DNA of 64,000 nt from Actinomadura sp. NBRC 104412 (GCF_030269515.1 NZ_BSTM01000005.1:226357-290356), one strand, 5' to 3'; positions 1 through 64,000 are shown, numbered from the stretch's first letter. Numbers and translations are program-made. Notes: generated from the sequence alone by a model not told the origin.

Positions 1-404
1 GAGCGGATGAGCATGTCGGTGATCTCGAGGGCCTGCTCGCCGGTGTCGGGCTGGGACACCAGCAGGCTGTCGATGTCGACGCCGAGCTTGCGGGCGTACT
101 CGGGGTCGAGGGCGTGCTCGGCGTCGACGAACGCCGCGATGCCGCCCTTCTTCTGGACGTTGGCCACCGCGTGCAGGGCGAGGGAGGACTTGCCGGAGCC
201 CTCGGGGCCGTAGATCTCCACGACCCGGCCGCGCGGCAGGCCGCCGATGCCGAGGGCGATGTCGAGCGAGATGGACCCGGTGGGGATCACCTCGACCGGT
301 GCCCGCGCCTCGTCGCCCATCCGCATGACCGAGCCCTTGCCGAACTGGCGCTCGATCTGGGCCAGTGCGGTTTCGAGGGCCTTCTCCCGATCGTTCGCTG
401 CCAT
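1..404 (-). CDS. recA: RecA recombinase, N-terminal part (gene leaves the window)
   Basis: Only about the first 134 residues are present; the gene runs leftward past position 1. RecA forms ATP-dependent filaments on single-stranded DNA, drives strand exchange and triggers LexA self-cleavage. The protein starts [20 protein letters not shown], carries the Walker A loop GPEGSGKSS at residues 66-74, and continues through [12 protein letters not shown], all standard RecA landmarks. The ATG at 404 follows an AAGGGG ribosome site about a dozen bases upstream. A LexA-type palindrome lies 86 bp upstream at 490-503, so SOS control is likely. DUF3046, which commonly sits beside recA in actinobacteria, is found further right at 3869. 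Identity is secure; the C-terminal half cannot be judged. Confidence 0.97.
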
Positions 405-489
405 GAGGTGATCGCCCCTTTGTCGTCTGTCCTTCGGTGTCGGAGGCGACGTTACGGGGCGCCACCGACAGTTCCCGACCCGACTTTAC

Positions 490-503
490 CGAACATCCGT
501 TCG
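490..503. promoter_or_regulatory. Candidate LexA (SOS) box of recA
   Basis: The palindrome CGAACATCCGTTCG has the GAAC-N4-GTTC core of Gram-positive and actinobacterial LexA boxes, with CG flanks on both sides. It lies 86 bp upstream of the recA start, where an SOS operator is expected. The divergent ATP-grasp gene starts at 609, so the site could also affect that promoter. Confidence 0.8.
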
Positions 504-608
504 ATCATGGTCCGGGACACCGGATCCGCCGCGGATCCGGCCGCCGAATCTCCGTGCGCTCGGCATGGCGGACCCCGTAACCTGGCGCCGTCGACGGAGG
601 GTTCCATC

Positions 609-1469
609 ATGACGCTGACCGTCCTTTTCTGCGTCGATCCGCTCAGCCCCCGGCGCGTTGACCCCCATTTCGCCCGCGAGGCCGCCGCCGTACGGGATCA
701 TTACGGTGAGATCGCCCTGATCGACCACGAGGCGCTGCGGCGCGGTGACGCCGAGGCGGCGGTACGGGCCGTGCCCAGGGACCTCGGGCCCGTCTGGTAC
801 CGCGGCTGGATGCTCACCAGCGCGGAGTACGCGGCGATGGCCGCTCTCCTGAAGAAGCGGGGCACGCTGCTGATGACGCATCCGGACGACTATCGGCGGG
901 CGCACGAGCTGCCCGGCTGGCATGACACGTTCGCGGGTCTGACACCGCAGAGCGTGTGGCGGCCTCTGTCCCCCGGCCAGGACCCGGGTGACTTAGGGGA
1001 ACTGGTGCGTCCCCTGCGCGGCGGCCCCGGGGTGGTCAAGGACTACGTGAAGTCCCGCAAGCACGAGTGGGACGAGGCGTGCTTCGTCCCGGACGTGAAG
1101 AACCTGGCGTTACTGCGGGGCGTCGTGGCCAAGATGCTCGCGTTGCAGGACGAGTTCCTGGCCGGTGGCGTGGTCGTACGGGAGTACGAGCCGTACGACG
1201 GGGAGGGCGAGGCGCGCGTGTGGTGGGTGGACGGGGAGCCCGCTCTCATAGGTCCGCACCCCGACAGCCCTGAGGTCGAGCCCGAGCCCCGTGTGGACGC
1301 CGTGGCCCCCGCGGTGCGCACGCTCGGGTGCCGGTTCATCACCACCGACCTGGCGCGCAGGGACGACGGCGAGTGGCGCGTGGTCGAGGTGGGTGACGGC
1401 CAGGTCAGCGATCTGCCGTCCACGGTCGATCCCATGGACCTGTACGCGCATCTTCCGGTGCCCGATTGA
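609..1469 (+). CDS. ATP-grasp domain protein, R2K-clade type
   Basis: A 286-residue protein that looks like a short ATP-grasp ligase of the R2K clade. I base this on overall pattern: an N-terminal alpha/beta part, then GVVKDYVKSRKHEW near residue 140 (basic, probably ATP-binding), VREYEPYDG near 189, and a C-terminal VVEVGDGQVSDLP near 260 of the kind that binds metal-ATP. R2K proteins are predicted peptide or amino-acid ligases; the substrate here is unknown. The ATG at 609 follows a GGAGGG ribosome site. It lies divergently from recA and about 240 bp ahead of a three-gene cassette holding a second, unrelated ATP-grasp ligase. Family fairly sure, function unknown. Confidence 0.7.
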   Translation: MTLTVLFCVDPLSPRRVDPHFAREAAAVRDHYGEIALIDHEALRRGDAEAAVRAVPRDLGPVWYRGWMLTSAEYAAMAALLKKRGTLLMTHPDDYRRAHELPGWHDTFAGLTPQSVWRPLSPGQDPGDLGELVRPLRGGPGVVKDYVKSRKHEWDEACFVPDVKNLALLRGVVAKMLALQDEFLAGGVVVREYEPYDGEGEARVWWVDGEPALIGPHPDSPEVEPEPRVDAVAPAVRTLGCRFITTDLARRDDGEWRVVEVGDGQVSDLPSTVDPMDLYAHLPVPD

Positions 1470-1706
1470 GCCACCGGACGTCGATCACCATCATCGGGAC
1501 GGGACTGCGCCCACGAAGCCCTTTCGGCATGGGATGATCCAGAAGTTCGTCATTGGCGGGAACGAGGTCTTGGTCCCTTCCGTCCGAGGATCGACCACCT
1601 CTAAGCTATGGCTTCGCAACCGACCGTTCTCATTCCGTGAGCGCGCGGCGCCGCCCAGGGGCGATCGGCTGCCAGTGGCCTCGTTGCACAAAAGGACGTG
1701 TTCCCC

Positions 1707-2084
1707 TTGCCCCCTCAGCAGGACAAGCGCCGGCTCAGCTCGCGGGCTGTGAAGATCGGGATGGTCAGCGCCCTGTCGCTGACGGTGGCCGCATGCGGTT
1801 CCAAGACCACCACGGCGTGGTGCGTCGACCGGTACGCGCCGGCGGTAGGCAGGACCGCGGGCGGTTACAAGGTCGTCTCCGATGTGTTCTGCGACTCGCG
1901 AGACATCGAACGAGGCACCGTGTCCTATGGACGGTACTTCTGGTACTACGGCGGCAAGCGCGACTCCGACGGCTACGTCAGCGGTGGCAGCCGCTTCGGG
2001 CCGAGCAAGGGCAAGATCAAGTCGTCCAGCGGGAGGACGCTGAGCCGCGGCGGGTTCGGCGGCAGCGGCAGAAGCGGGAGCTGA
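1707..2084 (+). CDS. Lipoprotein with Gly/Ser-rich RGGFG tail, YgiB/YjfM-like
   Basis: A short secreted lipoprotein of about 125 residues. The basic N-terminus is followed by a hydrophobic segment ending in the lipobox SLTVAAC, so the cysteine should be lipidated and the protein anchored outside the membrane. The body is rich in Tyr, Gly and Ser (DVFCDSRD, YGRYFWYYGGKRDSDGY) and it ends SRGGFGGSGRSGS. From memory, E. coli YgiB (DUF1190) also has an RGGFG-containing C-terminal part and is encoded next to a glutathionylspermidine-synthase-like gene, as here. The TTG start at 1707 is chosen for its AAAGGA ribosome site; GTG at 1698 is an in-frame alternative. The stop is three bases before the ligase start. 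Function unknown; it may be the ligase's substrate. Confidence 0.72.
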   Translation: MPPQQDKRRLSSRAVKIGMVSALSLTVAACGSKTTTAWCVDRYAPAVGRTAGGYKVVSDVFCDSRDIERGTVSYGRYFWYYGGKRDSDGYVSGGSRFGPSKGKIKSSSGRTLSRGGFGGSGRSGS

Positions 2085-2087
2085 GCC

Positions 2088-3257
2088 GTGCGGCGAGAAC
2101 GTTCCGCACCGCGTCCTGACTGGCCGCAAAAGGTGGAGATGCACGGCCTGGCCTTCCACCGCGACGCGCACCCCGAGCACCTGACCCGCCCCTATTGGGA
2201 CGAGTCGGTGCACTACGTGTTCGAGATGGACGAGGTGCTGGCGCTCGAAGAGGTCGTCGAAGAACTGCACCGCATGTGCCTGGACGTCGTCGAGCATGTC
2301 GTGAGCACCGGCCGTTACCACGTGCTGGGCATTCCCGACTGGGTGGCGCCCCTCATCGAGGAGTCGTGGCGGCGCCGCGACCCGCATCTGTACGGGCGTT
2401 TCGACCTGCGCTACGACGGCACGGGCCCGGCCAAGCTGCTGGAGTACAACGCCGACACCCCCACCGCCCTGGTGGAGAGCGCGATCGTCCAGTGGTACTG
2501 GCTGCAGGAGGTCTTTCCCGGAGACGACCAGTGGAACTCCATCCATGAGCGCCTGGTCGACCGGTGGAAGGAGATCGCCGCGCAGCGCCTCGACAAAGGC
2601 CCGGCCCATTTCGCGTGGACGCACGGCGACGAGACCGGCGAAGAGGTCATGACGATCGCGTACATGCAGGAGACCGCCGAGGAGGCGGGCCTGCCCGGGA
2701 TCGCCATCGCCATGGAGGACATCGGCTGGGATTCGCGGCGCGGGCGTTTCGTGGACCTCAAGGAAGACGAGATCCGCACGCTGTGCAAGCTCTACCCCTG
2801 GGAATGGATCGTCAACGAGCCGTTCGGCAAGAACATCCCGGGCACTCCCACCCGGTGGATCGAGCCGATCTGGAAGATGATCCTGTCCAACAAGGCGCTG
2901 CTGGTCCTGCTGTGGGAGCTGTTTCCGGGGCACCCCAATCTGCTTCCCACCTATCTCAACACGCCGTCCGACCTGACCTCGTACGTGCAGAAGCCGTTGC
3001 TGGGACGGGAGGGCGCGAGCATGCGCATCGTCACCCCTGACGGCGACGAGCAGCGCACCGAGGGCGGTTATGGGAGCGAGGGCTTCGTCTTCCAGGAGTT
3101 CTGCCCGCTGCCCGACTTCGATGGTGAACACCCGGTGCTGGGGGCCTGGGTGGTCCACGACGAGTCCGCGGGGCTCGGCATCCGTGAGACCTCGGGTCTC
3201 ATCACCGATGACACGTCGTCATTCGTCCCGCACCGCATTCCCCTGTCAACCCCCTAG
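2088..3257 (+). CDS. Glutathionylspermidine synthase-like ATP-grasp ligase (YgiC/YjfC family)
   Basis: 389 residues matching the stand-alone GspS-like ATP-grasp domain (as in YgiC and YjfC) without the amidase half of true Gsp. These enzymes form amide bonds using ATP; the substrate of the stand-alone family is not established. Visible landmarks are YWDESVHYVFEMDEV near residue 40, LLEYNADTPTALVES near 117, WEWIVNEPFG in the middle, and the glycine-rich GREGASMRIV near 305 typical of ATP-grasp nucleotide loops. The GTG start lies three bases after the lipoprotein stop, implying co-transcription and coupling. A DUF350 membrane protein follows. Lipoprotein, GspS-like ligase and DUF350 recur together in other bacteria. 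Family assignment confident; reaction inferred. Confidence 0.88.
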   Translation: MRRERSAPRPDWPQKVEMHGLAFHRDAHPEHLTRPYWDESVHYVFEMDEVLALEEVVEELHRMCLDVVEHVVSTGRYHVLGIPDWVAPLIEESWRRRDPHLYGRFDLRYDGTGPAKLLEYNADTPTALVESAIVQWYWLQEVFPGDDQWNSIHERLVDRWKEIAAQRLDKGPAHFAWTHGDETGEEVMTIAYMQETAEEAGLPGIAIAMEDIGWDSRRGRFVDLKEDEIRTLCKLYPWEWIVNEPFGKNIPGTPTRWIEPIWKMILSNKALLVLLWELFPGHPNLLPTYLNTPSDLTSYVQKPLLGREGASMRIVTPDGDEQRTEGGYGSEGFVFQEFCPLPDFDGEHPVLGAWVVHDESAGLGIRETSGLITDDTSSFVPHRIPLSTP

Positions 3258-3314
3258 TGACGCGTCCGGCGAACCCCTGACCCCTAGAGGACGCGCCTCC
3301 CGCTAAGGAGATCA

Positions 3315-3761
3315 ATGAACGACGACAGCCTCGCCCAGATCCTGCTGGACGGGACGGGCGCGATCCTCGCCTACGCCTTGGTCGGCCTGGTGCTGTTCGT
3401 GGTCGGCTTCTACATGACCGACCTGGCCACCCCGGGACGGCTGATCACGGTCATCCGTACCCACCGCAACCCGAACGCGACGCTGCTGGCGTGCGCGTCC
3501 ACCGTCGGGGTGGGCCTGATCGTGGCCGTCTCGATCTTCGCTTCGGGCGGCGATCTGATGGAGGGCCTGACCAGGACGCTGGTGTTCGGCCTCGTGGGCA
3601 TCGTGGCGATGACCATCGCCACCCTGGTCTTCGACAAGGTGGTGGGTATCAGCATCAGGCACCTGGCCGACGACTCCGAGGACAAGCTGGAGCCCGCCGC
3701 GATCCTGCTGGGCGTCGCCAACCTGATGATCGGCTTCGTCACGGCCGTCGCGGTCTACTGA
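3315..3761 (+). CDS. DUF350 family membrane protein
   Basis: A 148-residue protein with four predicted membrane helices at roughly residues 15-35, 53-75, 88-110 and 126-148, and the family-like stretches FYMTDLATPG and NATLLACASTVGVGL. DUF350 proteins are inner-membrane proteins of unknown function, repeatedly encoded beside GspS-like ligases and lipoproteins. An AAGGAG ribosome site precedes the ATG with good spacing. The 57-base gap after the ligase gene contains no obvious terminator, so it should belong to the same operon. It may provide the membrane site where the ligase and lipoprotein meet, but that is inference. Confidence 0.88.
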   Translation: MNDDSLAQILLDGTGAILAYALVGLVLFVVGFYMTDLATPGRLITVIRTHRNPNATLLACASTVGVGLIVAVSIFASGGDLMEGLTRTLVFGLVGIVAMTIATLVFDKVVGISIRHLADDSEDKLEPAAILLGVANLMIGFVTAVAVY

Positions 3762-3868
3762 GGCGGTCCGCTCAAGCGGGTCTGCTCAAGCGGGTCTGGC
3801 TGAAGGCGCCCGCCGGCACGCCCCCCGTCCCGCCCAGGGGGGCGGGGGATGCTCGCCTGGACGGTCGT

Positions 3869-4063
3869 TCAGTGGAGGCGCTGGGGGACGTCGAAGGTGT
3901 CGACGACCGCCTTCCAGACCTTCTTGGCCGGCTCGCCGTCCGCGAGGGCCTGCTCGATGGTGCGGCCGCCCAGTTCGGCCAGGACGTGGTCCTTGGCGAC
4001 GCTCTCGGCGTAGCCCTCCCCGAACTGCTCGTTCATCCGTTCCCAGAACTCTGTCAACCGCAC
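3869..4063 (-). CDS. DUF3046 family protein
   Basis: A 64-residue protein beginning MRLTEFWERMNEQFGEGYAE and containing LGGRTIEQALADGEPAKKVW, the hallmark pattern of DUF3046. This small family is restricted to actinobacteria and usually lies close to recA/recX, as it does here. Function is unknown. It is divergent from lhr, with about 110 bp between the two starts that must hold both promoters. Confidence 0.9.
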   Translation of the reverse strand: MRLTEFWERMNEQFGEGYAESVAKDHVLAELGGRTIEQALADGEPAKKVWKAVVDTFDVPQRLH

Positions 4064-4172
4064 CCGTCCACGCTATCCGAGGCCACCGCGACCCGGTCCG
4101 GAAGCGCTCGATCACGATGTGACGAGCGCCACCCCGGCGCGTTTTGTCGGTGGCGGGATGCAGGATGGGGAC

Positions 4173-7100
4173 ATGAGCGGTGACGTGCTCGAACGCTTCT
4201 CCCCCGCCACCCGGGAGTGGTTCAGGGGGGCGTTCGCGGCGCCCACCCCGGCGCAGGCGGGAGCGTGGGAGTCGATCTCCAGCGGCGACAACACCCTGGT
4301 CGTCGCGCCGACCGGCTCCGGCAAGACGCTGGCCGCGTTCCTGTGGTCGCTCGACCGCCTCACCGCCTCGCAGCAGGACCCTGAGGCGGAGCCCGCCGAC
4401 GAGGCCGATCCCAGGCGGCGCTGCCGCGTCCTGTACGTCTCGCCGCTCAAGGCCCTGGCCGTGGACGTCGAGCGCAACCTGCGGGCCCCGCTCACCGGCA
4501 TCCGCCAGGCCGCCCGCAGGCTCGGCCTCGCCGAGCCGGACGTGCGGGTCGGGATCCGCTCCGGCGACACGCCCGCCGACGAGCGGCGGCGGCTGGCCAC
4601 CCGGCCGCCGGACATCCTGATCACCACCCCCGAGTCGCTGTTCCTGATCCTCACCTCGCAGGCCCGCGAGTCGCTGCGCGGTGTGCGGACGGTGATCGTG
4701 GACGAGGTGCACGCGGTGGCGGGCACCAAGCGCGGCGCGCACCTGGCGCTCAGCCTGGAACGGCTGGACGCGCTGCTGGAGCGTCCCGCGCAGCGGATCG
4801 GCCTGTCGGCGACGGTGCGCCCGGTGGACGAGATCGCCGCGTTCCTCGGCGGCACCCGTCCCGCCACGGTGGTGCAGCCGCCGTCGGACAAGGTGTTCGA
4901 CCTCGACATCGTCGTACCCGTCGAGGATCTCGGGGAGATCGCCCGGTACACCGACGACTCCGGGGCGGCCGACCCCCGGCAGCGCAGCATCTGGCCGCAC
5001 GTCGAGGACCGCCTGCTCGACCTGATCGGGCGGCACCGGTCCACGCTGGTCTTCGCCAATTCCCGCCGCCTGGCCGAACGGCTGTGCGGGCGGCTCAACG
5101 AGCTCGCGTACGAACGCACCACGGGAGCGCTGCCCGAGAACCATGCCCCTGCGGAGACGATGGCGCAGGCCGGCGCGTCCAGGGGCGCTCCGGTCGAGAT
5201 AGCGCGTGCCCATCACGGCTCGGTCTCCAAGGAAGAGCGCGCCGGCATCGAGGACGCCCTCAAGCAGGGCCGCCTCCCCGCGGTGGTGGCCACGTCCAGC
5301 CTGGAGCTGGGCATCGACATGGGCGCGGTGGACCTGGTCGTCCAGGTGGAGTCGCCGCCGTCGGTCGCCAACGGCCTGCAGCGGGTGGGGCGCGCGGGCC
5401 ATCAGGTGGGCGCGGTGTCCAAGGGCGTCATCTTCCCCAAGTACCGGGGCGACCTCATCCAGACCGCGGTGGTGGCGGAGCGGATGCGCGGCGGCCTGAT
5501 CGAGGAGACGCGCTACCCCCGCAACCCGCTCGACGTCCTCGCCCAGCAGATCGTCGCGATGGTGGCGATGGACGAGTGGACGGTCGACGAGCTGGAGTCC
5601 GTGGTCAAGCGGGCGGCCCCTTACGCCACGCTCCCGCGTTCGGCGCTGGAGGCGACCCTGGACATGCTCGCGGGCCGCTACCCCAGCGACGAGTTCGGGG
5701 AGTTGCGTCCCCGCCTCGTGTGGGACCGCGTGACCGGCGTGCTGCGCGATCGTCCCGGGGCGCAACGGCTCGCGGTCACCAGTGGCGGCACCATCCCCGA
5801 CCGTGGCCTGTTCGGGGTGTTCCTCGTCGGTGAGAAGGCGTCGCGGGTGGGCGAGCTGGACGAGGAGATGGTGTACGAGTCGCGCGTCGGTGACGTCTTC
5901 GTCCTGGGGGCCAGCTCTTGGCGCATCGAGGACATCACCCCTGACCGCGTGCTGGTGTCCCCCGCGCCGGGGCAGCCGGGCAAGCTGCCGTTCTGGCATG
6001 GCGACACCCTGGGACGCCCGGCCGAGCTGGGGCGCGCGCTGGGCGCGTTCACCCGCGAGCTGGCCGCGTTGCCCGAGGGCGCCGCGCGTGAACGGGTCGC
6101 GTCCTTCGGCCTGGACGAGTGGGCCTCCGCCAACCTCGTCTCCTACATCGGCGAGCAGCGCGAGGCGACGGGCCATGTCCCGGACGACCGCACGCTCGTG
6201 GTCGAACGGTTCCGCGACGAGCTGGGCGACTGGCGGGTGGTCGTCCACTCGCCCCTGGGCGCGCGCCTGCACGCCCCCTGGGCGCTGGCCATCGCGGGGC
6301 GCCTGCGCGAACGGTACGGGGTGGACGCCCAGGCGATGCACGCCGACGACGGCATCGTCATCCGCCTCCCCGACATGGACGAGCCGCCCAATCTGGAGCT
6401 GGCCGTCTTCGATCCCGACGACATCGAACGCATCGTCGTCGACGAGCTGGGCGGCTCGGCGCTGTTCGCGGCCCGGTTCCGCGAGTGCGCGGCGCGTTCC
6501 CTGCTGCTCCCGCGGCGCCGTCCCGACAAGCGCATGCCCCTGTGGCAGCAGCGCCAGCGGGCGGCGCAACTGCTGGCGGTGGCGAGCAAGTACCCGTCGT
6601 TCCCGATCGTCCTGGAGACGATGCGCGAATGCCTCCAGGACGTGTTCGACGTCCCCGGCCTGGTCCAGTTGATGCGCGACCTGTCCGGACGCAAGGTGCG
6701 CATGGTCGAGGTGGAGACGAACGAGCCGTCGCCCTATGCGCGCTCCCTGCTGTTCCACTACGTGGGCGCGTTCATGTACGAGGGCGACTCGCCCTTGGCC
6801 GAGCGCCGCGCCCAGGCCCTCGCCCTTGACTCCGCGCTGCTCGCCGAGCTGCTGGGCCAGGCCGACCTGAGGGAGCTCCTCGATCCCGAGGTGGTGGCCG
6901 ACACCGAACGCGAGCTGCAACGCCTCGCCGAAGACCGCCGCGCCCACGGCCTTGAGGGCGTGGCCGATCTGCTGCGCACGCTGGGGCCGCTCACCACGGC
7001 CGAGGTGGTCGAACGCACGGCCGTACCCACTCCGGAAGGGGTCGAGCCGGACCTGACCGCAGGAGAACGGGCCGTCGGGCTGTGGCTGGTGGACCTTGAG

Positions 7101-8795
7101 GCGACACGGCGGGCCGTCCGCGTACGGATCGCGGGCAAGGAGCATTGGGCGGCGATCGAGGACGCTGGGCGCCTGCGTGACGCGCTGGGCGCGCCCCTTC
7201 CCGTGGGGATCCCCGAGGCGTTCCTTGAGCCTGTCGACGATCCGCTGGGCGACCTCGTCTCGCGGTACGCCCGTACGCACGGCCCGTTCCGCGTGGGGGA
7301 CGTGGCCGCGCGCTTCGGCCTGGGCCCCGCCGTGGTGGCCGAGACCCTGCGGCGCCTCGCGGGCGCGGGACGCGTCGTGGAAGGGGAGTTCCTTCCTGTC
7401 GAAGCCGTCTCCGGCCCGCTGACCAGCGAATGGTGCGACACCGGCGTGCTGCGTACACTGCGGCGCCGTTCGCTGGCACGGCTGCGCGCGGAGGTGGAGC
7501 CCGCCCCACCCGAAGCGCTCGGCCGGTTCCTGCCCGCATGGCACGGCATCACGGGCGGTTCGCGGCTGCGCGGCATCGACGCCCTCGTCCAGGCCATCGA
7601 GCAGTTGCAAGGCTGCGCGGTGCCCGCGTCGGCTCTGGAGTCGCTGGTGCTGCCGTCCCGCGTCCCCGGGTACTCGCCCGCCATGCTGGACGAGCTCACG
7701 TCCGCCGGAGAGGTCGTCTGGGCCGGCCAGGGCGGTCTGCCGGGAGGGGACGGCTGGGTCTCCCTCTACCTGGCCGAGTCGGCGCACCTGCTCATGCCGG
7801 AGCCCGCCGAGATCACCCTGACCCCCGTGCACCACGCTGTGCTCGACGCCCTGTCGGACGGCGGCGCGCTGTTCTTCCGCACGCTCTCCGACCGCGTCGC
7901 CTCCGGCGAGACCGGACCCGTCGACGACCAGGACCTGGTCACCGCCGTGTGGGACCTGGTCTGGGCCGGCCATCTCACCAACGACACCCTGGCCCCCCTG
8001 CGGTCCGCGCTCGGCTCGGGCCGCCCGTCCCACCGGTCGAGGACGACCCGCCGTGGCCGTCCCGTCCTCCCGTCCCGCACGGGGCCGCCCACGGTGGCGG
8101 GACGCTGGTGGCTGCTTCCCGAGCGGGAGAGCCGCGCGACGCTCCGTTCGCACGCGCTGGCGGAGTCGCTGCTCGACCGCTACGGCATCGTCATCCGGGG
8201 CGCGGTGGCCGCCGAACGCACGCCCGGCGGCTTCGCGGCCGTCTATCCCGTCCTGCGCGCCTTCGAGGAGAGCGGCCGTTGCAGGCGCGGCTACTTCGTC
8301 GAGGGCCTGGGCGCCGCCCAGTTCGCCATGCCCGGCGCCGTCGATCGGCTGCGCGCCCTGCGCCCGGCGCCCCCGCCCGCCGACCCGTGGGAGACGGCCC
8401 CGGGGGGAGGGCACGCCGAACGCCGCGCCCTCGTCCTGGCCGCCGCCGACCCGGCCAACCCGTACGGCGCCGCACTGCCCTGGCCCACCCGGGACGACGA
8501 GGTCGCCAGCGGCCACAAACCCGGCCGCAAGGCCGGCGCCCTGGTGGTACTGGTCGAAGGCGAACTCGTCCTCTACGTGGAACGCGGCGGCCGCACTCTG
8601 CTGACCTGGCACGACGACCACGACTCCCTCCAACCCGCCGTGGACGCCCTCGCCCTGGCCGTCCGCGAGGGCGCCCTGGGCCGCCTCACCGTCGAACGCG
8701 CCGACGGCGAAGCCATCGTCAACTCCCCCTTGGCCGCCGCCCTGGAAGCCGCCGGCTTCCACCCCACCCCCCGCGGCCTACGCCTACGCGCCTGA
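4173..8795 (+). CDS. lhr: Lhr-family ATP-dependent helicase
   Basis: A large superfamily 2 helicase of about 1540 residues, the usual length of actinobacterial Lhr (a 3'-5' DNA/RNA-DNA helicase tied to DNA repair in mycobacteria). Motif I APTGSGKT is near residue 45, motif II DEVH near 176, motif III LSAT near 210, then LVFANSRRLAERL, HHGSVSKEER, ATSSLELGIDMG and the QRVGRAGH motif VI near 405, followed by the winged-helix and long Lhr C-terminal parts. Start ATG 4173 is chosen because homologs begin close to MSGDVLERFSPATREWF and an AGGATGGGG ribosome site precedes it; an upstream in-frame ATG at 4119 would overlap the promoter of DUF3046. Decayed copies of its last codons lie downstream. 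Confidence 0.95.
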   Translation: MSGDVLERFSPATREWFRGAFAAPTPAQAGAWESISSGDNTLVVAPTGSGKTLAAFLWSLDRLTASQQDPEAEPADEADPRRRCRVLYVSPLKALAVDVERNLRAPLTGIRQAARRLGLAEPDVRVGIRSGDTPADERRRLATRPPDILITTPESLFLILTSQARESLRGVRTVIVDEVHAVAGTKRGAHLALSLERLDALLERPAQRIGLSATVRPVDEIAAFLGGTRPATVVQPPSDKVFDLDIVVPVEDLGEIARYTDDSGAADPRQRSIWPHVEDRLLDLIGRHRSTLVFANSRRLAERLCGRLNELAYERTTGALPENHAPAETMAQAGASRGAPVEIARAHHGSVSKEERAGIEDALKQGRLPAVVATSSLELGIDMGAVDLVVQVESPPSVANGLQRVGRAGHQVGAVSKGVIFPKYRGDLIQTAVVAERMRGGLIEETRYPRNPLDVLAQQIVAMVAMDEWTVDELESVVKRAAPYATLPRSALEATLDMLAGRYPSDEFGELRPRLVWDRVTGVLRDRPGAQRLAVTSGGTIPDRGLFGVFLVGEKASRVGELDEEMVYESRVGDVFVLGASSWRIEDITPDRVLVSPAPGQPGKLPFWHGDTLGRPAELGRALGAFTRELAALPEGAARERVASFGLDEWASANLVSYIGEQREATGHVPDDRTLVVERFRDELGDWRVVVHSPLGARLHAPWALAIAGRLRERYGVDAQAMHADDGIVIRLPDMDEPPNLELAVFDPDDIERIVVDELGGSALFAARFRECAARSLLLPRRRPDKRMPLWQQRQRAAQLLAVASKYPSFPIVLETMRECLQDVFDVPGLVQLMRDLSGRKVRMVEVETNEPSPYARSLLFHYVGAFMYEGDSPLAERRAQALALDSALLAELLGQADLRELLDPEVVADTERELQRLAEDRRAHGLEGVADLLRTLGPLTTAEVVERTAVPTPEGVEPDLTAGERAVGLWLVDLEATRRAVRVRIAGKEHWAAIEDAGRLRDALGAPLPVGIPEAFLEPVDDPLGDLVSRYARTHGPFRVGDVAARFGLGPAVVAETLRRLAGAGRVVEGEFLPVEAVSGPLTSEWCDTGVLRTLRRRSLARLRAEVEPAPPEALGRFLPAWHGITGGSRLRGIDALVQAIEQLQGCAVPASALESLVLPSRVPGYSPAMLDELTSAGEVVWAGQGGLPGGDGWVSLYLAESAHLLMPEPAEITLTPVHHAVLDALSDGGALFFRTLSDRVASGETGPVDDQDLVTAVWDLVWAGHLTNDTLAPLRSALGSGRPSHRSRTTRRGRPVLPSRTGPPTVAGRWWLLPERESRATLRSHALAESLLDRYGIVIRGAVAAERTPGGFAAVYPVLRAFEESGRCRRGYFVEGLGAAQFAMPGAVDRLRALRPAPPPADPWETAPGGGHAERRALVLAAADPANPYGAALPWPTRDDEVASGHKPGRKAGALVVLVEGELVLYVERGGRTLLTWHDDHDSLQPAVDALALAVREGALGRLTVERADGEAIVNSPLAAALEAAGFHPTPRGLRLRA

Positions 8796-8842
8796 CCCAC
8801 CCAGGGCATACCTCCCGGCCCAGCCGAGAATGACCGCCCGAC

Positions 8843-8980
8843 CGTGGACCCAACCCCCGGATTCCGCTCACATTGGCCGCCGCGCTCAAAGCGGCCAGTC
8901 TCCCCACACCCGCAACCTGTGCCTACACGCCTGACGCATCGCGAGGGTTGCCTCGGGGTTCGGCCAAGGTTGGGCGTCCA
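8843..8980 (+). repeat. Decayed echo of the lhr 3' end, copy 1
   Basis: This intergenic stretch aligns with the next repeat (9024-9160) over about 135 bp. Both contain CGTGGACCCA, then TTGGCCGCC, then a TGA-like region and GGGTTGC-TC-GGGTTCGG. The centre (TTGGCCGCCGCGCTC...GCGGCC) also matches the true lhr end at 8731-8795. No intact frame remains. It reads as an old partial duplication of the gene end. Confidence 0.65.
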
Positions 8981-9023
8981 TCCCGCCGCAAAGCACCCCT
9001 TCACCGGCACCCGCCCGAACCGG

Positions 9024-9160
9024 CGTGGACCCACCTCCAGATGGCCGCTGACATTGGCCGCCTTGGAAGCGGCCGGATTCCACGACGCGCTTCGGCGCCT
9101 GGGTCTGCGTGTCTGACCCGTCTGGGGGTTGCTTCGGGTTCGGTCGGGGGTGGCGGCTGT
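9024..9160 (+). repeat. Decayed echo of the lhr 3' end, copy 2
   Basis: In frame from 9053 this copy reads LAALEAAGFHDALRRLGLRV followed by TGA, against LAAALEAAGFHPTPRGLRLR-A-stop at the true lhr end. The match includes the stop position and clearly derives from the lhr C-terminus. Together with 8843-8980 it fills most of the 435 bp gap between lhr and the next gene; nothing else is visible there. Confidence 0.72.
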
Positions 9161-9230
9161 CTCGCTGTACGCCCCTTTGCGGCGCTCGCCTGAGCCGGGG
9201 TGGGTCTGCTGCCGGGTTTTCTTTGGGCGG

Positions 9231-9503
9231 TTAGTGGGTTCGGCGTCTCCCTATCACGATGGCGAAGGTCAGGACGGCGTTGACGTAGACCATGGTGCAG
9301 AGGGCGGCCTCTACCGTCATTCCCAGTGCCAACAGGACGACGGCCGGTAGCAGCACCAGGAGCGACGGCAGTATCAGCCCCGGGAAGAGGGGGTGTCGCG
9401 CCACGAACGACGCGCTGCGTCTGCTCTGCACGGCGAGTGCGTATCCCGCGATCACCATGGCCAGGAGCGCGATGAGGAGGAGGACGGCCAGCGGCAGGAT
9501 CAT
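9231..9503 (-). CDS. Small membrane protein beside the Ser/Thr kinase
   Basis: A 90-residue hydrophobic protein with an N-terminal helix (MILPLAVLLLIALLAMVIAG) and a second hydrophobic stretch of about 40 residues that could hold two more helices. Its ATG overlaps the kinase stop in an ATGA, so it is probably translationally coupled. No family is recognised. It may be a partner or accessory membrane subunit of the kinase. Confidence 0.68.
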   Translation of the reverse strand: MILPLAVLLLIALLAMVIAGYALAVQSRRSASFVARHPLFPGLILPSLLVLLPAVVLLALGMTVEAALCTMVYVNAVLTFAIVIGRRRTH

Positions 9504-10612
9504 CGCTCACCCCGCCGCGGAAGGACGTGGACGAGGACCGCGAGCGGGAGGCAGACGAGCAGGAAGAGCCCCTCGACGATGGCGACCTGTCGCAGGTCGT
9601 CCTGGGTCAGCGCGACGTAGACGCCGGTCGCGGCGGCGACCACCACCTGGAGCAGGGTGGCGGCGGCGAAGCGGCCGACGGAGGCCGGTTTCGGGCTTCC
9701 CGGGACGCCGGTCGTGCTCGCGGTTCGTGGCGCCGGGACGGGGGCCGGTGGCAGGGCCGTCGGGGTCGTCCGCGGGACGGGTGGCGGGAAGGGCGGGGCC
9801 GGGGGCTCGTCGCCTAGGAGTTGCCGGAGGATTTCCGCCATCGTGGGGCGGTCGGCGGGGTTCTTTCGCAGGCAGGCGGCGAGCAGGCCGCTCATCGCCG
9901 GGGGCAGGGCCGAGAGGTCGGGGTCGACGTTGAGGACGCGGTGCAGGACGGCCGGGATGCCGTCGGTGCCGAAGATCGGGCTGCCGGTCGCCGCGAACGT
10001 CATCGTGACGGCCCAGGAGAACACGTCCGACGGCGGGCCGATGTCGCCGCCCGACACCTGTTCGGGCGACATGTAGGCGGGGGTGCCGACGATGCCGCTG
10101 GTCATCGTGGTGGCCGAGGTGACGGCCCGCGCGATGCCGAAGTCGATGACGCGCGGGCCGTCCGGGGACAGCAGCACGTTGGACGGCTTGAAGTCGCGGT
10201 GCACGATCCCGGCGCGGTGGATGCCGCGCAGCGCGGCGGCGGTGCCGATCGCGAGCCGTTCCAGGCCGCCGGCGTCGCGCGGCCCGGCGCGGCGGACCAG
10301 GTCGCTCAGCGACTCGCCCTCGACGTACTCGCTGACGATGTACGGGCGGTCGCCGTCGACGTCGGCGGCCAGCACGCGGGCCGTGCAGTACGGCTCGACG
10401 CTGCGCGCGACGGCGCTCTCGCGGAGGAAGAGGCGGCGGGCCCGCTCGTCCCCGGTGAGCCGCGCGTGCAGGACCTTGACCGCCACGCGCTGCCCGTCGG
10501 GGGCCTCGCCGAGGAAGACCGCGCCCTGGCCGCCCTCCCCGAGCAGCCCCAGCAGACGAAACGAACCTATGGCGGAGGGGTCTCCGGCACGCAGCGCCGC
10601 CGTAGTGGTCAC
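9500..10612 (-). CDS. PknB-type membrane Ser/Thr protein kinase
   Basis: 370 residues. The kinase domain covers about residues 15-270, with the glycine loop GEGGQGAVFLG (25-35), VAVK with lysine 46, HRDFKPSN near 138, DFG near 157 and TPAYMSPEQ in the activation region, so it should be catalytically active. A Pro/Ala/Thr-rich linker follows, then two hydrophobic helices near the C-terminus (about 315-335 and 345-365), placing the kinase on the cytoplasmic membrane face. There is no PASTA or other sensor domain. Start is GTG 10612 without a clear Shine-Dalgarno. It overlaps the small membrane gene downstream by four bases and lies about 50 bp from the secA2-like gene upstream. Targets are unknown. 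Confidence 0.9.
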   Translation of the reverse strand: MTTTAALRAGDPSAIGSFRLLGLLGEGGQGAVFLGEAPDGQRVAVKVLHARLTGDERARRLFLRESAVARSVEPYCTARVLAADVDGDRPYIVSEYVEGESLSDLVRRAGPRDAGGLERLAIGTAAALRGIHRAGIVHRDFKPSNVLLSPDGPRVIDFGIARAVTSATTMTSGIVGTPAYMSPEQVSGGDIGPPSDVFSWAVTMTFAATGSPIFGTDGIPAVLHRVLNVDPDLSALPPAMSGLLAACLRKNPADRPTMAEILRQLLGDEPPAPPFPPPVPRTTPTALPPAPVPAPRTASTTGVPGSPKPASVGRFAAATLLQVVVAAATGVYVALTQDDLRQVAIVEGLFLLVCLPLAVLVHVLPRRGER

Positions 10613-10663
10613 GTCGTGATCATAAGGAGGTTCGGAGGGTGCCGGGAGGGCCGTCGGCGACCG

Positions 10664-12931
10664 TTATCGGCGTCGGCTGCGGACCATGGAGATGAGCCCT
10701 CTGAGCGCTCGCTGGTCCAGGCTCCCGAACGGGTTGTCGCTCACCACGTACGTCCAGGTGGACGACGGACGCTTGACCCCTGCGGCGGCCAGGTCGAGGC
10801 CGTCACCGTCCACGGTGAGCGCGGCGAACGCTTCCGCGGCCCGGTCGCGCGCATCGGGGAGGAGCCTCTTGCCCGCCGGTACGGCCTCGCTGTTGAACTC
10901 GATGAGCGGGTCCAAGCCCCGTCCCAGGGAACGCAGGTGGATGCCTTCCCTGAGGTCGGCCAGGTAGGCGAGGTGTTCGGCCCAGCAGCGGTCCATGTGG
11001 AAGAGCAGGAGGCGCCGGGCGGCGTCGGCGACGGCCCGCTCCCCCACCGCAGCGACCAGCTCGGCATGGTGGGACGGGTGCCGCTCGGCCATCAGGGTGT
11101 CCGCGTCGTCGCCGGTCAGGACGCGGTCGCGGGCGGCGAGCAGGTCGCGGCGCTGCAGGTTGATGAGGTGGTGGTAACGCCAGGTGTTGCGGTGGATCTC
11201 CAGGTCCACGCCCTCGGCGACGCGCTGGGCGTGGCCGACGATCCAGTGCGCCCCCTTGCCGTCGATCCGGCCCTCGTCGTCCGGGGACGCGCCGCGCGCC
11301 TTCTCGTCGGGCGCGTACCGGGTGACGAGCTCGTCCTCCAGGCTGGCGAAGAACACCGACCGGCCGGGGTCCCCCTGCCTGCCGGCGCGTCCGCGCAACT
11401 GGTCGTCCAGCCGGCGGCTGTGGTGCCGTCCCGTCCCGATGACGAGCAGCCCCTCGGTGACGCCTTCGCCGAGGCGGATGTCGGTGCCGCGCCCGGCCAT
11501 CTGCGTGGAGACGGTGACCGCGCCGCGCTCGCCGGCCCGCGCGATGATCGCCGCCTCTTCGGCGTCGTTCTTGGCGTTGAGCACGACGCAGTCCACCCCG
11601 GCGCGCCGCAGCCGCTGCGCCAGCCGTTCGGATTCGGCCACGTCGAGGGTCCCGACCAGGACGGGACGCCCGGTGGCGTGCGCGGCCACGATCTCCTCGA
11701 CGATCGCGACGTCCTTGTCGACGGCGGTCGCGTACAGCCGGTCCGGCTCGTCCACCCGCACGCAGGGGCGGTTCGGCGGGATCACGGCGATCTCCAGGCC
11801 GTAGAACTCGCGGAGCTGGCCGGCCACGCCGAGCGCGGTGCCGGTCATCCCGCACCGCACCGGGTACCGGCCGATCAGCTCCTGGACGGTGATCGAGTCG
11901 AGGATCTCCCCTGACGGCGACGCCTCCAGCGCCTCCTTGGCCTCCACCGCCGCCTGGAGCCCGTCCGGCCAGCGCTGGAGCAGCGCGACCCGCCCGCGCG
12001 AGGCGTTGATCAGTTTCACCGCGCCGTCCCGGACGATGTAGTCGACGTCGCGGCGCAGCAGCGTCTCGGCGTGCAGGGCCACGTTCACGGCGGTGAGGGT
12101 GTCCAGGCGTTCGGGCGCGTACAGGTCGATGCCGCCGAGCGCCCGCTCCACCTCGCGCGCGCCCGCCTGGGTGAGCTGGACGTTCCGGGCCTCGTCGTCG
12201 GTGGTGTAGTGCAGCCCGGGACGTAGCCGCCTGACCAGCTCGGCGTATCCGGGGCCCGAGCCGGCGTCGTCGTCGGCGCCGGCCAGCACCAGCGGCACCA
12301 TCGCCTCGTCCACCAGCACCGAGTCGGCCTCGTCGATCAGCGCGACGCCCGGCTCGGGCAGCACCCCGTCGTCGGGGGAGGTGGCGAGCCGGTCGCGCAG
12401 CAGGTCGAACCCGACCTCGCTGACGGGCGCATAGGTGACGTCGGCGCCGTAGGCGGCGCGCCGCTCGTCGGGCGTGGACTCCTGGACGACCCATCCCACG
12501 CTGACGCCCATCAGGGCGTAGAACGGCCCCATCCACTCGGCGTCCCGCCGCGCGAGGTAGTCGTTGACCGACAGGACGTGGACGCGCTTGCCGCGCAGCG
12601 CGTATCCGGCGGCGGCCAAGGCCCCGGACAGGGTCTTGCCCTCACCGGTCGCCATCTCCGCGACCTGCCCGGCCAGCAGCGCGAGGGTCCCCTGCAACTG
12701 GACGTCGTAGGGGCGTTCGCCCAGGGCGCGCCGCGCCGCCTCCCGTGCCGCCGCGCACAGTTCCGCGGGGTCGTCCCGTCCGTCGCGCGCCGCCTGGGCC
12801 AGTTCCGCGTCGGTGAGGCCGCGCATGCGCTCCTCACGCTCGCCCGCCTCCGCGGCCACCGCCGCGTACGGCGCCAGGTCCACGCTTCCTGGACGCTGGA
12901 GCAGCCGGCGCATCCGGTCACGTAAGGCCAC
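10664..12931 (-). CDS. secA2: Accessory preprotein translocase ATPase SecA2-like
   Basis: 755 residues, shorter than housekeeping SecA. It has the SecA nucleotide site ATGEGKTLSGALAAAGYALR near residue 95, VLSVNDYLARRDAEWMGPFY, the DEADS motif, and QMAGRGTDIRLGEG, ending in RSRRR with no C-terminal zinc/SecB-binding motif. That fits the SecA2 class of accessory ATPases, which export a subset of proteins with the SecYEG channel. A second, canonical SecA should exist elsewhere but is not in this window. It is encoded just upstream of the Ser/Thr kinase on the same strand, about 50 bp apart, so co-transcription is plausible. Confidence 0.88.
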   Translation of the reverse strand: MALRDRMRRLLQRPGSVDLAPYAAVAAEAGEREERMRGLTDAELAQAARDGRDDPAELCAAAREAARRALGERPYDVQLQGTLALLAGQVAEMATGEGKTLSGALAAAGYALRGKRVHVLSVNDYLARRDAEWMGPFYALMGVSVGWVVQESTPDERRAAYGADVTYAPVSEVGFDLLRDRLATSPDDGVLPEPGVALIDEADSVLVDEAMVPLVLAGADDDAGSGPGYAELVRRLRPGLHYTTDDEARNVQLTQAGAREVERALGGIDLYAPERLDTLTAVNVALHAETLLRRDVDYIVRDGAVKLINASRGRVALLQRWPDGLQAAVEAKEALEASPSGEILDSITVQELIGRYPVRCGMTGTALGVAGQLREFYGLEIAVIPPNRPCVRVDEPDRLYATAVDKDVAIVEEIVAAHATGRPVLVGTLDVAESERLAQRLRRAGVDCVVLNAKNDAEEAAIIARAGERGAVTVSTQMAGRGTDIRLGEGVTEGLLVIGTGRHHSRRLDDQLRGRAGRQGDPGRSVFFASLEDELVTRYAPDEKARGASPDDEGRIDGKGAHWIVGHAQRVAEGVDLEIHRNTWRYHHLINLQRRDLLAARDRVLTGDDADTLMAERHPSHHAELVAAVGERAVADAARRLLLFHMDRCWAEHLAYLADLREGIHLRSLGRGLDPLIEFNSEAVPAGKRLLPDARDRAAEAFAALTVDGDGLDLAAAGVKRPSSTWTYVVSDNPFGSLDQRALRGLISMVRSRRR

Positions 12932-13168
12932 GCGAGTCTCCCCTGAAAGCCGCCTTGTCCTCGCTCAACGCATCACCGCCGATCAACGGTTCCACCGTTC
13001 CCGCGGGTGCGGACGGGGTCCATCCTGGCACCTCGCGGGATCTCCTCGGCAAATGGTCCGAGTGTGAATTCATCCCTGGGACGGATCCTCTACGTACTCA
13101 ATACTGAGATGATCAGGCCCTATGGGGTTGCGGTGGCGATGGTGCCACCGCGGAACGGGGAAATCACC

Positions 13169-13342
13169 ATGACACCGACCACACGTTGGGCCGCCGCCCA
13201 GCGGCGCAAGCGTCAGGTCATCAACCAGACGGTCATCGACCGTGCACTGCGTGACCCGCGCCGCGTCCACACGGCGCGGAGGTCCGCGGGCGCTCACGCC
13301 GCGTCGCACGCCCCCGCGCGTGCGACCGCCTCGACCACCTGA
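13169..13342 (+). CDS. Small basic hypothetical protein
   Basis: A 57-residue Arg/Ala/Thr-rich protein (MTPTTRWAAAQRRKRQVINQ at the N-terminus). The ATG follows a GGGGAAA ribosome-like site, and a strong stem-loop lies 17 bp after the stop, which supports a real transcript. No family recognised. An imperfect dyad around CTCAATACTGAG sits about 70 bp upstream and could be a regulator site. The 237 bp between secA2 and this start holds no other gene that I can see. It could be spurious. Confidence 0.42.
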   Translation: MTPTTRWAAAQRRKRQVINQTVIDRALRDPRRVHTARRSAGAHAASHAPARATASTT

Positions 13343-13358
13343 CCGCCGACGACGGCAC

Positions 13359-13388
13359 CGGCCCGTGCCGCGGGGGCGGCACGGGCCG
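13359..13388. terminator. Strong GC stem-loop between convergent genes
   Basis: Perfect 13 bp arms (CGGCCCGTGCCGC and its complement) around a GGGG loop. It sits between the stop of the small gene (13342) and the stop of the ROK regulator (13401) and probably ends transcription from both sides. No clear T-run follows. Confidence 0.65.
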
Positions 13389-13400
13389 TTCCGGGGCGTC

Positions 13401-14615
13401 TCAGCGGGTCGAGAAGACCTCGTCACGGGCCTGGATCAGGGCCGCGTGCAGCGCGCCCCGGAGCACCGGGTTGCCCTCCACCTCGGTCACCACGACCTCG
13501 GGACGGGTCGGGCTGGCCAGGCCCACGGCGCGCTCGATGCGCCCGGCCAGCGGGCGGCCGCCGGCCCTGCCGAGCTGGCCCGACAGGACGACCAGTCCGG
13601 GGTCCAGGACGATGTTCACCGAGGTCACTCCGTAGGAGATGCGGTTGGCGAGCTCGTCCAGGAAGGCCCCGCCGCGTTCTTCGTCGGCCGCGGCGGCGCG
13701 GACGCATTCGATGGCGGTGGGCTCGTGCACCCCGTGCGCGTGGGCGAGCTCGCGTACCGCGTCGGCGCCGACCAGCGAGCCGTAACCGCCCGCCAGCGCC
13801 AGGATCCCCCAGGTGCTGGACTCGGTGACGCCTTCCTCGCCCTCCTTGGGGCGGCCGATGCCGCGCGGCAGCGGGGCGCCGGGCACGGGCAGGTAGCCGA
13901 TCTCGCCGGCGCCGCCGGAACGCCCGCGGTGCAGCCGCCCGCCGAGCATGATCGACAGGCCGAGACCGCGGTCGAGCCACATCAGCGCGAAGTCGTCGAC
14001 GCCGCGGGCGGCCCCGTAGGCGCGCTCGGCGACGGCGGCGAGGTTGGCGTCGTTCTCGATCGTGACGGGCCGGCGCAGGTCGGTGCGCAGGGCGGCGAGC
14101 ACGCCCTCGTGCCAGGCGGGCAGGTCGAAGGCGAACTTGACGTCCCCGGTGCGCGGGTCCACCACGCCGGGGCTGCCGATCACGAAGGCGTTCAGCCGTC
14201 CCAGCGCGACCCTGGCCGAGCGGCACGCCTTCACGACGGCGTTGTGGACGAGCTTGACCGGGTCGCCCGCGCCGTTGGGGTCCACGGTGACCTGGGCGAT
14301 GATGCTGCCGGTGATGTCGGCGACGCCGCAGACGACGCCGTCGGGGCCGACCTCCAGCCCGGCGACGTAGGCGCTGGACGGGACGACCCCGTACAGGGCG
14401 GCGTTGGGACCCCGGCCGCCCGCCTGCTCGCCGGCGATCTCCACCAGCCCGCGCTCCTCGAGCCTGGACAGCAGCTGGGACGCGGTGACCTTGGACAGGC
14501 CGGTCAGCTCCCCGATCTGCGCCCGGGTGAGCGGGCCCTGCTCGACCAGCAGGTCAAGCGCCGCGCGGTCGTTCAGCTCGCGCAGCAGCCTGGGTGTTCC
14601 TGGACGTTGGGCCAT
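13401..14615 (-). CDS. ROK-family transcriptional regulator of the sugar uptake cluster
   Basis: 404 residues: N-terminal winged helix-turn-helix (about 15-65, LTRAQIGELTGLSKVTASQL), then a ROK sugar-kinase-like sensor domain with IGSPGVVDP and IENDANLAAVAERAYG. ROK regulators (NagC, XylR, Mlc type) repress sugar genes until a sugar binds. The usual CxCGxxGCxE zinc motif is missing; the place where it is expected reads GIGRPKEGEEGVTESS, so sensing must work without that zinc site. It is divergent from an ABC sugar importer, with a likely operator (AGGAAAGTTTCTT) in the shared promoter region. It probably controls both itself and the transporter. Confidence 0.92.
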   Translation of the reverse strand: MAQRPGTPRLLRELNDRAALDLLVEQGPLTRAQIGELTGLSKVTASQLLSRLEERGLVEIAGEQAGGRGPNAALYGVVPSSAYVAGLEVGPDGVVCGVADITGSIIAQVTVDPNGAGDPVKLVHNAVVKACRSARVALGRLNAFVIGSPGVVDPRTGDVKFAFDLPAWHEGVLAALRTDLRRPVTIENDANLAAVAERAYGAARGVDDFALMWLDRGLGLSIMLGGRLHRGRSGGAGEIGYLPVPGAPLPRGIGRPKEGEEGVTESSTWGILALAGGYGSLVGADAVRELAHAHGVHEPTAIECVRAAAADEERGGAFLDELANRISYGVTSVNIVLDPGLVVLSGQLGRAGGRPLAGRIERAVGLASPTRPEVVVTEVEGNPVLRGALHAALIQARDEVFSTR

Positions 14616-14673
14616 GCTCGCGTTCCTTCAAAGTCTCAATCCGCTAACGGCCGTCGGCGGAATCATTTTATTT

Positions 14674-14686
14674 AGGAAAGTTTCTT
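14674..14686. promoter_or_regulatory. Candidate ROK operator in divergent promoter
   Basis: The near-palindrome AGGAAAGTTTCTT (one mismatch to a perfect AGGAAA-G-TTTCCT dyad) lies in an unusually AT-rich island 59 bp upstream of the ROK gene start and about 215 bp upstream of the binding-protein gene. Short A/T-rich palindromes with TTTC/GAAA arms are typical of ROK regulator sites. Confidence 0.5.
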
Positions 14687-14901
14687 GTTAGTTTACGGCA
14701 AGTGTCCTACCGCCCAGGCGCACGGCAGGGACGCGAGCGTCGCACCGGACCGCGGGCCGGGCTCCCGGGGACGGCGCGAGGACGAAGAGACGGAGCGATC
14801 GGGCCAGCCCATGGTTGGACCCTAAACTGTCCCGTCCCCGACCTCGCACGTCCCTGGGGGTGACCGCGCACCCGGAACCGTGCCGGAAAAGGAGAACCCC
14901 C

Positions 14902-16191
14902 TTGAAGATCGTGAGATTTGCGGCCCTCGGGGCCGCCCTGGCGATCGGCCTCGCCGCCTGCGGAGGCGGCGGCGATGACGACGGCAAGTCCACGGGCGCG
15001 GACCCGGCCAAGATCACCGCATGGTTCATGGGCTCCGCCAACGCGCCGCAGGACAAGGTCCTGGCGCAGGCGAAGGCGGACTTCCAGAAGAAGCACCCCA
15101 AGACCGACGTCCAGGTCGTGTACGTGCCCTGGCCGGACGCGACCAAGAAGCTCCAGGACGCGCTCAACACCGGGCAGGGCCCCGACGTCGTGGAGATCGG
15201 CAACGACCAGGCGGTCACCTGGGCCGCGCAGGACGCCCTCGCCGACATCACCGAGCGGTTCAAGGGCTGGGACGAGGGCAAGGACGTGGTCTCCGGTTCC
15301 CTGGAGCTGGGACAGGTCGACGGGAAGACCTACGCGGTGCCGTGGTACGCGGGCGTCCGGGTGGTGTGGTACCGCAAGGACCTGTTCGCCAAGCACAAGG
15401 TGACGCCGCCCAAGACCTGGGACGAGCTGAAGGCCGCGGCCAGGAAGGTGCAGGACGGGGAGGGCGGCAAGGTCAGCGGGATCGCCGCGCCCAGCGACTT
15501 CACCAACGGCTTCGCCAGCTTCCTGTGGGGCGCCGGGGGCGACATCGCCGCGCAGGAGGGCGGCAAGTGGGTCGCCAAGCTGGACACCCCGCAGTCCAAG
15601 CAGGCCATCGCGTTCTACACCGGCCTGGTCAAGGACGGCGTCGCGCCCAAGAAGTACATCGGCGTGAACGAGCTGGCGGGCCCGCAGCGCGACTTCGCCA
15701 ACGGCAAGCTCGCGATGTACATCGACGGCGCCTGGACGCTGCCGCAGATCGAGGAGATCAACAAGAGGTACACCCCGCAGATGGGCGCGTTCACGATCCC
15801 GACCCCGACCGGGCAGGTCGGCCCGGCGTTCGCGGGCGGCTCGCACCTGGCGGTCTGGAAGGACACCAAGAACGCCGCCGTCGCCTTCGACTACCTGACC
15901 TCGGTGACGAGCAAGAAGAACGCCAAGGCGTTCGCGGACGGGCTGAAGTTCTTCCCGCAGTTCAACGACCTGCTGCGGACCGGCGGGTACGCCGACGACC
16001 CGATCCAGGGCCCGGCGGCGGTGCAGATGGGCAACGTCAAGGGCGCGCCCAAGACGCCGAACTGGACCGAGGCGGACCAGAACAAGAAGATCATCCCCAC
16101 CATGCTCAAGGAGATCATGAACGGGACGCCGCTGGACACGGCGGTGGCCAAGGCCAACAAGGACCTGGCCGACACGCTCAACCAGAGCTGA
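14902..16191 (+). CDS. ABC sugar transporter substrate-binding lipoprotein
   Basis: 429 residues, an extracellular solute-binding protein of the SBP_bac_1 class. The signal peptide KIVRFAALGAALAIGLAAC ends in a lipobox with cysteine 20, followed by a Gly/Asp linker. The mature part has ADFQKKHPKTDVQVVYVPW and FANGKLAMYIDGAWTLPQI, as in oligosaccharide binders. Start is TTG 14902, chosen for the AAAAGGAGAA ribosome site and because the signal peptide begins there. It is the first gene of an operon with two permeases and a GH3 hexosaminidase. There is no ATPase gene; a shared MsiK-type ATPase elsewhere is likely. Ligand is inferred as an N-acetyl sugar. Confidence 0.92.
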   Translation: MKIVRFAALGAALAIGLAACGGGGDDDGKSTGADPAKITAWFMGSANAPQDKVLAQAKADFQKKHPKTDVQVVYVPWPDATKKLQDALNTGQGPDVVEIGNDQAVTWAAQDALADITERFKGWDEGKDVVSGSLELGQVDGKTYAVPWYAGVRVVWYRKDLFAKHKVTPPKTWDELKAAARKVQDGEGGKVSGIAAPSDFTNGFASFLWGAGGDIAAQEGGKWVAKLDTPQSKQAIAFYTGLVKDGVAPKKYIGVNELAGPQRDFANGKLAMYIDGAWTLPQIEEINKRYTPQMGAFTIPTPTGQVGPAFAGGSHLAVWKDTKNAAVAFDYLTSVTSKKNAKAFADGLKFFPQFNDLLRTGGYADDPIQGPAAVQMGNVKGAPKTPNWTEADQNKKIIPTMLKEIMNGTPLDTAVAKANKDLADTLNQS

Positions 16192-16211
16192 CGGGTCCCG
16201 TCCCGGAACGA

Positions 16212-16249
16212 GCGCCGGGCTCCGCGGCCACTCCCCCGGAGCCCGGCGC
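16212..16249 (+). terminator. Intercistronic stem-loop after the binding-protein gene
   Basis: Perfect 13 bp arms (GCGCCGGGCTCCG and its complement) separated by 12 bases, 20 bp after the binding-protein stop and 45 bp before the first permease. Such hairpins often protect or partly end the message so that the binding protein is made in excess over the permeases. There is no T-run, so read-through is expected. Confidence 0.65.
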
Positions 16250-16293
16250 CGCCCCACCCGCCGTACCCCCGATCACCTGAGGATGGGCCGCCG

Positions 16294-17289
16294 ATGGCGC
16301 AGACCGTTCAGGTGCCGGACCGTGCTCAGGACCGGATCGCCGCCGATCCGGAGCGCGGGCACCGTCACCGCCCCCGTACCGGACGCCGCGTGCCGGTTGG
16401 GCCGTACCTGCTGATCGCGCCCGCGCTGGCGCTGATCGGGGTGCTGATCCTGTACCCGATCGGCCAGCTCTTCTGGATGTCGTTCCACAAGATCGGCTCG
16501 CGCGAGGCACGCGGGGCCGCCCCCGCCGAAAACGTCGGCCTGGAGAACTTCCGCACGATCCTCGGCGACCCGTTCTTCTACCGGGTGCTGGTCAACACGG
16601 TGGTGTCGGCCGCCGTGATGGTGCTGGCCACGCTCGTGCTGGGGACGCTGGTGGGGCTGCTGCTGAACCGGCTCGGCCGCAGGATGTCGCTGCTGGTGTC
16701 GTCCGGCGCGATGCTGGCCTGGGCCACCCCGGGCATCTCGGCGGCGATCGTCTACAAGTGGCTGTTCACGCCGGGCGGCGGCATCGTCCCGTGGTTCCTG
16801 GACGCGCTGCCGGACTGGCTGGCGGGCGGCGGCTGGGACGACTACAACTGGTTCGGCAGCCGCGGCACCACCTACTTCGTGCTGGTGCTGTGCGTGGTGT
16901 GGCAGTCGTTCCCGTTCATCGCGGTCGCGGTGCTGGCGGGGCTGAAGAGCATCCCCGACGAACTGTTCGAGGCGGCGCGCTGCGACGGCGCCGGGCCGCT
17001 GCGGACCTTCCGGGAGATCACCTTCCCGCTGCTGAAGCCGGTGCTCCTGGTGCTCACCGTGCTGTCGATCATCTGGGACTTCAAGGTGTTCGCGCAGCTG
17101 TACTTCCTGTCGGGCGGCACCGCCAACCGGGACTCGTTCAACCTCGCGATGTACGCCTACTCGTCCGCGGTGGCCTTCCCCGCCAAGTACGGCCTGGGCG
17201 GGGCGATCGCGCTGATCCTGACGGTGATCCTGCTCGTCTTCACCGGTTTCTACGTACGCGTGATGGTCAGGCAGGGGGAGACCTCATGA
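16294..17289 (+). CDS. ABC sugar transporter permease, MalF type
   Basis: 331 residues with a cytoplasmic N-terminus and about six membrane helices. The EAA loop that contacts the ATPase is EAARCDGAGPLRTFREITFP, starting near residue 228. The ATG lies about 100 bp after the binding-protein stop. The last bases overlap the next permease in an ATGA. It forms the membrane channel with the MalG-type partner. Confidence 0.94.
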   Translation: MAQTVQVPDRAQDRIAADPERGHRHRPRTGRRVPVGPYLLIAPALALIGVLILYPIGQLFWMSFHKIGSREARGAAPAENVGLENFRTILGDPFFYRVLVNTVVSAAVMVLATLVLGTLVGLLLNRLGRRMSLLVSSGAMLAWATPGISAAIVYKWLFTPGGGIVPWFLDALPDWLAGGGWDDYNWFGSRGTTYFVLVLCVVWQSFPFIAVAVLAGLKSIPDELFEAARCDGAGPLRTFREITFPLLKPVLLVLTVLSIIWDFKVFAQLYFLSGGTANRDSFNLAMYAYSSAVAFPAKYGLGGAIALILTVILLVFTGFYVRVMVRQGETS

Positions 17290-18125
17290 CCGAGCGGAGG
17301 GGGCGTGTCGCGCTGAACGTGGCCGGGGTGCTGGTGTTCCTCTTCTCGGTCTTCCCGGTCTTCTGGATGGTGATGACCGCGTTCAAGACCGACGAGGACA
17401 TCAACGCCGACACCCCGCTGCCCGTCCCGCTGCACTGGACGCTGGAGCACTTCCGCGCGGTGATCGACGGGCAGGGCCTGGAGTACGGGATCGCCCACTT
17501 CTTCCTCAACAGCGCGCTGGTGGGGCTGGTCACCGTGCTGGTGGCGGCGCTGATCTCGCTGCTGGCGGCGTACGCGGTGGCGCGTGGGCGGTTCCGTGGC
17601 CGGACGGGCTTCCTCGTCATGCTGATCGTGGTGCAGATGGTGCCGCTGGAGGCGCTGATGCTGCCGCTGATGCTGAACGCGCAGCGGCTGCAACTGCTCA
17701 ACCATCTCGCCGGGGTGATCGTCGTCTACATCGCCTCGTCCCTGGGTTTCGCGATCCTGATGCTGCGCAACTTCGTGGCCGCGATCCCGGTGGAGCTGGA
17801 GGAGGCGGCGGCGCTGGACGGCGCGTCCGGCCGGACGGTCTTCTGGCGGATCACCTTCCCGCTGGTGGCGCCCGGACTGGTGGCGACCAGCATCTTCGCC
17901 TTCGTCAACGCCTGGAACGAGTTCGCGATCGCGTTCGCGTTCCTCAAGGATCAGGAGAAGTATCTGCTGCCGCTCACGCTGTCCTACCACTTCGGCCGGA
18001 CGCAGGTGGAATGGGGCTCGATCATGGCCGCCTCCACGCTGTTCACCATCCCGGTCATGATCTTCTTTCTGGTCGTGCAGCGCCGGATGGCCTCCGGCCT
18101 GGTCGCGGGGGCGGTGAAGGGATGA
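17286..18125 (+). CDS. ABC sugar transporter permease, MalG type
   Basis: 279 residues with six predicted helices; the EAA loop EEAAALDGASGRTVFWRITF begins near residue 172. It starts in the ATGA overlap with the MalF-type gene and its own stop overlaps the GH3 gene start in another ATGA, so three genes are tightly coupled. It is the second channel subunit of the importer. Confidence 0.94.
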   Translation: MTERRGRVALNVAGVLVFLFSVFPVFWMVMTAFKTDEDINADTPLPVPLHWTLEHFRAVIDGQGLEYGIAHFFLNSALVGLVTVLVAALISLLAAYAVARGRFRGRTGFLVMLIVVQMVPLEALMLPLMLNAQRLQLLNHLAGVIVVYIASSLGFAILMLRNFVAAIPVELEEAAALDGASGRTVFWRITFPLVAPGLVATSIFAFVNAWNEFAIAFAFLKDQEKYLLPLTLSYHFGRTQVEWGSIMAASTLFTIPVMIFFLVVQRRMASGLVAGAVKG

Positions 18126-19600
18126 GGCCGGAGAGGGCCGACGGCGAGGTGGCGCGGCTGGCCCGGGGCACGCTGCTGCCCTCGTTCACCGGGGCGGCGC
18201 CGCCGCGCTGGCTGCTGGACGAGCTGGAGCGCGGCCTGGCGGGCGTGACGCTGTTCGCGCTGAACGGCAACGTGCCGAGCGCCGAGGGGCTCGCGGCGCT
18301 CACGGCGGGGCTGCGCAAGGTGGCGGCGCCGCTGGTGGCGATCGACGAGGAGGGCGGGGACGTCACCCGGCTCGGCGGGCACCTGACCGGCAGCCCGTAC
18401 CCGGGGAACGCGGCGCTCGGCGCCGTGGACGACCCGGCGCTGACCCGCCGGGTCTACCGCTCGCTCGGGGCGGAGCTGTCGGAGGTCGGCGTCAACCTCA
18501 ACTTCGCCCCGTCGGTGGACGTCAACACCGAGGCCGGCAACCCGATCATCGGGACCCGGTCGTTCGGCGCGGACGCGGACCTGGTGGCCAGGCACGCGGC
18601 GGCGGCCGTGACGGGGACGCAGGAGGCGGGCGTCGCGGCCTGCGCCAAGCACTTCCCCGGGCACGGCGCGACCGTCGAGGACTCACATCTGGGCGTGCCG
18701 GTCGTGGCGGCCGGGCTCGACCTGCTGGAGCGGCGCGAGCTGCCGCCCTTCCGGGCCGCGATCGAGGCGGGCAGCCGGGTGGTGATGACCGGCCACCTCG
18801 ACCTGCCCGAGATCACCGGCGGCGTCCCGGCCACGCTGTCGCACGCCGCCATCACGGGGCTGTTGCGGGAACGGCTGGGCTACGAGGGCGTGATCGTCAC
18901 CGACGCCCTGGACATGGCCGGGGCCAGCGGGGCCATCGGCATCCCCGAGGCCGGGGTCCGCGCCCTGATCGCGGGGGCGGACCTGCTGTGCCTGGGGCCG
19001 CGTGAGCACGAGGCCAGCACCCGCGCCATCGTCGCCGCCGTGGAGGAGGCCGTGCGCGCCGGGCGGCTCCCGCTGGAACGCCTCCAGGACGCGGCGGAGC
19101 GCACCGGCCGCCTCAAGGACTGGCTGAGCGGCCGGACGCCCGGCGTGGTCGACCGTGCGTCCGGGCTGGAGGCCGCGCGCCGCGCCGTCCGGATCTCGGG
19201 CGCGCTGCCGGAGTGGGCGGCGGGTCCGCACGGGCGGGATCCCGGCGCCGCGCCGCTGGTCGTCCAGCTTGAGGCGACCGGGAACATCGCGGTCGGGCCG
19301 ACGCCGTGGGGGCTGGGCCCGTGGGTGCCCGACCTGGTCCGGGCCGAGGGGTCGGCGGCCGAGGCGGCGTCGGTGCTGGACCGTGCCGACGGCCGGGGGC
19401 TGGTGGTCGTGCTGCGGGACGCGCACCGCCACGCCGGTCAGCGCGCCCTGGCCACCGCCCTGCTGGCGGCCCGTCCCGACGCGGTCCTGGTGGAGATGGG
19501 CCTGCCGGTCTGGCGTCCCGAAGGGGCCGTCCATCTGGCCACCTACGGCGCGGCGCACGCCAACGCGCAGGCCGCCGCGGAACGCCTCGGGTTGGCCTGA
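18122..19600 (+). CDS. GH3 beta-N-acetylhexosaminidase, NagZ-like
   Basis: 492 residues. The N-terminal TIM-barrel part (about 1-330) has the KHFPGHGATVEDSH signature near residue 176, whose Asp/His pair is the NagZ acid/base dyad, and VTDALDMAG near 259 holding the likely nucleophile Asp. A C-terminal alpha/beta domain of about 150 residues follows. There is no signal peptide, so it should act in the cytoplasm on imported GlcNAc-containing oligosaccharides or cell-wall muropeptides. Its ATG overlaps the permease stop, linking uptake with hydrolysis. This context is the best clue that the transporter carries N-acetylglucosaminides, though chitobiose and muropeptide fragments cannot be told apart. 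Confidence 0.9.
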   Translation: MRPERADGEVARLARGTLLPSFTGAAPPRWLLDELERGLAGVTLFALNGNVPSAEGLAALTAGLRKVAAPLVAIDEEGGDVTRLGGHLTGSPYPGNAALGAVDDPALTRRVYRSLGAELSEVGVNLNFAPSVDVNTEAGNPIIGTRSFGADADLVARHAAAAVTGTQEAGVAACAKHFPGHGATVEDSHLGVPVVAAGLDLLERRELPPFRAAIEAGSRVVMTGHLDLPEITGGVPATLSHAAITGLLRERLGYEGVIVTDALDMAGASGAIGIPEAGVRALIAGADLLCLGPREHEASTRAIVAAVEEAVRAGRLPLERLQDAAERTGRLKDWLSGRTPGVVDRASGLEAARRAVRISGALPEWAAGPHGRDPGAAPLVVQLEATGNIAVGPTPWGLGPWVPDLVRAEGSAAEAASVLDRADGRGLVVVLRDAHRHAGQRALATALLAARPDAVLVEMGLPVWRPEGAVHLATYGAAHANAQAAAERLGLA

Positions 19601-19670
19601 ACGGCCGGTTCCAGCCGCCAATATCGGCGGGCAAGCCTGACCAGTCCGATCGGCAAGGGATAATAAACCC

Positions 19671-20135
19671 ATGCGATTGTCCGCCCGGGTCGACTACGCG
19701 TTGCGTGCCGCCGCGGAGCTGGCGGTGGCCGGAAGTCATCCGGTGACCGCGGTGCAGCTCGCCGAGGCTCAGCAGATCCCGCCCAAGTTCCTGGAGAACA
19801 TCCTCGGACAGCTGCGCCGCTCCGGACTCGTCCGCAGCCAGCGCGGCCCGGAGGGCGGCTACTGGCTGGCCCGGCCGGCCGGCGAGATCTCCATGGCCGA
19901 CATCATCCGCGCCATCGACGGACCCCTGCTCGGCGTGCGGGGCGAGCGTCCCGAGCGCGTCGGGTACGAGGGGCCGGCGCGGTCCCTGCAGGAGGTGTGG
20001 ATCGCGCTGCGCGCCAGCGAGCGGGCGATCCTCGAACAGGTGACCCTGGGGCACATCGCCGCCGGTGAGCTGCCTCCCGCCGTCCGCAAGCTCACCGAGG
20101 ACCCGGCGGCCTGGGAAAGCCCGTCCTTCATCTGA
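19671..20135 (+). CDS. Rrf2-family transcriptional regulator without Fe-S cysteines
   Basis: 154 residues starting MRLSARVDYALRAAAELAVA, with an N-terminal winged helix (VTAVQLAEAQQIPPKFLENI, then RGPEGGYWLARPA) typical of Rrf2. IscR and NsrR hold an iron-sulfur cluster through conserved cysteines in the C-terminal half; this protein has no cysteine at all, so it must sense something else, as in CymR-type members. A small dyad CCGCC-N6-GGCGG at about 19617 lies just upstream and may be its operator. The endonuclease gene follows within 35 bp and may be co-transcribed. Confidence 0.9.
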   Translation: MRLSARVDYALRAAAELAVAGSHPVTAVQLAEAQQIPPKFLENILGQLRRSGLVRSQRGPEGGYWLARPAGEISMADIIRAIDGPLLGVRGERPERVGYEGPARSLQEVWIALRASERAILEQVTLGHIAAGELPPAVRKLTEDPAAWESPSFI

Positions 20136-20169
20136 TCCGTCGGTATCCGATCGGTCTGGGGCGCCGGAG

Positions 20170-20964
20170 TTGCCGGAAGGCGATGTCGTCTGGTTGACCG
20201 CCCGGCGCCTGCGCGACGCGCTCACCGGGCGGGTCCTGACGCTGTCGGACTTCCGCGTCCCCCGCCACGCCACCGTCGACCTGCGGGGACGCGCCGTCCG
20301 GGAGGTCGCCTCGCGCGGCAAGCACCTGCTGATCAGGGTGGAGGGCGGGGTCACCGTCCACTCGCACCTGCTCATGGAGGGGCGCTGGCGCGTCCGGGAG
20401 GCCGGGCCGCGCCCGCCGCGCGACCACACGTTGCGCGTCGTCCTGGCGAACGAGGAGTGGCAGGCCCTCGGCTACTCGCTCGGCGTCCTCGAGGTCTTCG
20501 CCACCTCCGAGGAGGAGGCCCGGGTCCTCGGCCGGCTGGGGCCCGATCTGCTCGACCCCGGATGGTCGGCCGAGCTCGTGGCCGAGGCGGTGCGGCGGCT
20601 GTCCGAGCGGCCGGAACGCGCGATCGGCGAGGCGCTGCTCGACCAGAGCCGCCTGGCGGGGATCGGCAACGTCTACAAGGCCGAGATCCTGTTCCTGCGG
20701 GGCGTCCACCCCTGGACGCCGGCGCGGGACGTGCCCGACCTGCCGGGCGTCGTCGGCCTCTCCCATCGCCTCCTGGACGCCAACAAGGACCGGTACGGCC
20801 ACATCACCACCGGCGACCGGCGTCCGGGACGCGAGCACTGGGTGTACGGGCGCGCGGGCCGTCCCTGCCGGCGCTGCGGGACCCGGATCCGGCGTGCCGA
20901 CCAGGCGTCGGACGCGGGCGACCGCTCCACGTTCTGGTGCCCCCGCTGCCAGCCGGAACCCTAG
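20170..20964 (+). CDS. nei: Fpg/Nei-family DNA glycosylase, endonuclease VIII (Nei2 type)
   Basis: 264 residues. After initiator removal the protein begins PEGDVVWLTARRLRDAL; Pro2 is the Schiff-base nucleophile and Glu3 the acid, which fixes TTG 20170 as the start despite a poor ribosome site. A basic SRGKHLLIR segment near residue 52 carries the conserved lysine, LLDQSRLAGIGNVYKAEILF is the helix-two-turn-helix, and the C-terminal zinc finger is CRRC...CPRC. Such enzymes remove oxidised bases and cut the abasic strand. It follows an Rrf2 regulator closely. Confidence 0.93.
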   Translation: MPEGDVVWLTARRLRDALTGRVLTLSDFRVPRHATVDLRGRAVREVASRGKHLLIRVEGGVTVHSHLLMEGRWRVREAGPRPPRDHTLRVVLANEEWQALGYSLGVLEVFATSEEEARVLGRLGPDLLDPGWSAELVAEAVRRLSERPERAIGEALLDQSRLAGIGNVYKAEILFLRGVHPWTPARDVPDLPGVVGLSHRLLDANKDRYGHITTGDRRPGREHWVYGRAGRPCRRCGTRIRRADQASDAGDRSTFWCPRCQPEP

Positions 20965-21051
20965 GGTCACCGCAGGCCGGATGGGCCGCATCCTGTCGGC
21001 GTGGCGCGCGGGGGCGTTGAGCCGCGGGACGGGAGGCGACACAGTGGGGCG

Positions 21052-22207
21052 ATGAGCCAGGAACTCGTGGAAAGGCTCGTGGCCGAGTTGACGGCCGCCG
21101 GACGGCTCACCGATCCGCGGTGGGCCGAGGCGCTGCGCGCCGTGCCGAGGCATCTGTTCGTCCCGGACGTGGCGTGGGCCGTGTTCGACCGGCCGGGGGC
21201 CGATGGCGCGGCGATCGACCGGAACGCCGACCCGGACCGCTGGCTGGACGTGGTCTACTCCGACACGGCGATCGCCACGCAGGTGGACGACGGCGCGGGC
21301 GACCCCGGGACGTGCTCGGGGACCTGGACCAGCTCGTGCTCCACGCCCGGCATCGTGGCGATCTTCCTGGAGCTGCTGCGCCCGCTCGACCATCACCGCG
21401 TGCTGGAGATCGGCACGGGGACGGGCTGGACGTCGGCGCTGCTGTCGTGGCGGCTGGGCGGAGGCAACGTCACCTCCGTGGAGATCGACGAGGCGATCGC
21501 GGAGCGGGCGGCGGCGAACGTGGCCGCCGCGGGACAGGCGCCCAGGCTGGTGCGCGGGGACGGCGAGCGGGGCCATGCGGACGGCGCGCCCTATGACAGG
21601 GTGCATGTGACCTGCGGTGTCGAGCGCGTCCCCTACCCGTGGGTGGAGCAGTGCCGCCCCGGCGGCGTGATCGTCATGCCGTGGCTCCCGGGCTGGAACA
21701 TGGGGCATATCGCCCGGCTCACCGCGGCCGGGGACGGCACGGCGAGCGGGCGCCTCACCGGCCAGGCCGGGTTCATGATGCTGCGGTCGCAGCGGCGCCC
21801 GCCCGGCCCTCCGGCGGACGCGGACACCGGCGCGGCCGAGGAGTCGGCGACACGGCTCGACCCGCGGATCCTGATCGGGGACGCCCAGGGCGCCGATGTG
21901 GCGATAACGGCGCTCGTCCCGGGCGTCCGGACGGCTCTCAGCCCGGCGGCGGACGGTTCGATGCGCGTGTGGGCGATCGAGACGGCCGGCGGCTCATGGG
22001 CCGCCGTCGACTTCACGCCCGGCCGGGACGACTTCCGCGTCCTCCAGTACGGGCCGCGCCCTCTGGGACGAGATCGGGACCGCCTACACGACCTGGGTCA
22101 GGTGGGGGCAGCCGGAACGGGAACGCTTCGGTCTCACCGTCACGCCCGATGAGCAGCGCGTCTGGCTCGACCATCCCGGCAGACCGGTGGGGACGACCGC
22201 CCGGTGA
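21052..22207 (+). pseudogene. PCMT-like SAM methyltransferase with a C-terminal frameshift
   Basis: The first 336 or so codons encode a protein-L-isoaspartate methyltransferase-like protein: VPRHLFVPDVAW near residue 37 and the SAM motif VLEIGTGTGWTSALL near 117. At about 22057-22061 the frame breaks. Frame 0 reads on as unrelated RDRDRLHDLG and stops at 22152, whereas the +1 frame reads LWDEIGTAYTTWVRWGQPER then FGLTVTPDEQRVWLDHPG to a stop at 22207, which is the usual end of such proteins. A loss of two bases from a CGCCGC run would explain it. It may be a real mutation or a base-call error. The gene may still make a nearly full-length protein with a wrong tail. Confidence 0.75.
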
Positions 22208-22248
22208 CCCTCGCGGACGTTGACGCGGCCGTCCGCCGTCCCCCAAGA

Positions 22249-22276
22249 TGAACACATGTTCATGAACGAGTGTTCA
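22249..22276. promoter_or_regulatory. Two abutting GAAC-N4-GTTC palindromes (LexA- or TetR-type operators)
   Basis: TGAACACATGTTCA (22249-22262) is directly followed by TGAACGAGTGTTCA (22263-22276). Both have the GAAC-RNRY-GTTC core of Gram-positive LexA boxes but T/A flanks instead of C/G. They end 14 bp before the methyltransferase start, so a bound protein would block transcription or initiation. A TetR-type regulator encoded elsewhere is the main alternative. Confidence 0.65.
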
Positions 22277-22290
22277 TTTAGGAGCGGGCG

Positions 22291-23148
22291 ATGACCGTCC
22301 ACAACACCGAACAGTTCGAGGCGTGGAACGGGGACGAGGGCCAGGTCTGGGCCGCGGGCGGGCCGGGGGGCAGGGACGTCGAGGATCCGGACGCCGAGCT
22401 CACCCGCCGCCTCCTGGACGCCGCCCTCGTCGGCGGCCGGGATCGGGTGCTCGACATCGGGTGCGGTACGGGTGACACCACCCTGATGGCCGCGTCCCGT
22501 GCACCGGAGGGCCACGCCCTGGGGCTGGACCTGTCCGGCCCGATGCTGGACGAGGCGCGGAAGGCGGCGTCCGGGCGAGGCAACGTCACCTTCGAGCAGG
22601 GGGATGCCCAGGTGCACCCGCTGCCCGACGGCGGCTTCGACGTGGCCGTCAGCCGGCACGGCGTGATGTTCTTCGCCGATCCCGTCGCCGCGTTCGCCAA
22701 CGTCCGGAGGGCGCTGCGCCCCGGCGGGAGGCTCGCCTTCATCTGCCCGCAGCCGCCGGAGTTCTGCGCCTGGTACGTGGTGCCGGTCGCGGCCTTGCTG
22801 GGCATGCCACCGGAACCGCCGGAGGGCGTGGTCGCCGCCTACCCCGGCCCCGCGCCCGCGATGTTCTCCCTCTCCGAGCGCGACCGGGTCGGGGACGTGC
22901 TGGGCCGCGCCGGTCTCACCCAGGTGTCGATCGAGGCGATCCACGTCCCGCACCGCTTCGGCGCGACGGCCGCCGACGCCGCCGACGCCTTCCTGGCCAG
23001 CGGTCCCACCCGCTACATCGTCGAGCGGGACGACACGCTGACCTGGGACGAGGCCCGTCGGCGGCTCCGCGCCGCCCTGGCACCGTACGAGGGGCCGGGC
23101 GGGGTGCTGCTGCCCGCCGCGCAATGGCTGGTCACGGCCGGACGCTGA
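22291..23148 (+). CDS. Class I SAM-dependent methyltransferase
   Basis: 285 residues with SAM motif I RVLDIGCGTGDTTL near residue 51, GLDLSGPMLDEAR (motif II), FEQGDAQVHPLPDGGFDVAV and ALRPGGRLAFICPQPPEFCA, all typical of UbiE/COQ5-like methyltransferases. The substrate is unknown. An AGGAG ribosome site precedes the ATG. Two tandem palindromes immediately upstream imply tight repression. A 12-codon reading frame (22256-22294, MFMNECSFRSGR) overlaps the start codon as ATGA and could act as a leader peptide. The 3' end overlaps the convergent lipoprotein gene by 17 bp. Confidence 0.9.
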   Translation: MTVHNTEQFEAWNGDEGQVWAAGGPGGRDVEDPDAELTRRLLDAALVGGRDRVLDIGCGTGDTTLMAASRAPEGHALGLDLSGPMLDEARKAASGRGNVTFEQGDAQVHPLPDGGFDVAVSRHGVMFFADPVAAFANVRRALRPGGRLAFICPQPPEFCAWYVVPVAALLGMPPEPPEGVVAAYPGPAPAMFSLSERDRVGDVLGRAGLTQVSIEAIHVPHRFGATAADAADAFLASGPTRYIVERDDTLTWDEARRRLRAALAPYEGPGGVLLPAAQWLVTAGR

Positions 23149-23662
23149 GCCTCCCGTCCGCGACGACGATCTGTGCCTGGGGAGCGCCGGCGCCACACTC
23201 CCTGCCGTTCGGGTACGTGACGTGCGGCGTGACGCCGATCTTCCGGTCGAGCAGTTCGGCGCCGGCCGCGTCCCGGAGCACCACGGTGACCTGAACGGGC
23301 GTGGTGGGGAGGCCGGTCACGTCGGCGAACCCGTGCTTTCCTCCGTCCGGGGAGGCGATCGCGCCGCACGAGTCCTCCGGCGCGTCACCGGTGCAGCCGG
23401 CCGGCACCGCCGTCGTCGACGGCATGAGCTCGATCTCCCGCTCCTGGCACGCCCCATTCCAGCAGACCGTCATGGCGGCTTCGCCGACCTTCGCCGCGTA
23501 CGGGGCGGGGATGTCGAGCCCGATCCCCTCCCTGGACCCGATGCCCCCGCAGGCGCGTCCGCCCGCGCTCGTACCACCGCACGCGGTCACGACGGCGAGG
23601 ACCATGGCCGGCCAGGCGGCGGCGCGCAGGCCACCGAGACCCTTACGACGGTACGAGCGCAT
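23132..23662 (-). CDS. Hypothetical secreted lipoprotein
   Basis: 176 residues. A basic start and hydrophobic stretch (WPAMVLAVVTAC) end in a lipobox, so this should be an exported, lipid-anchored protein. The mature part has several cysteines (CGGIG, VCWNGACQERE, CTGDAPEDSCG, ECGAG) that could form disulfides. No family recognised. Start ATG 23662 is the one that gives a proper signal peptide. It lies downstream of dps, on the same strand. Confidence 0.72.
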   Translation of the reverse strand: MRSYRRKGLGGLRAAAWPAMVLAVVTACGGTSAGGRACGGIGSREGIGLDIPAPYAAKVGEAAMTVCWNGACQEREIELMPSTTAVPAGCTGDAPEDSCGAIASPDGGKHGFADVTGLPTTPVQVTVVLRDAAGAELLDRKIGVTPHVTYPNGRECGAGAPQAQIVVADGRLSVRP

Positions 23663-23684
23663 TCCACTTGGACGCGATGCACGC

Positions 23685-23717
23685 CCTGAGGGTTCCCCGG
23701 GGAGCGAAGCCCTCAGG
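23685..23717. terminator. Possible dps terminator stem-loop
   Basis: 8 bp arms CCTGAGGG and CCCTCAGG around a 17-base loop lie 17 bp past the dps stop on the minus strand. No T-run follows, so this is a weak call. Confidence 0.35.
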
Positions 23718-23733
23718 CGTCGCGATCGCGGGC

Positions 23734-24207
23734 TCAGTCGGCGATCTGGGCCTGGAACATCCAGTGCTGCTTCTCCAGGGCCGCCACGATCTCGATGAAC
23801 AGATCCTGGGTGACCTTGTCCGGCTCGTCGGTCACCTCGACCCGCTCCCGGAACCGCTCGACAAGCCGCGCGAGCGTGTCGGTAATCGTGGCCACCACCT
23901 TGTCGTCGGCCAGGTAACCCGCCTCCGGCTGCGGGAGGACGGTACGGTCGGCGACGGTGCGGGCACGGCCGTCCGGGTTCACCCCGATCGCGATCGCGCG
24001 CTCGGCGACCTCGTCCTGGTACTGGCGGGCGAGGTCGACGACCTCGTCCAGATGCTCGTGGACGACCTTGAAGTTCCGGCCGACGAGGTTCCAGTGCGCC
24101 TGCTTGGCCACCAACGCCAGATCGATCAGGTCGACGAGCGAGGTCTGGAGGGCGTCGCCCACCGTCTTCTGGGCCGCTTCCGTGAGAGGGCTCTTGACCG
24201 CCACCAT
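23734..24207 (-). CDS. dps: Dps-family DNA-protecting ferritin-like protein
   Basis: 157 residues. The motif AHWNLVGRNFKVVHEHLDEVVD holds the His...His...Asp pattern of the Dps ferroxidase site made between subunits. Dps forms dodecamers that store iron and protect DNA from peroxide in stress or stationary phase. The ATG at 24207 is chosen because GGAAGGAG lies eight bases upstream and homologs start near this point; a longer frame is open upstream. A perfect TGTTCATGAACA palindrome 27-38 bp upstream is a probable operator. Confidence 0.93.
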   Translation of the reverse strand: MVAVKSPLTEAAQKTVGDALQTSLVDLIDLALVAKQAHWNLVGRNFKVVHEHLDEVVDLARQYQDEVAERAIAIGVNPDGRARTVADRTVLPQPEAGYLADDKVVATITDTLARLVERFRERVEVTDEPDKVTQDLFIEIVAALEKQHWMFQAQIAD

Positions 24208-24233
24208 GATTCGGCTCCTTCCGCATCGTTGCG

Positions 24234-24245
24234 TGTTCATGAACA
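24234..24245. promoter_or_regulatory. Perfect 12 bp palindrome upstream of dps
   Basis: TGTTCATGAACA lies in the 5' region of dps. Eleven of its twelve bases (TGTTCATGAAC) recur at 22257-22267, inside the tandem operator of the methyltransferase gene, hinting at a shared regulator. GTTG/CAAC flanks extend the symmetry imperfectly. Confidence 0.6.
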
Positions 24246-24356
24246 ACAACGGAAGGCTCCCCGGTAATACCGGGATCATTCGTGAAGCCGCCCACACGGC
24301 GCCGGCACACGGCCGTACGCGCAGGCCACACGGCCGGGCCGGAGGAAAATCCGCCG

Positions 24357-24746
24357 TCAGGCGGCCACCATGTCGGCCCGGAACTCGTCCGCGATGCCCT
24401 CCGGGGTGGCCGGGATGCTCTCGGACATGCTCTCGGACATGGTCTCGTCGATGCGCTCGTCGGCGAGGCGCTCATGCTCGGGCGCGCCGGCCATGACGGG
24501 CTCGTGCTGCAGCTCGGCCAGCGCGAGCTGGTCGGCCACCTCCCGCAGAACGTGCGAGAGCGGCACACCCAGCGCCTTGCAGATCGAGGCCAGCAGTTCC
24601 GAGGACGCCTCTTTCTGCCCGCGCTCGACCTCGGAGAGATAGCCGAGGGAGACCCGCGCCGCCGCGGACACCTCACGGAGGGTGCGTCCCTGGCGCAGCC
24701 GCAGCTGCCGCAGTACATCACCGAGCAGCCCGCGAAGCAGGACCAT
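24357..24746 (-). CDS. clgR: ClgR, XRE-family activator of clp protease genes
   Basis: 129 residues. The helix-turn-helix at about 17-40 ([20 protein letters not shown]) and the following [13 protein letters not shown] are characteristic of actinobacterial ClgR, which activates clpP, clpC and lon genes on protein stress. Start ATG 24746 follows GGAGGGAGC. The protein ends MVAA; in Streptomyces ClgR/PopR a terminal Ala-Ala pair is the signal for degradation by the Clp protease it controls, and the same tail is seen here. A MSESMSES repeat occurs near the C-terminus. A ClgR-box-like sequence lies about 85 bp upstream. It sits immediately downstream of cinA, a usual actinomycete position. Confidence 0.92.
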
Positions 24747-24830
24747 CGTCTCGCTCCCTCCCTCAGTTCGGACCGTCTTGGGTTCCACCGTACCCGCCTG
24801 AGACGTGACCGTGGCAGACCGTGGATTTCG

Positions 24831-24848
24831 TGTTCGCTGGAAACGTAA
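24831..24848. promoter_or_regulatory. Candidate ClgR autoregulatory box
   Basis: TGTTCGCTGGAAACGTAA resembles the published ClgR box (CGC-N5-GCG with A/T flanks) with an imperfect second half (ACG for GCG). It lies in the short cinA-clgR gap, in the right place for the autoregulation known for ClgR. Confidence 0.42.
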
Positions 24849-24878
24849 CGCTGTAATCAGTTGAACCCTTCTCGAAGG

Positions 24879-26144
24879 TCATCCTTCCGGGGTGGCCCCC
24901 GGACCCGCGCCGAGCCCGAGAATCACACGTCTTAGCTGCTCAAGGGCGTGGACGACGGTCATCCTCCGGATCACCCCGCGAATCTCGGCGCCCACCCCGG
25001 GTACCGGGAGTAGCGGCCGGATCACCCTGGGATCTCCTGTGGGGGTGGCCACTCCGACGAAAATCGTCCCGACCTCGCGGCCGTCCTGCGCCTCGGGTCC
25101 GGCCACACCCGTCACGGCGATCCCATAGGTCGCTCCGAGCCGTTCGCGCGCTCCCGTGGCCATCGCGGCGGCGACGTCCGGGTGCACCGCGCCGTGCTCG
25201 TCCAGAAGCCGGGCCGGAACACCGAGCAACTCCTTCTTCAACGCCGTGGCGTAGGCGACCATTCCCCCGGCGTAGGTGGCCGAGGAGCCGGGCATGCGGG
25301 TCAGCTCCGCGCCGATCAGACCGCCGGTGAGGGACTCCGCCGTGGCCACGGTCGCGGAACGTTCCGCCAGGAGCCCGTGGACGACGCGGTCGAGGGTCTG
25401 GTCCCCGGCGCCGTAGACCGCGTCCCCGAGGAGGTCGCGCGCCGTCCGCTCCGCCTCGTCCAGCCGGGCCGCCGGGTCCGGGCCGGTCGCCGTGATGCGG
25501 ATCTTGACCTCGGCGGGATCGGGCAGGTAGGCGAGCTTGATCCCGTCCATGGCCTCGACCGGGGCCAGCTTGGTGGCCACCACCGACTCCCACAGCCCCG
25601 CGGTGCGCAGGGTACGGCGGGCGGCGCGGTTCTCCCCCGCCAGCTCCGGCAGCACCACTTCCTCGATCATCGTGCGCATCTCGAACGGGACGCCGGGCAG
25701 CGCGTACACCACGCCGCCGGGCAGCTCCACCCGCAGGCCGGCGGCGCTGCCCGCCGAGTTGAGCAGGATCCCGGCGCCCTCCGGGACGTCCGCCATCCGC
25801 AGCGCCATCGGCTGCAACTCCCGCCCCGCCGCCGCGACCCGCTCCCGCAGCCGCCGCTCCAGGCCGGGGTCCCGGACGAGCTTCACCCCCGCGGCCGCCG
25901 CCAGGGCGTCCCTTGTCACATCGTCGTAGGTGGGCCCGAGGCCGCCGGTCGTGATCACCGCGTCGGCGCGGCCCAGCGCCTCCCGCACCGCCTCGGCGAT
26001 CACGTCCAGCTCGTCGCCCACGACCACGCTGCGGGTGACCTCCAGCCCGTGCTCGGCGAGCCGCTGCCCCATCCAGGCCGCGTTCCCGTTGACCGTGTCG
26101 CCGAGAAGCAGCTCGTCCCCGACGGTGACCAGCTCGACCCGCAC
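24879..26144 (-). CDS. cinA: CinA-family nicotinamide-nucleotide amidohydrolase / competence-damage protein
   Basis: 421 residues. The N-terminal molybdopterin-binding-like domain (about 1-170) has VTVGDELLLGDTVN, TTGGLGPTYDDVT and the PGVPFEM segment; the C-terminal CinA domain (about 255-410) has ATAESLTGGLIGAEL and a VTGVAGPEAQDGR loop. CinA proteins hydrolyse NMN and ADP-ribose-type compounds in pyridine nucleotide recycling. GTG 26144 is chosen over an upstream in-frame ATG because GGAGGAGG precedes it and family members start right at this GDELL segment. clgR follows on the same strand. Confidence 0.93.
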   Translation of the reverse strand: MRVELVTVGDELLLGDTVNGNAAWMGQRLAEHGLEVTRSVVVGDELDVIAEAVREALGRADAVITTGGLGPTYDDVTRDALAAAAGVKLVRDPGLERRLRERVAAAGRELQPMALRMADVPEGAGILLNSAGSAAGLRVELPGGVVYALPGVPFEMRTMIEEVVLPELAGENRAARRTLRTAGLWESVVATKLAPVEAMDGIKLAYLPDPAEVKIRITATGPDPAARLDEAERTARDLLGDAVYGAGDQTLDRVVHGLLAERSATVATAESLTGGLIGAELTRMPGSSATYAGGMVAYATALKKELLGVPARLLDEHGAVHPDVAAAMATGARERLGATYGIAVTGVAGPEAQDGREVGTIFVGVATPTGDPRVIRPLLPVPGVGAEIRGVIRRMTVVHALEQLRRVILGLGAGPGATPEG

Positions 26145-26383
26145 CGCGTCCTCCTCCGGCCGACCGGGGGCGCCAGGGCGGCGGCCCGTTATGGCCAAGC
26201 GTTCCCTACAGATCCCTATGTTCGCGGCTCCGAATGTACGGCAACGCCTGGGACGGCCCCGCGCCGCCTCCCCGCTGTCCACATCAGGCCGTTCGGAAAC
26301 GTTGAGACCGCGTAACGGCCCGGACTAAGAATTGATCAAGTATGAGTTTTCGCCCCCCACCGAAAACCAGGGGTTACCACCTC

Positions 26384-26650
26384 GTGACGCATCAAGAGAA
26401 CATCCCCGCATGGATTCGCTCCCTGCCTCGCGTGGACCGTCTCACCTCACGGCAGCGCGAGGTTTTCCTGCTGCTCGGACACGGCATGTCCAACCGCCAG
26501 ATCGCGTGCACCCTGGTGGTGAGCGAGCACACGGTCAAGGCCCATATCGCCAAGATCCTCAAGGAGCTGGGCGTCGAGTCGCGCCTTCAGGCGGGGCTCG
26601 CCGCGCTGCTCTACCTCCAGGAGCGCCATCCGGAGGTGGTCGCCGTATAG
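26384..26650 (+). CDS. Small LuxR-type helix-turn-helix protein
   Basis: About 88 residues consisting almost only of a GerE/LuxR DNA-binding domain: LTSRQREVFLLLGHGMSNRQ, IACTLVVSEHTVKAHIAKIL. There is no receiver or sensor domain, so its activity must depend on level or on partners. The start is uncertain: GTG 26384 has an AGGGG site, while ATG 26342 would add 14 residues unlike the family and has no ribosome site. It is divergent from cinA. A strong stem-loop lies just after the stop. Confidence 0.85.
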   Translation: MTHQENIPAWIRSLPRVDRLTSRQREVFLLLGHGMSNRQIACTLVVSEHTVKAHIAKILKELGVESRLQAGLAALLYLQERHPEVVAV

Positions 26651-26668
26651 CACCTGACGAGCGACGAC

Positions 26669-26712
26669 GCGAGGGCGGGGCGGACCGGGCACCGGCGCGG
26701 CCCCGCCCTCGC
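26669..26712 (+). terminator. Terminator-like stem-loop after the LuxR-type gene
   Basis: Perfect 13 bp arms GCGAGGGCGGGGC and complement with an 18-base loop, starting 19 bp after the stop at 26650. No T-run. Beyond it, 26713-27098 contains an AT-richer stretch (26740-26830) with no supported gene, and the inverted repeat listed next. Confidence 0.6.
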
Positions 26713-27000
26713 CGCGTGACGGGACGCCCCCACCGACCCACCGAACAATTCAATCGTCAAGCAATTCGTCAGAATGCACTTATCCGGAACTCATCCAAAG
26801 TGGCAATTGCCGCGCGCCGCTCGCACCGGGCAGTCTTGAAGCGCATAGGCGGGCCGTCCGAATACAAGGGAGGGTGTCCGGACCCCGCCCACGCACACGG
26901 ATCGGGGAAGTTGAAGAATGAAAGGTCCGGCTGGGAGCGGGCATTTCCCGGATCCGGGGCGGCGCCCGCGGCAGCGGAGCCGGCCGGTGCCGCCCCCCGC

Positions 27001-27038
27001 GTGGTCATGCGGTCATGCCGCCTCGACCGCATGACCAC
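27001..27038. repeat. Perfect 14 bp inverted repeat with 10 bp spacer
   Basis: GTGGTCATGCGGTC and its exact complement flank a 10-base spacer. It lies 61 bp past the end of the DUF1990 gene. A second dyad, GGGGCGGC...GCCGCCCC, sits just to its left (26956-26996). It could end the leftward pgsA operon or bind a dimeric protein. Confidence 0.65.
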
Positions 27039-27098
27039 CACGGGCACGCGCACCCCGGCGGGCCGAGGGCGACCGGCCCGCCGGAACGCGCGCGGCCC

Positions 27099-27611
27099 TC
27101 AGGCACGGGCCAGGCGGCGCAGCACGGCACCGCACCGGCGCGCATAGGCCCGCTGGAACAACCTCCCCAAAGGCCCCGCCGCACGCGCCAGCCGCGTCGC
27201 CGGACGGCTGAACGCCGTGACCGTGAGCCAGACATCCCCTTCGTCGTCCATGTGCACCACGAACGCCTCCTCGCCGGACGAGGGATGCCCCGGCAGCGTC
27301 CCGTACGCCCAGCCCGCGCGCCGCTCGTCCTCCTCGGCCCAGACCACGCGGCAAGGCGCGCGCAACCGCAACGGCCCCACGCCCAACGAGACCTCTACGG
27401 CGACACCGGGCGCCGCCCTGGACGCGGACGCGTTCACCTTGGCGGGCAGGGCCCGGTGCATCCAGAACTCCATCAACGCATCCGCCGCGTTCCGCATCAC
27501 CTCAGGCCCCGAGCCGACCTCCACACGCACCCGAAGCCACGCGTACCCGGGTGGGACGTCCGCGTTCCGTGTCGCCCCCACCTCCGCGTACGTGAAGCCC
27601 TGACCGCCCAT
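27099..27611 (-). CDS. DUF1990 family protein
   Basis: 170 residues with the family pattern FTYAEVGATR, PPGYAWLRVRVEVGSG, GWAYGTLPGHPSSGEEAFVV and VTAFSRPATRLARAAGPLGR. DUF1990 is a SRPBCC-like family of unknown function common in actinobacteria and plants. The ATG overlaps the pgsA stop (TGATG), so it is coupled to pgsA and probably to rimO further upstream. A lipid-related role is only a guess from the neighbour. Confidence 0.85.
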   Translation of the reverse strand: MGGQGFTYAEVGATRNADVPPGYAWLRVRVEVGSGPEVMRNAADALMEFWMHRALPAKVNASASRAAPGVAVEVSLGVGPLRLRAPCRVVWAEEDERRAGWAYGTLPGHPSSGEEAFVVHMDDEGDVWLTVTAFSRPATRLARAAGPLGRLFQRAYARRCGAVLRRLARA

Positions 27612-28192
27612 CACGCGCCGCTGCGGCGGCGCTCGCCCCGCTTGCGCCACACCTGGAGGACGTAGTCGGCCCCGGTCACCAGCGTCACCACCAGCGCCGC
27701 CGCCATCGTCACCCAGCGCACCGGATCCAGCGGACCCGGCAGGATGAAGAACCCGATCGCGACGACCTGAAGCATCGTCTTCAGCTTGCCGCCCTTGCCC
27801 GCCGGGATCACCCCGTACCGGATCACCACGAACCGCATCACGGTGATCCCGATCTCCCTGACCATGATCGCGATGGTCACCCACCACCACAGCTCACCCA
27901 GCAGCGACAGGCTGACCAGAGCTGCACCGATCAGCGCCTTGTCGGCGATCGGGTCGGCGATCTTGCCGAAGTCGGTGACCAGATTGCGCCTGCGGGCGAT
28001 ATCACCGTCGATCTTGTCGGTGATGGAGGCGACCGCGAACACCGCGAGCGCGGCCAGCCGCCACCCGTCCCCCTCCTCGAACAGCAACCACACGAACAGG
28101 GGGACCAGGGCGATCCTGACCAGCGTCAGGATGTTGGCGATGTTCCACAACCCCGCCTGCGGCCGGTCGGAGTCCGCGGTGCCGGCGGTCAC
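27611..28192 (-). CDS. pgsA: CDP-diacylglycerol-glycerol-3-phosphate 3-phosphatidyltransferase
   Basis: 193 residues, several membrane helices, and the full CDP-alcohol phosphotransferase signature D-x2-DG-x2-AR-x8-G-x3-D-x3-D, seen from [11 protein letters not shown] through [12 protein letters not shown]. It makes phosphatidylglycerolphosphate, the first step to phosphatidylglycerol and cardiolipin, at the cytoplasmic membrane. GTG start overlaps the rimO stop in a GTGA. The order rimO-pgsA-clgR/cinA region is common in actinobacteria. A phosphatidylinositol-phosphate synthase is the alternative within the family, but length and context favour PgsA. Confidence 0.9.
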
Positions 28193-29595
28193 GGCCCCTC
28201 CACCCGGCCGATCAGATCCACCCCTGCACTGCCCACGACCCGCGCGGTGACGATCTCCCCGAGCGGCAGCCCGTCCCCCTGCACCAGAACCGTCCCGTCC
28301 ACCTCCGGGGCCTGATGCTCGGCCCGCCCCTCCACACCACCGTCCGCCTTGTCCTCCAGCAGGACACGGACCACCGAACCGACCCGGTCCTCCGCACGCT
28401 GCGCCGTCAACTCCTCGGCCAACGCCGTGACCTCCTCCACCCGCGCGGCCACATCCTCCGGGTCGACCTTGCCGGGCAGACCGGCCGCCTCCGTGCCGTC
28501 CTCGTCCGAGTAGCCGAACACCCCGATCGCGTCCAGACGCGCCTCCGACAGGAACGCCATCAGCTCCTCCACGTCCTCCTCCGACTCGCCGGGGAACCCG
28601 ACGATGAAGTTGGACCGCACCCCCGCCTCCGGCGCCAGATCCCGCACCCGATCGAGCAACTGAAGGAACCGCTCACGATCCCCGAACCGCCGCATCGAAC
28701 GCAACACCGGCCCGCTCGCGTGCTGGAACGACAGGTCGAAGTACGGCACCACCCCATCCGTGCCGCACAGCACCTCGATCAGCCCCGGACGCAGCTCGGC
28801 CGGCTGAAGATAACTGGCCCGGACACGCTCGATCCCGTCCACCGCCGCCAGCCGCGGCAGCAACCCCTCCAACGCCCTCAGGTCACCGAAATCCTTGCCG
28901 TACGACGTGGAGTTCTCGCTGACCAGCACCAGCTCCCGCACACCGTGATCCGCCAGCCACCGCGCCTCCGCCAGCACCTCCTCCGGCCGCCGCGACACGT
29001 ACGCGCCACGGAACGCCGGAATCGCGCAGAACGCGCAACGCCGGTCACAACCGGACGCCAGCTTCAACGGCGCCACCGGCCCCCCGCCCAACCGCCTCCG
29101 CAACACCCGCGGCCCCGAAGCGGGCGCCACCCCGTCCGGCAACTCACCATGCCCAGGCGTCACCACACCCGCCGACGGCCGCTCCACAGGACTGATCGGC
29201 AACAGCGCACGCCGATCCCGCGGCGCATGCGCCGCCCGCCGCCGACCCGCCATCACATCGTCCAGCCGATCCCCGATCGCCGCGTAATCATCGAAGCCCA
29301 ACACGGCATCGGCCTCCGGCAACTCCGCCGCCAGCTCCGCCCCATACCGCTCAGCCAGACACCCCGCCGCCACCACCTTGGCACCCGAATCATGCGCCGC
29401 CAGCAACGTGTCGATCGAATCCTTCTTGGCCGCGTCGATGAACCCGCACGTGTTCACGACCACCACATCAGCATCATCCGCGGACTCGACCAGACCCCAC
29501 CCCGCCTCCTCCATCCGCGCGGCAAGCTCTTCGGAATCAACCTCGTTACGAGCACAACCAAGCGTGACGAGGGAAACAGTACGACGAGTCGACAT
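28189..29595 (-). CDS. rimO: Ribosomal protein uS12 methylthiotransferase
   Basis: 468 residues. The N-terminal UPF0004 part has [20 protein letters not shown] and AAGCLAERY, whose cysteines bind one 4Fe-4S cluster. The radical SAM motif [13 protein letters not shown] near residue 180 binds the second. A C-terminal TRAM domain follows. RimO adds a methylthio group to an aspartate of S12. ATG 29595 ([20 protein letters not shown]) has an AGGGG site upstream and matches family starts. It leads the rimO-pgsA-DUF1990 operon. Confidence 0.95.
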
Positions 29596-29615
29596 GCCCC
29601 TAACCGTAACGGGAG

Positions 29616-29643
29616 TGTCATTGTGGGGGGGCGACCCCCCACA
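29616..29643. repeat. 28 bp repeat forming a GCGA-loop hairpin, copy 1
   Basis: The same 28 bases occur at 29779-29806. Each folds into GTGGGGGG-GCGA-CCCCCCAC, a stem with a GNRA tetraloop. The copies bracket a 135 bp stretch of GGGGCTCCGCCCC-type sequence common in actinomycete spacers. This copy lies just upstream of rimO and may end the leftward RodZ-like gene or be a mobile-type repeat remnant. Confidence 0.7.
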
Positions 29644-29778
29644 CCCCCCGATGCCGGGGCCAGCGGGACCCCGCCGCTCGCCTTGACGGCTCGCGGCGGT
29701 GCCCACTGACCCCGGGCGGGGCTCTGCCCCGCGCCCCGGTCAGGGGCTCCGCCCCCGACACCCCCGTTGGGGCTCTTG

Positions 29779-29806
29779 TCATTGTGGGGGGGCGACCCCC
29801 CACAGT
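29779..29806. terminator. 28 bp repeat hairpin, copy 2, at the RodZ-like gene end
   Basis: Exact second copy of 29616-29643, touching the stop of the gene at 29808. Its G/C stem with a GCGA tetraloop should be very stable and probably acts as terminator of that minus-strand gene. Confidence 0.65.
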
Positions 29807-29807
29807 G

Positions 29808-30569
29808 TTACGCGCTGTCGGGGTCTTCTGGGGTGAAGGTGATCCTGTAGACGCTGCCTGGGGAGCCTGGGTAGCCGATGTCCTGGCCGTTGACGGTGAC
29901 GTGGAGGCCGCCGCCGTTGCCGATCAGGATGCTGAGTTTCTCGGGGTCGGTCCATTCGCGGGACTGGCCTTTGCGGAGCAGGCCGCTGAACAGTTGCCTG
30001 CCCTCGTCTCCGCGGACGTTGACCCAGGTCGTGCTGCGCGCTTTGACTTTGAGTTCGACTTCGTCGCGTGGGGCGGCGGCGACGGGGTCCTTGGGCGGTG
30101 TGGTGCTGGGTGAGGCGGAGGTCGTGCCGGGCGCGGGGGCGGCGGGTGTGCCGGCGACCTGCTGGGCGGAGCGGCGTTCGCCGTCGCCGACGCTGTTGAC
30201 GACTTGGACGATGCCGTAGATGAGGACCAGGGCGAGCGCGAACGCCATGGCGGCGCTCCAGTTGGGGGCGCGGCGTTCGCGGAACTCCACCGGGCGTTCC
30301 GGTTCGAACGCGGTCACCGCCGACAGCGGCATGGGGGCGCCGCCGTGCGCGTCGTCGTACTCGCGTACGAGCGGTTCCGGATCGATGCCGATGACGCGGG
30401 CGACGCTGCGGATGTGGCCGCGGGCGTAGAAGTTGCCGCCGCAGGTGCTGAAGTCGTCCTGCTCCATGGCCCGGATGACCGATTCCCGGATCCGGGTCTG
30501 CCTGCTGACCTGGGTCAGGGTGAGACCGGCCCGCTCGCGCTCCCTCGCCAAGGTCTCACCGATGCTCAC
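29808..30569 (-). CDS. RodZ-like HTH membrane protein (DUF4115)
   Basis: 253 residues: N-terminal helix-turn-helix (about 1-70, LARERERAGLTLTQVSRQTR, IRESVIRAME), one membrane helix (AAMAFALALVLIYGIVQVVN, about 104-123), a Pro/Thr-rich linker, then a DUF4115 domain (VELKVKARSTTWVNVRGDEG). This is the RodZ layout; RodZ links MreB to wall synthesis in rods, while the role in actinomycetes is less clear. It lies between ftsK and rimO on the same strand, as in related genomes. Confidence 0.88.
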   Translation of the reverse strand: MSIGETLARERERAGLTLTQVSRQTRIRESVIRAMEQDDFSTCGGNFYARGHIRSVARVIGIDPEPLVREYDDAHGGAPMPLSAVTAFEPERPVEFRERRAPNWSAAMAFALALVLIYGIVQVVNSVGDGERRSAQQVAGTPAAPAPGTTSASPSTTPPKDPVAAAPRDEVELKVKARSTTWVNVRGDEGRQLFSGLLRKGQSREWTDPEKLSILIGNGGGLHVTVNGQDIGYPGSPGSVYRITFTPEDPDSA

Positions 30570-30715
30570 GCCGAGCCTCCTTCAGAGCGTGTCCAGACCG
30601 GAACTGACCGGATGCAACAACTCCAGTGACACCAGTCTAGGAACCGCAATGCCCACTCAGCGAGCGGCAACACGTTCGAAACCGGGCAAGATTTCGCATC
30701 ATTCCGGTGGCGTGT

Positions 30716-33367
<2,652 letters not shown>

Positions 33368-33457
33368 GCTGACGAGCCTAACCAAGGACCCCGTACGTTC
33401 CCGGCAATCCACCCCTCGGGCGTGTTGCCCCTCCGCCCCGGCCGCCCTGACGGCGGG

Positions 33458-35143
33458 TCAGATCTCGACCACCACGGGAACGATCATGGGGCGGCGGCGG
33501 TAGTTCTCGTTGACCCATTTGCCGACCGTGCGGCGGACCAGGCGGCTCATCTGGTTGGTGTCGTTGACCCCGTCGGCCCCCGCCTCCTGCAGCGCGGCCT
33601 CGATGCGCTCGATGACCTCGTCGAAGTCCTCGTTCATGATGCCGGCGCCGCGGGCGTGGATCTCCGGGCCGGCGACCAGCTTGCCCGAGGTGGAGTCGAC
33701 GCCGACGACGATGGAGACGAAGCCCTCCTCGCCGAGGATGCGGCGGTCCTTGAGGGAGGTCTCGGTGACCTCGCCGACCGACAGGCCGTCGACGTACACG
33801 TATCCGGCGGGGACGGCGCCGACGATGGACGCCTTGCCGTCGACCAGGTCGACCACGACGCCGTCCTCGGCGATGACGATGTTCTCGTCCGGGATGCCGG
33901 TGAGCGCGGCCAGCTTCGCGTGCGCGCGCAGGTGGCGCCACTCGCCGTGGATCGGCATGAAGTTGCCCGGCTTGGTCATGTTGAGCACGTACAGCAGCTC
34001 GCCCGCCGACGCGTGCCCGGAGACGTGCACCAGCGCGTTGCCCTTGTGGACGACGCGCGCGCCCCACCGGGTGAGGCCGTTGATGACCGCGTTGATGGCC
34101 GTCTCGTTGCCCGGGATCATCGAGGACGCGAGCATGACGGTGTCGCGTTCGGTGATGCGGATCTGGTGGTCGCGGTTGGCCATCCGCGACAGCGCGGACA
34201 TCGGCTCGCCCTGGGACCCGGTGCACACCAGCACGAGCCGGTCGGGAGGGATGTCGTCGAGCTGGCGGGGCTCGACCATGATGTCCTCGGGCACGTCCAG
34301 GTACCCCAGCTCGCGCGCCACGCCCATGTTGCGCACCATCGAACGGCCGATGAAGCACACCTTGCGGCCGCTGGCCACGGCGGCGTCCAGGACCTGCTGG
34401 ACGCGGTGGACGTGCGAGGCGAAGCAGGCGACGATGATGCGTTCCTGCGCGGTGCGGAAGACGTCGTCCACGACCGGGCCGATGTTGCGCTCGCTGGTGA
34501 CGAACCCCGGGACCTCGGCGTTGGTGGAGTCCGACAGCAGCAGGTCGATGCCCTCGCTGCCGAGCCTGGCGAACCCGCCCAGGTCGGTCAGCCGTCCGTC
34601 CAGCGGAAGCTGGTCCATCTTGAAGTCGCCGGTGTGCAGCACCAGGCCCGCGGGGGTGCGCACCGCCACGGCCAGCGCGTCGGGGATGGAGTGGTTGACC
34701 GACAGGAACTCCAGGTCGAACGGGCCGAACGGCCGCCTGTCGCCCTCCTTGACCTCGACCGTGCTGGGCTTGATGCGGTGCTCGGTGAGCTTGGCCTCCA
34801 GCAGCGCCAGCGTCAGCTTGGAGCCGGCGATCGGCAGGTCGGGCCGCTCCCGCAGCAGGTACGGGACGGCGCCGATGTGGTCCTCGTGACCGTGGGTGAG
34901 CAGGACGGCCTCCACCCGGTCGAGGCGGTCCCTGATGTACTCGAAGTCGGGCAGGATCAGGTCGACGCCCGGCTGCTCGGTCTCGGGGAACAGCACCCCG
35001 CAGTCCACGATCAGCAACCTGCCCGCGTATTCGAACACGGTCATGTTGCGGCCGATCTCCCCGAGCCCGCCCAGCGCGACGATGCGCAGGCCGTTCTCGG
35101 GGAGTTCGGGAGGTTCCGGCAGCTCCGGGTGAGGGTGACTCAC
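33458..35143 (-). CDS. rnj: Ribonuclease J
   Basis: 561 residues of the metallo-beta-lactamase/beta-CASP fold. The zinc site LLTHGHEDHIGAVPYL is near residue 83, with HTGDFKMD and VHVSGHAS further along. RNase J is a 5'-3' exo- and endoribonuclease for mRNA turnover and rRNA maturation. The GTG start overlaps the dapA stop (GTGA), so the two are co-translated; this dapA-rnj pair is typical of actinobacteria. Confidence 0.95.
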   Translation of the reverse strand: MSHPHPELPEPPELPENGLRIVALGGLGEIGRNMTVFEYAGRLLIVDCGVLFPETEQPGVDLILPDFEYIRDRLDRVEAVLLTHGHEDHIGAVPYLLRERPDLPIAGSKLTLALLEAKLTEHRIKPSTVEVKEGDRRPFGPFDLEFLSVNHSIPDALAVAVRTPAGLVLHTGDFKMDQLPLDGRLTDLGGFARLGSEGIDLLLSDSTNAEVPGFVTSERNIGPVVDDVFRTAQERIIVACFASHVHRVQQVLDAAVASGRKVCFIGRSMVRNMGVARELGYLDVPEDIMVEPRQLDDIPPDRLVLVCTGSQGEPMSALSRMANRDHQIRITERDTVMLASSMIPGNETAINAVINGLTRWGARVVHKGNALVHVSGHASAGELLYVLNMTKPGNFMPIHGEWRHLRAHAKLAALTGIPDENIVIAEDGVVVDLVDGKASIVGAVPAGYVYVDGLSVGEVTETSLKDRRILGEEGFVSIVVGVDSTSGKLVAGPEIHARGAGIMNEDFDEVIERIEAALQEAGADGVNDTNQMSRLVRRTVGKWVNENYRRRPMIVPVVVEI

Positions 35144-36075
35144 CGGGCGACCTCCGGGATGGTGACCTCAGGCACTTTGACTCCCCCTATCACGAGGTCT
35201 TCACGCAGGCGCGCCGCGAACTCCAGCGAGGCGTCCACCAGGGGCGCGCGCACGCTGCCCCCCGGCAGGCCCAGCAGGTTCAGCGCGGCCTTGACGGCGA
35301 TGGCGCCCTGCGTACGGGTCATGATGGCGGTGACCACGGGGATCAGCCTGCGGTGGATGTCCAGCGCCCGCTCCCGGTCACCGGCCAGGTGCGCCTCGAT
35401 CATCTCATGCAGATCGGCCCCGACGACATGACCGACCACGCTGACGAACCCGCAGGCGCCCACCGACAGCCAGGGCAGGTTGAGGGCGTCGTCGCCGGAG
35501 TAGAAGGCCAGGTCGGTGTCCGCCATGACCGCCGAACCCGCGAACAGGTCGCCCTTGGCGTCCTTGACCGCGACGATCCGCGGGTGCTCGCCCAGCTTCA
35601 GCAGCGTGTCGGTGAGGATCGGCACCCCGGTGCGGCCCGGGATGTCGTACAGGAGGCACGGCAGGCCCGACGCGTCCGCCACCGTGGTGAAGTGGTGCAG
35701 CAACCCCTCCTGCGGGGGTTTGTTGTAGTACGGGGTGACGACGAGCGCGCCGTCGGCGCCCGCCTCCTCCGCCGCCCGTGCGAGCTCGCAGCTGTGCGCG
35801 GTGTCGTTGGTGCCGACACCGGCGACGACCACCGCGCGGTCCCCCACGGCGTCGATCACCGTGCGCAGCAGGCGGTCCTTCTCGGCGTCGCTCGTCGTCG
35901 GCGACTCCCCCGTCGTCCCGCTGATGACGAGGCCGTCGTTGCGCTGCTCGTCGACCAGGTAGGTCGCGAGCCGGGCGGCTCCGTCGTAGTCGACCCCTCC
36001 GTCGGGCCGGAACGGCGTGACCATCGCGGTCAGCATCCTCCCGAAGGGAGCGCCGCTTGTAGTGCTGGGTGCCAT
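35140..36075 (-). CDS. dapA: 4-hydroxy-tetrahydrodipicolinate synthase
   Basis: 311 residues. It carries GTTGESPT, VTPYYNKPP (Tyr 116/117), LLYDIPGRTG with Tyr 143, and the Schiff-base lysine 171 in IVAVKDAKG. It condenses pyruvate with aspartate semialdehyde to start the lysine/diaminopimelate branch. ATG 36075 gives the usual length, but the bases before it form a perfect palindrome and no Shine-Dalgarno, so the message may be leaderless or regulated there. dapB lies about 12 kb away at 48111. Confidence 0.95.
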   Translation of the reverse strand: MAPSTTSGAPFGRMLTAMVTPFRPDGGVDYDGAARLATYLVDEQRNDGLVISGTTGESPTTSDAEKDRLLRTVIDAVGDRAVVVAGVGTNDTAHSCELARAAEEAGADGALVVTPYYNKPPQEGLLHHFTTVADASGLPCLLYDIPGRTGVPILTDTLLKLGEHPRIVAVKDAKGDLFAGSAVMADTDLAFYSGDDALNLPWLSVGACGFVSVVGHVVGADLHEMIEAHLAGDRERALDIHRRLIPVVTAIMTRTQGAIAVKAALNLLGLPGGSVRAPLVDASLEFAARLREDLVIGGVKVPEVTIPEVAR

Positions 36076-36080
36076 GCATC

Positions 36081-36094
36081 GAACGGTACCGTTC
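36081..36094. promoter_or_regulatory. Perfect 14 bp palindrome at the dapA 5' end
   Basis: GAACGGTACCGTTC lies only five bases upstream of the dapA start codon, occupying the place of a ribosome site. It is self-complementary throughout and suggests an operator for a dimeric regulator, or a hairpin in the leader. Confidence 0.5.
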
Positions 36095-36184
36095 CGCACG
36101 CCCGGCTTGGACCCGCAGGTCCCCACAATTACCCTCTTGTCTTGCAACTTTGCCGTGCCCTGCCGGCGCGTCGATCGACACAGC

Positions 36185-36232
36185 AGAAGCCGCCCGCCAC
36201 ACGCTCGGGGGTACGTGTGGCGGGCGGCTTCT
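36185..36232. terminator. Long perfect hairpin, 19 bp arms
   Basis: AGAAGCCGCCCGCCACACG and its exact complement flank a 10-base loop. It lies between the 62-residue gene (ends 36415) and dapA (starts 36075). It most likely ends leftward transcription before dapA. On the plus strand it is followed by TTACCTCC, so there is no good T-run either way. Confidence 0.7.
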
Positions 36233-36414
36233 TACCTCCACATCGTGGCACGCAAATGCCTCGTTACAGGGCCAGTCCGGCTACGTCCCGGACTCGGTTG
36301 GGTAACGCGCCCGCTGCGGACCGCCCCGGAGATCATCGGTCCCGGTCGCGTTCCCAGGGTCTCGCCGTCCGGTGCCGCCCGCCGGGCCGCGGCCCGGCCT
36401 CTCCGGCGGTCCGG

Positions 36415-36603
36415 CTAGCGGGACTCGCTCAGCTCGCTGAGGCGCGCCCGCAGCTCGTTCACATCGGGAGTGCGCACGAGCTCGTTGCCGCGCACCGCCC
36501 ACCAGTGGCCGGAGCCACCACGGCCGATCCGCCATCCGGCGAACTCGGCCGACAGCTCGGTCAGCTTGTCGGACTCATGCCACCCGGTCCGATTGACGCT
36601 CAT
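36415..36603 (-). CDS. Small hypothetical protein with GWRIGRGGSGHWWAVR motif
   Basis: 62 residues. The pattern ESDKLTELSAEFAGWRIGRG followed by GHWWAVRG and a C-terminal LRARLSEL helix recalls a group of small actinomycete proteins of unknown role. A start at ATG 36603 is plausible but lacks a strong ribosome site. Just upstream (36623-36650) a 14 bp sequence CTAGATCCGCACTA is tandemly repeated with one mismatch. Confidence 0.6.
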   Translation of the reverse strand: MSVNRTGWHESDKLTELSAEFAGWRIGRGGSGHWWAVRGNELVRTPDVNELRARLSELSESR

Positions 36604-36788
36604 CGGCCTCGTTCCCCCACTCCTAGATCCGCACTACTAGATCCGCACGACGGGATCCGGGCCCCGCCCGGCCCCGACCGATCCTGACTCCGGATGCCTA
36701 CCCCTGGGGGACGCCTCTCCAACACACCCTTTGAGCTGCGAAAACCCAGAAATGGGAAGGTTCTGGCCAGGCTGGCGTGGAGGCCGTT

Positions 36789-37829
36789 CTATCCTGGCCC
36801 GCCCGGAAGCCAGGTAGCCCGGTAAAGCGCCCATTCAGCGGGTATGGACGTCCATTCAGCATAGATCCCGACTCCAAATGGACGCTTCGGCGGCCGGTCG
36901 AGCGCGTCCACCCCGCGGCGGACGCCCCGCAGCGCCACCTCCAGCCCCTCGGCCCAGTCGAACAACGGCCGGTAGGTCGGGATTCCCATGAACACGGTGG
37001 TGCGGTCGCCGATCAGCCGGAGGGTCCGCTCGGTGTGCCAGGCGAAGTGCCATCCGGCCAGCGACCGCGTCGGCAGCGACGCGTCATAGGTCATGATCGC
37101 GACTTGGTCGGCCCGGTCGGCGAGCGCGCGCAGGTAGTCCGCGGTCGGGCGTGGCGGGTAGTGGACGCGCCTGTGCCCTTGAGGGATCAGCGCCTTGTAG
37201 AGCGGCTGCGCCCCGTCCACCAGGGTCAGTTGCTCGATCGCGACCGACAGCACCTTGCCCCGGGAGCGCGTCAGCTCCCGGGTGCGGTCCATCAGCTCCA
37301 GGAACGCCGTGTCGCCGGTGTAGATGGGCTCGAAGTCGTAGTGGATCCCGTCGAACCCCTGATCGAGCATGAGCGCGTCGGTGCGCAGGACCCTCTGCCG
37401 TACGGCCGGGTCGTCGAGGTCGGTGATGCCGTGGCCGTCGATCTTGCGGATCTGCCCGAGGTACGCCTGGGCGCGGACGCCGGGAGCGTGGCGGCGCATC
37501 GCCTGGATCAGCGCGCGTGCGTACCGGTACTTGGACGGGGGCACGGTCCCGTCCGCCTCGAAGGGTCCGGCGTGGAAGAACACGTCGGTGATGCGGTTCT
37601 CCTTGAGGAGCCTGCCGAGGGCGCGGTACTCCTCCTCGGTATGCGCCTCCCCCACCCACTGGTGCCGTGCCCAGAGGGCGTTCACCACCGTCCCGCGTGA
37701 CACGGGTTCGGGCTGCCACCACACCCATGCCCCGGCCAGGACGAGCGCGACCAGCCCTGACACATACGCGGCCGTCCAGCCCGCCCATCGCAGGCCCCGC
37801 CTCGCCCATCGCCCCGCTGTACGCGCCAT
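36789..37829 (-). CDS. Membrane-anchored GH18-like glycoside hydrolase
   Basis: About 346 residues. An N-terminal hydrophobic helix (AAYVSGLVALVLAGAWVWW) suggests an anchored or exported protein. FDGIHYDFEP near residue 158 matches the DGxxxDxE catalytic motif of GH18 chitinase-like barrels, with the glutamate present; YLGQIRKIDGHG and VAIMTYDASLP fit other barrel strands. The substrate is unknown; chitin, peptidoglycan or polysaccharide turnover are options. Start ATG 37829 (MARTAGRWARRG) is preferred. Confidence 0.75.
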   Translation of the reverse strand: MARTAGRWARRGLRWAGWTAAYVSGLVALVLAGAWVWWQPEPVSRGTVVNALWARHQWVGEAHTEEEYRALGRLLKENRITDVFFHAGPFEADGTVPPSKYRYARALIQAMRRHAPGVRAQAYLGQIRKIDGHGITDLDDPAVRQRVLRTDALMLDQGFDGIHYDFEPIYTGDTAFLELMDRTRELTRSRGKVLSVAIEQLTLVDGAQPLYKALIPQGHRRVHYPPRPTADYLRALADRADQVAIMTYDASLPTRSLAGWHFAWHTERTLRLIGDRTTVFMGIPTYRPLFDWAEGLEVALRGVRRGVDALDRPPKRPFGVGIYAEWTSIPAEWALYRATWLPGGPG

Positions 37830-37913
37830 GGGGACATGATCGGGCAAAGCGGGGTGTTTCCGGGCCGGGAGCGCGGATCGGGCACCAGGACCATCGGCAC
37901 CCGGTGGCCGCCC

Positions 37914-38918
37914 TCACCACCTTGTGACGCTCTCCTTTCCATCCTTCGAGTGCGTGTCACATCCCGCAAGGCCCGCGTCCACGCGTCCTGGGACGTCCCA
38001 TGCGCGTTGGACGCGGGCGCGCTGGGTCACGAGCACGCAGATCAGCACGAGCACGGCCGCCAGCGCGGTGGTGCCGTCGATCAGCTCGCCCACGGCGATC
38101 CCCGACCACAGGATGGTGAGCAGCGGCTGGGCGAGCTGGAGTTGCCCGCCGCGTGCGATGCCCGCCCTGGCCAGGCCCTCGTACCAGGCGAAGAAGCCCA
38201 GGTACGCGGATAGCGCGGACACGTAGCCGAAGCCGAAGACGGAGCGCCCCGTCCACTCGGGCGAGGTGGTGGCCAGCAGCCACGCCGCGACGGGCACGGA
38301 GATCGGGGCGCCCGCCACCGTCGCCCAGGAGATGACCTGCCAGCCGGGCATCTCGCGGGTCATCCGCGCGCCCTCGGTGTAGCCGGCGGCGGCCGCCAGC
38401 AGCGCGCCGAACAGGAGCAGGTCGGCGCCGGTGACATGGCCCCCGCCCCGGATCAGGGTGAACCCGGTCACCACGGCCGCCCCGGCCGCCGACGCCGCCC
38501 AGAACGCCGCCGAGGGCCGCTCCCCGGCGCGCAGCACCGCGAAGACGGCCGTCGTGGCGGGCAGCAGGCCGACCACCACCGCCGAATGCGCCCCGGTCGC
38601 GCCGAGGTCGAGCGCCAGCGTGGTCAGCACCGGGAACCCGAAGACGACGCCTCCGGAGATCACCGCCAGGCGTCCCCACTGGCCGCGGCGGGGCGGGCGC
38701 GCCCGCACGGCCGCGAGGACGAGGGCGGCGAGGATCGCGGCCACGGCCGCCCGGCCGACGCCGACCAGATAAGGGTCGATCCCCTCCAACGCCAGGACGG
38801 ACGCGGGGATGGTCCAGGAGAAGATCAGCACGCCCAGCCCGGCGAGCGCGGGCCCGACGGGGGCGGGACCGCCGAGCGCTATCGGCATCAGTTCAGTAGC
38901 GCTATCCTTATCTCTCAT
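37914..38918 (-). CDS. EamA/DMT-family transporter
   Basis: 334 residues, about ten hydrophobic helices in two EamA repeats (e.g. LAGLGVLIFSWTIPASVLAL and LGFFAWYEGLARAGIARGGQ). These proteins export metabolites such as amino acids or vitamins. The start codon overlaps that of the divergent MocR-type regulator by two bases, which strongly suggests that the regulator controls it. A -10-like TATCCT lies 6-11 bp before the ATG, so the message is probably leaderless. Confidence 0.88.
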   Translation of the reverse strand: MRDKDSATELMPIALGGPAPVGPALAGLGVLIFSWTIPASVLALEGIDPYLVGVGRAAVAAILAALVLAAVRARPPRRGQWGRLAVISGGVVFGFPVLTTLALDLGATGAHSAVVVGLLPATTAVFAVLRAGERPSAAFWAASAAGAAVVTGFTLIRGGGHVTGADLLLFGALLAAAAGYTEGARMTREMPGWQVISWATVAGAPISVPVAAWLLATTSPEWTGRSVFGFGYVSALSAYLGFFAWYEGLARAGIARGGQLQLAQPLLTILWSGIAVGELIDGTTALAAVLVLICVLVTQRARVQRAWDVPGRVDAGLAGCDTHSKDGKESVTRW

Positions 38919-38931
38919 GTCCCAGGATAGC
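38901..38931. promoter_or_regulatory. Divergent promoter/operator over two overlapping start codons
   Basis: GCTATCCT (38901-38908) and its exact complement AGGATAGC (38924-38931) flank the shared CATG at 38916-38919. On each strand TATCCT is placed like a -10 element for a transcript starting at the ATG. The inverted repeat could therefore be both promoters and the binding site of the MocR-type regulator. Confidence 0.6.
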
Positions 38932-40356
38932 AGTGTGGCGGTTCTCGCCGATCGCCTGCGGGCGGAGGTGAGCCGACTCCAGCCCGGCGAGCGGCTGCCC
39001 TCCAGCCGCGTCCTGGTACGCCGTCACCAGGTCAGCCCGGTCACGGTGTCCCGGGCGCTGGGACAACTGGTCGCCGAGGGCCTGGTGGTGACCCGTCCCG
39101 GCAGCGGCGCCTTCGTCGCCGAGGACGCCCCGTCCCGCACCGCCCCCGGCGGACGCGACGCGGCGGTGGCCGCGGACATGAGCTGGCAGGCCGTCGCGCT
39201 CGGCGACCGGGCGGTGCAGTCCGACGACCTGAGCCGGCTGCTCATGCCCGCGCCGGAAGGCGCCATCGCGCTGAGCGGCGGCTACATGCACCCCACGCTC
39301 CAGCCGCTGCGCGGTCTCGCCACCGCGGCGGCACGGGCCGCGCGCCGTCCCGACGCCTGGGACGTGCCGCCGCCGGGCGGCATCCCGGAGCTGCGGGCCT
39401 GGTTCGCCCGGACGGCGGGCGGCGCGGGCCGTTCCGGCGTGGTCAGCCCGTCCGATGTGCTGATCACCAGCGGCGGGCAGCATGCGCTCACCACGGTGCT
39501 CCGCGCCCTGCTGCCGCCCGGCTCACCGCTGCTCGTGGAGTCGCCGACCTACCCGGGCGTGCTCGCCATCGCGCGGGCCGGACGGCTGCACCCGGTGCCG
39601 GTCCCCATGGACGACGACGGCGTCCGCCCGGACATGCTCGCCGAGGCGTTCGAGATGACCGGCGCCCGCGCCTTCTACACCCAGCCCGCCTTCCACAACC
39701 CGACCGGCGCGGTGCTCAGCCCGGCCCGGCACGCCGGGGTGATCGAGGCGGCGCGGGCGGCCGGCGCCTTCGTGATCGAGGACGACTTCGCCCGCCACCT
39801 GGCCATCGACCCCACCCCGCCGCCGCTGGTGCTCGGAGACGGCGAAGGCCGGGTCGTCCACATCGCCTCGCCGACCAAGGCCACCGCGAGCAGCCTGCGG
39901 GTCGCCGCGGTGATCGCCCGCGGCCCGGTCGCGGAACGGATCCGCTCCACCCAGCTCGTCGAGAACTTCTTCCCGGCCAGGCCGCTCCAGGAGACGCTCC
40001 TCGAACTGGTCAGCTCCCCCGGATGGCAGCGCCATCTGCGCGCCCTCCGTACCGAGCTGCGCGCCCGCCGGGACGCGGTCCGCTCCGCGTTCGCCAGGGA
40101 GCTTCCCAAGCTGCGGGCCAACCGCCCGGCCGGCGGGCCGCACCTGTGGGTCAGGCTCCCGGACGGGACGGACGACGTCGCGCTCGCCGAGGCCGCACTG
40201 CGCGCCGGGGTGCTGGTCAGCGCGGGACGGGTGTTCTTCCCCGCCGAACCGCCCGCCCCTCACCTGCGGATCAGCTACGGCGCGGCGGCGTCGGCGGCCG
40301 AGCTGACCGAGGGCGTCCGGCGCCTCGCCGCCGTGATCCGGTCCGGCTCGTTCTGA
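38917..40356 (+). CDS. MocR/PdxR-type GntR regulator with aminotransferase domain
   Basis: 479 residues. The N-terminal GntR winged helix (about 5-72: LQPGERLPSSRVLVRRHQVS, VTVSRALGQLVAEGL) is followed by a fold-type I aminotransferase-like domain: ITSGGQHALTTVLRALLPPG, YTQPAFHNPTGAVLS, and SPTKATASSLRVA, whose lysine near residue 322 should hold PLP. MocR proteins sense PLP or an amino compound and act on a neighbouring gene. The start codon overlaps that of the EamA exporter. The exporter substrate may therefore be an amino acid or B6 vitamer. Confidence 0.9.
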   Translation: MSQDSSVAVLADRLRAEVSRLQPGERLPSSRVLVRRHQVSPVTVSRALGQLVAEGLVVTRPGSGAFVAEDAPSRTAPGGRDAAVAADMSWQAVALGDRAVQSDDLSRLLMPAPEGAIALSGGYMHPTLQPLRGLATAAARAARRPDAWDVPPPGGIPELRAWFARTAGGAGRSGVVSPSDVLITSGGQHALTTVLRALLPPGSPLLVESPTYPGVLAIARAGRLHPVPVPMDDDGVRPDMLAEAFEMTGARAFYTQPAFHNPTGAVLSPARHAGVIEAARAAGAFVIEDDFARHLAIDPTPPPLVLGDGEGRVVHIASPTKATASSLRVAAVIARGPVAERIRSTQLVENFFPARPLQETLLELVSSPGWQRHLRALRTELRARRDAVRSAFARELPKLRANRPAGGPHLWVRLPDGTDDVALAEAALRAGVLVSAGRVFFPAEPPAPHLRISYGAAASAAELTEGVRRLAAVIRSGSF

Positions 40357-40383
40357 CCGGCCTTCCGGGACGGCCGGGACGGG

Positions 40384-40740
40384 TCAGGACCGGTCGGTGA
40401 CGAAGCAGAACTCGTTGCCCTGGGGATCGAGCCACACCCGGAACGAACGGTCCGGGTCCTTCATGGGCTCCTCCTGCGGGACGGCGCCCAGCTCGCGTGC
40501 CCGCTCCCCGGCGGCGTGGATGTCGGGGACGGCCAGGTCCAGATGCAGCCTGTTCTTGACCTGCTTGGGCTCGGGGACGAGCTGGAAGCTGAGCAGCGGG
40601 CCGTCCACGCCGAGCCGTTCCATGTCCACCCAGGTGCCGTCCCGGCTGGTCACCTTCATCCCCAGCAGGGCGCCCCAGAACTCGATCATCTGGTCCAGGT
40701 CGGTGCAGTCGATCGCGACGCACCACGCCTTCACGCGCAT
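40384..40740 (-). CDS. VOC (glyoxalase-like) family protein
   Basis: 118 residues with the beta-alpha-beta-beta-beta pattern of the vicinal oxygen chelate fold: LDQMIEFWGALLGMKVT, RLHLDLAVPDIHAAGERARE and VWLDPQGNEFCFVTD. Members include dioxygenases, glyoxalases and resistance proteins. The exact reaction cannot be told. It is divergent from a CGNR-type regulator across an operator cluster, so it is probably that regulator's target. Confidence 0.85.
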   Translation of the reverse strand: MRVKAWCVAIDCTDLDQMIEFWGALLGMKVTSRDGTWVDMERLGVDGPLLSFQLVPEPKQVKNRLHLDLAVPDIHAAGERARELGAVPQEEPMKDPDRSFRVWLDPQGNEFCFVTDRS

Positions 40741-40776
40741 CCCTCGTCCTCCTTCGTCGTGATCCGCCGGGTATGC

Positions 40777-40844
40777 GACACCGGTGTAAAACGTACGCCG
40801 GTGTTGTCGGCGTCCGCAACCATCGACCGGCCGACACCGGTGTC
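40777..40844. promoter_or_regulatory. Cluster of ACACCGGTGT-type palindromes
   Basis: GACACCGGTGTC at 40833-40844 is a perfect 12 bp palindrome. GACACCGGTGTA at 40777-40788 matches 11 of 12, and ACGCCGGTGT at 40795-40804 is a weaker copy. They fill the 146 bp between the divergent VOC and CGNR genes and look like cooperative operator sites. Confidence 0.65.
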
Positions 40845-40886
40845 ACCCCTGGTACAGTGCGTGCCACACCTGGGAGCAACGGGAAA

Positions 40887-41495
40887 ATGGACGGCGATCG
40901 GCACACGGGCCACGGCATCGAGTCCCCAGCCGCGCGGCTGCTGCGCGACTTCGTCAACACCCGTGACGTGGGAACCGGGGCCGACGCGCTCGACACGCCG
41001 GACCACCTGGCGACCTGGCTGGTCGAGCACGCTCTCGTCCAGGGTCGCGCCCCGGAGGCGGACGCGGGCGACCTCGCCGACGCGCACGCCCTTCGTGAGG
41101 GCCTTCGCGCGGCGATGCTCGCCCACCACCGGCCGTCCCCCGCCCCCGTACTGCCGGACGGCCTGGAACCGGCGCTCGCCCGCCTGCCCCTGAGGCTCTC
41201 GCTCTCCGGCGGCCGTCCCGCGCTCGTCCCCTTGGAAGGCGGCGCCGCGGCCGAGGGCCTGGGGCGCCTGGCCGTGGCCATCATGAAGTCGGTGGCCGAC
41301 GGGAGCTGGACGCGGCTCAAGGTGTGCCAGGAGCCGTCCTGCCTGTGGGCCTTCATCGACACGTCCAAGAACCGCAGCCGTTCCTGGTGCTCGATGCGGG
41401 TATGCGGCAACCGCACCAAGACCCGCGCCTACCGTGCCCGCCGCCGGGCGTCCTCGGGCCGCGCCGAGGCAACAGAGAGGAAGCCGGGACTCTAG
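40887..41495 (+). CDS. ABATE/CGNR zinc-finger protein, putative regulator
   Basis: 202 residues. The N-terminal ABATE region (AARLLRDFVNTRDV...) is followed by a C-terminal zinc finger CQEPSCLWAFIDTSKNRSRS then WCSMRVCGNRTKTRAYR, containing the name-giving CGNR and the metal cysteines. Such proteins are predicted transcription factors that sense stress or small molecules. ATG 40887 is preceded by a GGGAGCAACGGG ribosome region. Three ACACCGGTGT-type sites upstream suggest autoregulation. Confidence 0.88.
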   Translation: MDGDRHTGHGIESPAARLLRDFVNTRDVGTGADALDTPDHLATWLVEHALVQGRAPEADAGDLADAHALREGLRAAMLAHHRPSPAPVLPDGLEPALARLPLRLSLSGGRPALVPLEGGAAAEGLGRLAVAIMKSVADGSWTRLKVCQEPSCLWAFIDTSKNRSRSWCSMRVCGNRTKTRAYRARRRASSGRAEATERKPGL

Positions 41496-41567
41496 TCTGG
41501 CCGCACGATCCCATTTGGCTCATTCGGCCCCTCGTCGGGCCCGGAGACCGAGGAGAGGACGGGGCAC

Positions 41568-42116
41568 ATGGCCGATGTGGGCGTACGGCCCGCCCGCCGC
41601 GCGGACGCGGCCGCCGTCGCCGACATCCAGGTGCGTGCCTGGCGCCACGCCTACCGCGACCTGCTGCCCGCCGGCGTCCTGGACGAGGTGACCGCGCCTG
41701 CCGCGCGTGAGGTGTGGCGCGAGCGCTGGGCGGACGCGGTGACGTCCCCGCCGGGACCCCGGCACCGGCTGCTGGCCGCCGTGTCGTCCGACCTGGTCGT
41801 CGGGTTCGCCGCGCACGGCCCGGCCGAGGACGACCCCGACCGGGACCCCGCCGTCACCGCCGAGCTGCTGACCCTCCTGGTCGACCCGGCGCACGTGGGG
41901 GCCGGGCACGGCAGCCGCCTGCTGGCCGCCACGGTCGACCTGCTCCGCGAGGACGGCTTCACCACGCTGATCACCTGGGTGTTCGAGCGGGACGAGGTCC
42001 TCCGCGCCTTCCTGGGCTCGGCCGGGTGGGCGCCGGACGGCACGGCCCGCGACCTGGACATGGGCGAGCCCGTCCGCCAGATCCGCCTGCACACCGACAT
42101 CAGCCCGCCGGACTGA
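41568..42116 (+). CDS. GNAT-family N-acetyltransferase
   Basis: 182 residues of the GNAT fold. VRPARRADAAAVADIQVRAW begins the domain; LLTLLVDPAHVGAGHGSRLL is the acetyl-CoA loop (R/Q-x2-G-x-G/A form, here VGAGHGSRLL); ITWVFERDEVLRAFLGSAGW is the usual last part. Substrate unknown. It lies about 70 bp after the CGNR gene on the same strand. The 142 bp after it hold only probable promoter DNA. Confidence 0.88.
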   Translation: MADVGVRPARRADAAAVADIQVRAWRHAYRDLLPAGVLDEVTAPAAREVWRERWADAVTSPPGPRHRLLAAVSSDLVVGFAAHGPAEDDPDRDPAVTAELLTLLVDPAHVGAGHGSRLLAATVDLLREDGFTTLITWVFERDEVLRAFLGSAGWAPDGTARDLDMGEPVRQIRLHTDISPPD

Positions 42117-42258
42117 CCCGTCCTCTTGAGGCGAGCCATAGGTGCGGTGTAGGTGGGCCTTAGAGGAGCCGTAACGCCCGCGAAGGACGAGGCGGGTTCG
42201 CAAGTATGGGGTCGGTGAGGAGACTCCGGAGGGCGGGCTTAGGTTGGAAGCCGTGCCC

Positions 42259-44052
42259 GTGACCACCTACGCGACGCCGTCCGCAGGCTGGACGGCCGCC
42301 CAGGACCCCGGCCGCCGGCGTTGGCTCGGCATGCTCGTGATCAGCCTGGGCGTCTCCCTGATCGTCGTGGACGCCACCATCATGGGCGTCCTGCTGCCCC
42401 GGATCGTCACCGAGCTCGGCCTGACCACCACCGACGCCGAATGGGCGGGCTCGGTGTACGCGCTGGTGTTCGCGGCGCTGCTGATCCCGCTCGGGCGGGC
42501 CGGCGACCTGTTCGGGCGGCGCCGGGCGTTCCTGCTCGGCGTCACGGTCTTCGCGCTGGCCGGGGCCGGCGTCGCGGCCGCGGGGGACGGCTCGGCGCTC
42601 ATCGCCGCGCGCGCCCTCCAGGGCGTGGGCGCCGCGATGGTGCTGCCCGCCACCCTCGCCACGGTGAACGCGATGTTCACCGGCCGGGAACGGGCCGTCG
42701 CGTTCGGGATCTGGGGCTCGATGATCGCCGGGATGGCCGCGCTGGGCCCGCTGCTCGGCGGCGCCGTGGCGTCCTCCGCGGGCTGGCGCTGGGCGTTCGG
42801 GATCAACGTGCCGCTCGGCGCCGCGCTGATCGCCGGCGCGCTCGCGCTCGTCCCGGAGACGCGGGACACGGCCGCGCGGCGGACGCGCCGTCCCGGCGCG
42901 CTCGGGGCGCTGCGCGAGATCGACTGGCCCGGCGGCGCGCTGACCGTCCTCGGGCTCGGCGCGCTCGTGTGCGGGCTCATCGAGGGCCAGACGTACGGAT
43001 GGTGGACGGCGATCCGCCCGTACTCCACGGGGCCGCTGGACTGGCCGGCGGGCGGGCTCTCACCGGTCCCCGTCGTGCTCGGGCTCGGCACCGTGCTGCT
43101 GGCCGCGCTGGCCGCCGTGGAACGGGCACGCGCCGCCTCGGGACGTTCCGTGATGCTCGACCCGTCCCTGTTCGCGGTCGCCAACTTCCGGCACGGCGTC
43201 CTGGCCTCCGCCCTGATCAACGTGGGCGAGCTGGGACTGGTGTTCGTCGTCCCGCTGTTCCTGCTGGGCGTGCACGGCGCCGCGCCGTTGCAGATCAGCG
43301 TGGCGATCCTGCCGCTCGCGGCCGGCGCGATCCTGTCCGGCGGGTACGCGGGCAGGCTCGCGAACCGGCGCGGCGCGCACCGGGTCGTCCGGATCGGCAT
43401 GGCGATGGAGGTCGCCGCCGTCCTCGCCCTCGCCCTCACCCTGACCGCGTCCACCACCGGGTTCGGGCTGGCGCCCTGGATGCTGCTGTACGGGATCGGG
43501 CTGGGGCTCACCTCCGCCCAGCTCACCAACGTCTCGCTCGCCGACGTACCGCCGGAGCGCGCCGGGCAGGCGTCCGGCACCCAGTCGACGGCCAGGCAGG
43601 TCGGGGCGGCGCTCGGCATCGCCCTCATCGGGACGGTGTTCGCCACCGGCCTCGGCGGGTCCATGGCCGACCGGCTGCGCGGCTCCGAGCTGCCGCCCGC
43701 GCAGCAGGCCGCCATCGCGCGCGAGTTGCGGCAGAGCGCCGGGACGTACGCGCGTGAGCTGCACGACGACGCCGACCGTGCCGCGCAGGCGTCCGCGGCG
43801 GACGAGAGCCTGGCCGACGCTACCCGCGGCGCCATGCTCGTCACCGCCGCGATCCTCGCCCTGGGCCTCGCCGTGTCGGCGCGCCTGCGTCCCTCCGGCG
43901 CGGCGCAGCGGACGCTTGCGGCGGAAGTGCCGGGTGAGGTCTCAGACCTGGTGACGGGTGAGGTCCCGGGCCTGGTGCCGAGCGGGGTGGCGGGGCGTCC
44001 GGGCACTGAGCGGGATCCGGGACAATCGGAAGGTCCGACGCTCTCCGCCTAG
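42259..44052 (+). CDS. MFS multidrug-type exporter, DHA2 (14-helix) family
   Basis: About 597 residues with fourteen predicted helices. Motif A is GRAGDLFGRRRAFLLG near residue 80 and motif C-like ARALQGVGAAMVLPATLATV follows, as in EmrB/QacA proton antiporters. The C-terminal tail is cytoplasmic. Start is uncertain among TTG 42244, GTG 42253 and GTG 42259; the last has GGAAG eight bases upstream. Substrates cannot be told. It is encoded between GNAT and menA. Confidence 0.88.
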   Translation: MTTYATPSAGWTAAQDPGRRRWLGMLVISLGVSLIVVDATIMGVLLPRIVTELGLTTTDAEWAGSVYALVFAALLIPLGRAGDLFGRRRAFLLGVTVFALAGAGVAAAGDGSALIAARALQGVGAAMVLPATLATVNAMFTGRERAVAFGIWGSMIAGMAALGPLLGGAVASSAGWRWAFGINVPLGAALIAGALALVPETRDTAARRTRRPGALGALREIDWPGGALTVLGLGALVCGLIEGQTYGWWTAIRPYSTGPLDWPAGGLSPVPVVLGLGTVLLAALAAVERARAASGRSVMLDPSLFAVANFRHGVLASALINVGELGLVFVVPLFLLGVHGAAPLQISVAILPLAAGAILSGGYAGRLANRRGAHRVVRIGMAMEVAAVLALALTLTASTTGFGLAPWMLLYGIGLGLTSAQLTNVSLADVPPERAGQASGTQSTARQVGAALGIALIGTVFATGLGGSMADRLRGSELPPAQQAAIARELRQSAGTYARELHDDADRAAQASAADESLADATRGAMLVTAAILALGLAVSARLRPSGAAQRTLAAEVPGEVSDLVTGEVPGLVPSGVAGRPGTERDPGQSEGPTLSA

Positions 44053-44107
44053 ACTCCGCTCTCCCTCCGACCCCGGTTTCAGCCCCGAAGAGGACCAACG
44101 GTAACCA

Positions 44108-44974
44108 GTGGCCACGCTCTCCCAATGGGTCGCCGGATCGCGGCCCCGCACGCTTCCCGCCTCCCTCGTCCCCGTCGTCGTCGGCACGGGCGTCGCCCTG
44201 GGGGAGGGCCAGGCCGTATGGTGGCGCGCCCTCCTGGCCGCCTTCGTCGCCCTGGCACTGCAGATCGGCGTCAACTACTCCAACGACTACAGCGACGGCG
44301 TGAGAGGGACGGACGAGCGGCGCGTGGGCCCGCTGCGGCTCGTCGGCTCCAAGGCCGCCCCGCCCGGACAGGTGCTGGGCGCCGCGCTCGGCTGTTTCCT
44401 CGCCGCCGCCGTGGCGGGACTGGTGCTGGCCGCCGTCACCAGTTGGTGGCTGCTCGCCGTGGGAGCGCTGGCCATCCTGGCCGCCTGGTTCTACACCGGG
44501 GGCGAGAAGCCCTACGGATATCGCGCGCTCGGCGAAGTCTCGGTGTTCGTCTTCTTCGGGCTGGTGGCCGTTGTCGGGACGGTGTACGTCCAGGTCGAGG
44601 GGATCCCGTGGGAGGCGTGGGCGGCGGCGGTGCCGATCGGGCTGCTGGCCTGCGCCCTGCTGGTGGCCAACAACCTGCGCGACATCCCCACCGACGAGGC
44701 GTCCGGCAAGCGCACCCTGGCCGTGGTGCTGGGCGACCGCCGTACCCGGCTGCTGTACGCGGCGTGCACCGCCCTGCCGTACACCATCGTGCTGGCCGTC
44801 GCGGCGCCGCACCCGTGGGCCCTGCTGGCCCTGCTGTCGGCGCCGCTCTCGCTGCCTCCCACCCAGACCGTGCTGACAGGCGCGACCGGCCCCGCCCTCA
44901 TTCCCGTTCTGGGCGGCACGGGACGCCTCCAGCTCGCCTACGGGGGCCTGCTGGCCCTCGGCCTAGCCCTCTGA
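44108..44974 (+). CDS. menA: 1,4-dihydroxy-2-naphthoate polyprenyltransferase
   Basis: 288 residues, a UbiA-fold membrane enzyme with about eight helices. The two Asp-rich motifs are NYSNDYSDGVRGTDERR and NNLRDIPTDEASGKRT, which fit MenA. It attaches the polyprenyl chain to DHNA in menaquinone synthesis. The GTG start lies 55 bp after the MFS stop. The last 12 bases overlap the convergent ung gene. No other men genes are nearby. Confidence 0.93.
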   Translation: MATLSQWVAGSRPRTLPASLVPVVVGTGVALGEGQAVWWRALLAAFVALALQIGVNYSNDYSDGVRGTDERRVGPLRLVGSKAAPPGQVLGAALGCFLAAAVAGLVLAAVTSWWLLAVGALAILAAWFYTGGEKPYGYRALGEVSVFVFFGLVAVVGTVYVQVEGIPWEAWAAAVPIGLLACALLVANNLRDIPTDEASGKRTLAVVLGDRRTRLLYAACTALPYTIVLAVAAPHPWALLALLSAPLSLPPTQTVLTGATGPALIPVLGGTGRLQLAYGGLLALGLAL

Positions 44975-45667
44975 CAGGGCGGCGGGACCGGGGACGGTCC
45001 AGTCGATCTCAGGCTGCCCCACGTCGGTCAGCGCCTTGTTGATCGTGCTGAACGGGCGGCTCCCGAAGAACTTCTTGGCGCTCAGCGGGCTCGGGTGCGC
45101 CGACTCGTGCACGACGTGGTGCTCACCCGTGATCAGCTTCGCCTTCTTGCGGGCGTAGGCGCCCCACAGGACGAACACGACCCGCTCCTCCTTCTCGTTG
45201 AGCGCGCGGATCGCGGCGTCGGTGAACTCCTCCCAGCCCCGGTTGGCGTGCGAGCCCGCCTCGGACGCCCGTACGGTCAGCACCGCGTTGAGCAACAGCA
45301 CCCCTTGGTCGGCCCAGGGGGTGAGGTCACCGGTCTTGGCGACGGGCACGCCCAGGTCCGCTTCCAGCTCCTTGTAGATGTTGCGGAGCGAGGGCGGCAG
45401 TTTCACACCGTCCCGGACACTGAAGCTCAGGCCGTGCGCCTGCCCCGGGCCGTGATAGGGGTCCTGGCCGAGGATCAGCACGCGCGCCTTGTCGAACGAG
45501 CAGTGACGGAACGCGTTGAACAGGTCTTCCCGGGGCGGGTACACCGTCTGCTCCTCGTACTCCTTGGCGACGAACGCGCCCAGCGCGGCGAGGCCGAGCG
45601 GGTCGACGAGCGGGTCGAGCCGCTCGCGCCAATCGCCGGGCAGCAGTTCGAGAAGGTCGAGGGACAT
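44963..45667 (-). CDS. ung: Uracil-DNA glycosylase, family 1
   Basis: 234 residues. GQDPYHGPGQAHGLSFSV near residue 66 carries the water-activating Asp and HPSPLSAKKFFG near 190 the catalytic His region of family 1 UDG. It removes uracil from DNA. ATG 45667 (MSLDLLELLPGDWRERL) is chosen as the family-like start. It is convergent with menA. Confidence 0.95.
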   Translation of the reverse strand: MSLDLLELLPGDWRERLDPLVDPLGLAALGAFVAKEYEEQTVYPPREDLFNAFRHCSFDKARVLILGQDPYHGPGQAHGLSFSVRDGVKLPPSLRNIYKELEADLGVPVAKTGDLTPWADQGVLLLNAVLTVRASEAGSHANRGWEEFTDAAIRALNEKEERVVFVLWGAYARKKAKLITGEHHVVHESAHPSPLSAKKFFGSRPFSTINKALTDVGQPEIDWTVPGPAALSEG

Positions 45668-45839
45668 GGGGGCCTCCGGGGGAAGATGTCGATCGGCTAC
45701 GGGAACCCTAGCGGGGGGCACCGACACGCCAGAGCCGAATACGCCCGGACCTCAAACGCTCCCGCGTGACCATTTCATCCCGGACGGAGGCGCGTGTCAG
45801 GCCATCCCATGGGATCGCCTGACCCTAGGATCTCGGGCT

Positions 45840-46601
45840 ATGCCCGACTCCCCCCGGTGGCGGCGAATCGTCGCCTGCGTCGTGCTGTCCCTGGTGAGCG
45901 TGGGCGGGTGTGGCGGCTCGTCCAGGACCACGACGCTCACCGTCCTGGCGGCCTCGTCCACCCAGGAGGTCCTGCAAGAGCTGGGCCTGGCGTACCAGCA
46001 CGAGCACCGCGGCACGCGCGTGCGGTCCTCCTTCGGAGGGTCGCAGGAGATGGCCGGGCGCCTGTCGGACCGCGAGCCCGCCGACGTCCTCGTCACGGCG
46101 GACGAGACCAGCATGAACGCGGCCGACGAGTACCTCACCGGGCGCCGACGGATCGTCGCGCACAACGCGATGACCATCGCCGTCGGCCCAGGCAACCCGC
46201 GCCGCATCCGGGGGTTGCAGGACCTCACCAAGCCTCGGCTGAGGATCGCGGTCGGCGCGGCCAACGTCCCCGCGGGGGCGTATGCGAGGCGGATCTTCCG
46301 GGACGCGGGCGTGACCGTACGGTGGACGTCCGAGGAGATCAGCGCACGCGCCGTCCTGGACCGGGTCCGCACGGGTGAGGCGGACGCCGGCCTGGTCTAC
46401 ATCACCGACCTGCGCTCCGCGGGCGCCGCCGTCAGCAGCGTCCCGATCCCCGCGAGCGACAACGTCACCGCGACCTATGTCGCGGCGGCCGTGAAGGAGA
46501 GCGACCACGAGAAGGAGGCGGCCTCCTTCGTGGCGTGGCTGACCTCCCCCACGGCCCGCTCGCTCTTCAACAAGTACGGCTTCGTCACGCCGCTCACGTG
46601 A
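45840..46601 (+). CDS. modA: Molybdate-type ABC substrate-binding lipoprotein, no permease nearby
   Basis: 253 residues. The signal peptide (RRIVACVVLSLVSVGGC) has a lipobox. The mature protein follows ModA: LTVLAASSTQEVLQELGLAY, FGGSQEMAGRLSDREPADVL, TADETSMNAADEYL and NVPAGAYARRIFRDAG. ModA binds molybdate or tungstate. Neither modB nor modC is adjacent; both neighbours point the other way, so this is an orphan binding protein in this window. It may work with a transporter elsewhere or bind another ligand. Confidence 0.88.
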   Translation: MPDSPRWRRIVACVVLSLVSVGGCGGSSRTTTLTVLAASSTQEVLQELGLAYQHEHRGTRVRSSFGGSQEMAGRLSDREPADVLVTADETSMNAADEYLTGRRRIVAHNAMTIAVGPGNPRRIRGLQDLTKPRLRIAVGAANVPAGAYARRIFRDAGVTVRWTSEEISARAVLDRVRTGEADAGLVYITDLRSAGAAVSSVPIPASDNVTATYVAAAVKESDHEKEAASFVAWLTSPTARSLFNKYGFVTPLT

Positions 46602-46620
46602 ACGGCAGGCGTGCCGGGGG

Positions 46621-47475
46621 CTATGCGGGCTTGGGGACGCTGACGATGGAGAAAGGGATCTCGCCGGAGTCGAGCACCGCTCGGGCCACCGGTTGCAGCA
46701 GCGTGACCAGTTCCTCTGGGTCGTCCAGCACCTGGTATGGCGGGGCGGCGAGCCGGTTGGTGCGCTCCTCGATCTCCTGGCGGAAGACCCGGCCCTTCTC
46801 GGTGATGGAGCCGTCCCCGTGCAGGAGTCCGCGTGCGGCGAGGCTGTCGACGGCGGCTTGCAGTTCCTCGGGTGTCCAGGCGCGTGTCCTGGTGATCGTG
46901 TCGAACGGCGTATCGGCCACCGCGGCCGCCAGCACGAGGGACTCGGCGCCGCCGATGCCCTCCGAGACGAGGATGGCGATATGGCCGTCGCCCCTGTGCT
47001 CACGCAAGGTGGCGCACGCCTGCCACAGCGCCTCCACCGGGTCTTCCGGCGTGGGCACGTCACGGTTGGCGCTGAACAGCGTGAACCCCGGGCTGTTCGC
47101 GGCCTCGATCACCTTGGACAGGAGCGGGTTCGCCTTGACGGCGACCTCGTCGACCGAGGGCGCGAGGCGGCGGAGCACCTTCGCGGCCGCTGCCTGCCGT
47201 GTTCGCAGGATCGTTTCGGGCGAGGCGAACGTCCATGCGTCCGGTATGGCCCGGCGCACCAGCCTCGGGTGGAACCCGTAGAACGTCGCCTCCACGACGC
47301 CGGGTGCCACAGGCCCCAAAGGGGCGGCACGGCCACCGAAGTAGCCCATCCAGTAACCCTTCAGGCCCACGTCCTTACTGGCCTGTATGGGCTCGGGGCA
47401 GAAGTAGGTGACGATGTGGATGGGTTCGATGGCGGTCCACAGGACGCGCGCGTAGGAGTCCTCCATGAACGGCAT
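46621..47475 (-). CDS. SCO6745-type family protein with predicted winged helix
   Basis: 284 residues resembling the SCO6745-like actinobacterial family: IEPIHIVTYFCPEP, GLKGYWMGYFGGRAAPLGPV, ATFYGFHPRLVRRAIPDAW, then TRTRAWTPEELQAAVDSLAA and TEKGRVFRQEIEERTN, a part that looks like a winged helix. Function is unknown, possibly ligand-sensing regulation. It is convergent with modA (19 bp gap). Confidence 0.8.
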   Translation of the reverse strand: MPFMEDSYARVLWTAIEPIHIVTYFCPEPIQASKDVGLKGYWMGYFGGRAAPLGPVAPGVVEATFYGFHPRLVRRAIPDAWTFASPETILRTRQAAAAKVLRRLAPSVDEVAVKANPLLSKVIEAANSPGFTLFSANRDVPTPEDPVEALWQACATLREHRGDGHIAILVSEGIGGAESLVLAAAVADTPFDTITRTRAWTPEELQAAVDSLAARGLLHGDGSITEKGRVFRQEIEERTNRLAAPPYQVLDDPEELVTLLQPVARAVLDSGEIPFSIVSVPKPA

Positions 47476-47511
47476 TCTGCCGCGCCCGACGCTTCAGAAC
47501 CAGATTCGGTT

Positions 47512-48887
<1,376 letters not shown>

Positions 48888-48973
48888 CTATCGCGGCTCC
48901 CGCCCGGCACGGCGGACGGTTCTGTCGGTGGGTAGCGATACGGTGACCATCAGTGAGAATCAGGAGGTGAAGG

Positions 48974-50119
48974 ATGGCGAGGGGGCGTTCTCCGGCGCTG
49001 CCGATCCTGATCGGCGCGGCGGCCACCATGGTGACGCTGGCCGGGCTGCGGGCCGCCTCCTCCGTCGTCGGCCCGATCTTCCTCGCGCTGGTGCTCGTCA
49101 TCGCGGTCAACCCGCTGCGCGCCTGGCTCGACCGGCACGGCGCCCCGCCCTGGGTCTGCGTCGCGGTACCGCTCACCACGGTGATCCTGCTCCTGCTCGG
49201 GCTGGGCGCCGCGCTGGCCGTCTCCCTCGCCGAGCTCGCCAACCTGCTGCCCGGCTATTCCGGCCAGTTCGACCGCCTGGTCGACGGCGCGTCCCGCGCC
49301 CTGGCCGAGCACGGCGTCGACGCGCGCAGGCTCCGCGAGTCCGCGGCCCGCCTCGACCCGGACCGGCTGTTCGGGTTCATCCAGGGCCTGCTGAACGGGC
49401 TGCTCAACGCCTCGTCGGCGATCCTGCTGATCGTGCTGGTGCTGGTCGGCATGTGCATCGACGCCACCGGCACCATCCGTCAGTTGGAGAAGCTGGCGGA
49501 CACCCGCCCCGAACTGGTCACCGCGCTCCGCGGCTTCGCCCGCGACACCGCGCGCTACCTGGTCGTCAGCACCGTCTTCGGCGCGATCGTCGCCGCCCTC
49601 GACACCGCCGTCCTGTACGGCTTCGACGTGCCGCTCCCGATCCTCTGGGGCCTGCTGGCGTTCCTCACCAACTACATCCCCAACGTGGGCTTCGTGATCG
49701 GCCTGGCCCCACCCGCGGCGCTGGCCCTTCTGGACGGCGGGGTGGCCACGATGCTGTGGGTCATCCTGGCCTACTGCGTCATCAACTTCGTCCTCCAGTC
49801 CCTGATCCAGCCCAAGTTCCTGGGTGACGCGGTGGGCCTGTCGTTCACCCTGGTCTCCATCTCCCTGATCCTCTGGTCGTGGGTCCTGGGCCCCCTGGGC
49901 GCCATCCTCGCCGTCCCCCTCAGCACCCTGGCCCGCGCCCTCCTGGTCGACCTCGACCCCTCGAAACGATGGCTCTACGGCCTCCTGAGCCCCGGAGCCG
50001 AACGCCGCCACCAGGACCGCCTGCAAGCCCTGTCCAACCAGCCCACCCAACCCCCCGAGCGAGGCCCACCCCCCGGAGTAGGCAACCGCCGGCACCCGCG
50101 CGACCCGCCTACAAGCTGA
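48974..50119 (+). CDS. AI-2E family transporter
   Basis: 381 residues with about eight helices in the AI-2E pattern (LVIAVNPLRAWLDRHGAP; LAFLTNYIPNVGFVIGLAPP; LIQPKFLGDAVGLSFTLVSI; GPLGAILAVPLSTLARALLV) and a hydrophilic Pro-rich tail. The family includes TqsA and Na+/H+ antiporters; the substrate here is unknown. GGAGGTGAAGG precedes the ATG. The 3' end overlaps the convergent peptidase gene by 11 bp. Confidence 0.9.
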   Translation: MARGRSPALPILIGAAATMVTLAGLRAASSVVGPIFLALVLVIAVNPLRAWLDRHGAPPWVCVAVPLTTVILLLLGLGAALAVSLAELANLLPGYSGQFDRLVDGASRALAEHGVDARRLRESAARLDPDRLFGFIQGLLNGLLNASSAILLIVLVLVGMCIDATGTIRQLEKLADTRPELVTALRGFARDTARYLVVSTVFGAIVAALDTAVLYGFDVPLPILWGLLAFLTNYIPNVGFVIGLAPPAALALLDGGVATMLWVILAYCVINFVLQSLIQPKFLGDAVGLSFTLVSISLILWSWVLGPLGAILAVPLSTLARALLVDLDPSKRWLYGLLSPGAERRHQDRLQALSNQPTQPPERGPPPGVGNRRHPRDPPTS

Positions 50120-51431
50120 AGTCGCGGTCGCCGAACGGCCCGATCACGGTGAGGGCCTGGGGCGCGGTGAGAACGGCCTGGGCGACCGCGCGGATGTCGT
50201 CGGGCGTGACGGCGTCGACCTTGGAGAGGACCTCGTCCACCGGCAGCAGCGACTCGTACACCAGCTCGCTCTTGCCGATGCGGCTCATCCTGGACCCGCT
50301 GTCCTCCAGGCCCAGCACCATCGCGCCGCGCATCTGGCCCTTGCCGCGTTCGAGCTCCTCGCCCTCGATGCCACGGTCGGCGATGCGGGCGATCTCGTCC
50401 CGGCAGATCGACAGCACCTCGTCGACCTTGCCGTGCCGGCAGCCCGCGTACACCCCGAAGATCCCCGTGTCGGCGTAGTGGGAGGTGTAGCTGTAGACCG
50501 AGTACGCCAGTCCGCGCCGCTCGCGGACCTCCTGGAACAGCCGGGACGACATCCCGCCGCCCAAGGCCGCGTTCAGCACGCCCAAGGCGAACCGCCGGTC
50601 GTCGGTCCGGGCGACGCCGACGCCGCCGAGGATCACGTGGGCCTGCTCGGTGTCCTTGTCGACGACCCGCACCGCGGGCGACGCGGGCACCGGCTCACCG
50701 CCGATCCGCGGCTCGAAAGGCCGCGCGTCACCGGTCAGATGCTCCTCGAACGCCTCGGCGACCAGCCGGACCACCTGTTCGTGCTGGACGTTGCCGGCGA
50801 CGGCGACCACCAGGTTCGGAGGGACGTAGTGCCGGCGGTAGTAGTCGTGGATCCGGTCCCGCGTCAGCGCGTTGATCGAGTCGACGGTCCCGAGGATGGG
50901 ACGGCCCAGCGGCACGTCCCCGTACAGGGCCGTGGAGAACTCGTCGTGGATCAGGTCCCCGGGGTCGTCGTCGCGCATGTGGATCTCTTCGAGGATCACC
51001 CCGCGCTCGGCCTCCACGTCCTCGGGCCGGTTCAGCGAGGAGGCCACCATGTCGGAGACCACGTCCACGGCCAGCGGCAGGTCGGCGTCCAGCACCCGCG
51101 CGTAGTAGCACGTGTACTCCTTGGCGGTGAACGCGTTGAGGTCCCCGCCGACCGCGTCGATCGCCGCGGAGATCTCCAGCGCGGACCGCCGCCGCGTCCC
51201 CTTGAACAGCACGTGCTCCAGGTAATGGCTGGCGCCGGCGTCCTCCACGGACTCGTCCCTGGACCCGACCCCCGCCCAGACCCCGAACGCGGCCGACCGC
51301 ACGGTCGGCATCGTCTCGGTGATCACCCGCAGCCCGCCGGGCAGCACGGTCCGGCGCACCACGCCGGCACCGCCCTCGCCGGGGTGGATCGTCTCGGTGG
51401 TGCCGGGTTCCTGCACCATGGCCGACTGCAT
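50109..51431 (-). CDS. M16-family zinc peptidase
   Basis: About 440 residues. The inverted zinc motif HYLEH is near residue 67, with the distal glutamate in AERGVILEEIHMR about 75 residues on, as in mitochondrial processing peptidase-like M16B enzymes. GGGMSSRLFQEVRERRGLAY is the conserved C-terminal motif. In many bacteria this gene follows pnp, as here. ATG 51431 is chosen; 51461 and 51419 are alternatives. The next 990 bp toward pnp hold repeats and no supported gene. Confidence 0.92.
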   Translation of the reverse strand: MQSAMVQEPGTTETIHPGEGGAGVVRRTVLPGGLRVITETMPTVRSAAFGVWAGVGSRDESVEDAGASHYLEHVLFKGTRRRSALEISAAIDAVGGDLNAFTAKEYTCYYARVLDADLPLAVDVVSDMVASSLNRPEDVEAERGVILEEIHMRDDDPGDLIHDEFSTALYGDVPLGRPILGTVDSINALTRDRIHDYYRRHYVPPNLVVAVAGNVQHEQVVRLVAEAFEEHLTGDARPFEPRIGGEPVPASPAVRVVDKDTEQAHVILGGVGVARTDDRRFALGVLNAALGGGMSSRLFQEVRERRGLAYSVYSYTSHYADTGIFGVYAGCRHGKVDEVLSICRDEIARIADRGIEGEELERGKGQMRGAMVLGLEDSGSRMSRIGKSELVYESLLPVDEVLSKVDAVTPDDIRAVAQAVLTAPQALTVIGPFGDRDFSL

Positions 51432-51840
51432 CACAGGTGGCTCTCCATCATCGATCGACAAACGCTACCGAACTACCGCCGAACCCCAGCCCGGCCAGCA
51501 CGAACAGCCCACCCGACCACAGGCCGAAGCACCCCAACCATGGTGCCACCTCCAGCCACCCCACAATCCCACCCACAAAACCCCCGCCCACACCGCAACC
51601 CAGCAGCACACCCCATCCCAACCAACCACCATCCGTACACCCACCCCGGCGAACCCACCGGCGAACGCAGCCAGAACCTCCCACATCGCCCCGAGCGCAG
51701 ACCCGCCCCCACAGTCCGCAGCACCCGTTCCACCGCCACCGCAGGAAGTCGTCCATTGCAGCCACCAGCCCAGCAGCAACGCTGCCTTACCGCCTGCGCC
51801 CGCACCACCGCCCAATTCGGAACGGGTAACACGATTGCCA

Positions 51841-51895
51841 GCGCTTCGCGCAGCAAGCGGGCGACCTCACCCATGGCCAACGCGCGCGGCAGCCG
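51841..51895. repeat. 55 bp direct repeat, copy 1 (from the pnp 3' region)
   Basis: The sequence starting GCGCTTCGCGCAGCAAGCGG is exactly repeated at 52179-52233, 338 bp to the right. On the minus strand it reads like GEVARLLREA and aligns loosely with pnp codons for [10 protein letters not shown], so it appears to be a decayed pnp fragment. DNA to the left (51460-51830) is C/A-rich and non-coding in my view. Confidence 0.7.
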
Positions 51896-52029
51896 TCAAC
51901 GTGGTACGGACATGAGCGGAGGAGGCTGATCGACGCGAAGCCCGCACCGGTCGCCGTTGGGCCAGTGACTGACTCGCGCGGCCTAGCCGGGTGAGCAGGG
52001 GAGGCAACCTCCGAAAAGGCGACCGGCCT

Positions 52030-52233
52030 GCGCTCCGCGCAAGTCGGTCGGAAGGGTGGTTACGCGGCTCAGGTATTGCACTGGGCCTCGTCCGTAAGCC
52101 ACGGCACGGGCGGCGTTCACCGAACTCGCTGCCGCGGACAGGGCGGGACCGTCGTCCTTCGGGAGCCGCGGCTCGTTTGCGCTTCGCGCAGCAAGCGGGC
52201 GACCTCACCCATGGCCAACGCGCGCGGCAGCCG
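52030..52233 (-). pseudogene. Decayed copy of the pnp 3' end, including repeat copy 2
   Basis: The minus strand here ends TDEAQCNT-stop at 52069, against STDEAQRNT-stop of the true pnp at 52421, a shift of 352 bp. The preceding bases align with the Arg-rich pnp tail apart from an internal gap of about 30 bases, and the downstream GAAAAGGCGACCGGCCTGCG and GGGTGGTTA-GCGGCTCAGGT are shared with the true downstream region. Positions 52179-52233 repeat 51841-51895 exactly. It is a tandem partial duplication that has degraded. Confidence 0.72.
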
Positions 52234-52420
52234 CCGACGTGGTCTGGACGCGGGGGAAGTTGAGGGAGGTAAGGGGTGATCGGGCCAGGCGAGGCCGGGG
52301 CGGTCGGTGTTGGGGCAGTGGATCGGCTTGCGCGGCGCGATCGGGTGAGAAGGGCGATCCCTGAAAAGGCGACCGGCCTGCGCTGGGCGCGCAGGCCGGC
52401 CGGATGGGTGGTTATGCGGC

Positions 52421-54757
<2,337 letters not shown>

Positions 54758-55208
54758 GGGGAAACCTCCTCAGGTTCCGGTCGTTTCCCGCGGTCTTCTG
54801 CCGTGGCTTCGCGCAGTGCCGGTCTTCGATCGAAGCGCCCGGATCCGCGGCCACCGCCGGGACGGGGCATGATCCGGAAGCCACTACCGAGGACCGGCCG
54901 CACCAGGGCGGGTATCCGCGGTTTCCGTTTGTCCAGTTGTACGGGATTGAGGTTCAGTTGTACCGGGCCGAGCGTCCGAATGACCGGTCACGGCCCCTCC
55001 GGCACCCACGGGTCCCGGGTCTTGCGTACCGGCCCGCCAGCGTCCCTCGCAACCCCACAGGACGCCATAGCGCCGGTTTTGCGGCTTTGGTCTGGCAAAA
55101 TCCCGCCGACCAAAGCCCACGTTGTCACGGCACCGCCCAACTCCGCCCGCCGGCGAACGCGGCCCTCACAAGCCGCACACCCGGCAGGCCCGGCGGCCAC
55201 GGATCTCA

Positions 55209-56420
55209 GATCCGCACCAGGTCCCGACCCGCCCGTGCGCCGTAAAGCCGCCGCGAACCTCCGTTCACCACAGCCTCACGACCGCCGCGTGCCCTGGGAC
55301 CCGCCACAAACCTCAGCCCGCCGCAGACCCAGCCTGCACCAGATCCCGACCCGCCGCGAACCTCGGCCCACAGCGTGACGCGACCTGCCACAAGCCGCCG
55401 GCCGCCACAGACCCAGCCTGCACCACATCCCGGCCCGCCGCGCACCGCGAAACCGCCGCGAACATCCGTCCGCCACAGCCCCACGGCCACCGTAAGACGC
55501 TACGGATCTCGGCCCGCCGCGTGCTGCGGTCAACCACCGACCGCGACCCGCCGCAAATCCAGCCTGTGCCGGACCCCGACCCGCCGCGAACCGTGAAGCC
55601 GCAGCGAACATCCGTCCGCCGCAACCCCGCGACCGCCGCGAGCCCCGGATCCAGGACGGACCCCGGTCCACCGCACGCCGCGATCGATCACCGACCGCGA
55701 TCTGCCACAGACCCAGCCTGCACCAGATCCCGACCCGCCGCGAACCTCGGCCCACGGCGTGACGCGACCTGCCACAAGCCGCCGGCCGCCACAGACCCAG
55801 CCTGTGCCGGAGCCTGACCCGCCGCGCGCCGCATGGCCGCTGCGAACATTCGTCCGCCACAGCCCCACGGCCGCCGCGAGCCCAGGATCCAGAACGGACC
55901 CCGGTCCGCCGCATGCCGCGGTCAACCACCCACCGCGACCCGCCACAGGTCCAGCCTGCACCAGACCCTGACCCGCCGCGTGCCGCGAAGCCGCCGCGAA
56001 CATCCATCCGCCACGGCCGCCGCGAGCCCAGGATCCAGAACGGACCCCGGTCCGCCGCATGCCGCGATCGATCACCGACCGCGATCTGCCACAGACCCAG
56101 CCTGCACCAGATCCCGACCCGCCGCGCGCCGCATGGCCGCTGCGAACATTCGTTCGCTGCAACCCCACGACCGCTACGAGCCCTGGACCGGCCGCGAACA
56201 TTGGCCCACGGCGTGACGCGACCTGCCGCGAGCCGCTGGTCGCCGCAGATCCAGGCCGCGCCGAGCCCTGACCCACCGCACGCCGCGAAGCCGCTGCGGA
56301 CTTTCGTTCGCCGTGGCCTTGCGACCGCTGTGCGTTCCGGGATCCGCCGCCGCTTGGACCCAGAGCCGCCGCGTGCCCGGATCTATGGCGGACCTCCGTC
56401 CGCCACGGATTCTGTCGCGG
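55209..56420. repeat. Degenerate higher-order tandem repeat array between rpsO and pnp
   Basis: A motif like AGCCTGCACCAGATCCCGAC recurs at 55209 (variant), 55331, 55415, 55561, 55715, 55799, 55953, 56099 and 56253 (variant), giving spacings of 122, 84, 146, 154, 84, 154, 146 and 154 bp. The two 84 bp units (55331-55414, 55715-55798) differ at one base. The longer units share GGATCCAGAACGGACCCCGG and CGATCGATCACCGACCGCGA. The spacings are not multiples of three overall, so no single reading frame is kept, although long open frames exist because stops are rare. The rest of 54758-56704 shows no supported gene. Confidence 0.8.
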
Positions 56421-56704
56421 GCGTCCGTGTGGACGCCGGGCTCTTATGAGTCCTACCCGGAGAGCCGTGGCCCTACAAACACCGCCTTGGCTGAACGCGA
56501 CGGTGTTGCGAAGCCGCAACCTGGGCGGTTCATAGGGTTCGCCCGAACAGGCACATGCCGCGCGGGTTGGCGGTCGACCGGCCCTTGGCCTGTCCACGGC
56601 GTTGCCGCGAATGCCGTAACTCTGTTTTGCGCAATCTTACGCGGCGTGGGGCGTTGTGCGTCACAACCCTGGCGGCTGGGGACGCCTCTGTGTGGCGTAC
56701 GGAA

Positions 56705-56732
56705 AAGGGAGCGGCCCCGGGGTCGCTCCCTT
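56705..56732 (-). terminator. Intrinsic terminator of rpsO
   Basis: Arms AAGGGAGCG/CGCTCCCTT around a GC-rich 10-base loop, starting five bases past the rpsO stop. On the minus strand the hairpin is followed by TTTTCC, a short U-tract. This would separate rpsO from the repeat array and pnp. Confidence 0.8.
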
Positions 56733-56737
56733 GTTCG

Positions 56738-57007
56738 CTACCGGCGCAGGCCCAGGCGTTCGATCAGGCGGCGGTAGCGGTTGATGTCCTTGTTGGCGAG
56801 GTACTTCAGGAGACGGCGACGCTGGCCGACCAGCAGCAGGAGGCCGCGGCGGCTGTGGTGGTCGTGCTTGTGCTCCTTGAGGTGCTCGGTGAGATCGTTG
56901 ATCCGCCGGGTCAGCAGCGCGACCTGGACCTCCGGGGATCCGGTGTCACCCTCACTGGTCGCGTACTCGGCGATGATCTGCTTCTTGGTGGCGGTGTCGA
57001 GCGACAC
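56738..57007 (-). CDS. rpsO: 30S ribosomal protein uS15
   Basis: 89 residues, the exact family length. [60 protein letters not shown] and [20 protein letters not shown] are S15 hallmarks. It binds 16S rRNA in the central domain. GTG 57007 has AAGGAG upstream. Confidence 0.97.
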
Positions 57008-57165
57008 GAGGCTCCTTCGATGGGTCGTCAACCCGCAGATCCCGCGCGGTGGGGCACGGCGGTCCGCGTGGTGCGTGGAAGATGGGGCGGCCGCATGAGG
57101 GTGCAGCACGCCAAAGCCGGGGCCTTCCCCGGCGACTCTTCACCGTACCATGGCGGCGCCGCGGG

Positions 57166-58110
57166 TCAGGACGAGGTGATCTCGCGGGCCCGGACGACGT
57201 CGCGGTGCATCTCCTCGATCAGGGCGTCGATCGAGTCGAACTTCAGCGTGTCGCGGATCCGCGCCTGGAAGTCGACCGCCATGTGCTCGCCGTACAGGTC
57301 CAGGTCGTCACGGTCCAGGGCGTACGCCTCGACGGTGCGCTCGCCGCCCTCGAAGGTCGGGTTGGTGCCGATGGAGATCGCGGCGGGCCAGCTGAAGTCG
57401 GGATAGCGGGCGGAGTCGCATACCAGGCGGCCCGCGTAGACCCCGTCGGCGGGGATGGCGGTGTGCGGAAGCGTCTCGAGGTTGGCGGTGGGGAACCCGA
57501 GAGCCCGCCCCCTCTGGTGGCCGCGCACCACCACGCCCTCGACCCGGTGGGGACGGCCCAGCGCGTGCGCGGCGTCCTCCACGGCACCGGCGTTGAGCCT
57601 GGAGCGGATGTAGGTGGAGGAGATCGTGTCGCCGTTGGCGACCAGCGGCATGCCCACGGCGGTGAAGTCGTACTTCTCGCCGAGCTGGATCAACAGCGCC
57701 ACGTCGCCCTTGGCGCGGTGCCCGAAGCGGAAGTCCTCCCCCACGATCACGTGTGCCGCGTGCAGCCGGTCGACCAGGACCGACTGGACGAACTCGTCCG
57801 GCGGCACCTTGGACAGCTGCAGCGTGAACGGGACGACGGCCACGGCGTCGGTGCCCAGACCTTCGAGGAGTTCGACGCGGCGGCGGGTGGAGGTCAGCAG
57901 CGGCGGGTGGGTGCCGGGACGCACCACCTCGTCCGGATGCGGGTCAAAGGTGATCACCACCGAGCGCAGCCCGCGCTCGCGGGCCGTCTGGGCGGCGCTG
58001 CGGACGATCCGCTGGTGCCCGCGGTGCACACCGTCGAACACTCCGATCGTCACGACCGATCTGCCCCAGTCGGCGGGAACCTCGTCGAGGCCATGCCAGC
58101 GCCGCACCAT
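57166..58110 (-). CDS. ribF: Bifunctional riboflavin kinase / FAD synthetase
   Basis: 314 residues. The N-terminal adenylyltransferase has GVFDGVHRGHQRIV near residue 23 and STYIRSRL; the C-terminal flavokinase has GRALGFPTANLE and TVEAYALDRDDLDLYGE. It converts riboflavin to FMN and FAD. It lies upstream of rpsO on the same strand. No FMN riboswitch is seen before it. Confidence 0.96.
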   Translation of the reverse strand: MVRRWHGLDEVPADWGRSVVTIGVFDGVHRGHQRIVRSAAQTARERGLRSVVITFDPHPDEVVRPGTHPPLLTSTRRRVELLEGLGTDAVAVVPFTLQLSKVPPDEFVQSVLVDRLHAAHVIVGEDFRFGHRAKGDVALLIQLGEKYDFTAVGMPLVANGDTISSTYIRSRLNAGAVEDAAHALGRPHRVEGVVVRGHQRGRALGFPTANLETLPHTAIPADGVYAGRLVCDSARYPDFSWPAAISIGTNPTFEGGERTVEAYALDRDDLDLYGEHMAVDFQARIRDTLKFDSIDALIEEMHRDVVRAREITSS

Positions 58111-58242
58111 GCTCTCCCTGAGTTCGACCTGCCTGCCGGTCTGTCTCGTCTTCAGACGCCTTAAAGACTGCCATGCGGCTCGGTTGCGGGGTGTACGCGG
58201 GGCGGGTGTCTTGATTCTACCCGCCGGTAACGGCCCCGATGC

Positions 58243-59004
58243 TCAGGCCGACTGGTAGATGACCAAAGACACGGCGATGTACTGCATGATGTACGCGGCC
58301 AGCGTGCAGGCGTGGAAGACCTCATGGAAGCCGAACCACCGCGGGGACGGGTCGGGACGGCGAAGCCCGTAGACGACACCGCCCACGCTGTACGCGACGC
58401 CTCCCAAGGCCACCAGGACACAGGCCGCGACCCCGGCGCCCTCCAGGAACTGGGGCATGAACAGCACCGCGACCCAGCCCAGCGCGATGTAGAGGGTGAC
58501 GTACAGCCAGCGCGGCGCGGCGACCCAGGTGATGCGGAAGACGACGCCGGCGATCGCGCCCGTCCAGATGACGGTGAGCACGACGGCGCGGACGGCGCCG
58601 TCCAGGGCGACGACGGCGAACGGGGTGTAGGTGCCCGCGATGATCAGGTAGATGTTGGCGTGGTCGAAGCGCCGCAGTACCTCCAGGAGCCGGGTGGACC
58701 GTTGCCGGTGGTAGGTGCCGGAGATCCCGAAGAGCAGGCCGGACGTCGCGACGTACACGGCGGAGGCCAGCCGGGCGGACAGCGTGGGCCCGAGCGCGAT
58801 CAGGACGAGCCCCGCGAGCAGGACGGCGGGGAAGGCGCCCAGGTGAAGCCAGCCGCGCAGGCGGGGCCTGGTCGGCGACGCGGCCTCCGGTTCCGGGCCG
58901 GGCATGGCGCGGACGGCGGCGGGGGGTTCGGCCTCTCGCGCGTCCCGGTCGCCGGTCTGGGCCTCGGTCGAAGACGCAGTGAATCGGTGGCTGTGCGGTG
59001 TCAC
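58243..59004 (-). CDS. trhA: Hemolysin III / TrhA-family membrane protein
   Basis: About 253 residues with seven helices. RRFDHANIYLIIAGTYTPF and FGFHEVFHACTLAAYIMQY carry the conserved His/Asp metal-site residues of the PAQR-like hemolysin III family; TrhA is linked to membrane energy homeostasis. GTG 59004 has AGGAGG upstream; ATG 59019 is an alternative. An AACCTACG-GTAA-CGTAGGTT palindrome just upstream suggests TetR-type repression. Confidence 0.9.
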   Translation of the reverse strand: MTPHSHRFTASSTEAQTGDRDAREAEPPAAVRAMPGPEPEAASPTRPRLRGWLHLGAFPAVLLAGLVLIALGPTLSARLASAVYVATSGLLFGISGTYHRQRSTRLLEVLRRFDHANIYLIIAGTYTPFAVVALDGAVRAVVLTVIWTGAIAGVVFRITWVAAPRWLYVTLYIALGWVAVLFMPQFLEGAGVAACVLVALGGVAYSVGGVVYGLRRPDPSPRWFGFHEVFHACTLAAYIMQYIAVSLVIYQSA

Positions 59005-59024
59005 TGGCGACCTCCTCACTCAAC

Positions 59025-59060
59025 AACCTACGGTAACGTAGGTTACGCGACCGTAGGTTA
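59025..59060. promoter_or_regulatory. TetR-type operator upstream of trhA
   Basis: A perfect dyad AACCTACG-GTAA-CGTAGGTT (59025-59044) followed by a third half-site CGTAGGTTA at 59052-59060. It overlaps the expected promoter of trhA. This CGTAGG-type palindrome resembles TetR-family operators; no TetR gene lies in the window. Confidence 0.65.
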
Positions 59061-59210
59061 GGGGGAAGGGACCGACCGCGTGAGCCCTGCCACGTAACCC
59101 GGGGGGAACACGCCGATGACTCGGATCGTGCCATGTGAGCGGCGTCCGAAACCAGTTGTCGGCGAGGTCCCCGGCATCGGGCGCCCGCCGCGACGGCCTG
59201 AGAGCGTCCC

Positions 59211-60116
59211 TTACGGGACGAAGACGGCCAGCGGTTTGGCGGCCTTTCCCTGCTCCTCCACCAAGGCCAGCAGGGTGCCGTCGGGGGCGAACACGCCGAC
59301 CGGGCCCGGTCCCTGGCCGATGGCGGGCAGGCGGCCGCCGTGCATGACCTTGCGTGCGTCCTCGGCGTCCACCTCGCGGCGCGGGAACACCGCCGCCACG
59401 GCCTCCCCGATCGGGAGGATGTCCAGCTTCTCTTCGAGCTGCTCGATCGTGCGGGCCATGCTCAGGTCGTACGGGCCCACACGGGTGCGGCGCAGGTAGG
59501 TCAGATGCCCTCCGGTGCCGAGCCGCGCGCCGAGATCGCGGGCCAGCGCCCGGATGTAGGTGCCGGACGAGCAGGCGATGGAGGCGTCCACGTCCAGCAG
59601 GTCGCCCTCACGGCGCATCCCGGTGATCGTGAAGGAGTGCACCGTGACCGGCCGCTCCTCCAGGGCGACCCGCTCCCCCTTGCGGACCATCGTGTACGCC
59701 CGCCGCCCGGCCACCTTGATCGCGCTGACCTGCGGCGGGACCTGCCGGATCTCGCCGGTCAGCGCGGCCGCCCCGGCGCGCACCTCGGCCTCGGTGACGG
59801 ACGCGGCGGACGCGGTGGCGGTGACCTCGCCCTCGGCGTCGTCGGTGTTGGTGGACCGGCCGAGCCGGATGGTGGCGTCGTACCCCTTCTCCGTCAGCGC
59901 CAGATGGCCCAGCAGCCGGGTCGCCTTCTCCACCCCGACGACCAGCACCCCGGTCGCCATGGGGTCGAGCGTCCCGGCGTGCCCGACCCGCCGGGTCCCG
60001 GCCAGGCGGCGCAGCTTCCCCACCACGTCGTGGGACGTCCACTCCGCGGGCTTGTCCACGATGACCAGCCCCGACGGCGGCCCCTGTCCCCGCCCCGCCG
60101 CACGCCGACCGGTCAC
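59211..60116 (-). CDS. truB: tRNA pseudouridine(55) synthase
   Basis: 301 residues. GHAGTLDPMATGVL holds the catalytic Asp51; SSGTYIRALARDLGARLGTG and YLRRTRVGPYDL are typical TruB, with a C-terminal PUA-like part. It makes pseudouridine 55 in tRNA. The GTG start overlaps the nrnA stop (GTGA). Confidence 0.95.
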   Translation of the reverse strand: MTGRRAAGRGQGPPSGLVIVDKPAEWTSHDVVGKLRRLAGTRRVGHAGTLDPMATGVLVVGVEKATRLLGHLALTEKGYDATIRLGRSTNTDDAEGEVTATASAASVTEAEVRAGAAALTGEIRQVPPQVSAIKVAGRRAYTMVRKGERVALEERPVTVHSFTITGMRREGDLLDVDASIACSSGTYIRALARDLGARLGTGGHLTYLRRTRVGPYDLSMARTIEQLEEKLDILPIGEAVAAVFPRREVDAEDARKVMHGGRLPAIGQGPGPVGVFAPDGTLLALVEEQGKAAKPLAVFVP

Positions 60117-61402
60117 GGCGTGCCTCGCAGGGCGGCGCGGAAGCGGTCCAGGATGTCGGCGGGCTCGCCGGTCGCGGTGAAGGCCGCGGCGGTGCGGTGG
60201 CCGCCTCCCCCCAGGGCCACGCAGGCGCGCCCCACGTCGACGGTGCCCTTGGAACGGGTGGAGACGTACCAGTCACCCTGGTCGTTCTGCTTGCAGACGA
60301 CCGCGACCTCGGCCTCGTCGGTGCGGCGGAGCTGGTCGATGACGCCTTCGAGCTGGTCGTAGGGGACGCCGCGGCTGTCGCGCTCGGCGCGTTCGACGGT
60401 CGTCCAGACCAGGCCCAGGCCGCCCGCGGCGTCACGTTCCAAACGGGCCCGGCCGAGCGCGCCGGCCAGCACCATCAGGTAGCCGAACGGGGCGCGGTCC
60501 CACAGCTCGCGGCTGACCGCGTCGGGCCGGACGCCCACGGCCAGGAGCCGTCCCGCCATGTCATGGACCTGCGGCGTGGTGCACGGGTACTTGAACGAGC
60601 CGGTGTCGCTGGCCAGCCCCGCGTACAGGCACTGCGCGACGTCGCGGGTGAGCGGCACGCCCAGCCTGCGGATCAGCTCGTCCACCAGCACGGCGGTGGC
60701 GGCGGCGGCCGGGTCGACCAGCCGCACCGCGCCGAAGCCGGTGTTGGACGCGTGATGGTCGATGACGACCAGCGACCCTGCCCGTGCGGCGCGGCCGGCC
60801 AGCGAGCCGAGCCGTTCGGCGCCCGCCGCGTCCAGCGTGATCATCACCTCGGGGGCGGCGGGCATCCGCGCGGGCTCGATCAGAAGTTCCTGGCCGGGCA
60901 GGAAGCGCAGGCTGGCCGGGACGGTGAACGGCTCGCCGAACGAGGCCACGCAGCGCTTGCCGAGGGAGCGCAGGGCCTGGGCGAGGGCGAGCATGGACCC
61001 GAGCGCGTCGCCGTCCGGGGAGATGTGACAGACCAGGCAGATGTCGTCGGCGGCCCGGATGGTCTCCACGGCCCCGTCCCAGTCGAGGTCGGCCCAGCGG
61101 GCGCCGCCTCCGCCCCCCGAACGGTCACGGGGGTCGTCCAGGCCGCCCGGCCCGTCGGCCTGGCGCCGGTCGCCGCCGCCCGGCCATGCCTCGGCTGAGC
61201 CGGGCGGCACCGGGCCGGGTGAGCCCGGTGAGAAGACGGCGGGGACCAGGACGCCATGCGGGACGGGGCCTCGCGCCCGTGCCCGCGCGTGGTCGACGGC
61301 GGCCCCTCGCGCCGCCGCGGCCCGGGCCGGTCCCGTGGCCTCGTGATCGCTGGTCCAGACGGGCCCCGCCGCCCGCGTCCGGCCAGTCACCGGCTCGTTC
61401 AC
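60113..61402 (-). CDS. nrnA: DHH-family phosphoesterase NrnA with long N-terminal extension
   Basis: 429 residues. The DHH domain starts near residue 105 with CHISPDGDALGSMLALAQAL, then DHHASN, and the DHHA1 domain ends with GGGGHRTAAAF. NrnA degrades nanoRNA and pAp. It is usually about 320-340 residues; here roughly 100 Pro/Gly/Arg-rich residues precede the domain. The GTG start in the rbfA overlap (GTGA) supports the long form, but an internal start cannot be excluded. It belongs to the rbfA-nrnA-truB operon. Confidence 0.92.
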   Translation of the reverse strand: MNEPVTGRTRAAGPVWTSDHEATGPARAAAARGAAVDHARARARGPVPHGVLVPAVFSPGSPGPVPPGSAEAWPGGGDRRQADGPGGLDDPRDRSGGGGGARWADLDWDGAVETIRAADDICLVCHISPDGDALGSMLALAQALRSLGKRCVASFGEPFTVPASLRFLPGQELLIEPARMPAAPEVMITLDAAGAERLGSLAGRAARAGSLVVIDHHASNTGFGAVRLVDPAAAATAVLVDELIRRLGVPLTRDVAQCLYAGLASDTGSFKYPCTTPQVHDMAGRLLAVGVRPDAVSRELWDRAPFGYLMVLAGALGRARLERDAAGGLGLVWTTVERAERDSRGVPYDQLEGVIDQLRRTDEAEVAVVCKQNDQGDWYVSTRSKGTVDVGRACVALGGGGHRTAAAFTATGEPADILDRFRAALRGTP

Positions 61403-61887
61403 GATGACGAGTGTCCCAAGTCGCCATCCTCGTCGTCGTCTGTTTCGCCGACTTCGTCGCTATCCGTATCCCCGTCGACACGGTAAGGGTTGGCGTCGCC
61501 GGCGTGGGTGGCGCCCCGCGCCGCCCTGGCGACCTCCTCGTCCCTGGCGCGGGCCTTGGCGAGCAGGTCGTCGATGTGGGCCGCGTTCTCCATGAGGGAG
61601 TCCTGGACGAAGGTGATGCTCGGGGTGTGCCGGACGCCCGTCTTGCGGCCCACCTCGCTCCGGATGACGCCCTTGGCGCTCTCCAGGGCGGCCGCCGTCT
61701 CGGCCCGCTCGCCGTCCGACCCGTACACCGTGTAGTACACGGTGGCGTCACGCAGGTCGTTGGTGATGCGGGTGTCCGTCACGGTCACGAAGCCGAGCCG
61801 CGGATCCTTGATCCGCCGCTCCAGCATCTCCGCCACGATCTGCTGGATGCGGTCAGCGAGCTTCCGCGCGCGCGCTGCGTCCACCAT
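61399..61887 (-). CDS. rbfA: Ribosome-binding factor A
   Basis: 162 residues. RKLADRIQQIVAEMLERRIK, LGFVTVTDTRITNDLRDATV and LRxTPSITF-like VRHTPSITFVQDSLMENAAH are RbfA marks of the KH-type fold; the tail is acidic (DSDEVGETDDDEDGD). It matures 30S subunits in the cold. ATG 61887 has AAAGGGAG upstream. Confidence 0.94.
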   Translation of the reverse strand: MVDAARARKLADRIQQIVAEMLERRIKDPRLGFVTVTDTRITNDLRDATVYYTVYGSDGERAETAAALESAKGVIRSEVGRKTGVRHTPSITFVQDSLMENAAHIDDLLAKARARDEEVARAARGATHAGDANPYRVDGDTDSDEVGETDDDEDGDLGHSSS

Positions 61888-61922
61888 GATCGCACTCCCT
61901 TTCCATGGTCCTGGCGAGAAGG

Positions 61923-62219
61923 TCAGTCCTCGCCGTTGTAGAGCCGCCGCCGTGCCGACAGCAGCTCGATCTCGGGGCGACCGGCCACCAGCCGCTCGCA
62001 CTGGTCCAGTACCTCGGTGCAGTTGCCCGCGCTGCCCGACACCACGGCCACCCCGATCTCCGCGCGGCGGTACAGGTCGTTGTCGCCGGTCTCGGCGACG
62101 GCCACGCCCGGGAACCGCTTGCGGACCTCGGCGATGACGGGACGGACGACCGAGCGCTTCTCCTTGAGCGAGCGGACGTCCCCCAGCAGCAGGTCGAGTG
62201 TCAGCGCACCCACGTACAC
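61923..62219 (-). CDS. DUF503 family protein
   Basis: 98 residues: YVGALTLDLLLGDVRSLKEK, RSVVRPVIAEVRKRFPGVAV, AETGDNDLYRRAEIGVAVVS, matching DUF503 (YlxP-like), a small family found between infB and rbfA in many bacteria. GTG 62219 is chosen as family members begin at this YVG; GTG 62231 is an alternative. Confidence 0.9.
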   Translation of the reverse strand: MYVGALTLDLLLGDVRSLKEKRSVVRPVIAEVRKRFPGVAVAETGDNDLYRRAEIGVAVVSGSAGNCTEVLDQCERLVAGRPEIELLSARRRLYNGED

Positions 62220-62597
62220 CTGATGGATCACCTCTGATTCAGTTGGGCGCCTCACCGGGAGGCGGCACGGCGGACGAGCGGCCCGGAACGTTCGCGGCCG
62301 TCCCGGACGGGGAAGGGGCGCGCCCTGCCTGGCAGGGTATGCCGAACCGGCCTCTCCGGACGAACGGGATCTCCCCGGCCGCACACGGCCATCCGCGTCC
62401 CTGGACACCGCGGACCCGGCCTGCCGTACCGGCACGGGCCACGCCCGATCGGGATCGCCGGGTTCCGCGAGGCCGCGGTGGCACGGGCCGGGGACCCCGC
62501 GCCGAGAGCGCCGGAACGGGCACGTCCGCGGCGCGGCGCCGAGGCGTGGATCGGGGATCCCGCCCGGCGCCGCGCCGCGGCCCGTCACGACGCTCCC

Positions 62598-62615
62598 GGA
62601 CGGGTCGTCCCGTCC
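62598..62615. terminator. Small hairpin after infB
   Basis: GGACGGG-TCGT-CCCGTCC lies 21 bp past the infB stop on the minus strand. No T-run. The remaining DNA between infB and DUF503 (62220-62597) is GC-rich with small dyads, such as CCCTGCC-T-GGCAGGG near 62330, and no supported gene. Confidence 0.4.
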
Positions 62616-62635
62616 GTCCCGCGGCGGACGAGTGC

Positions 62636-64000
62636 TCAGTCGCGGGGCTTCTCCCGCATCTCGAAGCACTCGATCACGTCGCCGAGCTTGATGTCGTTGT
62701 AGCCGATGCCGATTCCGCACTCGAAGCCCTCGCGGACCTCGGTGGCGTCGTCCTTGAACCGGCGCAGGGACGTCACCGTGAGGTTGTCGGCCACCACCGT
62801 GCCGTCGCGGACGAGCCGCGCCTTGGCGTTGCGCTGGATGACGCCCGAGGTGACCATCGAGCCGGCCACGTTGCCGATCCGCGGCACCTTGAAGATCTCG
62901 CGGATCTCCGCGGTGCCGAGCTGGACCTCCTCGAACTCCGGCTTCAGCATGCCCTTGAGGGCCGCCTCGACCTCCTCGATCGCCTGGTAGATGACCGAGT
63001 AGAAGCGGATGTCCACGCCCTCGCGGTCGGCCAGCTCCTGCGCGTTGCGCTCGGGCCGCACGTTGAAGCCGATGATCACCGCGCCGTTGGAGGCCAGCGA
63101 CAGGTTGACGTCGTCCTGCGTGATCGCGCCGACGCCGCGGCGGATGACCCGCAGGCTGACGTCCTCGCCGACGTCGATCTTCGACAGCGAGTCCTCCAGG
63201 GCCTCCACCGAGCCGGACACGTCGCCCTTGAGGATGAGCAGCAGCTCCTGCCGCTCGCCCCTCTTCATGAAGTCCTCGAGGGTGACGCTCGGGCGGCTGC
63301 GGATCAGCTCGGCGTTGCGCTTGCGCGTGCTGCGCCGGTCGGCGATCTGGCGGGCCACCCGGTCGTCCTCGACGACCAGGAAGCTGTCGCCGGCGTCCGG
63401 CACCGCGGTCAGGCCGAGCACCTCCACCGGGCGGGACGGGGGCGCTTCGTCGACGTTGTTGCCGTTCTCGTCCAGCATCGCCCTGACCCGGCCGTGCGCC
63501 ACGCCGCAGACGATCGAGTCGCCGACCCGCAGCGTGCCGCGCTGCACCAGCACGGTCGCCACGGTGCCGCGGCCCCGGTCGAGCCGGCCCTCGATGGCCG
63601 AGCCCTGGGCCGGCATGTCCGGGTTGGCCTTGAGGTCCAGCTCGGCGTCGGCGGTCAGGATGATCGCCTCGAGCAGCCCGTCGATGTTGGTGCCCTGGCG
63701 GGCGGAGACGTCGACGAACAGGGTCTGGCCGCCGAACTCCTCCGCGACCAGGCCGTACTCGGTGAGCTGGGCCCGGACCCGCTGCGGGTCCGCGCCGGGC
63801 ACGTCGATCTTGTTGACCGCCACCACGATCGGCACCCCGGCCGCCGTGGCGTGGTCGATCGCCTCGGTGGTCTGCGGCTTGACGCCGTCGTCCGCGGCGA
63901 CCACCAGCACCACCAGGTCGGTGGTGTCGGCACCGCGGGCACGCATGGCGGTGAACGCCTCGTGACCCGGGGTGTCGATGAAGGTGATCCTGCGGTCCTC
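62636..64000 (-). CDS. infB: Translation initiation factor IF-2, C-terminal part (gene enters from the right)
   Basis: About 454 C-terminal residues; the 5' part is beyond the window. From the right edge it reads [20 protein letters not shown] (G3), then [17 protein letters not shown] (G4), followed by domains II-IV ending in [22 protein letters not shown]-2 places initiator tRNA on the ribosome. The order infB-DUF503-rbfA-nrnA-truB is the conserved translation operon. Confidence 0.96.

Follow-up and report, generated by a model that had tools for sequence, protein, structure and literature searches.

An RGGFG-tailed lipoprotein encoded beside a YgiC/YjfC-type ATP-grasp ligase near recA in Actinomadura: a candidate substrate for polyamine capping

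A tailed lipoprotein and two ATP-grasp genes beside recA

We analysed a 64-kb stretch of the 7.85 Mb genome of Actinomadura sp. NBRC 104412, hereafter the window, which begins with recA on the minus strand. Among named genomes, its closest relatives are Actinomadura and Spirillospora. ORF calls combined with Pfam searches placed four genes of an ATP-grasp island on the plus strand, confirming the original prediction of two ATP-grasp ligases around an RGGFG-tailed lipoprotein, followed by a DUF350 membrane protein. The first gene (609..1469) encodes an R2K_3 ATP-grasp protein (PF14243, E 2.7e-44, 151.8 bits against a cut-off of 26.3), a recA-side neighbour that the tail system does not appear to need (see below). 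The second (1707..2084) has a TTG start and encodes a lipoprotein with the lipobox LTVAAC, in which the cysteine is Cys30, a two-cysteine exported domain and a C-terminal RGGFG tail ending in SRGGFGGSGRSGS. The third (2088..3257) has a GTG start and encodes a GspS-like ATP-grasp ligase of the YgiC/YjfC type (PF03738, GSP_synth, E 5.3e-154), and the fourth (3315..3761) encodes a YjfL-like DUF350 membrane protein (PF03994, E 5.3e-20, 72.3 bits against a cut-off of 26) that is a probable member of the same operon. The R2K and tail genes are 237 nt apart, only 3 nt separate the tail-gene stop from the ligase start, and 57 nt lie between the ligase and DUF350 genes. Beyond the island are genes for a DUF3046 protein (3869-4063, minus strand) and an Lhr-like helicase (4119-8795).

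The RGGFG codons of the lipoprotein occupy positions 2046..2060 (residues 114-118) and are followed by GSGRSGS (2061..2081), a stretch without acidic residues that ends at Ser125, whose alpha-carboxylate is our proposed site of modification. An AlphaFold model built from a 17-sequence input has a pLDDT of 64, falling below 50 for the last eight residues, which is consistent with a disordered tail, and a Foldseek search with this model returned no match. As an anchored protein with an RGGFG C-terminal tail beside a YgiC-type ligase, the lipoprotein is DUF1190-like. Membership of DUF1190 itself was nevertheless rejected, since the match to PF06693, which falls on the C-terminal part, is sub-threshold (E 0.2, 12.4 bits against 22) and hhalign to a DUF1190 set matches the body over the signal region only; in this the window protein differs from its E. 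coli counterparts.

The nearest solved relative of the window ligase is E. coli YgiC (7uk8, E 1e-94, residues 3-382), followed by YjfC (7uk6); the match to these proteins is well above that to true glutathionylspermidine synthetase, and within PF03738 the homology to them is full-length. Alignment shows that the ATP-grasp active-site residues GRFD, E.NADTPT, SNKAL, KP..GREG and GIRE are kept. At 389 aa the enzyme is a single-domain protein, unlike E. coli Gss (619 aa), and so is not a fused glutathionylspermidine synthetase/amidase; it has NADTPT in place of NADSAS, and no tail gene lies next to E. coli gss, the true glutathionylspermidine synthetase. No export signal was seen in the window ligase. 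The reaction of glutathionylspermidine synthetase links spermidine to glutathione through the C-terminal glycine of the latter, and both Gss and trypanothione synthetase have the GspS fold and form an amide between a C-terminal carboxylate and spermidine. YgiC and YjfC, which carry the NCBI product name peptide--spermidine ligase, have been reported as peptide-spermidine ligases or peptidylpolyamine synthetases (Pederick et al., 2023, as cited in passages of PMC10948618 and PMC12568646). By homology, we predict that the window enzyme is likewise a peptide-polyamine ligase. To our knowledge, no natural substrate has been assigned to either YgiC or YjfC.

Conservation of the tail and its pairing with the ligase

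The original prediction had staked itself on the RGGFG tail being conserved across homologues and, in particular, on its being their most conserved part, and this half of the claim survives. Among 17 Streptosporangiales tail proteins RGGFG ties with WYYGG as the top five-residue window (0.99), with GGFG invariant against a mean column identity of 51%, and in 12 DUF1190 and phage proteins it stands alone at the top (0.88). Over a set of 132 tails the motif positions are R in 124, G in 128, G in 132, F or L in 126 and G in 130, and the stretch that follows is 7-31 residues long (median 9). Of the terminal residues, 70 are Ser and 60 Gly, and the terminal pair is GS in 67 tails and GG in 57 (124/132 together). 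Asp and Glu account for 1.6% of post-motif residues versus 8.4% when the last 150 residues are counted, and neither follows the motif in 122 of the 132 tails, so that the alpha-carboxylate is usually the sole carboxylate in this region. Because the tails were chosen by their motif and not by their terminal residues, the composition of the end is a largely independent observation.

The means of anchoring is more variable. Proteins of the window clade and of Proteobacteria have a lipobox, and those of Mycobacteriales and Pseudonocardiales have a basic stretch and then a single hydrophobic helix, beyond which lie the two-cysteine domain and the tail; both types are predicted to place the tail outside the membrane. 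Anchors are interchanged and bodies differ, while the tail stays constant.

An adjacent tail gene is found at all 80 named actinobacterial ligase loci, defined as a gene that stops at or close to the beginning of the ligase gene and whose product has a C-terminal RGG[FL]G, or a one-residue variant, and a Gly/Ser end (one has Thr). A strict pattern recovers 77 of these tails and inspection the other three (RGGAG, RGGIG and one within an over-long ORF); DUF350 is near the ligase in 70 of the same 80 loci. A tail gene is likewise present in 18/18 genomes of the phylum that exceed the family cut-off, some with the variants RAGFG, REGFG, RGGFF or QGGFG. As a measure of background, [RK][GA]G[FL]G occurs in the last 45 residues of 11 of the 6924 other ORFs in the 80 loci, and the one of these 11 that ends G[GS] is a second tail gene in Actinomadura barringtoniae. 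The presence of the tail beside the ligase is more than chance. We also examined 101 genomes from 68 genera of the source organism's family using a tail profile search (E 0.001). Ligase and tail protein are present in the same 50 genomes and the tail is in none of the 51 that lack the ligase (Fisher 5e-30). This p value overstates independence, given the relatedness of the genomes and the common operon of the two genes; the co-occurrence is partly the inheritance of one operon. Where one genome has three ligases, each of the two extra copies examined has its own tail gene. We rejected the idea of many tailed substrates per genome: there are two or three in some relatives, and the source genome has one credible RGGFG..TGA tail gene by a pattern covering Phe, TGA and at most 30 nt only.

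Related cassettes in other bacteria and in phages

The original prediction had stated, correctly, that E. coli YgiB carries RGGFG near its C-terminus and is encoded next to the GspS-like YgiC. YgiB ends in ..TRGGFG..SRSMGG, and YjfM, which is beside YjfC, ends in ..SRGGYGRSSSARGHWGG, that is RGGYG..HWGG. Both the YgiB-YgiC and YjfL-YjfM-YjfC systems have a ligase that is homologous over its full length to that of the window and, as there, an adjacent anchored tail protein, the E. coli tails combining RGG[FY]G with a terminal GG; the yjf operon shares DUF350 with the window as well. Unlike the E. coli systems, the module in the window has the order tail-ligase-DUF350 and contains neither PspA nor DUF2491. 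Tails also lie beside YgiC-type ligases in Rhizobium (RQGFG..FGG), Vibrio (RGGWG..WGS), Roseomonas (RAGFG..SGG), Deinococcus (RGGLT..SGG), Arthrobacter and Paraburkholderia, and in Sphingomonas, whose tail, RGGFG..IHA, is the only one to depart clearly from the terminal pattern. In PhiW-14, phiPMW, a Bacillus phage and Brevibacillus, ligases with about 25% identity are next to a lipoprotein that lacks RGGFG but has a Ser/Gly tail with GG or GS as its last residues. A 30%-identical homologue in Azospirillum has lost several conserved ligase positions and has no tail neighbour.

Ligase and tail occur together in Achromobacter phage Motura, Sinorhizobium phage Phosso, Ochrobactrum phage OC, Aeromonas phages AS4, 44RR and LAh_8, Acinetobacter phage ZZ1 and DSS3_VP1. 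The last of these was dismissed as a case of a ligase without a tail gene once the tail gene was found at the opposite end of the linear record. A scan of viral contigs with YgiC gave four loci only. In Motura the gene order is predicted homospermidine synthase, tail lipoprotein, ligase and then, one gene further, DUF350, the homospermidine synthase being predicted from a saccharopine-dehydrogenase fold (Pfam) and the annotation of the record.

Operons of this type have been described before. As in the window, a GspS-like ATP-grasp, DUF350 and a lipoprotein, of the DUF1190 family, share one operon in the third group of PspA-linked polyamine operons distinguished by Ravi et al. (2024, PMC11237479); the available part of that paper calls DUF1190 metal-chelating and is silent on the RGGFG tail and on a role for it as substrate. 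A YgiB-like lipoprotein was already annotated in phage Merlin. A full-text literature search for RGGFG returned nothing evidently on these proteins, as judged by title and abstract. Iyer et al. (2009) may also have touched upon the gene neighbourhood. The ligase activity and the DUF350/DUF1190 operon are thus already published and, key papers aside, the tail as substrate appears to be new. As far as checked, the same applies to the phage cassettes and to three features of the tail, namely its constancy on unrelated bodies and anchors, an occurrence that matches that of the ligase, and the composition of its end.

Proposed polyamine capping of the tail and competing readings

We propose that the genes at 1707-3761 are an actinobacterial version of the YgiBC/YjfLMC module. 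In this scheme the ATP-grasp enzyme, which is cytoplasmic, would spend ATP on activating the C-terminal carboxylate of its putative substrate, the RGGFG-tailed protein, and would join this carboxylate to a polyamine (spermidine or a relative), with RGG[FL]G as the recognition element and the flexible Gly/Ser end reaching into the active site; TVSRGGYGRSSSARGHWGG is an example of such a tail peptide. As the ligase has no export signal, modification would have to precede export, after which the protein would be held at the membrane by lipid or by one transmembrane helix with its polyamine-capped tail standing on the outer face, and DUF350 may assist in the membrane. Conservation of the tail, its pairing with the ligase, the exchange of anchors and the shape of the tail ends are seen directly in the sequences; the chemistry is an inference, covering the tail as substrate, a bond at its C-terminus, a polyamine as the amine and its addition before export. 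The tracking of the ligase by the tail across phyla, phages and the 101 family genomes fits an enzyme that acts on the tail, and since a recognition motif, a Gly/Ser end and a single carboxylate would suit a peptide-spermidine ligase, we give capping a probability of roughly 0.6. On the other side, about half of the tails end in Ser rather than Gly and that of Sphingomonas ends in HA, and with a cytoplasmic ligase and an exported tail the timing must fit.

The ligase might instead modify the C-terminus of the tail with some other amine, such as an amino acid or an amino sugar. Polyamine specificity is drawn from the E. coli homologues and one phage operon, and no polyamine gene was recognised as recurring near the ligase in the actinobacterial loci inspected, these being the non-R2K loci, where the neighbour clustering was noisy and clusters were judged by eye. 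However, the use of spermidine is reported for YgiC and YjfC (in the passages available from PMC10948618 and PMC12568646), repeated linkage to polyamine genes is reported in the available part of PMC11237479, and the Motura ligase and tail lie beside the predicted homospermidine synthase, and we consider a different amine unlikely. We think it equally unlikely that the tail is a docking sequence or a receptor for the product, with the ligase acting on other peptides or on another carboxylate of its partner. A docking motif would, like RGGFG, be more fixed than the residues that follow it, and the exported domains do hold acidic residues and conserved cysteines; against this, the end is itself constrained to GS or GG with acidic residues depleted, and an exported receptor would not meet a cytoplasmic enzyme.

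Less probable still is a role for the tail that has nothing to do with the ligase, such as surface adhesion or the binding of metal or lipid, with the pairing a product of operon inheritance. The two genes do travel together, and a metal-chelating lipoprotein is what DUF1190 has been called (PMC11237479, available part). Moreover, the enterobacterial phages Merlin, CR3 and POP15 have a tailed DUF1190 protein with no ligase found in their records, which also counts against capping, although the host YgiC could serve as the ligase. Linkage alone does not explain the tail, however, as seven tail proteins that lie away from any ligase in the fetched stretch keep RGGFG and the Gly/Ser end. Within the sample, these unlinked paralogues occur in no genome that lacks a ligase, a tail is absent from three distant homologues of the tail-protein domain, and the tail persists through changes of anchor and domain.

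The original prediction further held that pairing with R2K extends the system. A count of R2K genes near the GspS-like ligase gives 11 of the 80 loci, confined to one clade (Actinomadura, Spirillospora, Actinoallomurus and Actinocorallia only), and this half of the claim fails outside that clade. All 11 loci also have recA and DUF3046, and in a genome of the same genus that lacks both ligase and tail R2K is still beside recA; more distant R2K genes elsewhere in the source family are near neither recA nor the ligase. Our conclusion is that one clade has both R2K and the ligase operon at the same site next to recA, and R2K was rejected as a member of the system on locus linkage, genome co-occurrence and the ligase-negative relative. 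A single tail pathway using both ligases is very improbable: the two genes are adjacent throughout the sampled Actinomadura/Actinoallomurus/Actinocorallia group, but R2K is missing from the remaining 69 loci, keeps its place beside recA where there is no ligase, and co-occurs in 19/50 ligase-positive versus 11/51 ligase-negative family genomes (p = 0.08). The earlier interpretation therefore stands for a most conserved tail that tracks the ligase and falls for its R2K extension.

The source genome has a second DUF350 gene, which shares an operon with genes for DUF4178, DUF4247 and a polyamine aminopropyltransferase (PRK03612, E 8e-211). All 15 DUF4247 proteins examined have a C-terminal Lys (FRGGGPGxGK or GGTK), and DUF350 is within the fetched stretch for 14 of them. 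Like the window, this operon combines DUF350, an anchored protein with a Gly-rich tail and a polyamine enzyme; unlike the window, its tail ends in Lys and its enzyme is an aminopropyltransferase. Aminopropyltransferases act on amines and the ligase on carboxylates, and we suggest that the Lys and Gly/Ser tail ends match accordingly. The wider proposal, in which ATP-grasp enzymes cap RGGFG tails with polyamines before export as a widespread post-translational modification in bacteria and phages, and a sister DUF350 system uses the aminopropyltransferase to modify the terminal Lys of DUF4247, is tentative, and we place it a little below even odds.

These comparisons suggest that the tail is a candidate for the long-missing natural target of the peptide-polyamine ligase family, and they name one concrete candidate substrate, namely the C-termini of YgiB and YjfM. 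If it is borne out, the capping of surface-protein tails with polyamines would constitute a novel type of modification at protein C-termini, common to Actinobacteria, Proteobacteria, Deinococcus and several phage groups, and would offer DUF1190, DUF350 and possibly DUF4247 their first functional framework. Should the DUF4247 sister system also be true, DUF350 proteins would serve polyamine-tailed surface proteins in general.

Tail genes and the recA neighbourhood in actinobacteria

The R2K_3 ATP-grasp gene (window 609-1469; also in L136, a same-genus genome lacking the ligase and tail protein) adjoins recA divergently in the Actinomadura clade, whether the tail operon is present or absent. In Actinomadura barringtoniae, a tandem pair of tail genes (L022:6769-7407) lies between R2K and the ligase. 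An Arthrobacter plasmid also encodes a tail protein (L121:2368-2874), with the C-terminal end VTRGGFGGGAKGGGGHGG; its label as a tRNA-dihydrouridine synthase is apparently a misannotation.

Phage-borne genes and divergent enzymes

Achromobacter phage Motura carries a cassette (L111, 71965-81065) comprising a predicted homospermidine synthase, an RGGFG-tailed lipoprotein, a YgiC-type ligase and DUF350. The DUF1190 lipoprotein of the enterobacterial phages Merlin, CR3 and POP15 (L177, L178 and L179) bears an intact RGGFG..FGG tail, and no ligase was found in the records of these three phages; their tailed lipoprotein is possibly a competitor or client of the host YgiC. Divergent GspS-like enzymes, at approximately 25% identity, are present in phages PhiW-14, phiPMW and PJN02 (L130, L132 and L131) and in Brevibacillus (L129), where the neighbouring lipoprotein has a Ser/Gly tail ending in GG or GS, without RGGFG.

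A second DUF350 operon

Elsewhere in the Actinomadura sp. NBRC 104412 genome, a second DUF350 operon (L135, G000:C18:108000-119000) also contains genes for a polyamine aminopropyltransferase, DUF4178 and DUF4247 (the last at 6831-7355 within the locus, minus strand). All 15 DUF4247 proteins in the sampled set (15/15) end in a lysine on a Gly-rich tail (FRGGGPGxGK or GGTK). The DUF4247 operon may represent a lysine-aminopropylation counterpart to the ligase system.
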